From positions 1-29,472 of the IMG/VR virus record IMGVR_UViG_3300005613_000312: a stretch of 29,472 nucleotides of DNA; one strand, written 5' to 3'. Below, piece after piece: positions 1 to 29,472 of this stretch (its first letter is position 1; the number at the start of each line of letters is the position of its first letter). Position numbers and translations under genes: made by a program. The stretch is from a virus. The notes beneath the pieces were generated by a model. The model was not told the origin of the DNA. It did not search any database and was given only the letters and a program-made list of their open reading frames with translations.

Positions 1-247
1 ATTCAACTTTCTCTGCACCACATAAATCTAAACCTTCAATTAAACTTACAAGTTTTCCATCTTTATCAACAGAATATCCAGTATCAGCAATAATTGCAGT
101 TGCTTTTATATAATTCTCAAGAATACTTTCATAATAATGTAAATTCACAAAACCACGATTTACATCACAAGACTTACCACCTTCATTTGAATAAATGGTA
201 AACTTTGATACATTATATTCTCTTGCTACTTGATTATTGAGACTCAT
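1..247 (-). CDS. Tail/baseplate-hub structural protein, N-terminal fragment cut by the left edge
   Basis: An open frame starts at the ATG at 247 and runs off the left edge with no stop, giving about 82 residues (MSLNNQVAREYN...). The TAA of the upstream 1021-residue gene and this ATG share one base (TAATG), so translation is probably coupled. The N-terminus (YSNEGG, a YYESIL segment, then an AIIADTGY strand) resembles structural proteins that follow the large tail proteins in cyanophage hub operons, with a fold perhaps like gp27/gp44 hub proteins. That assignment is from memory of the family and from position. No catalytic motif is visible in the part present. Confidence 0.7.
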   Translation of the reverse strand, partial: MSLNNQVAREYNVSKFTIYSNEGGKSCDVNRGFVNLHYYESILENYIKATAIIADTGYSVDKDGKLVSLIEGLDLCGAEKVE

Positions 248-3200
248 TATCCAATAGTTAAAGATGATTGAATTTGATTGAATGACGAAAAACTCGTATT
301 ATTATTTACTATACTTCCTCCAGCCGGAATTGTAACTTGCTTTTCTATAATTCTTGTTTGGCTAATAAATGTAACTCCACCGGCAAACTCATAATCTCCC
401 TGTTGGTCTAATCCGAATGCGATTTTTGAAATTTGTTTTGGTGCCAATGATGCCTGGGGAGTTCCACCTAAAGTTGGTTTCAGTGTTGGTCCTGGTGCAT
501 TTCTTTGATCTTTAATTGCGTCAATTAACCATTTATTTTTTCCTCCACTAAAATCAATATCGTTTCCTTGTTGATCTTTAAGTGTGTTATTTTTTTCGTC
601 AACATAGTACTTTTTGCCATTGACCAAATAAAGTTTTCCTCTTGGTGTTGGTTTTTTTTGTAATGTAATTTGATCTTTTCCAAGAATATTTCCTGCTTCG
701 TCCATAGGTTTGGAAGCAATCTTCGCTTTTACATTTCCACCATACCTAAAATAACTATCTTTGACTGCAGCAGCATTTCCATATCCCTCATAAGTCATTG
801 CACCTCCATTAGGATAATACTCAAAATGTAAGTGAGATCCTTTAGATGCTCCAGTATTTCCCTGACGACCAATCATTTGTCCTGCTTTTATTGATTGTCC
901 AGTTCTTACATTAGTAGATTTTAGGTGTCCAAATCTAGTTTCTGCACCATTGGAATATCTAAGTATAACACTATATCCATATCCATCTCCTTTATCTCCT
1001 GACCATACAACTTTTGCGTCTTGTGCAGAAGAAATAGGAGAACCATCACCACCATCTAAATCTATTCCTTTGTGCATTTTCCCCCATCTCCACCCTTGTC
1101 CCGATGTTGTCGGTATTTGTGATGGAAGAATTCCACCAGTGACCATTGCTTCTGGACCTTTGGTTTTACTGGGCAAGTATCTATTAGATTGTCTTTGTAC
1201 TTCTGCAGGCTGTGCCTGAGATCCCCCAGGCAAAGAAGGCCAAGTATTTTTTAATAAGTTATCTGCTTTTCTAAAATCGCCAGATATGATAGCATCAAAA
1301 GCTTTTGGATTATATTTCTTAATCCATGCCATTGTTGCTTTAGATGCTGTTGTGAAATCCGCATCACGAGGACTCAACCCACCAGAAGCTTGTATTGCTT
1401 CTTGAGTAAATGCAGGAAATGCTTGATAATAACCCATTCCTGGGGATCCTTCAGCATTTGGTATATTTCTAATTCTAGTTTCTAGATATGCAAGTCTAGT
1501 TAAATATCCTGCCATATTTTCTGGAATTCCAGCCTGCAGTAATTCGGGAGATACTTGTCCGCCACCATCATATCCATCAGGTGTTCTACCATCAAAAGAA
1601 CCACCATCAGGAGCAGAATAATCTTTTTTTGTAAACTGTTGGCGGATAGATTGAAGTGTCCTATTTACCTGACTATTCACCATTGTTTCTAGTGTCTTGC
1701 CGATACTCTCGCCAATTTTGACTCCTATGTTTTCATTGGTTGATAATGTCCTCGGCACAACTCCACCATTGGCAAGACCAACAATTTGATTTTGGACACT
1801 AGCGATTGTTCCACTTGTTTCTGCATCTATTGCATTTTGAATTAGATGACCAAATCCAGTTCCAATTTTTTTAAATGTTCTTGGATCTGGTCTTTGGCCC
1901 ATAGTAGAATCAAGGGAAGCCCCCATAATGCTACCAATCAATGGAACTTTTTCTTTATAGTTTTTAGATGCAGTTTCTAATACACCAAGAGGATTTTTTT
2001 GTCTTGGGTCTGTTGGCGACGGGAATAATTTTTTAATTTCTTCTCTTCCGCCAATATCTTTACCTGGGATTGTTCTTTGTGGTTGTATTCTTGGTGGTTT
2101 TGTTCTAGTTTTTTTAATTGTTCTACTAATTGGAGAAGAGGCGCTCTTTTTACCTCTTGTAACTTGACCTCCTTGTGCCTTTCCTTTAAGTTTATCGCCG
2201 CCAACTAAAGAATCATAAAGTGCTCCACCAACAATATCACCCAAAATCCCACCAAGAATTGTACCAGCAAAAGGCACAGGAACAAATGTTCCTAGAGCAG
2301 AACCAATTGTAGCACCAACTGCTTTAGCTGCTGCTCTCCCTGGCTTTTCTTTGAATATTACTGTGCTAATAATAAAATCAATCAGACCTCCAATAATTGG
2401 AACTTTACCGAGTGCTTTTCCGGCTAATCTTCCGCCAAATCTTCCGGCTGTTTTTCCAGTTAGTCCTTTATAACTCCTTTTGCCAAATTTTTTAATGTAT
2501 GCTTTTTCGCCATGTTGACTTAAGTATCTTGCCTGTGTTCTTTTGCTGACTTTTTGTCCAGTTTGTCTATCTACTCCTAGTCTTTCTTTTTTTCTGCCAC
2601 CGCCAACACTAAAATCTGCACTACCAGAAGCAGCCATTCCAGCAATAAGAGCTAGGTTAGCAAACTTATTAAATTGAGTATCAAATTCTTTCAGTCGTTT
2701 TTCTGTATCATCTCCACTGATGCCAGCAATAATATTTTTGACTTGATCATATGCTTTATAACCAAATCCAACAAAATCTACAACTCCATTAAGAATATTT
2801 CCAGTAATAGTTTCAAAATTTTTAAATGCTGGACCTAATAATTTAAGAAAATTTAGTACCTTTGGAATATGTTTTCCGAATTTGGTAAAAGCAGCACCAA
2901 GTAGAGTGTAAAAAAGAAACTGCTTTATTCGATCTAGAAATCCCATCTTCGGGAATTCAGTTGGTTTGAAATCTGGAATTAATTTATTTTTCTTTTCCTC
3001 TGAACGAAGTTCTTTCTCTTCAAATTTTTTTCTTTCGTTTTCTTTTCTTTTTCTTTCTTCTGATTTTTTTAATAATGAACTATTGCCTTTAATTATTTTT
3101 AAAATAGAAAGAGTATTCTTTCTAATTTCTATGACTTCAAATAATAAAGTTTTTGGTTGGTTCTTATTTCCCTCTGGTTTGACATCAGATGGATTGAGAC

Positions 3201-3312
3201 TACTCGATGAAATATTACCAATCCCAGATGCAATAGAAACTCTCTGAGATGAGAGACCTTCATTTTCCGTTTTATTCTGTGGTATGAACTTATTTGAATT
3301 TATTTTTGCCAT
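247..3312 (-). CDS. Large tail protein with lysozyme-like domain and M23 endopeptidase domain
   Basis: This 1021-residue virion protein is probably a baseplate hub or tape-measure-type component that digests the cell wall at injection. Residues 55-110 are a charged coiled coil. Residues 127-375 hold hydrophobic, glycine/alanine-rich segments. Residues 590-700 look lysozyme-like (Glu611, GMGYYQ near 625, WPSLPGG near 691). Residues 735-835 are an M23 (LytM-like) metallopeptidase, with zinc ligands visible as His747 and Asp751 in HKGIDLDG and His827/His829 in HLHFE. The segment at 127-147 (FYTLLGAAFTKFGK) matches one at 311-331 of the 836-residue neighbour, so the two are paralogous over their N-terminal halves. 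The start lies one base after the neighbour's stop (TAAGATG). The hydrolase domains are clear; the exact structural role is inferred from the operon. Confidence 0.8.
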   Translation of the reverse strand: MAKINSNKFIPQNKTENEGLSSQRVSIASGIGNISSSSLNPSDVKPEGNKNQPKTLLFEVIEIRKNTLSILKIIKGNSSLLKKSEERKRKENERKKFEEKELRSEEKKNKLIPDFKPTEFPKMGFLDRIKQFLFYTLLGAAFTKFGKHIPKVLNFLKLLGPAFKNFETITGNILNGVVDFVGFGYKAYDQVKNIIAGISGDDTEKRLKEFDTQFNKFANLALIAGMAASGSADFSVGGGRKKERLGVDRQTGQKVSKRTQARYLSQHGEKAYIKKFGKRSYKGLTGKTAGRFGGRLAGKALGKVPIIGGLIDFIISTVIFKEKPGRAAAKAVGATIGSALGTFVPVPFAGTILGGILGDIVGGALYDSLVGGDKLKGKAQGGQVTRGKKSASSPISRTIKKTRTKPPRIQPQRTIPGKDIGGREEIKKLFPSPTDPRQKNPLGVLETASKNYKEKVPLIGSIMGASLDSTMGQRPDPRTFKKIGTGFGHLIQNAIDAETSGTIASVQNQIVGLANGGVVPRTLSTNENIGVKIGESIGKTLETMVNSQVNRTLQSIRQQFTKKDYSAPDGGSFDGRTPDGYDGGGQVSPELLQAGIPENMAGYLTRLAYLETRIRNIPNAEGSPGMGYYQAFPAFTQEAIQASGGLSPRDADFTTASKATMAWIKKYNPKAFDAIISGDFRKADNLLKNTWPSLPGGSQAQPAEVQRQSNRYLPSKTKGPEAMVTGGILPSQIPTTSGQGWRWGKMHKGIDLDGGDGSPISSAQDAKVVWSGDKGDGYGYSVILRYSNGAETRFGHLKSTNVRTGQSIKAGQMIGRQGNTGASKGSHLHFEYYPNGGAMTYEGYGNAAAVKDSYFRYGGNVKAKIASKPMDEAGNILGKDQITLQKKPTPRGKLYLVNGKKYYVDEKNNTLKDQQGNDIDFSGGKNKWLIDAIKDQRNAPGPTLKPTLGGTPQASLAPKQISKIAFGLDQQGDYEFAGGVTFISQTRIIEKQVTIPAGGSIVNNNTSFSSFNQIQSSLTIG

Positions 3313-3313
3313 C

Positions 3314-5824
3314 TTATGCTAGACCATAGATTGCAGCATTGATTGATGCCTGGGTAGAATCTGGTGGCATAAACTGAGGAACTTTTGTTCCACCAGAACT
3401 GGCAATTTGAGAATTTTCTTGTTGTACAATTGGCGGCAATTCTATAAACGACATTTTTGAATTTGAAACTGGGGGTCCAGGCAAATTCATTTTTGCTTGG
3501 GGACCGAGCTTTAAAGTTTCATTATAAGTTTTTTGTAATAATTCAGGAGCTTTAACTGGTTGATTATAATAACTCTTACCTTCAAGATTTGGTAATGATG
3601 CCCACTCCCCAGCAACAGTATTCAATATTCCTCTACTTAATCCTTGAGATTTAAGTTGCGGTAAAGAAATCCCCCTTCGTTTTGCCAATGCCCAGGCAGC
3701 ACGATCTTGATTTTCTGGTGTCATTTTATCGGAAGGTTTCAATACATTCATAATCATCAATTGTTTTAATGTATTAGGCATAAATTGATATGCCCCAGAT
3801 GCCCTCGACTCTCCACCACCCCATGGTGCTCTACCACCACCAAATCTTTTTGGTAGCATATCAGTCATTTGCGTATTAATTAATTCCTTGACTGTCATCT
3901 GGCGAATTGGAACTTCGGCTCCACCGTAGATCGTATCATAAGAATTTTTGGATTTTATAGTTCCTTCCGCAACTTTAAGTGCCCTGAGGAATGCTTGAAC
4001 TTCTCTAGATTTGTGCTCATATTTTGGTGCTGGGCCATGCCATGATGGACCAAATGATTTTTTTGGTTCTGGTGATTTGGAACCAAATAAATTTTTAATT
4101 CCTCTCATCATTCCACCAATCATTCCTCCGCCTTGTGCCACTTGAATTTTATTGACCATCCCACCGCCTTGTGCCATCTGTATATTATTAATGAACTTTG
4201 GAATATTAGTTCCTCCGCCCATCTTATTCATCGCCAGAAGCCTCTCTGCGCCCCAATAATCCACTGCTTTCTTGCTGAAGACAACTTCACCTGGCTGAAG
4301 CACTGTTGCCTGTGTATCTGGTCCTACTCCTGCTACAGTAATTCCAGTGCCTTCATCGACATATCCACCTTCAAATGGTTGAAGTGAAGTTTGCTGTCCA
4401 CCACTAGCAAATGCTCTAGCAAGTGGAATCAATCCACCACCTTTAAATGCCGGAATTCCACCCGAAGAGCCGAGATCAAGTATACCTTTTTGGAAGCTTG
4501 GTGTTTTTCCATAATTTGGATCTGCACTTTGCAATTCTTGATCTTGTTTCTGTTTTCTAGATTGCATATACATTCCAATACCAGCTGCAGCACCAGCGGC
4601 ACCAATTGCTATTGATGCTTTGGGATACTTTGCAATCAATTTCAATAATTTAGGAATGGCAAACTTAGATAATCTTAATGTAAGTTTTGCAACAGTTCCA
4701 ATAAATGCACGAACAAACTGACCAAATGGTGTGGTGAATAGAACGATAGCACCCAACAGTGCTGGCCACCAATCCTTCAAAAACTGCTTGAGTGTTTTTA
4801 CTCGTTCTTTATTCTTTGGATTATTGAGCCATTTTACAAAATTTGTGAATGCCTTACCAAGTAGAGTGAATACAATGAAATTAATAATTTTATCGAGAAT
4901 TCCTTGGACAGGAGCAAGTAATTTAGATGCAAAGGTAGTTACTTTTTCAATTCCTTTTTCTAAGGATTCCTCTCGTTTTTGTCTTCTTAAAACTTCTGCT
5001 CGTTTTCTTTCTTTATCTTCTTGTTTTTTATATAATTTATTTCTTTCTGTTAATATTTCAAGTATTTTTGATGTGACTCTATTAATAGAGACTACATGCT
5101 TCAGTAATCCATCAAATGTTTGCTGTTCTGGTTTTGGCTGTTCTGTTGCAAGACTTTCTGGTTTTACTCTTGCTTTTGGTGTTGATGTAACTGCTCTGAC
5201 ATTTGTTGCATTAATTTTCCCGGACTTTTTGAGCTTGAATTTTCCTACTTTATCTTTTACTCTTTTGAGTTCATTCTGTAGAATTTTGGTGTGTTTCTTT
5301 GATATTTTTTTGCCAGTTTGCCAAGATCCTTCCAATAATCTTTGGGAAATTAAATCACTGTAATCTTCATAATCAACTTCTGATGTATCTTCCATTCCTA
5401 GAAGTTCTAATAGCTCAGAATCAATCTCTTCTTCTACTAAATCATCTCTACGAGTTCCTTCATATATGGGAGCTGGAGCAGTTGGTTCTTCAGCTATATT
5501 TTTAATTAGATCTTCTAATGTAGGAATCTCAGGTTCGTTTTTTAAATATTGCTCAACTAACCATTCTTGATATTTTTTGTTGTCTTCCTCGAAATTTTTT
5601 GTCTTCTCTTCTTCAAAAAGTGGAAACCCACGGACATCTTTTTTTATATTTCTTATAATTGTATCTGCTTCTTTGTCATTTAGTTTGACCGCAGAATAAT
5701 AAGATCTACCGTCAGGCTGCTTTTTGCCAGTAAGTTTCGCCTTGAGTGTAGCCCAAGTTTTTTCGCCAACTTGATTGAACGAAAACCACTTTACTGGTAT
5801 TCCTGACGGTATGTCAACTTGCAT
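3314..5824 (-). CDS. Large tail protein, probable tape measure, with lambda-endolysin-like domain
   Basis: This 836-residue protein lies directly after gp26 and gp51, where tail phages keep the tape measure after its chaperones. Residues 1-200 are charged, 240-300 form a coiled coil, and 300-415 hold hydrophobic helices. Residues 485-515 resemble a tape-measure linker (VAGVGPDTQATVLQPGEVV). There is a duplicated IQxAQGGGM repeat near 548-568. Residues 605-770 resemble the lambda R endolysin (GH104 lytic transglycosylase): Glu620 in VAEGT, ASGAYQFMPNT at 675-685, QDRAA at 706 and WASLPN at 741. At about 1.5 angstrom per residue it could span roughly 125 nm, a plausible cyanophage tail length. 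It overlaps gp51 by 11 bases. T4 gp29 would be the functional counterpart, but I see no clear sequence match. Confidence 0.75.
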   Translation of the reverse strand: MQVDIPSGIPVKWFSFNQVGEKTWATLKAKLTGKKQPDGRSYYSAVKLNDKEADTIIRNIKKDVRGFPLFEEEKTKNFEEDNKKYQEWLVEQYLKNEPEIPTLEDLIKNIAEEPTAPAPIYEGTRRDDLVEEEIDSELLELLGMEDTSEVDYEDYSDLISQRLLEGSWQTGKKISKKHTKILQNELKRVKDKVGKFKLKKSGKINATNVRAVTSTPKARVKPESLATEQPKPEQQTFDGLLKHVVSINRVTSKILEILTERNKLYKKQEDKERKRAEVLRRQKREESLEKGIEKVTTFASKLLAPVQGILDKIINFIVFTLLGKAFTNFVKWLNNPKNKERVKTLKQFLKDWWPALLGAIVLFTTPFGQFVRAFIGTVAKLTLRLSKFAIPKLLKLIAKYPKASIAIGAAGAAAGIGMYMQSRKQKQDQELQSADPNYGKTPSFQKGILDLGSSGGIPAFKGGGLIPLARAFASGGQQTSLQPFEGGYVDEGTGITVAGVGPDTQATVLQPGEVVFSKKAVDYWGAERLLAMNKMGGGTNIPKFINNIQMAQGGGMVNKIQVAQGGGMIGGMMRGIKNLFGSKSPEPKKSFGPSWHGPAPKYEHKSREVQAFLRALKVAEGTIKSKNSYDTIYGGAEVPIRQMTVKELINTQMTDMLPKRFGGGRAPWGGGESRASGAYQFMPNTLKQLMIMNVLKPSDKMTPENQDRAAWALAKRRGISLPQLKSQGLSRGILNTVAGEWASLPNLEGKSYYNQPVKAPELLQKTYNETLKLGPQAKMNLPGPPVSNSKMSFIELPPIVQQENSQIASSGGTKVPQFMPPDSTQASINAAIYGLA

Positions 5825-5981
5825 TTTGCTGCTGCTTTAGTTTCTCTTCTTCTAGATGATTCTTCAATAAAGTTACATAAACTTCTCTTTCCCAAGGTAA
5901 CAATGATTCAATCTCAGTTAATGAGTATTTATGGTATTGCATTAAGGAAAAATTAAGTTGATAATAATTTTCCAAATCCAT
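5814..5981 (-). CDS. 51: gp51-like tape-measure chaperone / baseplate hub assembly protein
   Basis: This is a 55-residue protein (MDLENYYQLNFSLMQY...). The segment LTEIESLLPWEREVYVTLL followed by an acidic/basic helix is typical of T4 gp51-like proteins and of the T-part of tail chaperones such as lambda gpGT. It begins 11 bases after the gp26 stop and lies in the -1 frame relative to gp26. A slippery TTTTTTC at 5999-6005 would let ribosomes enter it from gp26 without using its own ATG. No obvious Shine-Dalgarno sequence precedes the ATG. Its end overlaps the start of the 836-residue tail protein by 11 bases, the usual chaperone-tape measure arrangement. Confidence 0.8.
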   Translation of the reverse strand: MDLENYYQLNFSLMQYHKYSLTEIESLLPWEREVYVTLLKNHLEEEKLKQQQNAS

Positions 5982-5992
5982 GTGAGAAAGAC

Positions 5993-6712
5993 TTATGCGA
6001 AAAAAGATGTTAGTCCCTCAATTGTAACCTCACTCTCTACCTTAGTCTTTGGATTTTTGATCTTAATTGTATGGGAAATTTTTGGCATTGTCTCAAAGAA
6101 TTTTTCAATCAGTTTAAATTGAGAAGAGTTCATCTGATCTAAAAATTCTTGAAGTTCTTTTTTTGTTACATCAGAAGTTGCCCAAACTTCATCTTCTGTA
6201 TAAATCTTATCGATGCAAGATCCTATCAATTCAAATGCCTGATCCATATCATCTGTGGCATTTAAATCAAAGTTATTTTTGATAAACTGGTCTAATGATG
6301 GATATCTCATTTCTAGATATATTTTATCATCTAGTTTAATTTTTTTGTCGTGTCCATCAAATTTTTGAACTTCAATCTCATCAATATTGATTTTTACTGG
6401 AACTGTAGTCACTTCGTCGTCTGGGCAGATGACATTGACTTCTATTTCTTCTCCGACAGATTTACCACGAATATTTAAGAATAGATATTCAATGTCAAAA
6501 GTTGGAAGAGTTTCTACTTTGATACCTCTCGTTTCAATGCAATTTTTAAGGACAGTCTTAATTGCTTCTGTTATTTGCTTTGAGTCTTCGCTTTCTAGTG
6601 CTAGAACAAGTAATTTTTCTTCTCGAACTAGAAATGGTCTGTATTTTATTTCTTTTCCGGTTGATGGTAAAGTCAAGAAATAAGTAGGTGCTGAAATCTT
6701 TGGTAATGGCAT
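5993..6712 (-). CDS. 26: gp26-like baseplate hub subunit / tail assembly chaperone
   Basis: This 239-residue protein begins MPLPKISAPTYFLTLPSTGK and contains the conserved YRPFLVREEKLLVLALES segment typical of T4 gp26-family proteins (T4 gp26 is about 208 residues). It acts in assembly of the central hub and tail tube. By position and fold it resembles the G-type tape-measure chaperones. The last codons, TCT TTT TTC GCA TAA, contain a -1 slippery heptamer. A frameshifted product would have 238 residues of gp26, then RISLSH, then all of gp51, about 299 residues. A late-promoter-like AATAAATA lies 29-36 bases upstream of the start. Confidence 0.88.
   Translation of the reverse strand: MPLPKISAPTYFLTLPSTGKEIKYRPFLVREEKLLVLALESEDSKQITEAIKTVLKNCIETRGIKVETLPTFDIEYLFLNIRGKSVGEEIEVNVICPDDEVTTVPVKINIDEIEVQKFDGHDKKIKLDDKIYLEMRYPSLDQFIKNNFDLNATDDMDQAFELIGSCIDKIYTEDEVWATSDVTKKELQEFLDQMNSSQFKLIEKFFETMPKISHTIKIKNPKTKVESEVTIEGLTSFFA
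5999..6005 (-). other. -1 ribosomal frameshift heptamer TTTTTTC at the gp26/gp51 junction
   Basis: In the gp26 frame the sequence reads T TTT TTC, the X XXY YYZ pattern for -1 slippage, two codons before the gp26 stop. After a one-base backward slip the frame continues CGC ATA AGT CTT TCT CAC and enters the gp51 ATG codon in frame with no stop. The arithmetic agrees: gp26 codons begin at positions congruent to 1 mod 3 and gp51 codons at 2 mod 3, which on the minus strand is a -1 shift. Confidence 0.75.
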
Positions 6713-6740
6713 AATGTTCTTATGATCGAGTCATTGTGAT

Positions 6741-6748
6741 TATTTATT
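6741..6748 (-). promoter_or_regulatory. Late-promoter-like octamer AATAAATA before gp26
   Basis: This matches 7 of 8 bases of the T4 late consensus TATAAATA. It lies on the minus strand at the very end of gp54 and about 30 bases before the gp26 start, so transcripts from it would have a short leader. It could be chance in AT-rich DNA. Confidence 0.4.
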
Positions 6749-7568
6749 AGGCAACATTTGGTGGAGCAAACCCTTCAAATCCAGCACCACTAAATCCACC
6801 AATGTTTCCAGGTAATGGCTGTAGGCCAAAATTATTATTTAATGGAGAAAATATATTTCCGGGATCAGATGAAAATTGTCTGAAGTTTTTAGATCTAACA
6901 TAACGACTATAAGTGAAAGATACAGTGCACTTTAATAGTTGAGAATTGTCATATGAAACTGGCATTGACGCGATACTAATTGGATATGCATTAATAAATT
7001 GATAAGTTAATGGTCTATCTTTCCCTGGTTCTTTTTTTTGTGCTGGCTCTGTCGGGTCATAATCTCGTTCAAATTTTGTAATAAAAAGAGCATCTGCATG
7101 ATATTGTTCTGGAAAATTCACCCTGTAATTATAATTTTTATTTAATTGTGGTGGTCTTGTTTGGTCTTGGGCCGACAATAAGTTTTCACCAACAACATAA
7201 GAAATCCAATTTTCGAAAAAATCAATTACAAAATAATTAGCATCGACATAAAAAGTAAAATCTGTCCTATCATCATATGATCTACGATATGCATGTCTTT
7301 CTGTTACACCAGTATAATCATTATTAATCTCATGAGTCATCAATGAAGACCCAGGAAGAGTAGCTTCAGAACAAGAAAGCTGAATTAATTCTTGATTTTC
7401 ACCAATGTATTTTCCACCATTAAATCCAGCAGTTGTTCTCTGTGATAAAAATTCTTCGACTAGGCTCGGAGGCTTAAATTCGCAAATAAAATTAGATGTC
7501 AAAGCAGGTCTTAGTAACTTGCTTTTGATCTCAGACATCTTATAAGGTTTTATTGTTGGGCCTTCCAT
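6747..7568 (-). CDS. 54: gp54-like baseplate tail tube initiator
   Basis: This 273-residue structural protein resembles the tail-tube fold family (T4 gp54 and gp19). The N-terminal TSNFICEFKPPS strand, the SCSEATLPGSSLMTHEINN segment, DRTDFTFYVDANY and the C-terminal SFTYSRYVR are characteristic. In T4, gp54 binds gp48 on the baseplate and starts polymerisation of the gp19 tail tube. gp48 is encoded just across the strand switch. This is the first gene of the leftward hub operon. A minus-strand late-promoter-like octamer lies at 7594-7601, about 26 bases upstream. The choice of gp54 over another tube-like protein is from family memory. Confidence 0.75.
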   Translation of the reverse strand: MEGPTIKPYKMSEIKSKLLRPALTSNFICEFKPPSLVEEFLSQRTTAGFNGGKYIGENQELIQLSCSEATLPGSSLMTHEINNDYTGVTERHAYRRSYDDRTDFTFYVDANYFVIDFFENWISYVVGENLLSAQDQTRPPQLNKNYNYRVNFPEQYHADALFITKFERDYDPTEPAQKKEPGKDRPLTYQFINAYPISIASMPVSYDNSQLLKCTVSFTYSRYVRSKNFRQFSSDPGNIFSPLNNNFGLQPLPGNIGGFSGAGFEGFAPPNVA

Positions 7569-7569
7569 T

Positions 7570-7577
7570 TATAAATA
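7570..7577 (+). promoter_or_regulatory. Exact T4-type late promoter TATAAATA driving gp4
   Basis: An exact TATAAATA lies on the plus strand 29 bases before the gp4 ATG. T4 late promoters consist of this octamer recognised by gp55 with gp33 as co-activator. gp33 is encoded at 13923-14192. Confidence 0.7.
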
Positions 7578-7593
7578 GCTTTACTGCGTATAG

Positions 7594-7601
7594 TATTTAG
7601 T
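7594..7601 (-). promoter_or_regulatory. Late-promoter-like octamer ACTAAATA driving gp54
   Basis: The minus-strand ACTAAATA matches the TAAATA core shared by the other candidate late promoters here. It faces the plus-strand promoter at 7570, so the two predicted start sites (about 7583 and 7588) nearly coincide. It is the only plausible promoter for the leftward tail operon in this 38-base gap. Confidence 0.5.
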
Positions 7602-7606
7602 AGTGC

Positions 7607-8053
7607 ATGGGGAATAAAAATTTTATTCAAGGATTTTTTCGCCCACAGAATCCCCAAAAATACATTGGGAATCCGGAGAATATCGTTTACAGAAGTTCCT
7701 GGGAACTAAGATTTATGCATTGGTGCGATCTGAATGAGAGTGTTGTTTCTTATGGGTCAGAAGAATTTTTTATTCCATATCGCTCTCCAATTGATAATCA
7801 CATAAGAAGATATTTTCCCGACTTTATTATAAAAATCAAAGAACAATCTGGAGAATTTAAAACTTATGTGGTCGAAGTAAAGCCAAAGAAACAAACGATT
7901 CCACCAAAACAACCAAAGAGAAAAACTAAAAACTGGTTGTATGAAATGAAAACATATAGCGTCAATCAGGCAAAGTGGGAAGCAGCAGAAGAATGGTGTA
8001 AAGATAGAGGTATGGAATTCAAGGTAATCACGGAAAAAGAACTTGGGTTATAA
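7607..8053 (+). CDS. 4: gp4 head completion protein (PD-(D/E)XK nuclease fold)
   Basis: This 148-residue protein aligns along its whole length with T4 gp4 (gp50/65, 150 residues): KYIGNPENIVYRSSWE, then GSEEFFIPY, RRYFPDFII, VEVKPKKQTIPP and YSVNQAKWEAAEEW. gp4 acts with gp2 in completing the packaged head before tail joining. The pattern Glu33 in SSWE, Asp72 in PDF and Glu90-x-Lys92 in VEVKP is that of a TnsA-like restriction-endonuclease fold, so a nuclease activity is possible. It is the first gene of the rightward operon, 29 bases after an exact late promoter. No clear Shine-Dalgarno precedes the ATG. Confidence 0.93.
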   Translation: MGNKNFIQGFFRPQNPQKYIGNPENIVYRSSWELRFMHWCDLNESVVSYGSEEFFIPYRSPIDNHIRRYFPDFIIKIKEQSGEFKTYVVEVKPKKQTIPPKQPKRKTKNWLYEMKTYSVNQAKWEAAEEWCKDRGMEFKVITEKELGL

Positions 8054-8055
8054 AA

Positions 8056-8664
8056 ATGTTTAAACCACTAAGTAATCAGGCTAGAAGACTCTGGAATATA
8101 TTTGGAACAGTACGAACTTGGTTTTCGACACTTACAAAATCAAAGGAGAGAAAACTAAAGAGAGAGGAAGAAGAAATAAAATTTGAAGAAGATAAGTTAA
8201 AAAAAGAAGCGCCAAGATCTTATGTCGTAAGTCAACTTGAAGAAAGAAAAAGAAAATTACAGAAACAACAAAAAGAATTTTATAGTTTTAAAAATCTTAT
8301 TGATAGCTTACCAAAAAATCAATCCCCAAACTTTTATTTCAATGCATTAGTTGATATTCTTTCTCGGTTGGGCAGAACTGAAGAGACAATGGAGACTGGT
8401 AAAATTTATACATTTAAGTACATCGCAAAAACAAAAGGACAGTGGTATGATGTTCATCCCGTAAGTCTTATTGTGAAAGAAGGGAGATTATATTGGAAAG
8501 GAGTCAACTACCACTGGGAAAGGAGACCAGAGTACATCGAAAGTCCAATAAGAACCTATGCTTATGGAGGAGTTCAGTCGATGTTTTATCGGATTAGACA
8601 ACAAGAATTAGAATACATTCTGCAGGTTCCTTCTTTTTCCCCAGTGTTTATTTCTGGTCGCTAA
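8056..8664 (+). CDS. Conserved T4-like late protein, unassigned (possibly gp2-like)
   Basis: This is a 202-residue protein with two parts. Residues 27-80 are a highly charged coiled coil. Residues 110-200 contain a compact domain with the pattern YTFKYIAKTKGQWYDVHPV, then GVNYHW, a RTYAYG segment and QELEYIL. Similar domains occur in many T4-like phages beside gp4. In T4, gp2, the DNA end protector, is next to gp4, so a gp2-like role is one possibility that I cannot confirm. It starts two bases after the gp4 stop, and its last codons overlap a late-promoter-like octamer for gp48. Confidence 0.6.
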   Translation: MFKPLSNQARRLWNIFGTVRTWFSTLTKSKERKLKREEEEIKFEEDKLKKEAPRSYVVSQLEERKRKLQKQQKEFYSFKNLIDSLPKNQSPNFYFNALVDILSRLGRTEETMETGKIYTFKYIAKTKGQWYDVHPVSLIVKEGRLYWKGVNYHWERRPEYIESPIRTYAYGGVQSMFYRIRQQELEYILQVPSFSPVFISGR

Positions 8665-8667
8665 ATA
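8660..8667 (+). promoter_or_regulatory. Late-promoter-like octamer GCTAAATA before gp48
   Basis: The plus-strand GCTAAATA overlaps the stop codon of the preceding gene and lies 72 bases before the chosen gp48 start. It shares the TAAATA core with the other candidates. Confidence 0.4.
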
Positions 8668-8738
8668 GTTAAAAAAGTAATGTCTCATACTCTACAAAAA
8701 ATTGAGATGATTGTATCCCTTATGTGGAGGGAATTCTA

Positions 8739-10253
8739 ATGGCTCAAGTCATTTTAGATGGAACATTATCAAAAACACAATATGAATATAAAAAGAATTA
8801 TCCTGGCCAAGGTGGAGATATATATTTCAATACTTATCAAACATATGATAGATCAATAGATCAACCAGGAAATATAGATGTAGGAACGCTGAAAACATAT
8901 CAACTAGTTCGAAAAAACAATAATTGGTATATTGGGGCAGAGCTTGGAGTAGATGGAAAGTGGAAAGCAGTTACTGAAAAAGAAAGCAAAATATTAGTAC
9001 CAAATTCTGATCCAACAAAGCCAGGATCTTTTAGTCCTATACCCAATGCAACAGATGAAAAAGTCTTGGGCGATATCGTCATAGCAGATTTAAATGCTGG
9101 TGGACGAACATCATTAAGATTTCAGGCGATAACTAATTCTAAAAAATTACTCAAAAAAGGTGGAGGATTGTCAGATTTTCAAGTAGATGATGAATTTCAA
9201 ACAAGTAACAATATAACCGGATCTGCAGTAACACCATTGAGCCCACAAGCCCCATCTTTATTTGGTCCTCCAGTATCTCCATCTAGCCCAACAAGAAATC
9301 CTTCTGGGCCAGACCCAGCAGCAACAAATCTCTCTATAGACATAATGGAAAATATAACTCAAATAGAGCCAGATAATCCAAATAAACAATTCCAAGAATT
9401 AGTATACCCAACAAATATAAGAAACAATGGCCAAGATTTTATAAAATTTACAGTAATTAAATATATACCAAGAAAATTAGATACAAGCAAAGGAATTGGA
9501 ATATTTGGAGAAAGAAGAGAACCAAACGAAAAAGAAATAAAAGGAAGTATAATCCTACCAATTCAGCCATCAATTACTGATACTAATAATGTGGATTGGA
9601 ACGGACTTGGAGTAAATCCCCTAGACATGGCGTTGGTCGATGCAAGCTTCAAGTTAATGTCAATATCTACGCAAAATGATCTTGACAATTTAATTAATAG
9701 TGCAATTAATGCAGGAAATACAACATTAAATGATCCAAATGTACAAAGGGCATTAAAACTTTACCTTGCACAGAAGGCAGCAGGAGTTAATGGATTACTA
9801 TCAAGAGTTTCTGGTGGAATAGTTAATCCAAATTTAGAATTACTATTTCAGGGTCCAACTTTAAGACCGTTTAATTTTACATTTAGATTATCACCTAGAA
9901 ATAAGACAGAAGCAAAAAATGTAAGAAAAATTATAAGGATTTTTAAGCAGTATTCTGCAGCTGGGACTGCAAGTGAAGGATTATTTTTGACTGCGCCAAA
10001 TGTTTTTAATATTCAATATGTATCAAAAAACAATGAAAATGAAATAATTGAGAATCACCAATCATTAAATAGAATTAAAACTTGTGCACTAAAATCAATA
10101 AGTGTAGATTATACTCCTGATGGATCTTATATGACCTTTAGTGACGAAGCAAGAACTATGACATCATATAATCTTAGTATGCAATTCCAAGAACTTGAGC
10201 CAGTAACAACAAAAGATTACAAAGATATAGATTCAAACGAAATAGGTTACTAA
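8739..10253 (+). CDS. 48: gp48 baseplate tail tube cap protein
   Basis: This is a 504-residue protein, much longer than T4 gp48 (364). The C-terminal half carries the family pattern: a GLLSRVSGGIVNPNLELLFQ segment, then GPTLRPFNFTFRLSPRN, EAKNVRKIIRIFKQY and a YTPDGSYMTF strand, as in tube-cap proteins that sit on the hub and receive gp54. Residues 150-210 form a proline/serine-rich linker (SPQAPS, SPSSPTRNPSGP) separating an N-terminal domain without a clear match. The ATG at 8739 is chosen over one 15 bases upstream because GGAGGG lies about 8 bases before it. gp53 follows after one base. Confidence 0.82.
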   Translation: MAQVILDGTLSKTQYEYKKNYPGQGGDIYFNTYQTYDRSIDQPGNIDVGTLKTYQLVRKNNNWYIGAELGVDGKWKAVTEKESKILVPNSDPTKPGSFSPIPNATDEKVLGDIVIADLNAGGRTSLRFQAITNSKKLLKKGGGLSDFQVDDEFQTSNNITGSAVTPLSPQAPSLFGPPVSPSSPTRNPSGPDPAATNLSIDIMENITQIEPDNPNKQFQELVYPTNIRNNGQDFIKFTVIKYIPRKLDTSKGIGIFGERREPNEKEIKGSIILPIQPSITDTNNVDWNGLGVNPLDMALVDASFKLMSISTQNDLDNLINSAINAGNTTLNDPNVQRALKLYLAQKAAGVNGLLSRVSGGIVNPNLELLFQGPTLRPFNFTFRLSPRNKTEAKNVRKIIRIFKQYSAAGTASEGLFLTAPNVFNIQYVSKNNENEIIENHQSLNRIKTCALKSISVDYTPDGSYMTFSDEARTMTSYNLSMQFQELEPVTTKDYKDIDSNEIGY

Positions 10254-10254
10254 A

Positions 10255-11313
10255 ATGCCTTCATATTTCAGACAAGTTCCAGATTTTGAATATGTCAGTA
10301 GAGATCCAAATCAAAGACAGATCTCTGAGTATGCGACTGTAAAAAATTTATTCCGTCGCGGAAAACTCCGTGAGGATATTTTTGGAAATCTTTCATACTT
10401 CACAAAGTACAAAATTATAGGCGATGAAAGACCAGATAATGTAGCATATAAAGTCTATAATGATGAGACTCTTGATTGGGTAATTCTTCTTTCTAATAAT
10501 ATTCTTAACATTCAAACCGAATGGCCATTGCCACAAACGATCTTTGATAAGGTAATGTTAGAAAAGTATGGTTCTTATAATGAACTTTATAATGATATCC
10601 ATCATTATGAAACACAAGAAGTTAGAGATAGCACTGGAAACTTAATTCTACCAGAAGGAATCATAATGCCAAATGAATGGAAATCTGGTAATGGATTCGT
10701 AAATGCATTTAAAGGTACAGGGATTATATCTAGATTAGTTTATTTTGAAGATACTCAAGAAGTAGAAATAACGATAGATTTAAATTTGGGAGAAGATATA
10801 ATTGATTTGAAACAATATCTTGAAATTGATATCACCAATGCTGTAGATGAATCACTCAATGGAAAATTTCAAATAAAAAATGAAGTAGAAAGAGAATCTG
10901 TTGATATTGATGGAGATGGAGAAAATGATTTATTTAGAATCAAATTTAGAATTGATATAGTAGGAAATGCTCCAACATCTGAAAATGGAGTTGAATTAGA
11001 AGTAACTGGAAATGAAACTATTGAATACTATTCAAAAGATTTTCTATCCACAACAAATCAATATTATTATGATTATTATGATGTAAACTTAGAAAAAGAA
11101 ATTAGATTGGCAGCATCTAATATTTTAACACCGATTACAAATTATGAATATGAAAGTCAAATAGAAGATGCAAAAAGAAATATATTTGTACTCAAACCAA
11201 GATATTTAAATATTGTATTTAATGATCTAGAAGAAATTATGAAATATAAGAAAGGTTCTACTCAGTATGTAAGTAGAACCTTAAAAAGAGGAGATAATAT
11301 TAGACTTTATTAA
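10255..11313 (+). CDS. 53: gp53 baseplate wedge protein with an inserted beta domain
   Basis: This is a 352-residue protein. The N-terminus (YFTKYKIIGDERPDNVAYKVYND then LDWVILLSNNI) is the LysM-like module of T4 gp53, which clamps neighbouring baseplate wedges together. T4 gp53 is about 196 residues, so this is far longer. The conserved C-terminus resumes with NYEYESQIEDAKRNIFVLKPRYL. Between them residues about 150-260 form a beta-rich insertion containing DIDGDGEND (217-225), a dockerin/EF-hand-like calcium loop. The gene is the last of the plus-strand operon and ends converging with the gp32 paralogue, overlapping it by 4 bases. Confidence 0.88.
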   Translation: MPSYFRQVPDFEYVSRDPNQRQISEYATVKNLFRRGKLREDIFGNLSYFTKYKIIGDERPDNVAYKVYNDETLDWVILLSNNILNIQTEWPLPQTIFDKVMLEKYGSYNELYNDIHHYETQEVRDSTGNLILPEGIIMPNEWKSGNGFVNAFKGTGIISRLVYFEDTQEVEITIDLNLGEDIIDLKQYLEIDITNAVDESLNGKFQIKNEVERESVDIDGDGENDLFRIKFRIDIVGNAPTSENGVELEVTGNETIEYYSKDFLSTTNQYYYDYYDVNLEKEIRLAASNILTPITNYEYESQIEDAKRNIFVLKPRYLNIVFNDLEEIMKYKKGSTQYVSRTLKRGDNIRLY

Positions 11314-11966
11314 TTTCCAAGAACAAAATTTAATTGTTCTTTTAATTCATCATAAGACTTAAACCGATCAAGCGATTTCATTTCGGATAATGAATATGCC
11401 CGACTCATAATGTCAGCATCAATTTCTAATGGCTCAACTGGACCAAAATTGGATCTATCATATTCATGGCATCCATCAATATCCTCAATATAATAATTAA
11501 AGTTGCATCCTTCTTGTAGATCAAAGATATTTACTTCCATATCTTTTTCGATTTCTGGATACATTTGATTTACAATCTTTCGAAAAACAGTTCTACCATA
11601 CTTCAGAATAAAAACTTTTCCATTATTTTTTGGATTTGTAGAATCATCAATGACATAGATATTGCTATAATATGCAATCTTCATTTTCTGTTTTTTGACA
11701 ACATCTTTAGCTATTTTTCCATTAGTACTCAATAATTTTTGATTATATTCTGAAACTGGATCCTTTTTCTTAATATTCACCAAAGAATTTTCTTCGTATA
11801 AAATTCCAGTGGGACCATAAAAAGAGTAATAAAACAGACTAATCCATGGAAAATCATCTCCATCAATGGGAGGAAGAAAACGAATAGTTGATCGAAATTT
11901 TCCGTCACTGTCCAAAATTGGATTATAAAATCTCTCTTGTTTTGGTTTAATGTTTTTAATTTTCAT
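11310..11966 (-). CDS. gp32-like ssDNA-binding protein paralogue lacking zinc ligands and acidic tail
   Basis: This 218-residue protein is clearly homologous to gp32, encoded immediately upstream. Shared landmarks are RSTIRFLPP (gp32 AVIRFLPAPP), AYYSNIYVIDD (SYYANVYIVSN), GKVFILKYGRTVF (GQVKIFRFGSKVF), IFDLQEGCNF (PFDLWNGANF) and the C-terminal LNFVLG (LNYVLG). The zinc loop has lost all ligands: where gp32 has His71, Cys84, Cys92 and Cys95, this protein has no His or Cys in the region around 47-75. The acidic C-terminal tail used by gp32 to contact replication proteins is absent, and the basic N-terminus is short. It probably keeps an OB fold. Its start lies about 10 bases after a terminator stem, so expression needs read-through or low-level initiation. 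Confidence 0.8.
   Translation of the reverse strand: MKIKNIKPKQERFYNPILDSDGKFRSTIRFLPPIDGDDFPWISLFYYSFYGPTGILYEENSLVNIKKKDPVSEYNQKLLSTNGKIAKDVVKKQKMKIAYYSNIYVIDDSTNPKNNGKVFILKYGRTVFRKIVNQMYPEIEKDMEVNIFDLQEGCNFNYYIEDIDGCHEYDRSNFGPVEPLEIDADIMSRAYSLSEMKSLDRFKSYDELKEQLNFVLGN
11319..11343 (+). terminator. Plus-strand hairpin terminator after gp53
   Basis: The stem AAGAACAA / TTGTTCTT is 8 perfect pairs with a 7-base AT loop, followed by a short TTAATT run. It starts 6 bases after the gp53 stop and lies inside the 3' end of the opposing gp32 paralogue. The weak T tract lowers confidence. Confidence 0.5.
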
Positions 11967-11969
11967 AAG

Positions 11970-11995
11970 AAAAATGGGGAGCTAATAAACTCCCC
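11970..11995 (-). terminator. Rho-independent terminator after gp32
   Basis: On the minus strand GGGGAG and CTCCCC pair across an 8-base loop and are followed by ATTTTTC. It begins 8 bases after the gp32 stop and ends just before the ATG of the paralogue at 11966, so it should make gp32 mRNA much more abundant than paralogue mRNA. Confidence 0.85.
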
Positions 11996-12003
11996 AAAAA
12001 GAA

Positions 12004-12924
12004 TTACCCTGCTAGCTTACTAAAGTATGCCATTGCATCATCTTCGTCTTCGTCAGTTTCTTCTACCGTAGAAGACTTACTGCGAGAATAAGACTCTTCA
12101 AGCTCTTTCATGATGTCACTCTCTGATGATTGTGCCAAAGGCTCAAGCTCTTCTTCTTGTTCCCGTACAGACTGAGAAATTGGCTTAGAACCAAGAACAT
12201 AATTTAGGCGCTTCTCAAGTTCTTCTGGCGACTTAAACTTATCTCGGGAAATAAGTTCTTGTAGTGAATGTTCGGTCTTCCAAAGTGCTTCTAGTTCATC
12301 ATCATCCCCATCAAGAAGTGCAGATGGTGGTTCAAATACGCTATCATCATAATTTGGATAGCCAGCAACTTTTTTGACGCGAAGACGGAAATTAGCCCCA
12401 TTCCATAGATCAAATGGATCAATTACTGGATCATCTTCAAATTCTGGTTTCATTGATGCTTTAATTTTATCAAATACTTTAGAACCAAATCGGAAAATTT
12501 TAACTTGACCTTCTAATGAAGGATCAGCAGGATTACTTACAATGTAAACATTAGCGTAGTAGCTGAGTCTACGCTTACGAGTACGAGCAATTTCTTTATC
12601 GGAATCTACTCCAGAGTTCCAGAGTTCTGAATTAGCTCGACATACAGCACACTCTTCACCAAGAGTCGTAAGACAATTTTCAATAAACCAACGACCATTG
12701 ACCTGGAAGCCATGATTGTATAGTTTTACGAAAGGTAGATCCTCATTTGGAGGAGCTGGTAGAAAACGAATTACAGCACGACCATTGCCTGCCTTATCAG
12801 TTTCTAGTTTAAAAAGATTTGGGTTATCACTAGAATTATTGCCACCCATTTTCTCTGCTTCCTTGATAAGCTTTTCAGTTAGGCTACCAAGGGAAGACTG
12901 TTTTTTGAGATCTTTAAAATTCAT
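12004..12924 (-). CDS. 32: gp32 single-stranded DNA-binding protein
   Basis: This is a 306-residue helix-destabilising protein coating ssDNA at the phage replisome and during recombination. T4 gp32 is 301 residues. The zinc-binding subdomain is intact: His71, Cys84, Cys92 and Cys95 match the spacing of T4 His64, Cys77, Cys87 and Cys90 apart from a two-residue contraction. A basic N-terminus (KDLKKQSSLGSLTEKL) fits the cooperativity domain, and the C-terminus from about 255 is strongly acidic (ETDEDEDD), the protein-interaction tail. It has its own early promoter at 12984 and a leader with pseudoknot potential. No Shine-Dalgarno is visible before the ATG, and the leader near the start is unstructured AT-rich sequence, as expected for gp32 self-repression. 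Confidence 0.96.
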   Translation of the reverse strand: MNFKDLKKQSSLGSLTEKLIKEAEKMGGNNSSDNPNLFKLETDKAGNGRAVIRFLPAPPNEDLPFVKLYNHGFQVNGRWFIENCLTTLGEECAVCRANSELWNSGVDSDKEIARTRKRRLSYYANVYIVSNPADPSLEGQVKIFRFGSKVFDKIKASMKPEFEDDPVIDPFDLWNGANFRLRVKKVAGYPNYDDSVFEPPSALLDGDDDELEALWKTEHSLQELISRDKFKSPEELEKRLNYVLGSKPISQSVREQEEELEPLAQSSESDIMKELEESYSRSKSSTVEETDEDEDDAMAYFSKLAG

Positions 12925-12948
12925 ATTACGATTGATACGATGGATAAT

Positions 12949-12975
12949 TTAGGCTGCTTTGGGGTTCCTAAGCCC
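12949..12975 (-). promoter_or_regulatory. Possible H-type pseudoknot in the gp32 mRNA leader
   Basis: Read on the minus strand, GGG (12975-12973) can pair with CCC (within 12964-12961), and UUAGG (12971-12967) can pair with CCUAA (12953-12949). The order stem1-stem2-stem1-stem2 with loops of 1, 2 and about 7 bases makes an H-type pseudoknot. It starts within 2-3 bases of the predicted transcription start and ends 25 bases before the gp32 AUG. T4 gene 32 mRNA has such a 5' pseudoknot that nucleates gp32 binding and self-repression. A competing simple hairpin GGCT/AGCC exists. Confidence 0.5.
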
Positions 12976-12983
12976 ATAAGCTA

Positions 12984-13012
12984 ATCATAGCATAGAGTCA
13001 TTCGTTTTGCAA
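12984..13012 (-). promoter_or_regulatory. Early promoter of gp32 (TTGCAA-N17-TATGAT)
   Basis: On the minus strand -10 TATGAT lies at 12989-12984 with an extended TGC before it. The spacer is 17 bases and -35 TTGCAA is at 13012-13007. The -35 lies within the 3' end of the DUF1825 gene. The predicted start near 12977 places the pseudoknot at the 5' end of the transcript. Confidence 0.65.
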
Positions 13013-13330
13013 CTCTCTTTTGGTGTCTTCTATCAAATTAAACATATTTCGAAAAACATCTTCTATTTGCACTTCTCCAGGAAGTCCTATTAATTTTGTT
13101 GCATCATCTAATCTATTTTTCATTTCAATTGCATCTGGGTTATCAGATAAACTCAACCTAGCATATAAAATTTTTTGTCTTTCTAACAATTTTTCTAGTA
13201 ATTTTATATGCTCTAATTTTTCATTTTTTGACATTAGATGAAAAGACAAAATATTACAAGAAATTTTTTCTTGTAATATTTCAATTTCTTTTAACTCTTC
13301 TTTGACTATTTCCGATCCGAAAAATGTCAC
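12998..13330 (-). CDS. DUF1825 family protein
   Basis: This is a 110-residue protein. The start FFGSEIVKEELKEIEILQEKI and the later HIKLLEKLLERQKILYARLSLSD match the DUF1825 family, small helical proteins almost confined to cyanobacteria and their phages. Its function is unknown. The start codon is GTG, overlapping the TGA of gp59 (GTGA), so the two are coupled. The sequence is mostly helix with coiled-coil character and no cysteines form a motif. The family's restriction supports a cyanobacterial host for this phage. Confidence 0.8.
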   Translation of the reverse strand: MTFFGSEIVKEELKEIEILQEKISCNILSFHLMSKNEKLEHIKLLEKLLERQKILYARLSLSDNPDAIEMKNRLDDATKLIGLPGEVQIEDVFRNMFNLIEDTKRELQNE

Positions 13331-13923
13331 AATAATACTTTTCTTATGATGTTCTTGTATTTATCTAAATCAATCACCAAAAATGGAGAATATTTTTTAA
13401 TTTTCATAGAGATTAATTCCCATATTGGATCTAATAACTGTTTATCAAATTTTTCTCTATAGTGAATCATTTTATCTAATATTACCATTGTTTCTAATGA
13501 TAGATTACCAGAAAAATATTCTTTTACTAATTTTGGATGTTTATTGTTTTTTAAATTTATAAATTCTAGGAAATTTTTTCCCTCGAATACATTCCTCAAA
13601 TCTGACTCAAAAACATAAGACAACGATTGTCTTTTTTTCTTCCACTCTAGATAAATTTCATTTCCATTTTTTATGATATCACCAATCCAGAGAGAAGATG
13701 GATCTGTAGAAGAAATGAAATTAGAGACAAAAAAATCTATTATTTCATCGTCTTTTTTTTGTCTTGATAATCTTTCGAAAAATAATCTATCTTTTCTTTT
13801 GTGAAAAGACTGAATCGATGCTTTTACATTTCCATTATATTTGTGATAATCATATTTGTCACTAGAAAAATGGTTTTTTAATGCAATATATGTTTTGTAT
13901 GTTTCATGTGGTGTCACTTTCAT
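13327..13923 (-). CDS. 59: gp59 loader of the replicative helicase
   Basis: This is a 198-residue protein. T4 gp59 (217 residues) loads gp41 helicase on gp32-coated forks and regulates primase-polymerase coupling. Matching features are the early YKTYIALKNHF, YDYHKYNGNV, KRKDRLFFERLSR, the WIGDI motif at about 80, FESDLRNVF and the middle SLETMVILDKM. The protein is rich in Lys, Asn and Tyr, as in T4. It overlaps gp33 upstream (TAATG) and DUF1825 downstream (GTGA), and gp32, its partner, is the next gene after that. Confidence 0.92.
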   Translation of the reverse strand: MKVTPHETYKTYIALKNHFSSDKYDYHKYNGNVKASIQSFHKRKDRLFFERLSRQKKDDEIIDFFVSNFISSTDPSSLWIGDIIKNGNEIYLEWKKKRQSLSYVFESDLRNVFEGKNFLEFINLKNNKHPKLVKEYFSGNLSLETMVILDKMIHYREKFDKQLLDPIWELISMKIKKYSPFLVIDLDKYKNIIRKVLL

Positions 13924-14192
13924 TACAGAGGAAGTTTAGCTTTTGAACTTTGCTTTAAAAAATTTAATTCTATTGCATCACATTTTAACTTTTCTTTAAG
14001 TGGTTTTGTTATTAATTTTGAGATAGATTCTACCTCAATACCATTTATTTCGCAATATTGAACTATTGCACTAATATAATTATGTTCTGGGTCGCTTTGT
14101 ACTAAACTTTCAATCTCTTGTGCAAATTTATCTTGACATAAAAACTTTTTTTGAAATTCTTTTTTTAGTTCATCGGAGTGATTTGTATTCAT
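13923..14192 (-). CDS. 33: gp33 late transcription co-activator
   Basis: This is an 89-residue protein. The segment ISAIVQYCEINGIEVESISKLI then LKEKLKCDAIELNFL matches T4 gp33 (112 residues; LEATTAFLEENSIPETQFAKFI then IIEKIQSEAIDENLL). gp33 binds the RNA polymerase beta flap and links it to the sliding clamp, allowing activated transcription at TATAAATA late promoters. Several such octamers are present in this window. The gene overlaps the upstream exonuclease by 23 bases and its TAA shares a base with the gp59 ATG. Confidence 0.88.
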   Translation of the reverse strand: MNTNHSDELKKEFQKKFLCQDKFAQEIESLVQSDPEHNYISAIVQYCEINGIEVESISKLITKPLKEKLKCDAIELNFLKQSSKAKLPL

Positions 14193-14886
14193 TGAGTTTA
14201 TCCTGAGTAAATTTTTTTACATATTGTACAAGAAGTCGAATGTATTTTTCAATATCTGTTTCAATATAAGTCACGACTTCTCCATTCTCACATGCCATAA
14301 TAATTACAAGTTGTGTAACTTCTTTGCCAGTTAATTCCTTAAGCATAAATGCATAAGCCGCAGCCTGAACAAAGTAATTTTGTATCCATTCTTTTGGTTT
14401 TGGTTTTTCTGATGACTTATAATCAATGACGCTTAGCTTACCATCATAGTCAGCAATTGTATCTACTGTACCAGCAATTTTAAAATATTCACTGCAAAGA
14501 GAACTTTCAATTGCAATAATATTGTCAATTTTATCTAATTCAGATTTTGCAACATCGAACAGAAACTTAGGAAGAGGAGTGGATTCCGGCAAAGGTTCAT
14601 TTAGTAAATAATTTTCAATTAATGAATGCATTGCAGTCCCACGATTTGTGGATGCTTTTGTAATGCGATTTGCCTCTTCTTCTCCTACTTTCTTCCGCCA
14701 ACTAACGAATTTTTCTTTATTATAATGTGATGTAACGGAAGTAACAGAAACAAATTTTCTTAATTCATTCTGCCCTGGGATCTTATAATAGCGAACGCCA
14801 TTAATTGTTTCTCGCTCTAGTTTAGGTAAATTAATTTCGATGTGATTAAATTTCTTTAATTTTATTGTTTGCCAAGGTGTGCTCAT
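14170..14886 (-). CDS. RecB-like PD-(D/E)XK exonuclease
   Basis: This 238-residue nuclease is of the Cas4/RecB type, common in cyanophages. Visible motifs in order are RGTAMH at 82-87 (the motif I His), GTVD at 139-142 (metal Asp142), VIDYKSS at 153-159 (Asp155 and Lys157) and YFVQAAAY at 171-178 (the QxxxY motif). The likely role is processing of DNA ends in recombination-dependent replication or degradation of host DNA. There is no 4Fe-4S cysteine cluster. It is preceded by an early-type promoter at 14908-14936 and followed by gp33 with overlap. Confidence 0.85.
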   Translation of the reverse strand: MSTPWQTIKLKKFNHIEINLPKLERETINGVRYYKIPGQNELRKFVSVTSVTSHYNKEKFVSWRKKVGEEEANRITKASTNRGTAMHSLIENYLLNEPLPESTPLPKFLFDVAKSELDKIDNIIAIESSLCSEYFKIAGTVDTIADYDGKLSVIDYKSSEKPKPKEWIQNYFVQAAAYAFMLKELTGKEVTQLVIIMACENGEVVTYIETDIEKYIRLLVQYVKKFTQDKLNEYKSLR

Positions 14887-14907
14887 ATCACTGTTTCGCC
14901 TTTACTC

Positions 14908-14936
14908 AGTGTAGCATAAAAAAGATTGAGCGTCAA
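14908..14936 (-). promoter_or_regulatory. Early promoter before the exonuclease-gp33-gp59 operon
   Basis: On the minus strand the site reads TTGACG-N17-TACACT with TGC directly before the -10 (extended -10). The TGA in TTGACG is the stop codon of phoH, so the promoter is packed onto the end of that gene. The start codon of the exonuclease is 22 bases beyond the -10. Confidence 0.55.
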
Positions 14937-15694
14937 AGACCAAGAGAATGCTTTGCGACGACAAACTCACGAACTAAATTTGATCTTACAATGTCATCAA
15001 CTCCAAACTCAATTTTTTCAAATGACGGCATCACATCGACGATCTTTAAAAAATCCATGATTCCATTTCTTTCACTCATTTTAACTAAATCACTTTGTTC
15101 GACATCTCCAGCAAACATAATTTTTGTATCTACACCACATCTAGAAATAACGGAGAAACATTCATGCCCAGAACAATTTTGTGCTTCGTCAACTATAATA
15201 ATACAATTATCTAGGGTTACGCCCCTAATAAATGAAGTACACCAAAAACTTATAGTTTCTTGTGCCTTAAGATTTCCATAGAGTATTTCAAAGTCGTCGT
15301 CTGATGGTAGTTGGAACATGTACTTTACCATGTTCTTATATGGAATTTCAAATAAAGATTTTTTATCTTCTTCTTTACCAGGGAGAAAACCGATTTCACG
15401 AGTTTGTACAAGAGACCTTACAATATAAATTTTTTCATAAGGACTTTTTTCATTTAGAACTTCCTTCAGTGCTTTATAAAGAAGAATGAAGGTTTTACCA
15501 CTTCCAGGAACTCCATGAGCAAAGATGTTTTTACCTTCATCATAATAATCAAACAATTTTCTTTGATTATCTGTGAGTGGTTCGATGTCTAAAATTAAAT
15601 CCGAATTAATCGGTTTCTTTTTTTTCATTTTCCTAGTTGTCATACCAGCTCCGATAGGCTGATAATCATCCGTGGTTTTTTTTCTTCTTGTCAT
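14933..15694 (-). CDS. phoH: PhoH-like P-loop ATPase
   Basis: This 253-residue protein has Walker A GVPGSGKT at 61-68, VRSLVQTREIGFLPG at 92-106, Walker B IIIVDEAQN at 165-173, and FAGDVEQSDL at 194-203, followed by a conserved Asp-Asp-Ile-Val-Arg segment near 233. This is the PhoH helicase-like ATPase core, widely found in marine phages and often classed as an auxiliary gene. Its real role is unresolved; RNA metabolism is one suggestion. No upstream Pho box is apparent. The first 30 residues are basic and probably disordered. It starts 4 bases after the preceding 81-residue gene. Confidence 0.92.
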   Translation of the reverse strand: MTRRKKTTDDYQPIGAGMTTRKMKKKKPINSDLILDIEPLTDNQRKLFDYYDEGKNIFAHGVPGSGKTFILLYKALKEVLNEKSPYEKIYIVRSLVQTREIGFLPGKEEDKKSLFEIPYKNMVKYMFQLPSDDDFEILYGNLKAQETISFWCTSFIRGVTLDNCIIIVDEAQNCSGHECFSVISRCGVDTKIMFAGDVEQSDLVKMSERNGIMDFLKIVDVMPSFEKIEFGVDDIVRSNLVREFVVAKHSLGL

Positions 15695-15698
15695 GTCG

Positions 15699-15944
15699 TC
15701 AATATTGTATTTTTGATTTACTTCCAGCTGATTTGTCTGCTTTTTTTAACACTTCTCCCCATCCAGGGTGTTTATTTACTAAGCGATTTTTCCAATCTCC
15801 CACTTCTCCTGGACTTGCACATCCCTCGGACCAATCACGCTGCCACTCTTGATTATCTTCATACCACTGTGTAATATCATGAACACTCATTTCTATTACT
15901 TTTTTTTCTCCTGTTATTTTATTGATGATTGGATAAATTGCCAA
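15699..15944 (-). CDS. Small conserved cyanophage protein upstream of phoH
   Basis: This 81-residue protein starts with TTG: AGAGGAG lies 5 bases upstream and no ATG is available nearby. The N-terminus (IYPIINKITGEKKVIEMSV) has the look of the short FmdB-like beta segment seen in cyanophage proteins beside thyX and phoH, but the zinc-ribbon cysteines are missing and only one cysteine is present. The C-terminus has HPGWGEVLKKA followed by a basic tail. The function is unknown. Confidence 0.7.
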   Translation of the reverse strand: MAIYPIINKITGEKKVIEMSVHDITQWYEDNQEWQRDWSEGCASPGEVGDWKNRLVNKHPGWGEVLKKADKSAGSKSKIQY

Positions 15945-15970
15945 TTTTACTCCTCTATGACATATGAAAA

Positions 15971-15978
15971 TATTTATT
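15971..15978 (-). promoter_or_regulatory. Late-promoter-like octamer AATAAATA upstream of phoH genes
   Basis: The minus-strand AATAAATA lies in the 42-base gap after thyX, 27 bases before the TTG start of the 81-residue gene. It matches 7 of 8 consensus bases. Confidence 0.4.
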
Positions 15979-15986
15979 CGATATAA

Positions 15987-17720
15987 TCAAGGAGAAAGTT
16001 TTGCTTTTTTCAACCTTTTCTCCTCATAATACTCCCAGACATTTGGAGACCATTTTTGCAATTCGGGAATAAATGAATCGCATAATGCCTGAATCTCAAG
16101 TTGAGCATCAAGTTTAGCACGAAGATCCATAAAATGAAGAACAGATCGAAGATTGAATGAGACTACAAAGTTCTGACGAATTGCCTGGGGAAGATAGTCA
16201 CGAATATGTTCTTCACACATACCTTGCTCATAATACTCAGCATACTCCTCACACTCGCTTAGAATGCGCCCCAACTTGCGTTGACGGTGCTCTTGGGTCC
16301 ATTCATACTTCTTACCCTTACGGTTAGTATAGAACCCTTCAGGGCGAACATAGAAGACATCCTCAATATCAAGTTCACCTTTGGCAACCTTAACAACTCT
16401 TTTTCCAGTGTATCTCTGTGATTGCACATCCCAAGAAGTTCCAATGCGATGTGTTCTTGCCTGGACAATTACACTATGTACGAAACCAGAAACTGAGAAT
16501 GTAATTGAGGGATGTTCCAAACAATTCCCACAAATAACAATTTTTTGATTGCGACGAACAATCAAAGCACCAGTAGAAACAGTAGCACAGTGAATTTGCC
16601 CTTTATAATTAATCCATTCTTCTACATATGTTTTTGATCTACCAGATTGTGATGTTTCTACTCTTGGACTAATTTGTGTGGTTAATCTAAGAACATACAA
16701 ATCTTTATGATTTTCATTAGTTCTTTCTTCAATATGACAAGTAAACCTCAAGTCATTTACAGAAGCAATCGCTTGCATCTGTTCTGCTAACACTTTAGAA
16801 GTAGTTGAATAAGACCAAGTATTTCTCCTTTTAGTTCCATCAGAATTTCTCAGACCTTCAAGAAGACTAAGAACACAATTATTTTCCAATCTCAAATATC
16901 TTTCAGGAAACTTTTTAGATTCATCTTCGGTAAGACAATTAGTTTTAAACCAGTTACCAATGCCAGTGAATGATACAGTATATCTATTATTTTTAGTTGG
17001 ATAAAAATCTACCCCAAGGTCTTTACACAAATTTTCAAGATAATCAATTTTACGCTTCAATTTTAAATGAAATCTCAATGTATTTTCTTTGGCATCTTTG
17101 TCCCCATCACCAATCCAAAATCCAACTAATTCCCAAAATAGTTCATTATCAATTGGAGTTTGTAAATTGGTTCGATCGGAAATGGAAAGATTTCCAGTAG
17201 TAATATATCTAACTGGTTTTTGATAGACTTCTTCTGCAGTTATAGCATAAGGAGAAGTCCAAGTTCCATCTTTTTTTCTATTTTGAACAATCATACGATG
17301 ATCTGGACTTACAAGAATATCCAAAGATTGTCCAGTCAGGTGATACATTTTACCTTCATAATCCCATCTTTGAACTGCTGAAGGTGTTTCAAAATTAACT
17401 GTTCCGGTTTCAATATTATAAGCGGCAAGAGAAGTTTTATCTGTTACATCAGTCCAATATACCCATCCATTTTCAGTTAATACTTGAGTATCTGAAGAGT
17501 AACATCCATAATGCCCCCTTTCATTTGCAAGTAAAGTATTTACAATCCATTCACCACATTTTTGAGGACTAGGAACTTCAACTTCGTGAATTGGAACTTC
17601 AGAATAATCCCCCCTTCCTGCTTGCCAAATGACTTGCTCTGGAATTGGATAACACTGAAGTTTAACTACATTAAGTCTTTTATCAAGTTCAAGAAGATCT
17701 TTTGCTTTGATTGGTTTCAT
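15987..17720 (-). CDS. thyX: Flavin-dependent thymidylate synthase ThyX interrupted by an intein
   Basis: This is a 577-residue precursor; after splicing it would be 250 residues, normal for ThyX. ThyX makes dTMP from dUMP using FAD and methylene-tetrahydrofolate, supporting phage DNA synthesis. The ThyX signature is in the C-extein: QARTHRIGTSWDVQSQR, corresponding to the RHRxxSxxxxSxR motif, with LEHPSITF before it and FNLRSVLHFMDLR near the end. The N-extein is residues 1-72 (ending NERGHYG) and the C-extein begins at Cys400. The intein splits the conserved GHYG-CLEHPS active-site region, so the enzyme should be inactive until spliced. It overlaps the 62-residue gene upstream by 4 bases and belongs to the operon from the promoter at 18115. 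Confidence 0.95.
   Translation of the reverse strand: MKPIKAKDLLELDKRLNVVKLQCYPIPEQVIWQAGRGDYSEVPIHEVEVPSPQKCGEWIVNTLLANERGHYGCYSSDTQVLTENGWVYWTDVTDKTSLAAYNIETGTVNFETPSAVQRWDYEGKMYHLTGQSLDILVSPDHRMIVQNRKKDGTWTSPYAITAEEVYQKPVRYITTGNLSISDRTNLQTPIDNELFWELVGFWIGDGDKDAKENTLRFHLKLKRKIDYLENLCKDLGVDFYPTKNNRYTVSFTGIGNWFKTNCLTEDESKKFPERYLRLENNCVLSLLEGLRNSDGTKRRNTWSYSTTSKVLAEQMQAIASVNDLRFTCHIEERTNENHKDLYVLRLTTQISPRVETSQSGRSKTYVEEWINYKGQIHCATVSTGALIVRRNQKIVICGNCLEHPSITFSVSGFVHSVIVQARTHRIGTSWDVQSQRYTGKRVVKVAKGELDIEDVFYVRPEGFYTNRKGKKYEWTQEHRQRKLGRILSECEEYAEYYEQGMCEEHIRDYLPQAIRQNFVVSFNLRSVLHFMDLRAKLDAQLEIQALCDSFIPELQKWSPNVWEYYEEKRLKKAKLSP
16524..17504 (-). mobile_element. Intein with LAGLIDADG homing endonuclease inside thyX
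   Basis: This is a 327-residue in-frame insertion (precursor residues 73-399). It begins with Cys73 (CYSSDTQVLTENGWV, splicing block A), has block B as SPDH at 138-141, and ends with block F HCATVSTGALIVRR and block G VICGN followed by Cys400 as the +1 residue. The penultimate residue is Gly rather than the usual His. Two DOD endonuclease motifs are present, LVGFWIGDGD at about 198-207 and LLEGLRNSDG at 286-295, each with its acidic residue, so homing activity is likely retained. Confidence 0.92.
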
Positions 17721-17905
17721 GAATCAATCTCCCAAGTATATTTTTCTTTTTTTCGTGATTTTTTTAATTCTTTCATCATTTTTTTGATTTCTTGATAAGC
17801 AATTTCTGGTGATATTTTGTCGCCTATCTCTAGGCCAACAACATATTGAACTCTGTCACCAAATCTTGCTAATGTCCTTTCAAAATCTGTTAGATCTTCG
17901 TACAT
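17717..17905 (-). CDS. Conserved small cyanophage protein upstream of thyX
   Basis: This is a 62-residue protein. The N-terminal half (YEDLTDFERTLARFGDRVQYVVGLE) looks conserved among cyanophages as I remember them; the C-terminal half is a Lys/Glu-rich helix (IKKMMKELKKSRKKEK). No enzymatic motif is visible. Its ATG overlaps the stop region of the upstream 61-residue gene by one base, and its own end overlaps the thyX start by 4 bases, so it is translated as part of the thyX operon. Confidence 0.7.
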   Translation of the reverse strand: MYEDLTDFERTLARFGDRVQYVVGLEIGDKISPEIAYQEIKKMMKELKKSRKKEKYTWEIDS

Positions 17906-18090
17906 TATGGCTCCTCATAATAATCTGGTTCGTAGTCATCTATGGAATTATTTTCTTCCTTTAAATTGACAGAAAATAAATCTTCTAATTTCAAAACATT
18001 TGATTTTTCTTCTTCTTCCATTTCGAGTTTTAAAGATTGGACTAAAAGCTCCATATTTTTGATTATTAATTTTACTTTTTCTACATTCAT
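17905..18090 (-). CDS. Small acidic protein, first gene of the thyX operon
   Basis: This 61-residue, strongly acidic protein has a helical N-terminus (KVKLIIKNMELLVQSLKLEMEEEE) and an acidic, tyrosine-containing C-terminus (DDYEPDYYEEP). The function is unknown. It starts 25 bases downstream of the -10 of the consensus promoter at 18115-18143, making it the first product of that transcript. Confidence 0.65.
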   Translation of the reverse strand: MNVEKVKLIIKNMELLVQSLKLEMEEEEKSNVLKLEDLFSVNLKEENNSIDDYEPDYYEEP

Positions 18091-18114
18091 ACAAAGATTT
18101 AATTTGTCCCTGTT

Positions 18115-18143
18115 ATTATATACAAAAAAAAGAGGGATGTCAA
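18115..18143 (-). promoter_or_regulatory. Perfect sigma70 promoter TTGACA-N17-TATAAT nested in a terminator
   Basis: On the minus strand TTGACA (18143-18138) and TATAAT (18120-18115) are separated by exactly 17 bases. The -35 box lies across the loop of the hairpin at 18131-18152 and the spacer contains that terminator's descending stem arm and its T8 tract. It would drive the 61-residue gene, 62-residue gene, thyX and probably phoH. Confidence 0.85.
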
Positions 18144-18152
18144 GATCCCTCT
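18124..18152 (-). terminator. Strong rho-independent terminator ending the DUF4278 mini-operon
   Basis: On the minus strand AGAGGGAT pairs perfectly with ATCCCTCT across a 6-base loop (CTTGAC), followed directly by eight T. It ends the transcript from 18636-18664 and overlaps the next promoter. Confidence 0.9.
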
Positions 18153-18229
18153 GATTTTAATAGATCTTCAAACCAATCTCTCATGTGAATTAAATAACAA
18201 GACCAATATTTACAACCTCTGTATGTTAA

Positions 18230-18295
18230 TTAATAACAAGCAGGAGGTCTATTGTCTTTGTCCATATCATCATAGTGATATGTATAATTATTCAT
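18230..18295 (-). CDS. Possible 21-residue peptide
   Basis: A tiny open frame (MNNYTYHYDDMDKDNRPPACY) has an ATG sharing one base with the stop of the preceding 40-residue gene (TAATG), as seen for other coupled genes here. It has no other support. A further 14-residue frame (MRDWFEDLLKSEGS) runs into the terminator at about 18147-18191. Confidence 0.3.
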   Translation of the reverse strand: MNNYTYHYDDMDKDNRPPACY

Positions 18296-18417
18296 TATTG
18301 TTTTGTGATTTTAGTTTTACATTGACCAAGTTGACAAAGTGCAGCTTGATGTTTTCTATCTTTCTTCTCTTTTTGTTCTTTGATGAGTTGCAAAAAATTA
18401 ATTTTTGTTTCCATCAT
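18295..18417 (-). CDS. Small basic protein (40 residues)
   Basis: This 40-residue, Lys/Gln-rich helical protein (MMETKINFLQLIKEQKEKKD...) is preceded by AAGGAGACG, a good Shine-Dalgarno, and its ATG overlaps the TGA of the DUF4278 gene. A Cys-x5-Cys pair lies near the C-terminus. It is co-transcribed with DUF4278 and ends before the terminator at 18131. The function is unknown. Confidence 0.6.
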   Translation of the reverse strand: MMETKINFLQLIKEQKEKKDRKHQAALCQLGQCKTKITKQ

Positions 18418-18548
18418 TTCGTCTCCTTTACAAACTTAATGCCGCGATATGCCTCATTATATTGTTGAGGTTGCTGCTGTTGTTGTGATTGTTGTTGACG
18501 ACGAAGATCGGTGTCATATTGAACACCACGATAAACTACTTTACTCAT
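18414..18548 (-). CDS. DUF4278-like small protein
   Basis: This 44-residue protein has the DUF4278 pattern of two YRG motifs: VVYRGVQYD at the N-terminus and EAYRGIKFV near the end, joined by a glutamine-rich linker. DUF4278 proteins are small and found in cyanobacteria and their phages; their function is unknown. AAAGGAGC lies 6-7 bases before the ATG. It is the first gene after the composite promoter at 18636-18664, with a leader of about 80 bases that contains a small CTGGA/TCCAG hairpin. Confidence 0.7.
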   Translation of the reverse strand: MSKVVYRGVQYDTDLRRQQQSQQQQQPQQYNEAYRGIKFVKETK

Positions 18549-18635
18549 TAGCTTAGCTCCTTTACTTTTTTGTAAATTTGCGTTGCTTCTCCTTGGTGGA
18601 TACTTCCGCTGGAAACTCCAGTCAACGATAGAGGT

Positions 18636-18664
18636 ATCATACTACCTATTTATATGTATGTCAA
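18636..18664 (-). promoter_or_regulatory. Consensus early promoter TTGACA-N17-TATGAT
   Basis: On the minus strand TTGACA (18664-18659), a 17-base spacer and TATGAT (18641-18636) form a near-perfect host sigma70 promoter. The spacer contains an exact T4 late octamer. It would transcribe the DUF4278 and 40-residue genes to the terminator at 18124-18152. Confidence 0.85.
18647..18654 (-). promoter_or_regulatory. Exact late promoter TATAAATA inside the early promoter spacer
   Basis: The exact octamer TATAAATA on the minus strand lies entirely inside the 17-base spacer of the early promoter. Its start site would be about 10 bases upstream of the early one. Confidence 0.55.
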
Positions 18665-18683
18665 GAAAGTGTTCGTTTATACT

Positions 18684-18708
18684 GTTTTGTATTCTGCTGA
18701 TACAAAAC
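18684..18708 (-). terminator. Inverted repeat after speD, possible weak terminator
   Basis: GTTTTGTAT and ATACAAAAC form 9 perfect pairs around a 7-base loop, 24 bases after the speD stop and 20 bases before the next promoter. There is no T tract on either side, so it may be an mRNA 3'-end stabiliser or processing site rather than an intrinsic terminator. Confidence 0.4.
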
Positions 18709-18731
18709 GATGTTAAGATTTGTAAATAAAA

Positions 18732-19058
18732 CTATCGTTTTATAAATTCTAATTTATATCTTTCTGGCTTCAATTGTTGAACAATTATATCACAACCAAC
18801 TTTTGGATTGCAAGTTCCACAAGTAAAAATATCTACGGCTGCATTTCCATTTTCTGGCCATGTATGAATGGAAATATGACTTTCTGAAAGTAGACACAAA
18901 ATAGTGACTCCTTGGGGATTAAATTTCTTAAAAATAGTATTACATACAGTTGCCCCACTCGCAACTGCAGAATTTTCCAACAAATCTACTAAAAAATGCA
19001 CATCATTTAGATGTGCATAAGAACAACCATAAAGATTTAATAGATAATGCTTCCCCAT
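18732..19058 (-). CDS. speD: S-adenosylmethionine decarboxylase (polyamine synthesis)
   Basis: This 108-residue enzyme is a bacterial-type SpeD. It decarboxylates S-adenosylmethionine to supply aminopropyl groups for spermidine. The self-cleaving motif LSESHISIHTWPE is complete: cleavage before Ser60 generates the pyruvoyl cofactor, with His65 and Cys80 (FTCG) as catalytic residues. speD is a known auxiliary gene of cyanophages. Its length is normal for a single-domain SpeD. The ATG shares a base with the stop of the upstream 61-residue gene (TAATG). Confidence 0.95.
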   Translation of the reverse strand: MGKHYLLNLYGCSYAHLNDVHFLVDLLENSAVASGATVCNTIFKKFNPQGVTILCLLSESHISIHTWPENGNAAVDIFTCGTCNPKVGCDIIVQQLKPERYKLEFIKR

Positions 19059-19243
19059 TATTCGACTGGATCTTCTTCGTATTCTTTGATGAGATCGGAC
19101 ACTAGAGTTTCAGTGCCATCCATAGTTTTAATTTCGTACAATGGCGACTTCATATATTTCTTAATTTTCTTATATTTTTTAATTAGATCCTGAACTTCGT
19201 CTTTATAGATGACGACATTAGGTTTATCAAATCCTTTACTCAT
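19058..19243 (-). CDS. Small hypothetical protein upstream of speD
   Basis: This 61-residue charged protein (YKDEVQDLIKKYKKIKKYMKSP, then acidic LIKEYEEDPVE) has no motif I recognise. Its ATG overlaps the TGA of the upstream gene (ATGA) and its stop overlaps the speD start, so it is likely expressed as part of the train. Confidence 0.6.
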   Translation of the reverse strand: MSKGFDKPNVVIYKDEVQDLIKKYKKIKKYMKSPLYEIKTMDGTETLVSDLIKEYEEDPVE

Positions 19244-19575
19244 TTCTTTTTCTTGTTTTCCTTTATCTTATAGCCCCAAATAGATGGTCGAGTTCTTCCA
19301 TATCCGAAGTCTATTTTTTTGATATCACTAGATCCAAGTTTATCATAATAAAGATCAAAAACATCTACTTTCCTTTTTCCCCTACAAATATCAACATAAT
19401 TATCATTTTCTATTCTATAATAAACCAAATATGCATCACTCGGAAGTGATGTATCTTTTATTTGATCATTAGTTGCATTTTGATAAATTAATTCACATCC
19501 ATAGACAGAATTAATTTTTTCTACTTCTTCTTTCGACCATTCTATCATATCTTTTTCTTTTATGATTGTCTTCAT
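19240..19575 (-). CDS. Hypothetical protein (111 residues)
   Basis: The start is taken at the ATG overlapping the TGA of the upstream 192-residue gene (MKTIIKEKD), five codons inside the longest frame. The protein has a WSKEEVEKINSVYGCELIY helix-strand start, a central YLVYYRIENDNYVDICRGK hairpin and ends GYGRTRPSIWGYKIKENKKKK. I do not recognise the family. It is small, mixed alpha/beta and soluble in appearance, with an arginine/tryptophan-rich end that might contact nucleic acid; that is a guess. Confidence 0.6.
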   Translation of the reverse strand: MKTIIKEKDMIEWSKEEVEKINSVYGCELIYQNATNDQIKDTSLPSDAYLVYYRIENDNYVDICRGKRKVDVFDLYYDKLGSSDIKKIDFGYGRTRPSIWGYKIKENKKKK

Positions 19576-20150
19576 GATCTTCCGCCCCATTGAATATCAG
19601 GATATGCTTCCTTAATAATTTGATGGCTTACTTTATATTTAGATGCCAATTGCTTATCTTTAGTAAGAATCAAAATTTCAGCTTCTAAAGGATGCAATCC
19701 TTCTAATAAATTGATAAACATGGTTTCTCTACGAATTTTAGACAGAGAATCATTTCCTCCTTTAATAAAATTATAAAAAATTTGATGCTCTTGTCTCAGT
19801 GATGTTCTTTGTGTAGCCATGTGAGAATCTAATTTACTTGGATTATTCAATTGCTTTTCAATACTATCAGAAAGCGTATCATTTCCTGATGTCTGTTCTT
19901 GTGAATTAGAATATGGAACAGGACCTTCTGGTAAAATAGAGGTCACACTTTCATCAAAGTTCCAAATAAAAATTGAAACGAGAGCATCATTACGATACTC
20001 TTTCAATAGTTCAATCTTTTTTTGGTTGGTTCTTTGCTTAGATACCAACTCAAGAATCTCATGTTGAAATGGATTTGGTTGTAATTTAACTGTTTTAGTT
20101 GATGTTTTAGTCGCTGTCTTCGTTGTCTTCTTCGTCTTCGTAATAGTCAT
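19572..20150 (-). CDS. Conserved T4-like phage protein (DUF6433-like)
   Basis: This is a 192-residue protein. The ATG at 20150 is chosen because AAGGAG lies directly upstream; the longest frame would need a TTG five codons earlier. After a Lys/Thr-rich N-terminus it contains EILELVSKQRTNQKKIELLKEY, LVSIFIWNFDESVTSILPEG, FIKGGNDSLSKIRRETMFI, LLEGLHPLEAEILILTKDKQL and EAYPDIQWG. These are landmarks of a family present in nearly all T4-like cyanophages; I recall it as DUF6433. No function is known to me. It overlaps the membrane-protein gene upstream by 44 bases in another frame, whose end encodes an acidic tail. Confidence 0.75.
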   Translation of the reverse strand: MTITKTKKTTKTATKTSTKTVKLQPNPFQHEILELVSKQRTNQKKIELLKEYRNDALVSIFIWNFDESVTSILPEGPVPYSNSQEQTSGNDTLSDSIEKQLNNPSKLDSHMATQRTSLRQEHQIFYNFIKGGNDSLSKIRRETMFINLLEGLHPLEAEILILTKDKQLASKYKVSHQIIKEAYPDIQWGGRS

Positions 20151-20343
20151 TAAAATCTCCTTCAAATCTTAAGGCAAATATTTGGTCGGGTATCACATTT
20201 CCATTTTCATCAAAAAATTCTGGGTGCATGTATGGTAACTTGTTGCTCGAAATATATTGACTTACTGCCCAAACTATAAGTCCACCAACAAGGAAGAACA
20301 AAATTGAAACAAGAATGCTTAGTGTAATAGCTACTGAAACCAT
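20107..20343 (-). CDS. Small membrane protein with acidic cytoplasmic tail
   Basis: This 78-residue protein has one transmembrane helix (about 5-30, SVAITLSILVSILFFLVGGLIVW). It is followed by LPYMHPEFFDENGNVIPDQIFALRFE, a segment I associate with conserved cyanophage proteins, and a strongly acidic end (DYYEDEEDNEDSD). AGGAGAAAG precedes the ATG at good spacing. The function is unknown; an inner-membrane location is expected. Confidence 0.75.
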   Translation of the reverse strand: MVSVAITLSILVSILFFLVGGLIVWAVSQYISSNKLPYMHPEFFDENGNVIPDQIFALRFEGDFNDYYEDEEDNEDSD

Positions 20344-20354
20344 TGTTCTTTCTC

Positions 20355-20492
20355 CTAGGAATTTCTTTTTCTTACATGAAGTTCTATGCGAAAATGAAAT
20401 TCTCTATGAAAAAGAGAAACCATTTTTGCATGAACAAAACTAAAAAAACTTGGTTCCTCCTTTTTTATTTTATCTTGGAGCATAAGCTCCAT
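20355..20492 (-). CDS. Small basic hypothetical protein
   Basis: The longest frame overlaps the 117-residue gene, so the start is probably the ATG at 20492 (MELMLQDKIK, 45 residues) just after that gene's TAG, with AGAGG close upstream. A second ATG at 20483 is also possible. It has an aromatic- and His/Arg-rich C-terminus (FHREFHFRIELHVRKR). There is no recognisable family. Confidence 0.45.
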   Translation of the reverse strand: MELMLQDKIKKEEPSFFSFVHAKMVSLFHREFHFRIELHVRKRNS

Positions 20493-20496
20493 GCCT

Positions 20497-20850
20497 CTAT
20501 TTATTCGTAATTTTTTTGCGTCTCCCCGGTCTTTTGTCATATATATATTTTTCTGTGTCAATCAGAATAGAATTAAGATAATTACGAATTTTACGAGCAA
20601 TTGGTTTTGTCAAATGACCATATCCTTCTCTTAGTTGTTTATGTAATTCATCTTGTCCACCTTCTAAATATACATCTAAATCACCAACTAAAGATTTTAA
20701 ATTTATAGCAGTACTGCTATTTAAAAATTCTTGTGCATCTACTCTTTTTGCATTTTTTCCTTTCAAGTATTGATAAAAATTCATTACAAATTTTTGTTCA
20801 GAAAAAACATAATCAATTGCTTTTTCTACATCAAAACAATACTCTTCCAT
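20497..20850 (-). CDS. Conserved cyanophage protein with DKRPGRR motif
   Basis: This is a 117-residue protein. The helical N-terminus (VEKAIDYVFSEQKFVMNFYQYLKG) is followed by LVGDLDVYLEGGQDELHKQLREGYGHLTKPIARKIRNYLNSIL and DKRPGRRKK. I remember this C-terminal pattern from many cyanophage hypothetical proteins, but its function is not known to me. The basic C-terminus could bind nucleic acid. It starts directly after the glutaredoxin gene. Confidence 0.7.
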   Translation of the reverse strand: MEEYCFDVEKAIDYVFSEQKFVMNFYQYLKGKNAKRVDAQEFLNSSTAINLKSLVGDLDVYLEGGQDELHKQLREGYGHLTKPIARKIRNYLNSILIDTEKYIYDKRPGRRKKITNK

Positions 20851-21087
20851 TTATATGATTCCTTCTTCTTTCAAGTATTTTACTGTATCTGTACATCCCC
20901 CCAAATGACGATTATCCAAAATTACTTGAGGAAATGTAGAATTTAATCCAAATTCCGAATAAAAATCTTCTCTAGAAAAGTGTTCTCCTAAGTTATAGAC
21001 AACATAATCAAGACTGGAAAGATCCAGAACTTGTTTAATTTTGTCACAATATGGACAACCACTTTTAGAATAAACTGTAAATTTCAT
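20851..21087 (-). CDS. Glutaredoxin
   Basis: This is a 78-residue thioredoxin-fold redox protein with the CPYC active site (SKSGCPYCDKIKQVL), the cis-proline segment TFPQVIL and the glutathione-binding GGCTD near the end, all expected of glutaredoxins. The likely role is electron donation to phage or host ribonucleotide reductase, or general thiol exchange. The start at ATG 21087 (MKFTVYSKS) is preferred over a TTG four codons upstream. T4 nrdC is the functional analogue. Confidence 0.93.
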   Translation of the reverse strand: MKFTVYSKSGCPYCDKIKQVLDLSSLDYVVYNLGEHFSREDFYSEFGLNSTFPQVILDNRHLGGCTDTVKYLKEEGII

Positions 21088-21118
21088 AATTTTTTCCAAT
21101 TTTAATGTTTAAAATAGA

Positions 21119-21349
21119 TCACCAAAAAAATGAAGATCCATTTCCACCTTCTTTTTTCATGTTTTCGGTGAGTTCTTCTATTTTATCGGAAAATTCTTCC
21201 ATCTTAATAATACGATCAATCCCCACGAGAAGCTCAGAAATTCCATGAGCAATATTAGATTTTTCCGATCTAGCAGCATTTGCAAGAGCAGCACGAAGAT
21301 AACTTTGAGATTCTTCTAAATTTTCTTTTACATTTTTTGAAAGAGCCAT
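21119..21349 (-). CDS. Conserved small helical cyanophage protein
   Basis: This 76-residue protein is mostly helical (LSKNVKENLEESQSYLRAAL, then a charged helix IIKMEEFSDKIEELTENMKK). The N-terminal pattern SKNVKENL...LRxALAxAAR is one I recall from cyanophage hypothetical proteins. AGGAGAAT lies upstream of the ATG. There is no catalytic motif. Confidence 0.7.
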   Translation of the reverse strand: MALSKNVKENLEESQSYLRAALANAARSEKSNIAHGISELLVGIDRIIKMEEFSDKIEELTENMKKEGGNGSSFFW

Positions 21350-21389
21350 TTTATTCTCCTAAATTGTTTTACTATTTTATAAAAATTAA

Positions 21390-21409
21390 TAGTGTGGTTA
21401 ACCACACTA
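21390..21409 (-). terminator. Perfect 20-base palindrome; terminator or operator
   Basis: TAGTGTGG-TTAA-CCACACTA reads the same on both strands (8-bp arms around a self-complementary TTAA). On the minus strand it is followed by TTAATTTTTAT, compatible with a terminator after the 67-residue gene that ends at 21412. Its perfect symmetry also suits a dimeric repressor site. Confidence 0.55.
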
Positions 21410-21411
21410 AT

Positions 21412-21615
21412 TTATTTGATTTTTTTCTCTTGGTAATTTTGCATCATGTCAATTCTATTTTGCAATTCATAAATTTCATTTGATGCCTCGACTGCTTCTT
21501 GCTCTAAAACCTCAACTCTTTTAGTTAATGTTTTAATCATATCTAATAAAGAATATTCAATTCCTGTAATATCATCTTTCATTTTCATGGTAAAATATTT
21601 TCCCGTAAGATTCAT
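21412..21615 (-). CDS. Small coiled-coil protein
   Basis: This 67-residue protein has a heptad-like helix (LLDMIKTLTKRVEVLEQEAVE then IYELQNRIDMMQNY) typical of a short dimeric coiled coil. I see no family match. Its start overlaps the end of the upstream 95-residue gene by 4 bases (ATGA-type). It ends 3 bases before the palindrome at 21390. Confidence 0.55.
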   Translation of the reverse strand: MNLTGKYFTMKMKDDITGIEYSLLDMIKTLTKRVEVLEQEAVEASNEIYELQNRIDMMQNYQEKKIK

Positions 21616-21899
21616 TTTCTTTTGATTTGACGAAATGGAATATTTAATGTGTCTTCATATTTTAATGGACATCCTTCGGTCGAACTAAATTTTGACACCC
21701 ATTTAGCCAATAAAATTTTAGCATACTTCGATCGAATTGAAAATGCTTCTGCTCTAGTATTAAAATACTGTTGTGACTTTTTAGGTAAAGATTCGGCCTT
21801 CTCCAAAATAAAATATTCAAGATCATAAAGAGATTTCAAAAATTCATTTTTATTTTCTTCTGTGGGAGTTTCCACTAAATGATCAATCATTTCTAACAT
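21612..21899 (-). CDS. Hypothetical protein (95 residues)
   Basis: This soluble, helical protein has LYDLEYFILEKAESLPKKSQQYFNTR and AKWVSKFSSTEGCPLKYED segments. I recognise no family. It overlaps the genes on both sides by a few bases in a coupled train, which supports it being a true gene. Confidence 0.55.
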   Translation of the reverse strand: MLEMIDHLVETPTEENKNEFLKSLYDLEYFILEKAESLPKKSQQYFNTRAEAFSIRSKYAKILLAKWVSKFSSTEGCPLKYEDTLNIPFRQIKRK

Positions 21900-22092
21900 A
21901 ATAAATTTTTTTCTTGGGATTTTTTAATTGCTTTTTGATAAATTTAGTTGCAGATTCCAACGAGTGAAATTTAACTATCCTCGGAAAAACCTCCATCTCC
22001 ATAAAATTTAGCCAAATGAAAAATTTTTTATATTGCGGAAAAAAGCAAATTTCGCCACTTAGATCTGCTTGCTCTACTACTCGATATTTCAT
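21883..22092 (-). CDS. Hypothetical protein (69 residues)
   Basis: This is a small alpha/beta protein (YRVVEQADLSGEICFFPQYKKFF, then a LESATKFIKKQLKN helix and KKKIYYVRND strand), resembling a compact ferredoxin-like or HPr-size domain only by eye. Its ATG overlaps the TGA of the upstream gene. The function is unknown. Confidence 0.5.
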   Translation of the reverse strand: MKYRVVEQADLSGEICFFPQYKKFFIWLNFMEMEVFPRIVKFHSLESATKFIKKQLKNPKKKIYYVRND

Positions 22093-22403
22093 TTTGGTTT
22101 AGGCGACAGTATATTAGGATTTATTTTTTTGTCCTTAATAGAATTGATGCTTTCTCTTCGTTTGGTCTTTGAGACTTTATAGTCTTTCTTTTTTAATTTG
22201 TATCGAGCAACATATTTATCTAGGTGTTCTTGACAAACAAAATAACAAACTTTTTCTTGTTCGTCATTTTTATGTATTAAAGTCAAGGGGAAAAATTTAT
22301 GAAATGGTAATACTTCAGGCTCTTCATTTTCTTTTTTTGTTTTCTTTTCTGGAACTTTTCTTTTACTTTGGGGTTTTACTTTAACTGATTTTTTCTTTCG
22401 CAT
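22089..22403 (-). CDS. Lysine-rich hypothetical protein
   Basis: This 104-residue, very basic protein has a disordered Lys-rich N-terminus (KKKSVKVKPQSKRKVPEKKTKK), a short folded-looking centre (FHKFFPLTLIHKNDEQEKVCYFVCQEHLDKYVARYKLK) with a C-x3-C pair, and a basic tail. It may bind nucleic acid, by composition only. It overlaps the 50-residue gene upstream by 23 bases. Confidence 0.5.
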   Translation of the reverse strand: MRKKKSVKVKPQSKRKVPEKKTKKENEEPEVLPFHKFFPLTLIHKNDEQEKVCYFVCQEHLDKYVARYKLKKKDYKVSKTKRRESINSIKDKKINPNILSPKPK

Positions 22404-22533
22404 TTATAACAGATCTGTAATAACGATTATAAGCAACAAAACGATTTATACTAGGTTTTGCCCCCAAAGATTCACAACATCTAATATAAGAGATAAATTC
22501 AAACCATGGTGCTGTTGGGTCGGTATCATTCAT
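22381..22533 (-). CDS. Small hypothetical protein (50 residues)
   Basis: This short frame (MNDTDPTAPWFEFISYIRCC...) has a natural amino-acid pattern and fills the gap between the 201- and 104-residue genes. ESLGAKPSINRFVAYNRYYR suggests a small helical protein. The start is 10 bases after the upstream stop. There is no family match. Confidence 0.5.
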   Translation of the reverse strand: MNDTDPTAPWFEFISYIRCCESLGAKPSINRFVAYNRYYRSVINAKEKIS

Positions 22534-22542
22534 AAATTTTAA

Positions 22543-23148
22543 TTAGCTTTCTTCTTTTAAGTGCGAATAATACAACATATCTTCACGATAACGAGTAATT
22601 ATGGCAGAGGCAAACTCAACAAAATTATCCATATTATCTTGGAGTTGTTCTTCACTATTGTCAAAGTTGTTTGTAATTCGTTCGATCATTTCTTCACTTG
22701 GAAGCTGACACATCAAAAGAGAAAGAACTGCAATGATATATGAACCAATATTATGAGCAGGACTTACATCTCTCATTGCAATAATAGTGTCAAATGTGCT
22801 TGGAATTCCTCGACTTTCATCTCCATCATCATCTGCCCCATAAGAAGCAATGGCACCCATTCCACAAACCCAAATTAATTCAAAACACATAAAATTTTGA
22901 TCATCTGGAGAAATTAAAATTAATTCTTCTTTTGATGGGATTGTTTTATTTCGAAGAGATTCAAAAATTTGTTCGGGGATTCCCTCAAGCTCAAACTCTG
23001 GCGGAATGCACTCAGACAAATCATGACGATTCATCAAACACTCCAAGAAACAATGAGTAAAATCTGTGATCTCCTCTCCTTCTTTTTTGATCTCATTGAT
23101 TCGAGATTGAAGTGATTTTAAATCAAGTGAATTAGATTCGCTACTCAT
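22543..23148 (-). CDS. Hypothetical acidic protein (201 residues)
   Basis: This 201-residue acidic protein contains LISPDDQNFMCFELIWVCGMGAIASYGADDDGDESRG, a cysteine-containing hydrophobic stretch followed by an Asp/Gly-rich loop, then HNIGSYIIAVLSLLMCQLPSEE and a helical end. I do not recognise the family. The ATG overlaps the stop of the 90-residue membrane protein (ATGA). It is one of the larger proteins of unknown function in the train. Confidence 0.6.
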   Translation of the reverse strand: MSSESNSLDLKSLQSRINEIKKEGEEITDFTHCFLECLMNRHDLSECIPPEFELEGIPEQIFESLRNKTIPSKEELILISPDDQNFMCFELIWVCGMGAIASYGADDDGDESRGIPSTFDTIIAMRDVSPAHNIGSYIIAVLSLLMCQLPSEEMIERITNNFDNSEEQLQDNMDNFVEFASAIITRYREDMLYYSHLKEES

Positions 23149-23417
23149 TGCTTTTTTGTTTCAGACTCCATAGTAGCATGAGACTGATGAGCCGTCAACT
23201 CTTTATAAAGTTCTTGTGCCAATTTATCATATTTGTATTTCATGGCCAGATTTGTGATTGGATTTTTTGGATGAAAAACAATCATCCAATAAAATCTTTC
23301 AAGTTTGATTTGCAATAATCTCAATGATAAAACAATTGCATCAGATACATTTTTGTCTACTGATATAACATAGATCAAAATGGCAAAAACAAACAGCGCA
23401 GAATAATAGAAGTTCAT
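23145..23417 (-). CDS. Small membrane protein (90 residues)
   Basis: This protein has an N-terminal transmembrane helix (about 3-20, FYYSALFVFAILIYVISV), then an amphipathic helix and the segment YWMIVFHPKNPITNLAMKYKYDKLAQELYKEL, which I associate with cyanophage membrane proteins of unknown function. It has a charged C-terminal tail. The ATG overlaps the TGA of the upstream 62-residue gene. Confidence 0.65.
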   Translation of the reverse strand: MNFYYSALFVFAILIYVISVDKNVSDAIVLSLRLLQIKLERFYWMIVFHPKNPITNLAMKYKYDKLAQELYKELTAHQSHATMESETKKQ

Positions 23418-23602
23418 AGGTTAGATTCTCCTTTGATTGTATGCCTCAGATTTTCAAGATATTCAAGCGTAAAGTTTTGCCATATAGTAAGCTCAGAATC
23501 ACATTCAAGTTTCTTTGCTTTTGTTCGGATGTGACTGTGTGGGGTTCTAAAATCCTCAATAAGAAGATCAATGGCTTCAAGTTGTTTATTTTTGTGTGTC
23601 AT
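23414..23602 (-). CDS. Small hypothetical protein (62 residues)
   Basis: This helical protein (KQLEAIDLLIEDFRTPHSHIRTKAKKLECDSELTIWQNFTLEYLENLRHT) has no recognised family. It overlaps the 57-residue gene upstream by 17 bases and the membrane protein gene downstream by 4. Confidence 0.5.
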   Translation of the reverse strand: MTHKNKQLEAIDLLIEDFRTPHSHIRTKAKKLECDSELTIWQNFTLEYLENLRHTIKGESNL

Positions 23603-23759
23603 TTTGGATTATAATAGGACAGCTTGGGATTACTTTTTTTATTTCCTGAATGAATTCCGTCTTTTGTTTTGGAGTTAATTCAACTACATTTTGCAAACGA
23701 TTGAATATTGCAAACGCTTGAAAACAGCTTATGATTGTAACAGAAAAAATTTCTACCAT
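23586..23759 (-). CDS. Small hypothetical protein with hydrophobic N-terminus (57 residues)
   Basis: The protein (MVEIFSVTIISCFQAFAIFNRLQ...) has a hydrophobic first 19 residues that may be a signal or membrane anchor, followed by a charged helix and VIPSCPIIIQ. It was found by translating the gap between the HNH gene and the 62-residue gene. It starts 9 bases after the HNH stop and overlaps the next gene by 17 bases. No family is recognised. Confidence 0.45.
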   Translation of the reverse strand: MVEIFSVTIISCFQAFAIFNRLQNVVELTPKQKTEFIQEIKKVIPSCPIIIQNDTQK

Positions 23760-23767
23760 ATAATATT

Positions 23768-24136
23768 TTATAATATTTGCTTTCTAGGTCTATAGACTCT
23801 TAGTTTTTGTTGAACTAATTGTGTTCTCCACTCTTCAATTTTATTTATTTTTTCTTCACTATAAAATTCTTGTTTTGGATACCACTCATATAAATCTATA
23901 TGTGCTTTAGATCTATTACATGATTCGCAAGCACATACAACATTAGTAATATGATCTGTTCCGCCTTTAGCTTGTGGGATAATATGATCTATAGTTAGAT
24001 TTTCTTCGCTTTCACAATATGCACACTTATATTCCCATTGATCTTTAATTGACTTCCTCCATAATCTCTTGGCCTCTTGCGGTGATGAGGTTTCTAAATT
24101 ATAAAGATAGTCATCCGAAGATTGATAAATTTGCAT
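23768..24136 (-). CDS. HNH endonuclease
   Basis: This 122-residue nuclease has a clear zinc-stabilised HNH domain: CAYC at 38-41, LTIDHIIPQAKGG at 47-59 with the catalytic DH at 50-51, Asn65, and CESC at 70-73 followed by NRSK. Similar stand-alone HNH proteins, often starting with the same QIYQSSDDYLYNLETSSPQEA-type sequence, occur in many cyanophages. It may be a free-standing homing enzyme. I see no intron or intein around it, and flanking genes look intact. Confidence 0.9.
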   Translation of the reverse strand: MQIYQSSDDYLYNLETSSPQEAKRLWRKSIKDQWEYKCAYCESEENLTIDHIIPQAKGGTDHITNVVCACESCNRSKAHIDLYEWYPKQEFYSEEKINKIEEWRTQLVQQKLRVYRPRKQIL

Positions 24137-24156
24137 TCGTTATGTGCGAACCTGAA

Positions 24157-24246
24157 TTATTTAGATTTGGGTTTTCCAACATTAAATCCTAAATATATCA
24201 AATATATCGCAAAAGCAAAATTAATCCAGTCAATACTTTTTTCCAT
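24157..24246 (-). CDS. Possible single-helix membrane peptide (29 residues)
   Basis: The frame MEKSIDWINFAFAIYLIYLGF ends in a short basic tail. The hydrophobic helix flanked by charged ends resembles the mini membrane proteins common in cyanophages. It sits alone in the gap between the phosphoesterase and HNH genes. Support is composition only. Confidence 0.4.
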   Translation of the reverse strand: MEKSIDWINFAFAIYLIYLGFNVGKPKSK

Positions 24247-24281
24247 AAGTTTTTTATGTAGTTGATTTATTGTGACATATT

Positions 24282-24332
24282 TTAGGTTTTATGTAAAGAT
24301 CTAGCCATGTAATTCTTTATGTGGCGTTTCAT
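24282..24332 (-). CDS. Possible 16-residue peptide after the phosphoesterase
   Basis: The ATG overlaps the TGA of the upstream phosphoesterase gene (ATGA), giving MKRHIKNYMARSLHKT, a very basic peptide. There is no other support. Confidence 0.2.
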   Translation of the reverse strand: MKRHIKNYMARSLHKT

Positions 24333-25042
24333 TTATATTTTTCAAGTGAGTATATTCCATTTTTTTCTACGATTGCTGTACAAGAATCGCACCAATCACC
24401 ACAACACATATACAATAATTTATTAAAGTACCTTATGTTTCCATGGTGTATATGACCACAAATTACACCAGAATATTCCTCACTTCTCTTAGCGCAGAAT
24501 GAAGCAATATCAGTTTCATATCGATTGATATAGTTTTTACCTCTTACAGTGTTTTTAAGAGCATAAACCAAAGAAAATCTAAAAAACTTCTCCAGAAATA
24601 AACTCAATGGAGTAATAATCTCGTATCCTTTATTAAATATTAGTTGCTTCCAAGATCCAGAAGAATACTCAGAATACTTATCTCCATGAATACAAAGTAA
24701 TTTATTTCCCTTTGAATCTTCATGAATATATTCATCAACTATTTTGAAGTTCTTATGTTTAAAATCACAGTATCGACGAATTTGAGCTTCATGATTCCCA
24801 AGAATATAAACGACTTCTGTGCCTTTTTTTATTAAATTTATAATCTGGTGAACACACTCAGTATGTTCTTTTGTCCAACGAGTATTGTACTTTTCCATAC
24901 AGGAAATGTCAATAATATCACCCACTAAAACTAACTTGTTAGTTTTTAGATTTTTGATAAAATTATAAAATATTTTTACATCGCATCTTGGCGTTCCTAG
25001 ATGAACATCAGATAGAAAAACGGTATCGTAGACCATGATCAA
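24329..25042 (-). CDS. LpxH-like calcineurin-family metallophosphoesterase
   Basis: This 237-residue protein has all five metal-binding blocks: SDVHLG at 11-16, GDIID at 41-45, GNHE at 82-85, HGD at 119-121 and GHIHH at 196-200, with the GDWCDSCT block near 215 that is typical of the UDP-2,3-diacylglucosamine hydrolase (LpxH/COG2908) group. Residues 130-175 form the inserted helical cap. In bacteria this group makes lipid X precursors of lipid A, but related members cut other pyrophosphates or phosphodiesters. An action on host envelope lipids or nucleotides is inference. A late-type octamer lies at 25060-25067 upstream, so expression may be late. Confidence 0.88.
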   Translation of the reverse strand: MIMVYDTVFLSDVHLGTPRCDVKIFYNFIKNLKTNKLVLVGDIIDISCMEKYNTRWTKEHTECVHQIINLIKKGTEVVYILGNHEAQIRRYCDFKHKNFKIVDEYIHEDSKGNKLLCIHGDKYSEYSSGSWKQLIFNKGYEIITPLSLFLEKFFRFSLVYALKNTVRGKNYINRYETDIASFCAKRSEEYSGVICGHIHHGNIRYFNKLLYMCCGDWCDSCTAIVEKNGIYSLEKYK

Positions 25043-25059
25043 AATCTTGATGGAATACT

Positions 25060-25067
25060 TATTTATT
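25060..25067 (-). promoter_or_regulatory. Late-promoter-like octamer AATAAATA before the phosphoesterase
   Basis: The minus-strand octamer matches 7 of 8 consensus bases, 18 bases before the ATG of the metallophosphoesterase, overlapping the stop of the 68-residue gene. Confidence 0.4.
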
Positions 25068-25269
25068 TAAATCCTCCACTCGTTTTTTTCTTTTTATCAA
25101 GCACTTCAATATGAGATAGGAATTGTGATGGTGCTTGTAACCAATATGATTGAACTTGTTCCCAGTCATCAAAAATCAATTCATTTTGATTGACACCAAC
25201 AAGTTTATAACGATGCCTATCATAAGGTTTATCTGATGTTTGTTTGAAGAATTCGGGAAGTCCAGTCAT
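25063..25269 (-). CDS. Conserved small cyanophage protein (68 residues)
   Basis: This is a 68-residue protein with RYKLVGVNQNELIFDDWEQVQSYWLQAP then FLSHIEVLDKKKK and a GGFK end. The W/FDDW...SHVEVxDKK arrangement is one I remember from short cyanophage hypotheticals. The function is unknown. Its start overlaps the stop of the tiny membrane-peptide frame upstream (ATGA), indicating coupling. Confidence 0.65.
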   Translation of the reverse strand: MTGLPEFFKQTSDKPYDRHRYKLVGVNQNELIFDDWEQVQSYWLQAPSQFLSHIEVLDKKKKTSGGFK

Positions 25270-25367
25270 AATAGTATCACAAGAAGTAGTGGGAACACAA
25301 TAGAACTTATACCTATAAAAAACCCAGCCACTTCTGCGACGGGATTAATACTGCCACCTTCAGTCAT
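25266..25367 (-). CDS. Small single-helix membrane peptide (33 residues)
   Basis: The frame MTEGGSINPVAEVAGFFIGI continues as a hydrophobic helix to the end (IVFPLLLVILL). Its TGA overlaps the ATG of the 68-residue gene and its ATG overlaps the TGA of the 35-residue frame upstream, giving three coupled genes in a row. This coupling supports it as real. Confidence 0.5.
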   Translation of the reverse strand: MTEGGSINPVAEVAGFFIGISSIVFPLLLVILL

Positions 25368-25471
25368 TTAGTTTTTTGTGATTTTTGATATTTATGCGGT
25401 TTTCTATAAAGTCCAGGCCAAGTATCGCGGATAATATCTGCAAGTTTATATGGAGTCGTTGAGGAAATCAT
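25364..25471 (-). CDS. Small protein (35 residues)
   Basis: The frame (MISSTTPYKLADIIRDTWPG then basic LYRKPHKYQKSQKTK) is coupled by ATGA overlap to the next membrane peptide. The DIIRDTWPGLYR segment looks naturally coded. No family is recognised. Confidence 0.45.
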   Translation of the reverse strand: MISSTTPYKLADIIRDTWPGLYRKPHKYQKSQKTK

Positions 25472-25510
25472 AAGGTATTTTTAGTCTTATAGTATGAGTC
25501 TTGTGCCAGT

Positions 25511-25588
25511 TTACCAATCGCCTTGTGCGACTGATGCAAGGAATAGAATAATTCCGAATGCTAGGAAGAATGTGAGAGTTGGGAGCAT
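25511..25588 (-). CDS. Small membrane peptide (25 residues)
   Basis: MLPTLTFFLAFGIILFLASV followed by AQGDW is one hydrophobic helix with a polar end. It starts one base after the stop of the HNH/HTH gene. It is similar in size to small photosystem or cytochrome subunits but no match can be claimed. The ~40 bases downstream hold only a weak promoter-like TTGGTA-N17-TACTAT. Confidence 0.4.
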   Translation of the reverse strand: MLPTLTFFLAFGIILFLASVAQGDW

Positions 25589-25589
25589 T

Positions 25590-26210
25590 TTATTGGTGCT
25601 TTTTCTTTCTTGACCAAGTTTTATTTTTACAGATTTCTTTCATTTTATTACTTTTTTTATTCTGTGTTTCTTCTGTGAAAACTTGTTCTGCTCTCTTTTT
25701 TCTTATTTTTTCTTTAGATTTTTCAGTATGCTGTTTACCAGCACATCCTTTTTTAGGACCAGATTTAAGATGCAATTTATATCCAAATCTAGAACACTCT
25801 TTAACTGCTCTCTTTATTTGGTGTTCTTTAAGTCCAAGTAAATCGGCAACTTCTTTTCTTGACAAACCAGATTGTCTATACTTTAAGATTGCAAGTTCTT
25901 GTTGTGTTGGTTCTGTTTTTTTAGAAGTTCCACCACCAGTGCTCACGCCCTTTTTATTTTCAGTTCCATTTTTCTTTCTCGCCTCATACCCCTTTCTTGC
26001 CCATAATATGCTTTCCTTTTCGTGAACTTGTGCATGTAGTTCTGGAGAATAGACATAAAGATGCTCTGGAATATTTCTCCCCCCTTTACATCTTGGCGGA
26101 TTATGGTGAACATCCATACATTTCATTTGCTCATTAGTAAGTCCCCAATGTTTTTGGGCAACTTTTCGGTAATTGGAATTATTTGGAGATAAAACAATTG
26201 CGGAGCACAT
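25590..26210 (-). CDS. HNH homing-type endonuclease with helix-turn-helix
   Basis: The chosen start at 26210 gives 206 residues. The open frame extends to 26285, but that part lies within a terminator hairpin and T tract, so an earlier start is unlikely. The N-terminal HNH core has VHHNPPRCKGGRNIPEHLY (His35/His36, Asn46) and HAQVH. A helix-turn-helix resembling NUMOD/resolvase-type domains follows at about 113-138 (SGLSRKEVADLLGLKEHQIKRAV). The C-terminus is lysine-rich with repeated KSK/KKR stretches, fitting DNA binding. This layout is typical of free-standing phage homing endonucleases. The exact TATAAATA at 26222 is only 12 bases before the chosen ATG, leaving almost no leader, so the true start may be further in. 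Confidence 0.75.
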   Translation of the reverse strand: MCSAIVLSPNNSNYRKVAQKHWGLTNEQMKCMDVHHNPPRCKGGRNIPEHLYVYSPELHAQVHEKESILWARKGYEARKKNGTENKKGVSTGGGTSKKTEPTQQELAILKYRQSGLSRKEVADLLGLKEHQIKRAVKECSRFGYKLHLKSGPKKGCAGKQHTEKSKEKIRKKRAEQVFTEETQNKKSNKMKEICKNKTWSRKKKHQ

Positions 26211-26221
26211 ACAAAAAGTTA

Positions 26222-26229
26222 TATTTATA
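26222..26229 (-). promoter_or_regulatory. Exact late promoter TATAAATA before the HNH/HTH gene
   Basis: An exact T4 late octamer on the minus strand lies directly after the T tract of the terminator at 26254-26282. It provides a fresh late start for the HNH gene after termination. Confidence 0.55.
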
Positions 26230-26253
26230 TTATTTAGGTCGGTTTGGAACATT

Positions 26254-26282
26254 AAAAAAAAAGAGACCTTCACAGGTCTCTT
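26254..26282 (-). terminator. Strong rho-independent terminator
   Basis: On the minus strand AAGAGACC pairs perfectly with GGTCTCTT over a 6-base loop and runs into a T tract (nine T in a row counting the stem end). It ends transcripts from the structural gene region and from the promoter at 26465. Confidence 0.92.
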
Positions 26283-26458
26283 CATTATAGCATTAGTTGA
26301 GTTTTATATCAACCAATAGATGGAGAAGTCAAAGCAATTTCTGTAGTAGATACAGTCGCCCCAGTATGGGCATAAGAGACGCATTTATACTCCCATAGGT
26401 CTCGGTTAGCGGGAGTTACAACAGATTAAGAAATGTTTCGATTCCCTGACCTGTTGAT
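26254..26458 (-). ncRNA. Candidate early small RNA or attenuated leader (~205 nt)
   Basis: An early-type promoter at 26465-26493 and an intrinsic terminator at 26254-26282 bracket about 205 bases with no convincing gene. The predicted RNA holds a GAGAC/GTCTC pairing and the terminator hairpin. It also holds a short frame (MRLLCPYWGDCIYY..., 26 residues) and the remnant of a structural-protein C-terminus. Whether it acts as an RNA, encodes a peptide or is only a decayed gene cannot be told from sequence alone. Confidence 0.4.
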
Positions 26459-26466
26459 GTATTTAT
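26309..26466 (-). pseudogene. Frameshifted remnant of a structural-protein C-terminus
   Basis: Frame one reads MINTSTGQGIETFLNLL then stops at 26416. An overlapping frame, open from 26425 to its stop at 26309, reads SVVTPANRDLWEYKCVSYAH and continues TGATVSTTEIALTSPSIG. Joined by a frameshift these look like the end of a phage fibre or virion protein. The remnant follows the intact 434-residue structural gene and overlaps the early promoter and candidate RNA. The resemblance is by composition and memory only. Confidence 0.4.
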
Positions 26467-26493
26467 CATAACACAAGGAACCCACCTCGTCAA
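26465..26493 (-). promoter_or_regulatory. Early promoter TTGACG-N17-TATGAT
   Basis: On the minus strand -35 TTGACG (26493-26488) and -10 TATGAT (26470-26465) are 17 bases apart, with TGT before the -10. It lies 10 bases after the stop of the 434-residue gene. A GATAAATA late-like octamer at 26460-26467 overlaps the -10. Confidence 0.75.
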
Positions 26494-26502
26494 GCCCCCC
26501 TA

Positions 26503-27807
26503 TCAGGTCAAATCATAAAAACCAATAGCGCCAGTAATACCTGCAGAACCAGAAAGAGTTCTTGCAGCAACTGTGTATATATCACTTACTCCTGCCTGAG
26601 TGACTCCCAACTGTAAATCCCAGTTATAATCTTCTTCTGCTGAAACTATTCCTCTTGATTGATTTGATCCATAAACATATTCCAAATCAACAATTTGTCC
26701 AACCGTCATTGCAGATGCCGTAATGTCATATTCTACATTTTCACTTTCTACATTTGGAATATCTGTAAATGCAGCACCAGTTAGAGTTCCATTTTTAATA
26801 AGTGCAACTTCATAAGCAGCATTATTATCAAGAGGAAATGCTAAAACTTGCTTTGGAATTACAACTGCAAAGTTTCTTCCTTGTTTTAATCTTATTGATA
26901 CAAGAGGTTCAAAGGATGTCCCTACTGTTGTGCCTGCTGTTCTTCTAGCAATATTTTCTGCTTTCTTTCTTTCATAACCACCATTAGACATAACACTCGC
27001 ACAAATTTGTTTCATTATTGAAGATGAAGTTGTAATTCCAGTATTTTCAATTTCATAACGAATTGGAAGTGTTGCTGTTCTCATATAAACACTATCAATT
27101 AGATTTGCGTGATTGAATTGGTGTGCCGTGATAAATCTTCCGTCAATTGCAAATCCAACTCTTACAGAACCAACACCTAACCACTCATATTCGGAGAAAA
27201 GAATTTGTGCTTTGGTTAAATCTAATTTAACACCACTTGGATTACTTGTACTAAATCCAGTTCCATCTAAAGTGTCAATATTCCATTCAGATTGTGGAAC
27301 AGTGATTGTTGTTAGTGTTCCAGATACTGATGTCCTTTTGATAATATTAATTTGAGAATCAACTTGTTCTAAGAATACTCCGTTTTCTGATGAACCATAT
27401 CCAACTCTTTGAGTTAGATTTTCTTTTGGTTCATTAAAAACAAAAGTTTGCAATACTTGAAGAGATTTTCCTGGTTGATAAGAAAATGCTCTCATACTTT
27501 GACGAACTAATCTACATCCAGCAGTTGTTCCAATGCCTAAAGTTGCAGAACTTTGTGCTGTTATGAATCCAACAGTAGCACCAGTACCCACTAAAACATC
27601 ATCAAAATCACCATCTTGAGCATATATGTGCGATGAGTCAAATAATGTTACTGGATTTGATACTTTTAATCTGCCAAATAAATCTCCACTAAATCCCTGA
27701 CCCAAATCATCATAAATGTTTCCGTACCTATCGGCACGCATATAAACTTCAAAAAGACTTCTTTCTTGATTGAGATAGTCTTGATTATTCTTATTCCAAA
27801 TAGCCAT
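26503..27807 (-). CDS. Virion structural protein (434 residues)
   Basis: This beta-rich, low-cysteine protein is of a type common in T4-like cyanophages and marine myoviruses. The start MAIWNKNNQDYLNQERSLFE and RLKVSNPVTLFDSSHIY, the central LFSEYEWLGVGSVRVGFAIDG and HQFNHAN segments and TLPIRYEIENTG are landmarks I associate with annotated virion structural proteins, possibly tail fibre or sheath-associated. The end TVAARTLSGSAGITGAIGFYDLT looks complete. It is downstream of the 111-residue gene in a late unit from 28169. The exact position in the virion is unknown. Confidence 0.75.
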   Translation of the reverse strand: MAIWNKNNQDYLNQERSLFEVYMRADRYGNIYDDLGQGFSGDLFGRLKVSNPVTLFDSSHIYAQDGDFDDVLVGTGATVGFITAQSSATLGIGTTAGCRLVRQSMRAFSYQPGKSLQVLQTFVFNEPKENLTQRVGYGSSENGVFLEQVDSQINIIKRTSVSGTLTTITVPQSEWNIDTLDGTGFSTSNPSGVKLDLTKAQILFSEYEWLGVGSVRVGFAIDGRFITAHQFNHANLIDSVYMRTATLPIRYEIENTGITTSSSIMKQICASVMSNGGYERKKAENIARRTAGTTVGTSFEPLVSIRLKQGRNFAVVIPKQVLAFPLDNNAAYEVALIKNGTLTGAAFTDIPNVESENVEYDITASAMTVGQIVDLEYVYGSNQSRGIVSAEEDYNWDLQLGVTQAGVSDIYTVAARTLSGSAGITGAIGFYDLT

Positions 27808-27810
27808 AAA

Positions 27811-28146
27811 TTAGTCAATCCATTCTAGTTTTGATGGGTGATATCTTTTTACTTCTGTTACTTTATGAGAATTTTTTGTTGGTGTTGCCGGATATACATT
27901 ATGAACAATTGCACCAGGATATTCATTCTGGATTTGTTCAGTTAACTTATCTCTTGTTGGTAATCCCGAAGAATCAGAATTCATTTCTATTCTATAAAGA
28001 TTACCTTCCCACATAAAATCCGCATAAAACTGCTCACCCACAGAAGCAGGAGGTGGCTGATCGGATCCATTCACAATTAAAGTGCCGATAGAAGCACTAC
28101 CAGAAATATTAACATTTTCAGAAAGAAACTGCTTATAAGTTTTCAT
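27811..28146 (-). CDS. Conserved cyanophage late protein (111 residues)
   Basis: The N-terminus MKTYKQFLSE is a common short leader of cyanophage proteins and the end YHPSKLEWID is also one I recall as conserved. In between lies an alpha/beta domain with QFYADFMWEGNLYRIEMNSD and AIVHNVYPA. The function is unknown; it is probably structural or assembly-related, given that it heads a late unit with the 434-residue virion protein one codon away. Divergent late-type octamers lie just upstream. Confidence 0.65.
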   Translation of the reverse strand: MKTYKQFLSENVNISGSASIGTLIVNGSDQPPPASVGEQFYADFMWEGNLYRIEMNSDSSGLPTRDKLTEQIQNEYPGAIVHNVYPATPTKNSHKVTEVKRYHPSKLEWID

Positions 28147-28168
28147 ATTTATTGAGATTCTTATGTTC

Positions 28169-28176
28169 TATTTATT
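28169..28176 (-). promoter_or_regulatory. Late-promoter-like octamer AATAAATA (leftward)
   Basis: The minus-strand octamer, 7 of 8 bases, lies 23 bases before the ATG of the 111-residue gene. It is separated by 4 bases from the opposing octamer at 28181. Confidence 0.5.
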
Positions 28177-28180
28177 CGAA

Positions 28181-28188
28181 GTTAAATA
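28181..28188 (+). promoter_or_regulatory. Late-promoter-like octamer GTTAAATA (rightward)
   Basis: This plus-strand octamer with the TAAATA core lies 24 bases before the ATG of the 36-residue membrane protein, back to back with the leftward one. Confidence 0.4.
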
Positions 28189-28211
28189 CTAATAACTACA
28201 AAAACATTAAT

Positions 28212-28322
28212 ATGAATGACTTCCCCTGGGGCGTAAGTATTGGCCTTTTATCAATATTAATAGGAACATCATCATTTATTATTTACATAATGTTACTAGA
28301 TAGAAAAGCAAATAATAAATAG
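28212..28322 (+). CDS. Small single-helix membrane protein (36 residues)
   Basis: MNDFPWGVSIGLLSILIGTS continues as one hydrophobic helix (SFIIYIMLL) and ends DRKANNK. This short pattern is one I recall from several cyanophages. It is the first gene of the rightward small operon, after the divergent late-type promoters. It is too short for automatic frame cutoffs but looks naturally coded. Confidence 0.6.
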   Translation: MNDFPWGVSIGLLSILIGTSSFIIYIMLLDRKANNK

Positions 28323-28339
28323 CAAATAAAGGTAAGATT

Positions 28340-28552
28340 ATGTTTGCATTTATTCTTGCATCAATTTATTCAGCAACTCCATTAGGTATTGGTGAAGTTC
28401 CAGGATTTCAGAGACAATGTGATCGTATCAGAATCCACGATAGACAAACAAATACTAATTGGATTTTATGTGTGAATGGAATTTATAAGTATCGTAATGG
28501 TAAACCACCAGAAGATAAAAGTAGACCAACTGATAAAGGTTCTGCGATATAA
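28340..28552 (+). CDS. Small, probably exported protein (70 residues)
   Basis: The first 17 residues (MFAFILASIYSATPLGI) form a hydrophobic segment like a signal peptide. The mature part has FQRQCDRIRIHDRQTNTNWILCVNGIYKYRNGK with two cysteines about 20 residues apart that could form a disulphide, fitting a periplasmic location. AAAGGTAAG precedes the ATG. The function is unknown. Confidence 0.6.
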   Translation: MFAFILASIYSATPLGIGEVPGFQRQCDRIRIHDRQTNTNWILCVNGIYKYRNGKPPEDKSRPTDKGSAI

Positions 28553-28555
28553 AAA

Positions 28556-28563
28556 AATAAATA
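28556..28563 (+). promoter_or_regulatory. Late-promoter-like octamer AATAAATA (rightward)
   Basis: The plus-strand octamer, 7 of 8 bases, lies 31 bases before the ATG of the 55-residue frame. A 6-bp hairpin ACTTCA/TGAAGT (28574-28591) lies between it and that start. Confidence 0.35.
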
Positions 28564-28593
28564 TTTCAAAGAACTTCACTTTCTTGAAGTAAA

Positions 28594-28761
28594 ATGAAAA
28601 CAGTATTTCTAGCGAGTTTAATTACATTAAGAATACTCACTAACGAAGGACTGATCTGTGAAAAACGATCTCCAAAACCAAAGAAACAACCTCCAGAAGT
28701 CACAAGATTCATCCGACGACCAGCAAAAAACGGTAAAAAGAAAAACACCCCTTTTGAATAG
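28594..28761 (+). CDS. Small basic protein overlapping the next gene (55 residues)
   Basis: MKTVFLASLITLRILTNEGL begins with a hydrophobic stretch and continues basic and proline-rich (SPKPKKQPPEV, RRPAKNGKKK). It overlaps the 107-residue membrane protein for 104 bases in another frame. No lipobox is visible. A hairpin ends 2 bases before its ATG. It could be real or only a leader. Confidence 0.4.
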   Translation: MKTVFLASLITLRILTNEGLICEKRSPKPKKQPPEVTRFIRRPAKNGKKKNTPFE

Positions 28762-28981
28762 ACTTATTCTCATTGTAGGGTGTTCTATCGTTTTATTTGT
28801 TGGACTTAATTTTTTGAGTTGCAACTTCATGCTTCCAGGAAGTATTCAACACGCAAACTCATTAGGACTACTAAAAAATCCTCCTCCAACAGATTGCAAA
28901 GAATCTGAGAGAAGAGGATATGAAGTATTACTTACAGTATTGACGACTGTGATTGCACTCAAAACAAAAATGGAAGACTAA
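28658..28981 (+). CDS. Single-pass membrane protein (107 residues), GTG start
   Basis: The start is GTG with AAGGA 7 bases upstream; no in-frame ATG precedes the membrane helix. Residues 1-31 are polar and Gln/Lys-rich, 32-54 a transmembrane helix (LLNRLILIVGCSIVLFVGLNFLS), and the rest a small domain ending ERRGYEVLLTVLTTVIALKTK. The overlap with a small basic frame recalls Rz/Rz1 lysis genes, but there is no lipoprotein signal in the partner and no coiled-coil spanin domain. It converges with the minus-strand gene, overlapping its stop by 3 bases. Confidence 0.6.
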   Translation: MKNDLQNQRNNLQKSQDSSDDQQKTVKRKTPLLNRLILIVGCSIVLFVGLNFLSCNFMLPGSIQHANSLGLLKNPPPTDCKESERRGYEVLLTVLTTVIALKTKMED

Positions 28982-29472
28982 TCACATTCAATAATACTAT
29001 CTCTCCACTCTTCACTCATATTCACCATAATTGCTTCTGCTGCTTCTGGTGTTTCAGCATATCCTTCATCAAGTAAGTGTGAAAGGATGATGTCGTAGAG
29101 GTCTACTTCTTCTCTTAAACGATTACCTCTTCCCACATGTGCAAGTCCTCTTTCAGCATCAGTCATATTAGGACTGTCCCTTTTACCTGCAACAAAGTCT
29201 GCAAATCTTTCTCCTTTATTACCTCTATCCCGGTCAGCATCAGTATGAATATTTGTTCCATATGGTCTTCCCCCTCTTCTAATTCTTCTTCTTGGTCCGT
29301 GCAGATTAGTATCTCCTTGGGAACGAGCACCCGCATTTCCAGATAATTTTGAAAGTGCTTTTCTTTTTGGATCATCCATTTCATAATTAAACTTTTTTAT
29401 ATCTGATCTTCGTGAAAGTCTTGAAGATACTTCGCCAGGTTTTAATCTATATTTTTTTCTTAAATCATCACC
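28978..29472 (-). CDS. Conserved cyanophage protein, 5' end beyond the right edge
   Basis: The frame stays open to the right edge: before the internal ATG at 29379 there are 31 more codons (GDDLRKKYRLKPGEVSSRLSRR...) with clearly coding character, so the true start lies outside. The visible part, 164 residues, is Arg/Gly/Asp-rich in the middle. It ends in a small helical domain, VDLYDIILSHLLDEGYAETPEAAEAIM then MSEEWRDSII, seen at the C-terminus of several cyanophage proteins of unknown function. Confidence 0.7.
   Translation of the reverse strand, partial: GDDLRKKYRLKPGEVSSRLSRRSDIKKFNYEMDDPKRKALSKLSGNAGARSQGDTNLHGPRRRIRRGGRPYGTNIHTDADRDRGNKGERFADFVAGKRDSPNMTDAERGLAHVGRGNRLREEVDLYDIILSHLLDEGYAETPEAAEAIMVNMSEEWRDSIIECD

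Follow-up and report, generated by a model that had tools for sequence, protein, structure and literature searches.

The short and long tail assembly chaperones of phage lambda, gpG and gpGT, are encoded between the tail-tube and tape-measure genes, with the long form made by a -1 frameshift, and a 2016 review describes this arrangement as widely conserved "except T4" (PMC5009743). Tail assembly chaperone (TAC) genes of T4-like phages were identified by Vladimirov, Gautam and Davidson (2022, Virology 566:9-15), whose work is relayed in two later papers (PMC10885494, PMC12846349); according to these accounts, some T4-like phages have separate short and long TAC genes (PMC10885494), and polyT slippery sequences are known in the TAC-N genes of T4-like phages (PMC12846349). 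The locus considered here has these chaperone genes as well, and its TAC-N gene carries a polyT slippery site of the same kind, as far as the later account of that work describes them (PMC12846349). Since such sites were, as that account has it, already described, the core claim of a gp26/gp51 frameshift in T4-like phages is already known and is not novel in principle. Vladimirov, Gautam and Davidson in 2022 reportedly also found frameshifting to be conserved in several T4-like groups, with T4 genes 26 and 51 being separate. With the principle published, the added value of the present comparison lies in its breadth, in the finding that gp51 has no usable start in many phages, and in candidate stimulatory elements, including a Shine-Dalgarno-like element, together with a variant in Ackermannviridae; the novelty of these refinements could be checked only in part.

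The DNA analyzed (the window) is a 29,472-base IMG/VR virus record whose best matches are Synechococcus and Prochlorococcus T4-like phages (Kyanoviridae). Its minus strand carries, in order, a tail-tube-type gene, gp26, the -1 ORF gp51, and two large genes at 3314-5824 and 247-3312 (Table 1). Both parts of the gp26-gp51 pair are homologous by sequence to the T4 gp26/gp51 family (PF12322, phrog_150, phrog_634), and they lie with a tail tube gene on one side and the tape measure gene, a candidate in the window, on the other. In I1_18, phiM19 and R11Z, tape-measure profiles match the large gene after gp51, either directly or one ORF on. The two large genes of the window also have a related stretch in common (34% over 137 aa, 6e-11), the one at 3314-5824 having an endolysin-like region and the other an M23 peptidase domain; either may be the tape measure.

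Table 1. Positions of the gp26/gp51 features and neighboring genes in the window
Feature	Position	Strand	Evidence
Tail-tube-type protein gene, upstream of gp26	6747..7568	-	PF23849 Phage_TTP_2 1.4e-17; phrog_45
gp26 (TAC-N), 239 aa, predicted zero-frame product	5993..6712	-	PF12322 T4_baseplate 1.1e-76; phrog_150 3.5e-83; best structural match of the modeled N-terminal domain is the HK97 tail assembly chaperone 2ob9 (Z 7.9)
-1 slippery heptamer T TTT TTC	5999..6005	-	Sequence; canonical heptamer in 157/157 non-Ackermann junctions; central TTT without synonymous change
Shine-Dalgarno-like GAGGGA, putative stimulator, 10-14 nt upstream of slip site	6014..6019	-	Conserved bases and biased codons at -14 to -10; anti-SD pairing stronger than in synonymous shuffles, an excess not matched in 17 control windows
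Predicted -1 frame extension (gp51, TAC-C), 61 residues after slip	5814..5999	-	phrog_634; fusion score; -1-frame residues conserved upstream of ATG
gp51 in usual annotation, from ATG, 55 aa; ATG probably internal	5814..5981	-	Same ATG codon missing in L005, L009, L058 and many divergent relatives
Region downstream of slip site; small hairpin ~10 nt after slip possible in many relatives, weak in window	5955..5990	-	Folding z-scores; GC/AU covariation in relatives
Large gene directly downstream of gp51, candidate tape measure, endolysin-like region	3314..5824	-	Position; phrog_35029 and phrog_90; same-position gene matches tape-measure profiles in some relatives

The gp26 ORF ends in GAG GGA CTA ACA TCT TTT TTC GCA TAA, and the window sequence confirms what the sequence-only reading had proposed, that T TTT TTC stands in the gp26 frame close to the stop, from which it is separated by a single codon (GCA). 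The further proposal, that a -1 slip leads without a stop into gp51 to give a fusion of about 299 residues, was likewise borne out: the post-slip frame continues TTT TTT CGC ATA AGT CTT TCT CAC ATG GAT..., encoding FF-RISLSHMDLENYY..., and remains open until a stop at 5814, for a fusion of 299 aa. The phrog_150 score rises from 280 bits for gp26 alone to 314 for the fusion. Our reading of these features, to which we assign a probability of about 95% on comparative grounds, is that gp26 is the short TAC-N and that minority -1 slippage on T TTT TTC would add the gp51 frame to give TAC-NC. The zero-frame product would serve as the short chaperone, while at the end of gp26 a minority of ribosomes would slip, the P-site and A-site tRNA-Phe leaving UUU-UUC to pair with UUU-UUU; both the slippage in infected cells and its rate are what we infer. 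Slipped ribosomes would then pass the gp26 stop and add 61 gp51-frame residues. A Shine-Dalgarno-like element upstream would stimulate the slip, as would a downstream hairpin in many relatives. On the lambda gpG/gpGT model, the N-part common to both forms may bind the tape measure protein and the C-part recruit tail-tube subunits, both chaperone forms leaving before the tail is completed.

What comparison shows is the slip site, the frame relation, a constraint on coding that spans the junction, and a fold like that of the chaperones. T TTT TTC is found at the same place in all 80 of the 80 nearest IMG/VR relatives. A broader set, drawn from viral contigs and isolate phages, contains 174 distinct junctions, with 157 outside Ackermannviridae (and the Ackermann-like Vibrio phage K413); these represent Kyanoviridae, Schizotequatrovirus, other Straboviridae (Citrobacter Ci1, Aeromonas ZPAH1), Emdodecavirus, Otagovirus, rhizobial phages and a Variovorax phage. 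A canonical in-frame heptamer with the -1 frame open into gp51 is present in 157/157 (135 TTTTTTC, 21 TTTTTTT, and 1 TTTTTTA/TTTAAAC); it mostly starts 7 or 10 nt ahead of the gp26 stop, which usually comes 0-1 codons after the heptamer. Window genes contain roughly one in-frame T6N heptamer per 1,100 codons, and gp26 bodies roughly one per 3,000; because such heptamers are this rare in gp26 bodies and yet 157/157 junctions carry a canonical one here, the pattern is more than chance. The central TTT codon is present in 169/169 sequences with 0 synonymous changes on a gp26 tree of 38 substitutions/site, as against 6-37 at other well-conserved Phe columns and a median of 27 over all conserved columns; the tree sequences were chosen for heptamer presence, a choice that dropped only Ackermann-type junctions. 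The slippery site and the codons spanning the junction both show evolutionary constraint. The junction comparison called for by the sequence-only reading therefore found the slippery site and the -1 relation conserved in all non-Ackermannviridae junctions, with no random frame relation, and its proposal of a programmed -1 frameshift passed every comparative test run (invariant site, -1 relation in every relative, and a start-less gp51 in many).

Sequence on both sides of the heptamer was evaluated for candidate stimulatory elements. Between -14 and -10 from the heptamer, two to three positions are almost always G, and the Glu-Gly codons there are mostly GAG GGN or GAA GGG, with GAA GGT/C/A being dominant elsewhere in gp26. 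Predicted pairing to the anti-Shine-Dalgarno (anti-SD) sequence averages -7.18 kcal/mol vs -5.92 when codons are shuffled synonymously (shuffle means with an SD of 0.12; kinship ignored), and a comparable excess was seen in 0/17 control windows. The Shine-Dalgarno-like GAGG/AAGGG upstream of the slip site thus looks to be conserved too, as a putative stimulator. The Glu and Gly codons appear to covary, in the window (6014-6019) and in relatives, such that GAGG/AAGGG is kept 10-14 nt before the slip site. On the downstream side, the z-scores for folding of 60-nt segments reach their minimum at +10 (mean -1.7). Consensus RNA structure prediction for the full diverse sets, which are possibly too diverse, gave nothing (energy 0.0), and when 27 cyanophages were aligned with a tool, no more than a small hairpin emerged. 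One pair of a hairpin such as GGUCCAUAUGGACC, with G-C/A-U exchange, is kept in 37/37 comparable cyanophages through ~5-7 changes on the tree. The downstream hairpin is only suggestive as a stimulator because it is weak in the window and in many relatives. At L019, L023, L031 and other cyanophage loci, a hairpin such as GGTCCATATGGACC is positioned ~10 nt past the slip, with the G-C/A-U exchange falling between Val/Ile and Asp codons.

The canonical heptamer is absent from 17/174 distinct junctions, all from Ackermannviridae or the Ackermann-like Vibrio phage K413. These read [AG] ATT TTC AT[TC] TAA, or A CTT TTC AAG TAA in K413, and a gp51-like ORF occupies the -1 frame at all 17; at such a site, full re-pairing is possible only for the A-site Phe tRNA. 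For gp26 junctions L084, L090 and L201-L218 the -1 relation is kept, with [AG]_ATT_TTC (or A_CTT_TTC) replacing T_TTT_TTC. The slippery heptamer of T7 gene 10 is G_GUU_UUC. The T7 gene 10A/10B site, where X_XX is G_GU (PMC5009743), resembles the Ackermannviridae [AG]_AUU_UUC in that only the A-site tRNA re-pairs well, but belongs to a capsid gene and not a chaperone. Taken jointly, an internal Shine-Dalgarno followed by T_TTT_TTC and then by a small hairpin with compensatory changes in many cyanophages might form a complete bacterial-style signal, from which Ackermannviridae would have drifted to the T7-like [AG]_ATT_TTC while keeping the -1 relation, so that the short/long chaperone ratio would be selected and tuned by lineage; we consider the odds of this larger picture to be about even.

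Searched by sequence alone, solved structures yielded no relative of gp26 at a significant E-value, and plain Foldseek of the gp26 AlphaFold model (pLDDT 86.4, 36 sequences) gave no significant match among them. Structural realignment of the model placed the HK97 tail assembly chaperone 2ob9 at the top (Z 7.9, rmsd 4.0, 84/107 residues), followed by 3fgx (7.8), 3klu (7.2) and 5ir0 (4.8), with all others at 4.2 or lower. This is a TAC-N fold at moderate strength, and gp26 residues 1-90 are predicted, with moderate confidence from the model, to be the TAC-N domain. HK97 gp13 (2ob9) shares the fold of gp26 residues 1-86, but at 8% identity and with the remainder of gp26 having no counterpart in the HK97 protein. 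The proposed parallel with lambda gpG/gpGT holds up in the chaperone-like fold, in the position between tail-tube and tape-measure-like genes, in a short chaperone with a -1 frameshifted long form, and in the colinearity of T4 gp51 with the fusion. The lambda protein differs in that gp26 is longer than gpG (about 140 aa), and many gp26 relatives carry Cys pairs suggestive of zinc ribbons. The lambda slippery sequence, GGGAAAG, is also unlike T TTT TTC.

In T4 itself, gene 26 is on the minus strand and gene 51 on the plus. T4 gp51 (249 aa) matches phrog_150 over 3-248 and phrog_634 over 147-246, the same pattern as the window fusion (phrog_150 over 1-287, phrog_634 over 194-297). A profile built from the fusions aligns with T4 gp51 continuously through the junction, and the end of T4 gp26 falls shortly after the FF slip point; T4 therefore appears, from these alignments, to have separate genes for the short and long products that the other phages would make from one gene by slipping. 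The N-terminal likeness of gp26 to the HK97 chaperone, together with the alignment of T4 gp51 along the fusion and the ending of T4 gp26, likewise identifies gp26 as the probable TAC-N and the fusion as TAC-NC. Treatment of gp26 and gp51 as separate proteins is thus upheld for T4, where the genes are on opposite strands and there is no frameshift, but does not extend to the other phages compared, which would slip at one locus; the window has this single locus in -1 relation rather than separate genes for the two forms. T4, the textbook model, would be an exception that keeps both chaperone forms as separate genes.

Some findings do count against the frameshift reading: an ATG where gp51 could in principle start is present in the window and in about half of relatives, the Ackermannviridae are non-canonical, a Z of 7.9 is moderate, and there is no solved relative by sequence. 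The ATG in particular, located in the window 11 nt past the gp26 stop codon, would allow gp26 and gp51 to be two separately translated genes, with gp51 started by translational coupling, and P-SSM2, ME01 and phiM19 are annotated in this way. However, this ATG is replaced by ATT or ATA in close relatives L005, L009 and L058, and 70/169 distinct sequences have none ahead of -1-frame codon 19, which is inside the conserved core; gp51 is therefore unlikely to be a separate gene in those 70 relatives. Amino-acid conservation in the -1 frame begins immediately after the slip, ahead of any ATG (R-I/V-A/G-L/M-x-H), and neither these codons nor the invariant T6 heptamer would be needed for coupling. 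Mean anti-SD energy at the gp51 ATG, where present, is a negligible -0.93, as compared with -4.72 at gp26 starts and -2.72 at the downstream large genes. Frameshifting had been offered as the reason that gp51 has no visible ribosome site, and the near-zero energy agrees with this; the lack of a site nonetheless counts for little, as good sites tend to be missing from downstream genes too. Altogether, we find separate translation to be very improbable.

Slightly less probable again is that RNA polymerase slippage on the T-run, and not ribosome slippage, produces the fused frame: a six-T homopolymer is present, but the in-frame X XXY YYZ register is held in 157/157, and the upstream Shine-Dalgarno-like element points to the ribosome. 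Bacterial transcriptional slippage usually needs longer runs than six T. T-runs are also error-prone, so that the gp26/gp51 break might be a sequencing or assembly error at the homopolymer; its recurrence in 157 distinct junctions, including isolate genomes that different groups had sequenced, refutes this, and its probability is vanishingly small.

Under the preferred frameshift reading, the "baseplate hub" gp26 and "hub assembly catalyst" gp51 of abundant marine cyanophages make better sense as a single tail assembly chaperone under frameshift control, and the annotations checked (two genes, "baseplate hub") are therefore misleading. The phiM19 record annotates gp26 and gp51 as two genes, as do those of P-SSM2 and ME01, and in Salmonella phage Vi01 the -1 ORF is left unannotated (records L083, L094 and L084).

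What the first reader, a model, noticed from the sequence alone, without database searches (positions are those of the whole stretch)
11310..12924. Second gp32-like protein without zinc ligands or acidic tail, next to gp32
The 218-residue paralogue keeps the OB-fold landmarks and the LNFVLG end but has no equivalent of His71, Cys84, Cys92 or Cys95 and lacks the interaction tail. It may bind ssDNA without recruiting replication proteins, modulate gp32 cooperativity, act in recombination, or bind RNA. The tandem layout shows duplication followed by loss of function-defining parts.
Basis: partly seen in the sequence, partly recalled or inferred. Interest (0 to 1): 0.7.

Follow-up and report, generated by a model that had tools for sequence, protein, structure and literature searches.

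The report
Second, stripped-down phage DNA-coating protein
A few uncultured relatives of cyanobacterial viruses carry, beside their normal DNA-coating protein, a second conserved copy cut down to its bare core and probably taken from a different virus lineage, so its missing zinc site is most simply inherited from ordinary zinc-free relatives and is not damage after duplication.

Summary
The gene is real: 11310-11966(-), 218 aa, directly behind gp32 (12004-12924). It is a bare gp32 core: Pfam gp32, confident AlphaFold model, VIA-align Z 22-23 to solved gp32 cores. It lacks the zinc ligands and acidic tail, as reported, and also the N-terminal cooperativity (LAST) domain. It is intact in the window and 7 IMG/VR contigs (dN/dS 0.07-0.11). 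None of the 2282 cultured-phage records it matches shows a second gp32-like place. "Duplication, then loss of zinc" is not supported: single-copy gp32s of most cyanophages sampled lack the same cysteines and share its KDPVSEYN loop; trees put it outside the resident gp32's close lineage (AU p 0.0009; 0.016 without the loop). Descent from a deep ancestor of the whole zinc-type clade is not excluded (p 0.28). It sits in a variable slot between gp32 and gp53, behind a conserved terminator-like hairpin. All six distinct copies lost residues that ordinary gp32s keep (W72, R111, aromatics at 137 and 183), while K110, K112, Y115 and Y186 remain. Best guess: a non-cooperative, tail-less accessory core that interrupts or tunes gp32 filaments; rival: a decoy for defence systems that sense gp32.

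The parts
11310..11966 (-). Second gp32-like gene, 218 aa, bare core (stop included)
11975..11996 (-). Terminator-like hairpin, followed by a T-run, between gp32 and the second gene; 8 pairs formed in 5 of 5 distinct sequences aligned
12004..12924 (-). Resident gp32 (zinc-type, 306 aa, with LAST-type N-domain and acidic C-tail)
10255..11313 (+). gp53 baseplate wedge, convergent; its stop overlaps the stop of the second gp32
12998..13330 (-). DUF1825 protein, upstream neighbour of gp32
13327..13923 (-). gp59 helicase loader
13923..14192 (-). late-transcription coactivator (gp33-like)

Best explanation
The 218-aa protein is a gp32 core domain on its own, equivalent to T4 gp32 residues ~22-241. 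It most likely entered this cyanophage clade from a zinc-free cyanophage gp32 lineage, into a cargo slot between gp32 and gp53. Shown: homology, predicted fold, absence of N-domain, tail and zinc ligands, purifying selection, position behind a conserved terminator-like hairpin, not a member of the resident gp32's close lineage. Inferred: it is made at a lower level than gp32 (behind the hairpin); it cannot donate an N-domain to a neighbour and so binds non-cooperatively and more weakly (lost W72, R111, aromatics 137 and 183; kept K110, K112, Y115, Y186); if it accepts the N-domain of a resident gp32 through its kept C-terminal helix, it would interrupt or cap gp32 filaments without recruiting the replisome, making ssDNA easier to hand over to recombination or repair proteins.
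For: Fold: AF2 pLDDT 88.9, pTM 0.84; 2a1k TM 0.83; VIA-align Z 23.2 to 2a1k, 22.5 to 1gpc, model 6-216 on chain 22-239. Missing domains. Selection. Origin: 48% identity to Sf-CH8 gp32 against 33% to the neighbour gp32; AU p 0.0009, 0.016, 0.004 against a clade with the resident's close lineage; outside the loop, of 31 columns where the two gp32 types differ by majority, it follows the zinc-free type in 18, the zinc type in 3, neither in 10. Empty site in relatives; 13 of 14 relatives' records searched have one gp32. Precedent: T4 core *III and a 1-227 truncate bind ssDNA together, in that paper's reading through the N-domain of one and residues 228-253 of the other (PMC12893549, passages).
Against: No binding data. 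Changes are not enriched at ssDNA contacts (2 of 8 conserved contact columns lost against 15 of 66 others, Fisher p 1), so they may reflect a general shift of function. The acceptor region 228-253 is only partly present (the protein ends at ~241), and positions 230 and 234 are mostly changed. Interaction with the resident gp32 was not tested. Sisterhood with the whole zinc-type clade is not rejected (p 0.28 and 0.285); the exact donor is unresolved (stem 1.9-2.0 changes per site).
Confidence: 0.4

Rival explanations
1. Anti-defence decoy: bacterial systems such as AbpAB, Hna, Retron-Eco8, Nhi and Hachiman respond to phage ssDNA-binding proteins; a gp32-like core with weakened DNA binding and no replisome tail could occupy the sensor without triggering it.
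For: AbpAB is triggered by T4 gp32 and not by a C87A C90A mutant, and the authors infer unknown inhibitors in RB32 and RB69 (PMC10732053, passages); Hna is activated by a phage SSB, and escape variants exist (PMC13381803, abstract). The gene sits in a cargo slot, is patchy among near relatives, and lost trough residues.
Against: No sensor was sought in hosts; no interaction data; those systems were studied in other bacteria.
Confidence: 0.2
2. RNA-binding or translational regulator derived from gp32 (T4 gp32 represses its own mRNA).
For: gp32 uses the same domain for RNA and ssDNA in the view of PMC535899 (passages); an altered trough could mean an altered ligand.
Against: No RNA target was found (none was systematically sought); the conserved hairpin before the gene reads as a terminator.
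Confidence: 0.12
3. Tandem duplication of the resident gp32 followed by loss of zinc ligands and tail.
For: Tandem position; sisterhood to the whole zinc-type clade not rejected.
Against: AU tests against a clade with the close lineage; shared KDPVSEYN loop with zinc-free gp32s; sites without it in relatives with 85-90% identical gp32.
Confidence: 0.1
4. Interference with a competing phage: a tail-less, N-domain-less core from a zinc-free lineage poisons the gp32 filaments of co-infecting zinc-free cyanophages.
For: The likely donor type is the competitors' gp32 type.
Against: The very long stem (about 2 changes per site) argues against preserved mixed filaments; no data.
Confidence: 0.05
5. 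A decaying relic of gp32.
For: Truncated at both ends, many conserved residues changed (17 of 74 class-conserved columns).
Against: Open in 8 of 8 contigs, dN/dS 0.07-0.11 with dS up to 1.4.
Confidence: 0.03

Closest known systems
gp32 of zinc-free cyanophages (e.g. Synechococcus phages Sf-CH8, S-T4)
   Same: Homologous core, KDPVSEYN loop, no Cys ligands; 45-48% identity
   Different: They keep the LAST-type N-domain, acidic C-tail, W72, R111 and aromatics at 137 and 183, and are single-copy
T4/RB69 gp32 core (PDB 1gpc, 2a1k; classical fragment *III)
   Same: Same fold and nearly the same boundaries
   Different: The T4 core holds zinc and is a proteolytic fragment, not a natural gene product; 26-30% identity in the structure alignments
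Resident gp32 of this phage (B23-like, zinc-type)
   Same: PF08804, neighbour gene
   Different: 33% identity, zinc ligands, all three domains, separate lineage

Membership tests
gp32 (PF08804) | Pfam profile above gathering score | tested here: met
   84.4 bits against 26.8
gp32 (PF08804) | gp32 OB-fold core | tested here: met
   AF2 pLDDT 88.9; Z 23.2 to 2a1k, 22.5 to 1gpc
T4-type gp32 SSB | Zinc ligands His, Cys3 | tested here: not met
   Y, S, D, S in 6 of 6 copies; but 38 of 75 ordinary gp32 rows lack the full set too
T4-type gp32 SSB | N-terminal LAST domain for cooperativity | tested here: not met
   absent; no room in the upstream open frame
T4-type gp32 SSB | Acidic C-terminal interaction tail | tested here: not met
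   ends at VLG plus 1-3 residues; stop overlaps gp53 stop
T4-type gp32 SSB | ssDNA trough residues | tested here: inconclusive
   K110, K112, R/K138, Y115, F/W144, Y186 kept; W72, R111, aromatics 137 and 183 lost in 6 of 6
T4-type gp32 SSB | ssDNA binding activity | not testable with these tools
   needs purified protein

The most novel reading that the evidence does not exclude
A gp32 core from a foreign cyanophage lineage has been domesticated as a phage shield or weapon: a DNA-binding-weakened, tail-less SSB mimic that jams host sensors of gp32-coated ssDNA, or jams the gp32 filaments of competing phages.
Probability: 0.2. Interest if true: 0.8.

Novelty: new variant of a known kind. Interest (0 to 1): 0.5.

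Why it matters
A conserved natural version of the classical gp32 core fragment, beside a full-length gp32, would be a ready-made test of what cooperativity and the tail do in a real infection. The side result, that most cyanophage gp32s sampled lack the zinc cysteines of the T4 textbook protein, bears on how general the zinc role is. Since gp32 triggers several defence systems, a gp32 mimic in a cargo slot is a sensible anti-defence candidate.

Tried and rejected
Rejected: relic gene; recent in-lineage duplicate; frameshift fusion from gp32 (upstream open frame too short). Enrichment of losses at ssDNA contacts was tested and not found. A T4-type late promoter core (ATAAATA; motif recalled) was sought: 17 in the window against 17.07 by chance, none between 11310 and 12924. 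Covariation of the hairpin is suggestive only: one double change, 93 of 500 shuffles as good. Genome-contig scan: 114 pattern matches, no relative. Three viral-contig scans for the second copy returned the same 7 contigs; one search also returned 10 contigs with ordinary gp32. Paper searches for zinc loss, gp32 duplication or a second SSB listed nothing on point by title and abstract. Papers opened: PMC11551737, PMC12893549, PMC10732053, PMC535899 and PMC3012046 as passages, PMC13381803 as outline with abstract; the rest as search listings only. The one cultured record with two gp32-like places (2419 places in 2418 records) was not identified.

Rows dropped: of 83 distinct gp32-like proteins L081 and L095 (split frames) were left out, leaving 81; before that, frames cut by a contig's end on their 3' side or under 150 aa were skipped. 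For some searches five long-branch and 20 near-duplicate rows were left out (56 rows); for five and 25 (51 rows). The zinc count reads RB7 as zinc-type although the alignment slips there.

Full report
WHAT IS THERE. The window is a 29,472-base virus record. On the minus strand lie a late-transcription coactivator, gp59, DUF1825, gp32 and then a second gp32-like gene; gp53 and gp48 face them. The second gene (218 aa) and gp32 (306 aa) share 33% identity, E 4e-38, and only these two places in the record match gp32. The resident gp32's best cultured match is Kyanoviridae phage B23, 59.7%. A 159,556-base relative with the same pair encodes psbA, so this is most likely a cyanophage (inference).

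ANATOMY. Against gp32 the second protein lacks the first ~24 residues (the LAST/cooperativity domain), all zinc ligands, and everything after the core's last helix. The model is confident (pLDDT 88.9, pTM 0.84) and matches only gp32 cores strongly: Z 23.2, 22.5, 18.2, 18.1, then 4.6 for the next entry. The zinc-loop region is modelled as ordered without the ligands (blocks of 91-95). Using T4 contact positions listed in PMC11551737 (passages), mapped through the RB7 row, W72, R111 and F183 are lost in 6 of 6 copies, and so is the aromatic at 137 (not on that list). Among the 75 ordinary rows position 72 is aromatic in 75, 111 is Arg in 75, 137 is aromatic in 75 and 183 in 70. K110, K112, R/K138, Y115, F/W144 and Y186 are kept. 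Of 15 conserved basic columns 8 lost the charge in nearly all copies; of 17 conserved acidic ones 5 did; of 20 aromatic ones 7 did (my count from the lists). These losses are not enriched at the contact columns.

CONSERVATION AND DISTRIBUTION. Seven IMG/VR contigs carry the pair in the same order, giving with the window 6 distinct second proteins. dN/dS is 0.07-0.11 for the second gene and 0.04-0.07 for gp32. In the phages collection 2282 records match the second protein, each at one place; 2418 records match gp32, at 2419 places. Of 14 relatives' records searched, 13 have one PF08804 gene and one has two; most of these records are fragments. Close relatives with 85-90% identical gp32 have an empty site (L035, L041) or another gene there (L039, a 2OG-Fe(II) oxygenase). 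On the gp32 tree, pair or single changes twice among 12 rows, so the gene was lost or gained more than once, if the tree is right.

ORIGIN. In 75 ordinary gp32 rows, 37 have the zinc ligands (36 by column, plus RB7) and 38 do not. Of 22 gp32s fetched from cultured phages 19 lack the full set and 3 have it (B23, S-PM2, RB7); these were picked for similarity to one of the two proteins and are not a random sample. The second protein shares the zinc-free loop (KDPVSEYN) and is nearest by identity to Sf-CH8 (48%). The full tree places it with Sf-CH8 and S-T4 at weak support (92/70 and 91/90), stem 2.01. A clade with the resident gp32's close lineage is rejected: p 0.0009, 0.016 with the loop columns and long rows removed, 0.004 in a thinned quick tree. 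A clade with the zinc-type group (leaving out the zinc-type rows S-PM2 and L076) is not rejected (p 0.28 and 0.285). So a recent tandem duplication is out, the donor is unresolved, and zinc loss after duplication is unnecessary. In 68 of 103 loci both gp32 and gp53 are visible, and the gap between them is short or holds varied genes, a cargo slot. Endonuclease-type genes lie nearby in relatives: TnpB-like in L003, NUMOD3 with a sub-threshold GIY-YIG match in L004. PMC535899 (passage) tells that T4 SegG mediates its own transfer together with gene 32, a possible route.

EXPRESSION. Between gp32 and the second ATG lies GGGGAGTY-loop-RRCTCCCC-ATTTT, with 8 pairs formed in 5 of 5 distinct sequences; in several empty-site relatives a different hairpin stands there. 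I see no clear Shine-Dalgarno between hairpin and ATG (my reading). I infer low-level expression by read-through; no phage late promoter core was found there, and the sigma-70-like matches are near the chance level.

MECHANISM. The natural analogue is T4 core fragment *III, which is non-cooperative alone but binds together with an N-domain-bearing partner (PMC12893549, passages). A filament breaker or tuner is my first choice (0.4). A decoy for gp32-sensing defence is second (0.2). Neither has direct evidence here.

Noticed in passing
gp32 rows: Most cyanophage gp32s sampled, and those of DLP6, Melnitz-2 and ACP17, lack the full set of T4 zinc ligands; the trait changes at least 3 times on the tree, with S-PM2 zinc-type next to zinc-free S-RSM4.
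   Followed up: partly
L081:1188-2418 and L095:3464-5660: gp32 is split into two frames (gaps of about 260 and 1100 bases), perhaps an intron or insertion.
   Followed up: no
relative's record behind L004 (G001:C1:104201-105744): psbA matches in two pieces about 720 bases apart that continue each other, perhaps an intron.
   Followed up: no
L003:2510-3685: TnpB-like (OrfB_IS605, Cas12f1-like TNB) gene between the exonuclease and gp33-like genes.
   Followed up: partly
L054, L063, L064 downstream of gp32: Leucine-rich-repeat-variant proteins of different lengths in the gp32-gp53 slot.
   Followed up: no
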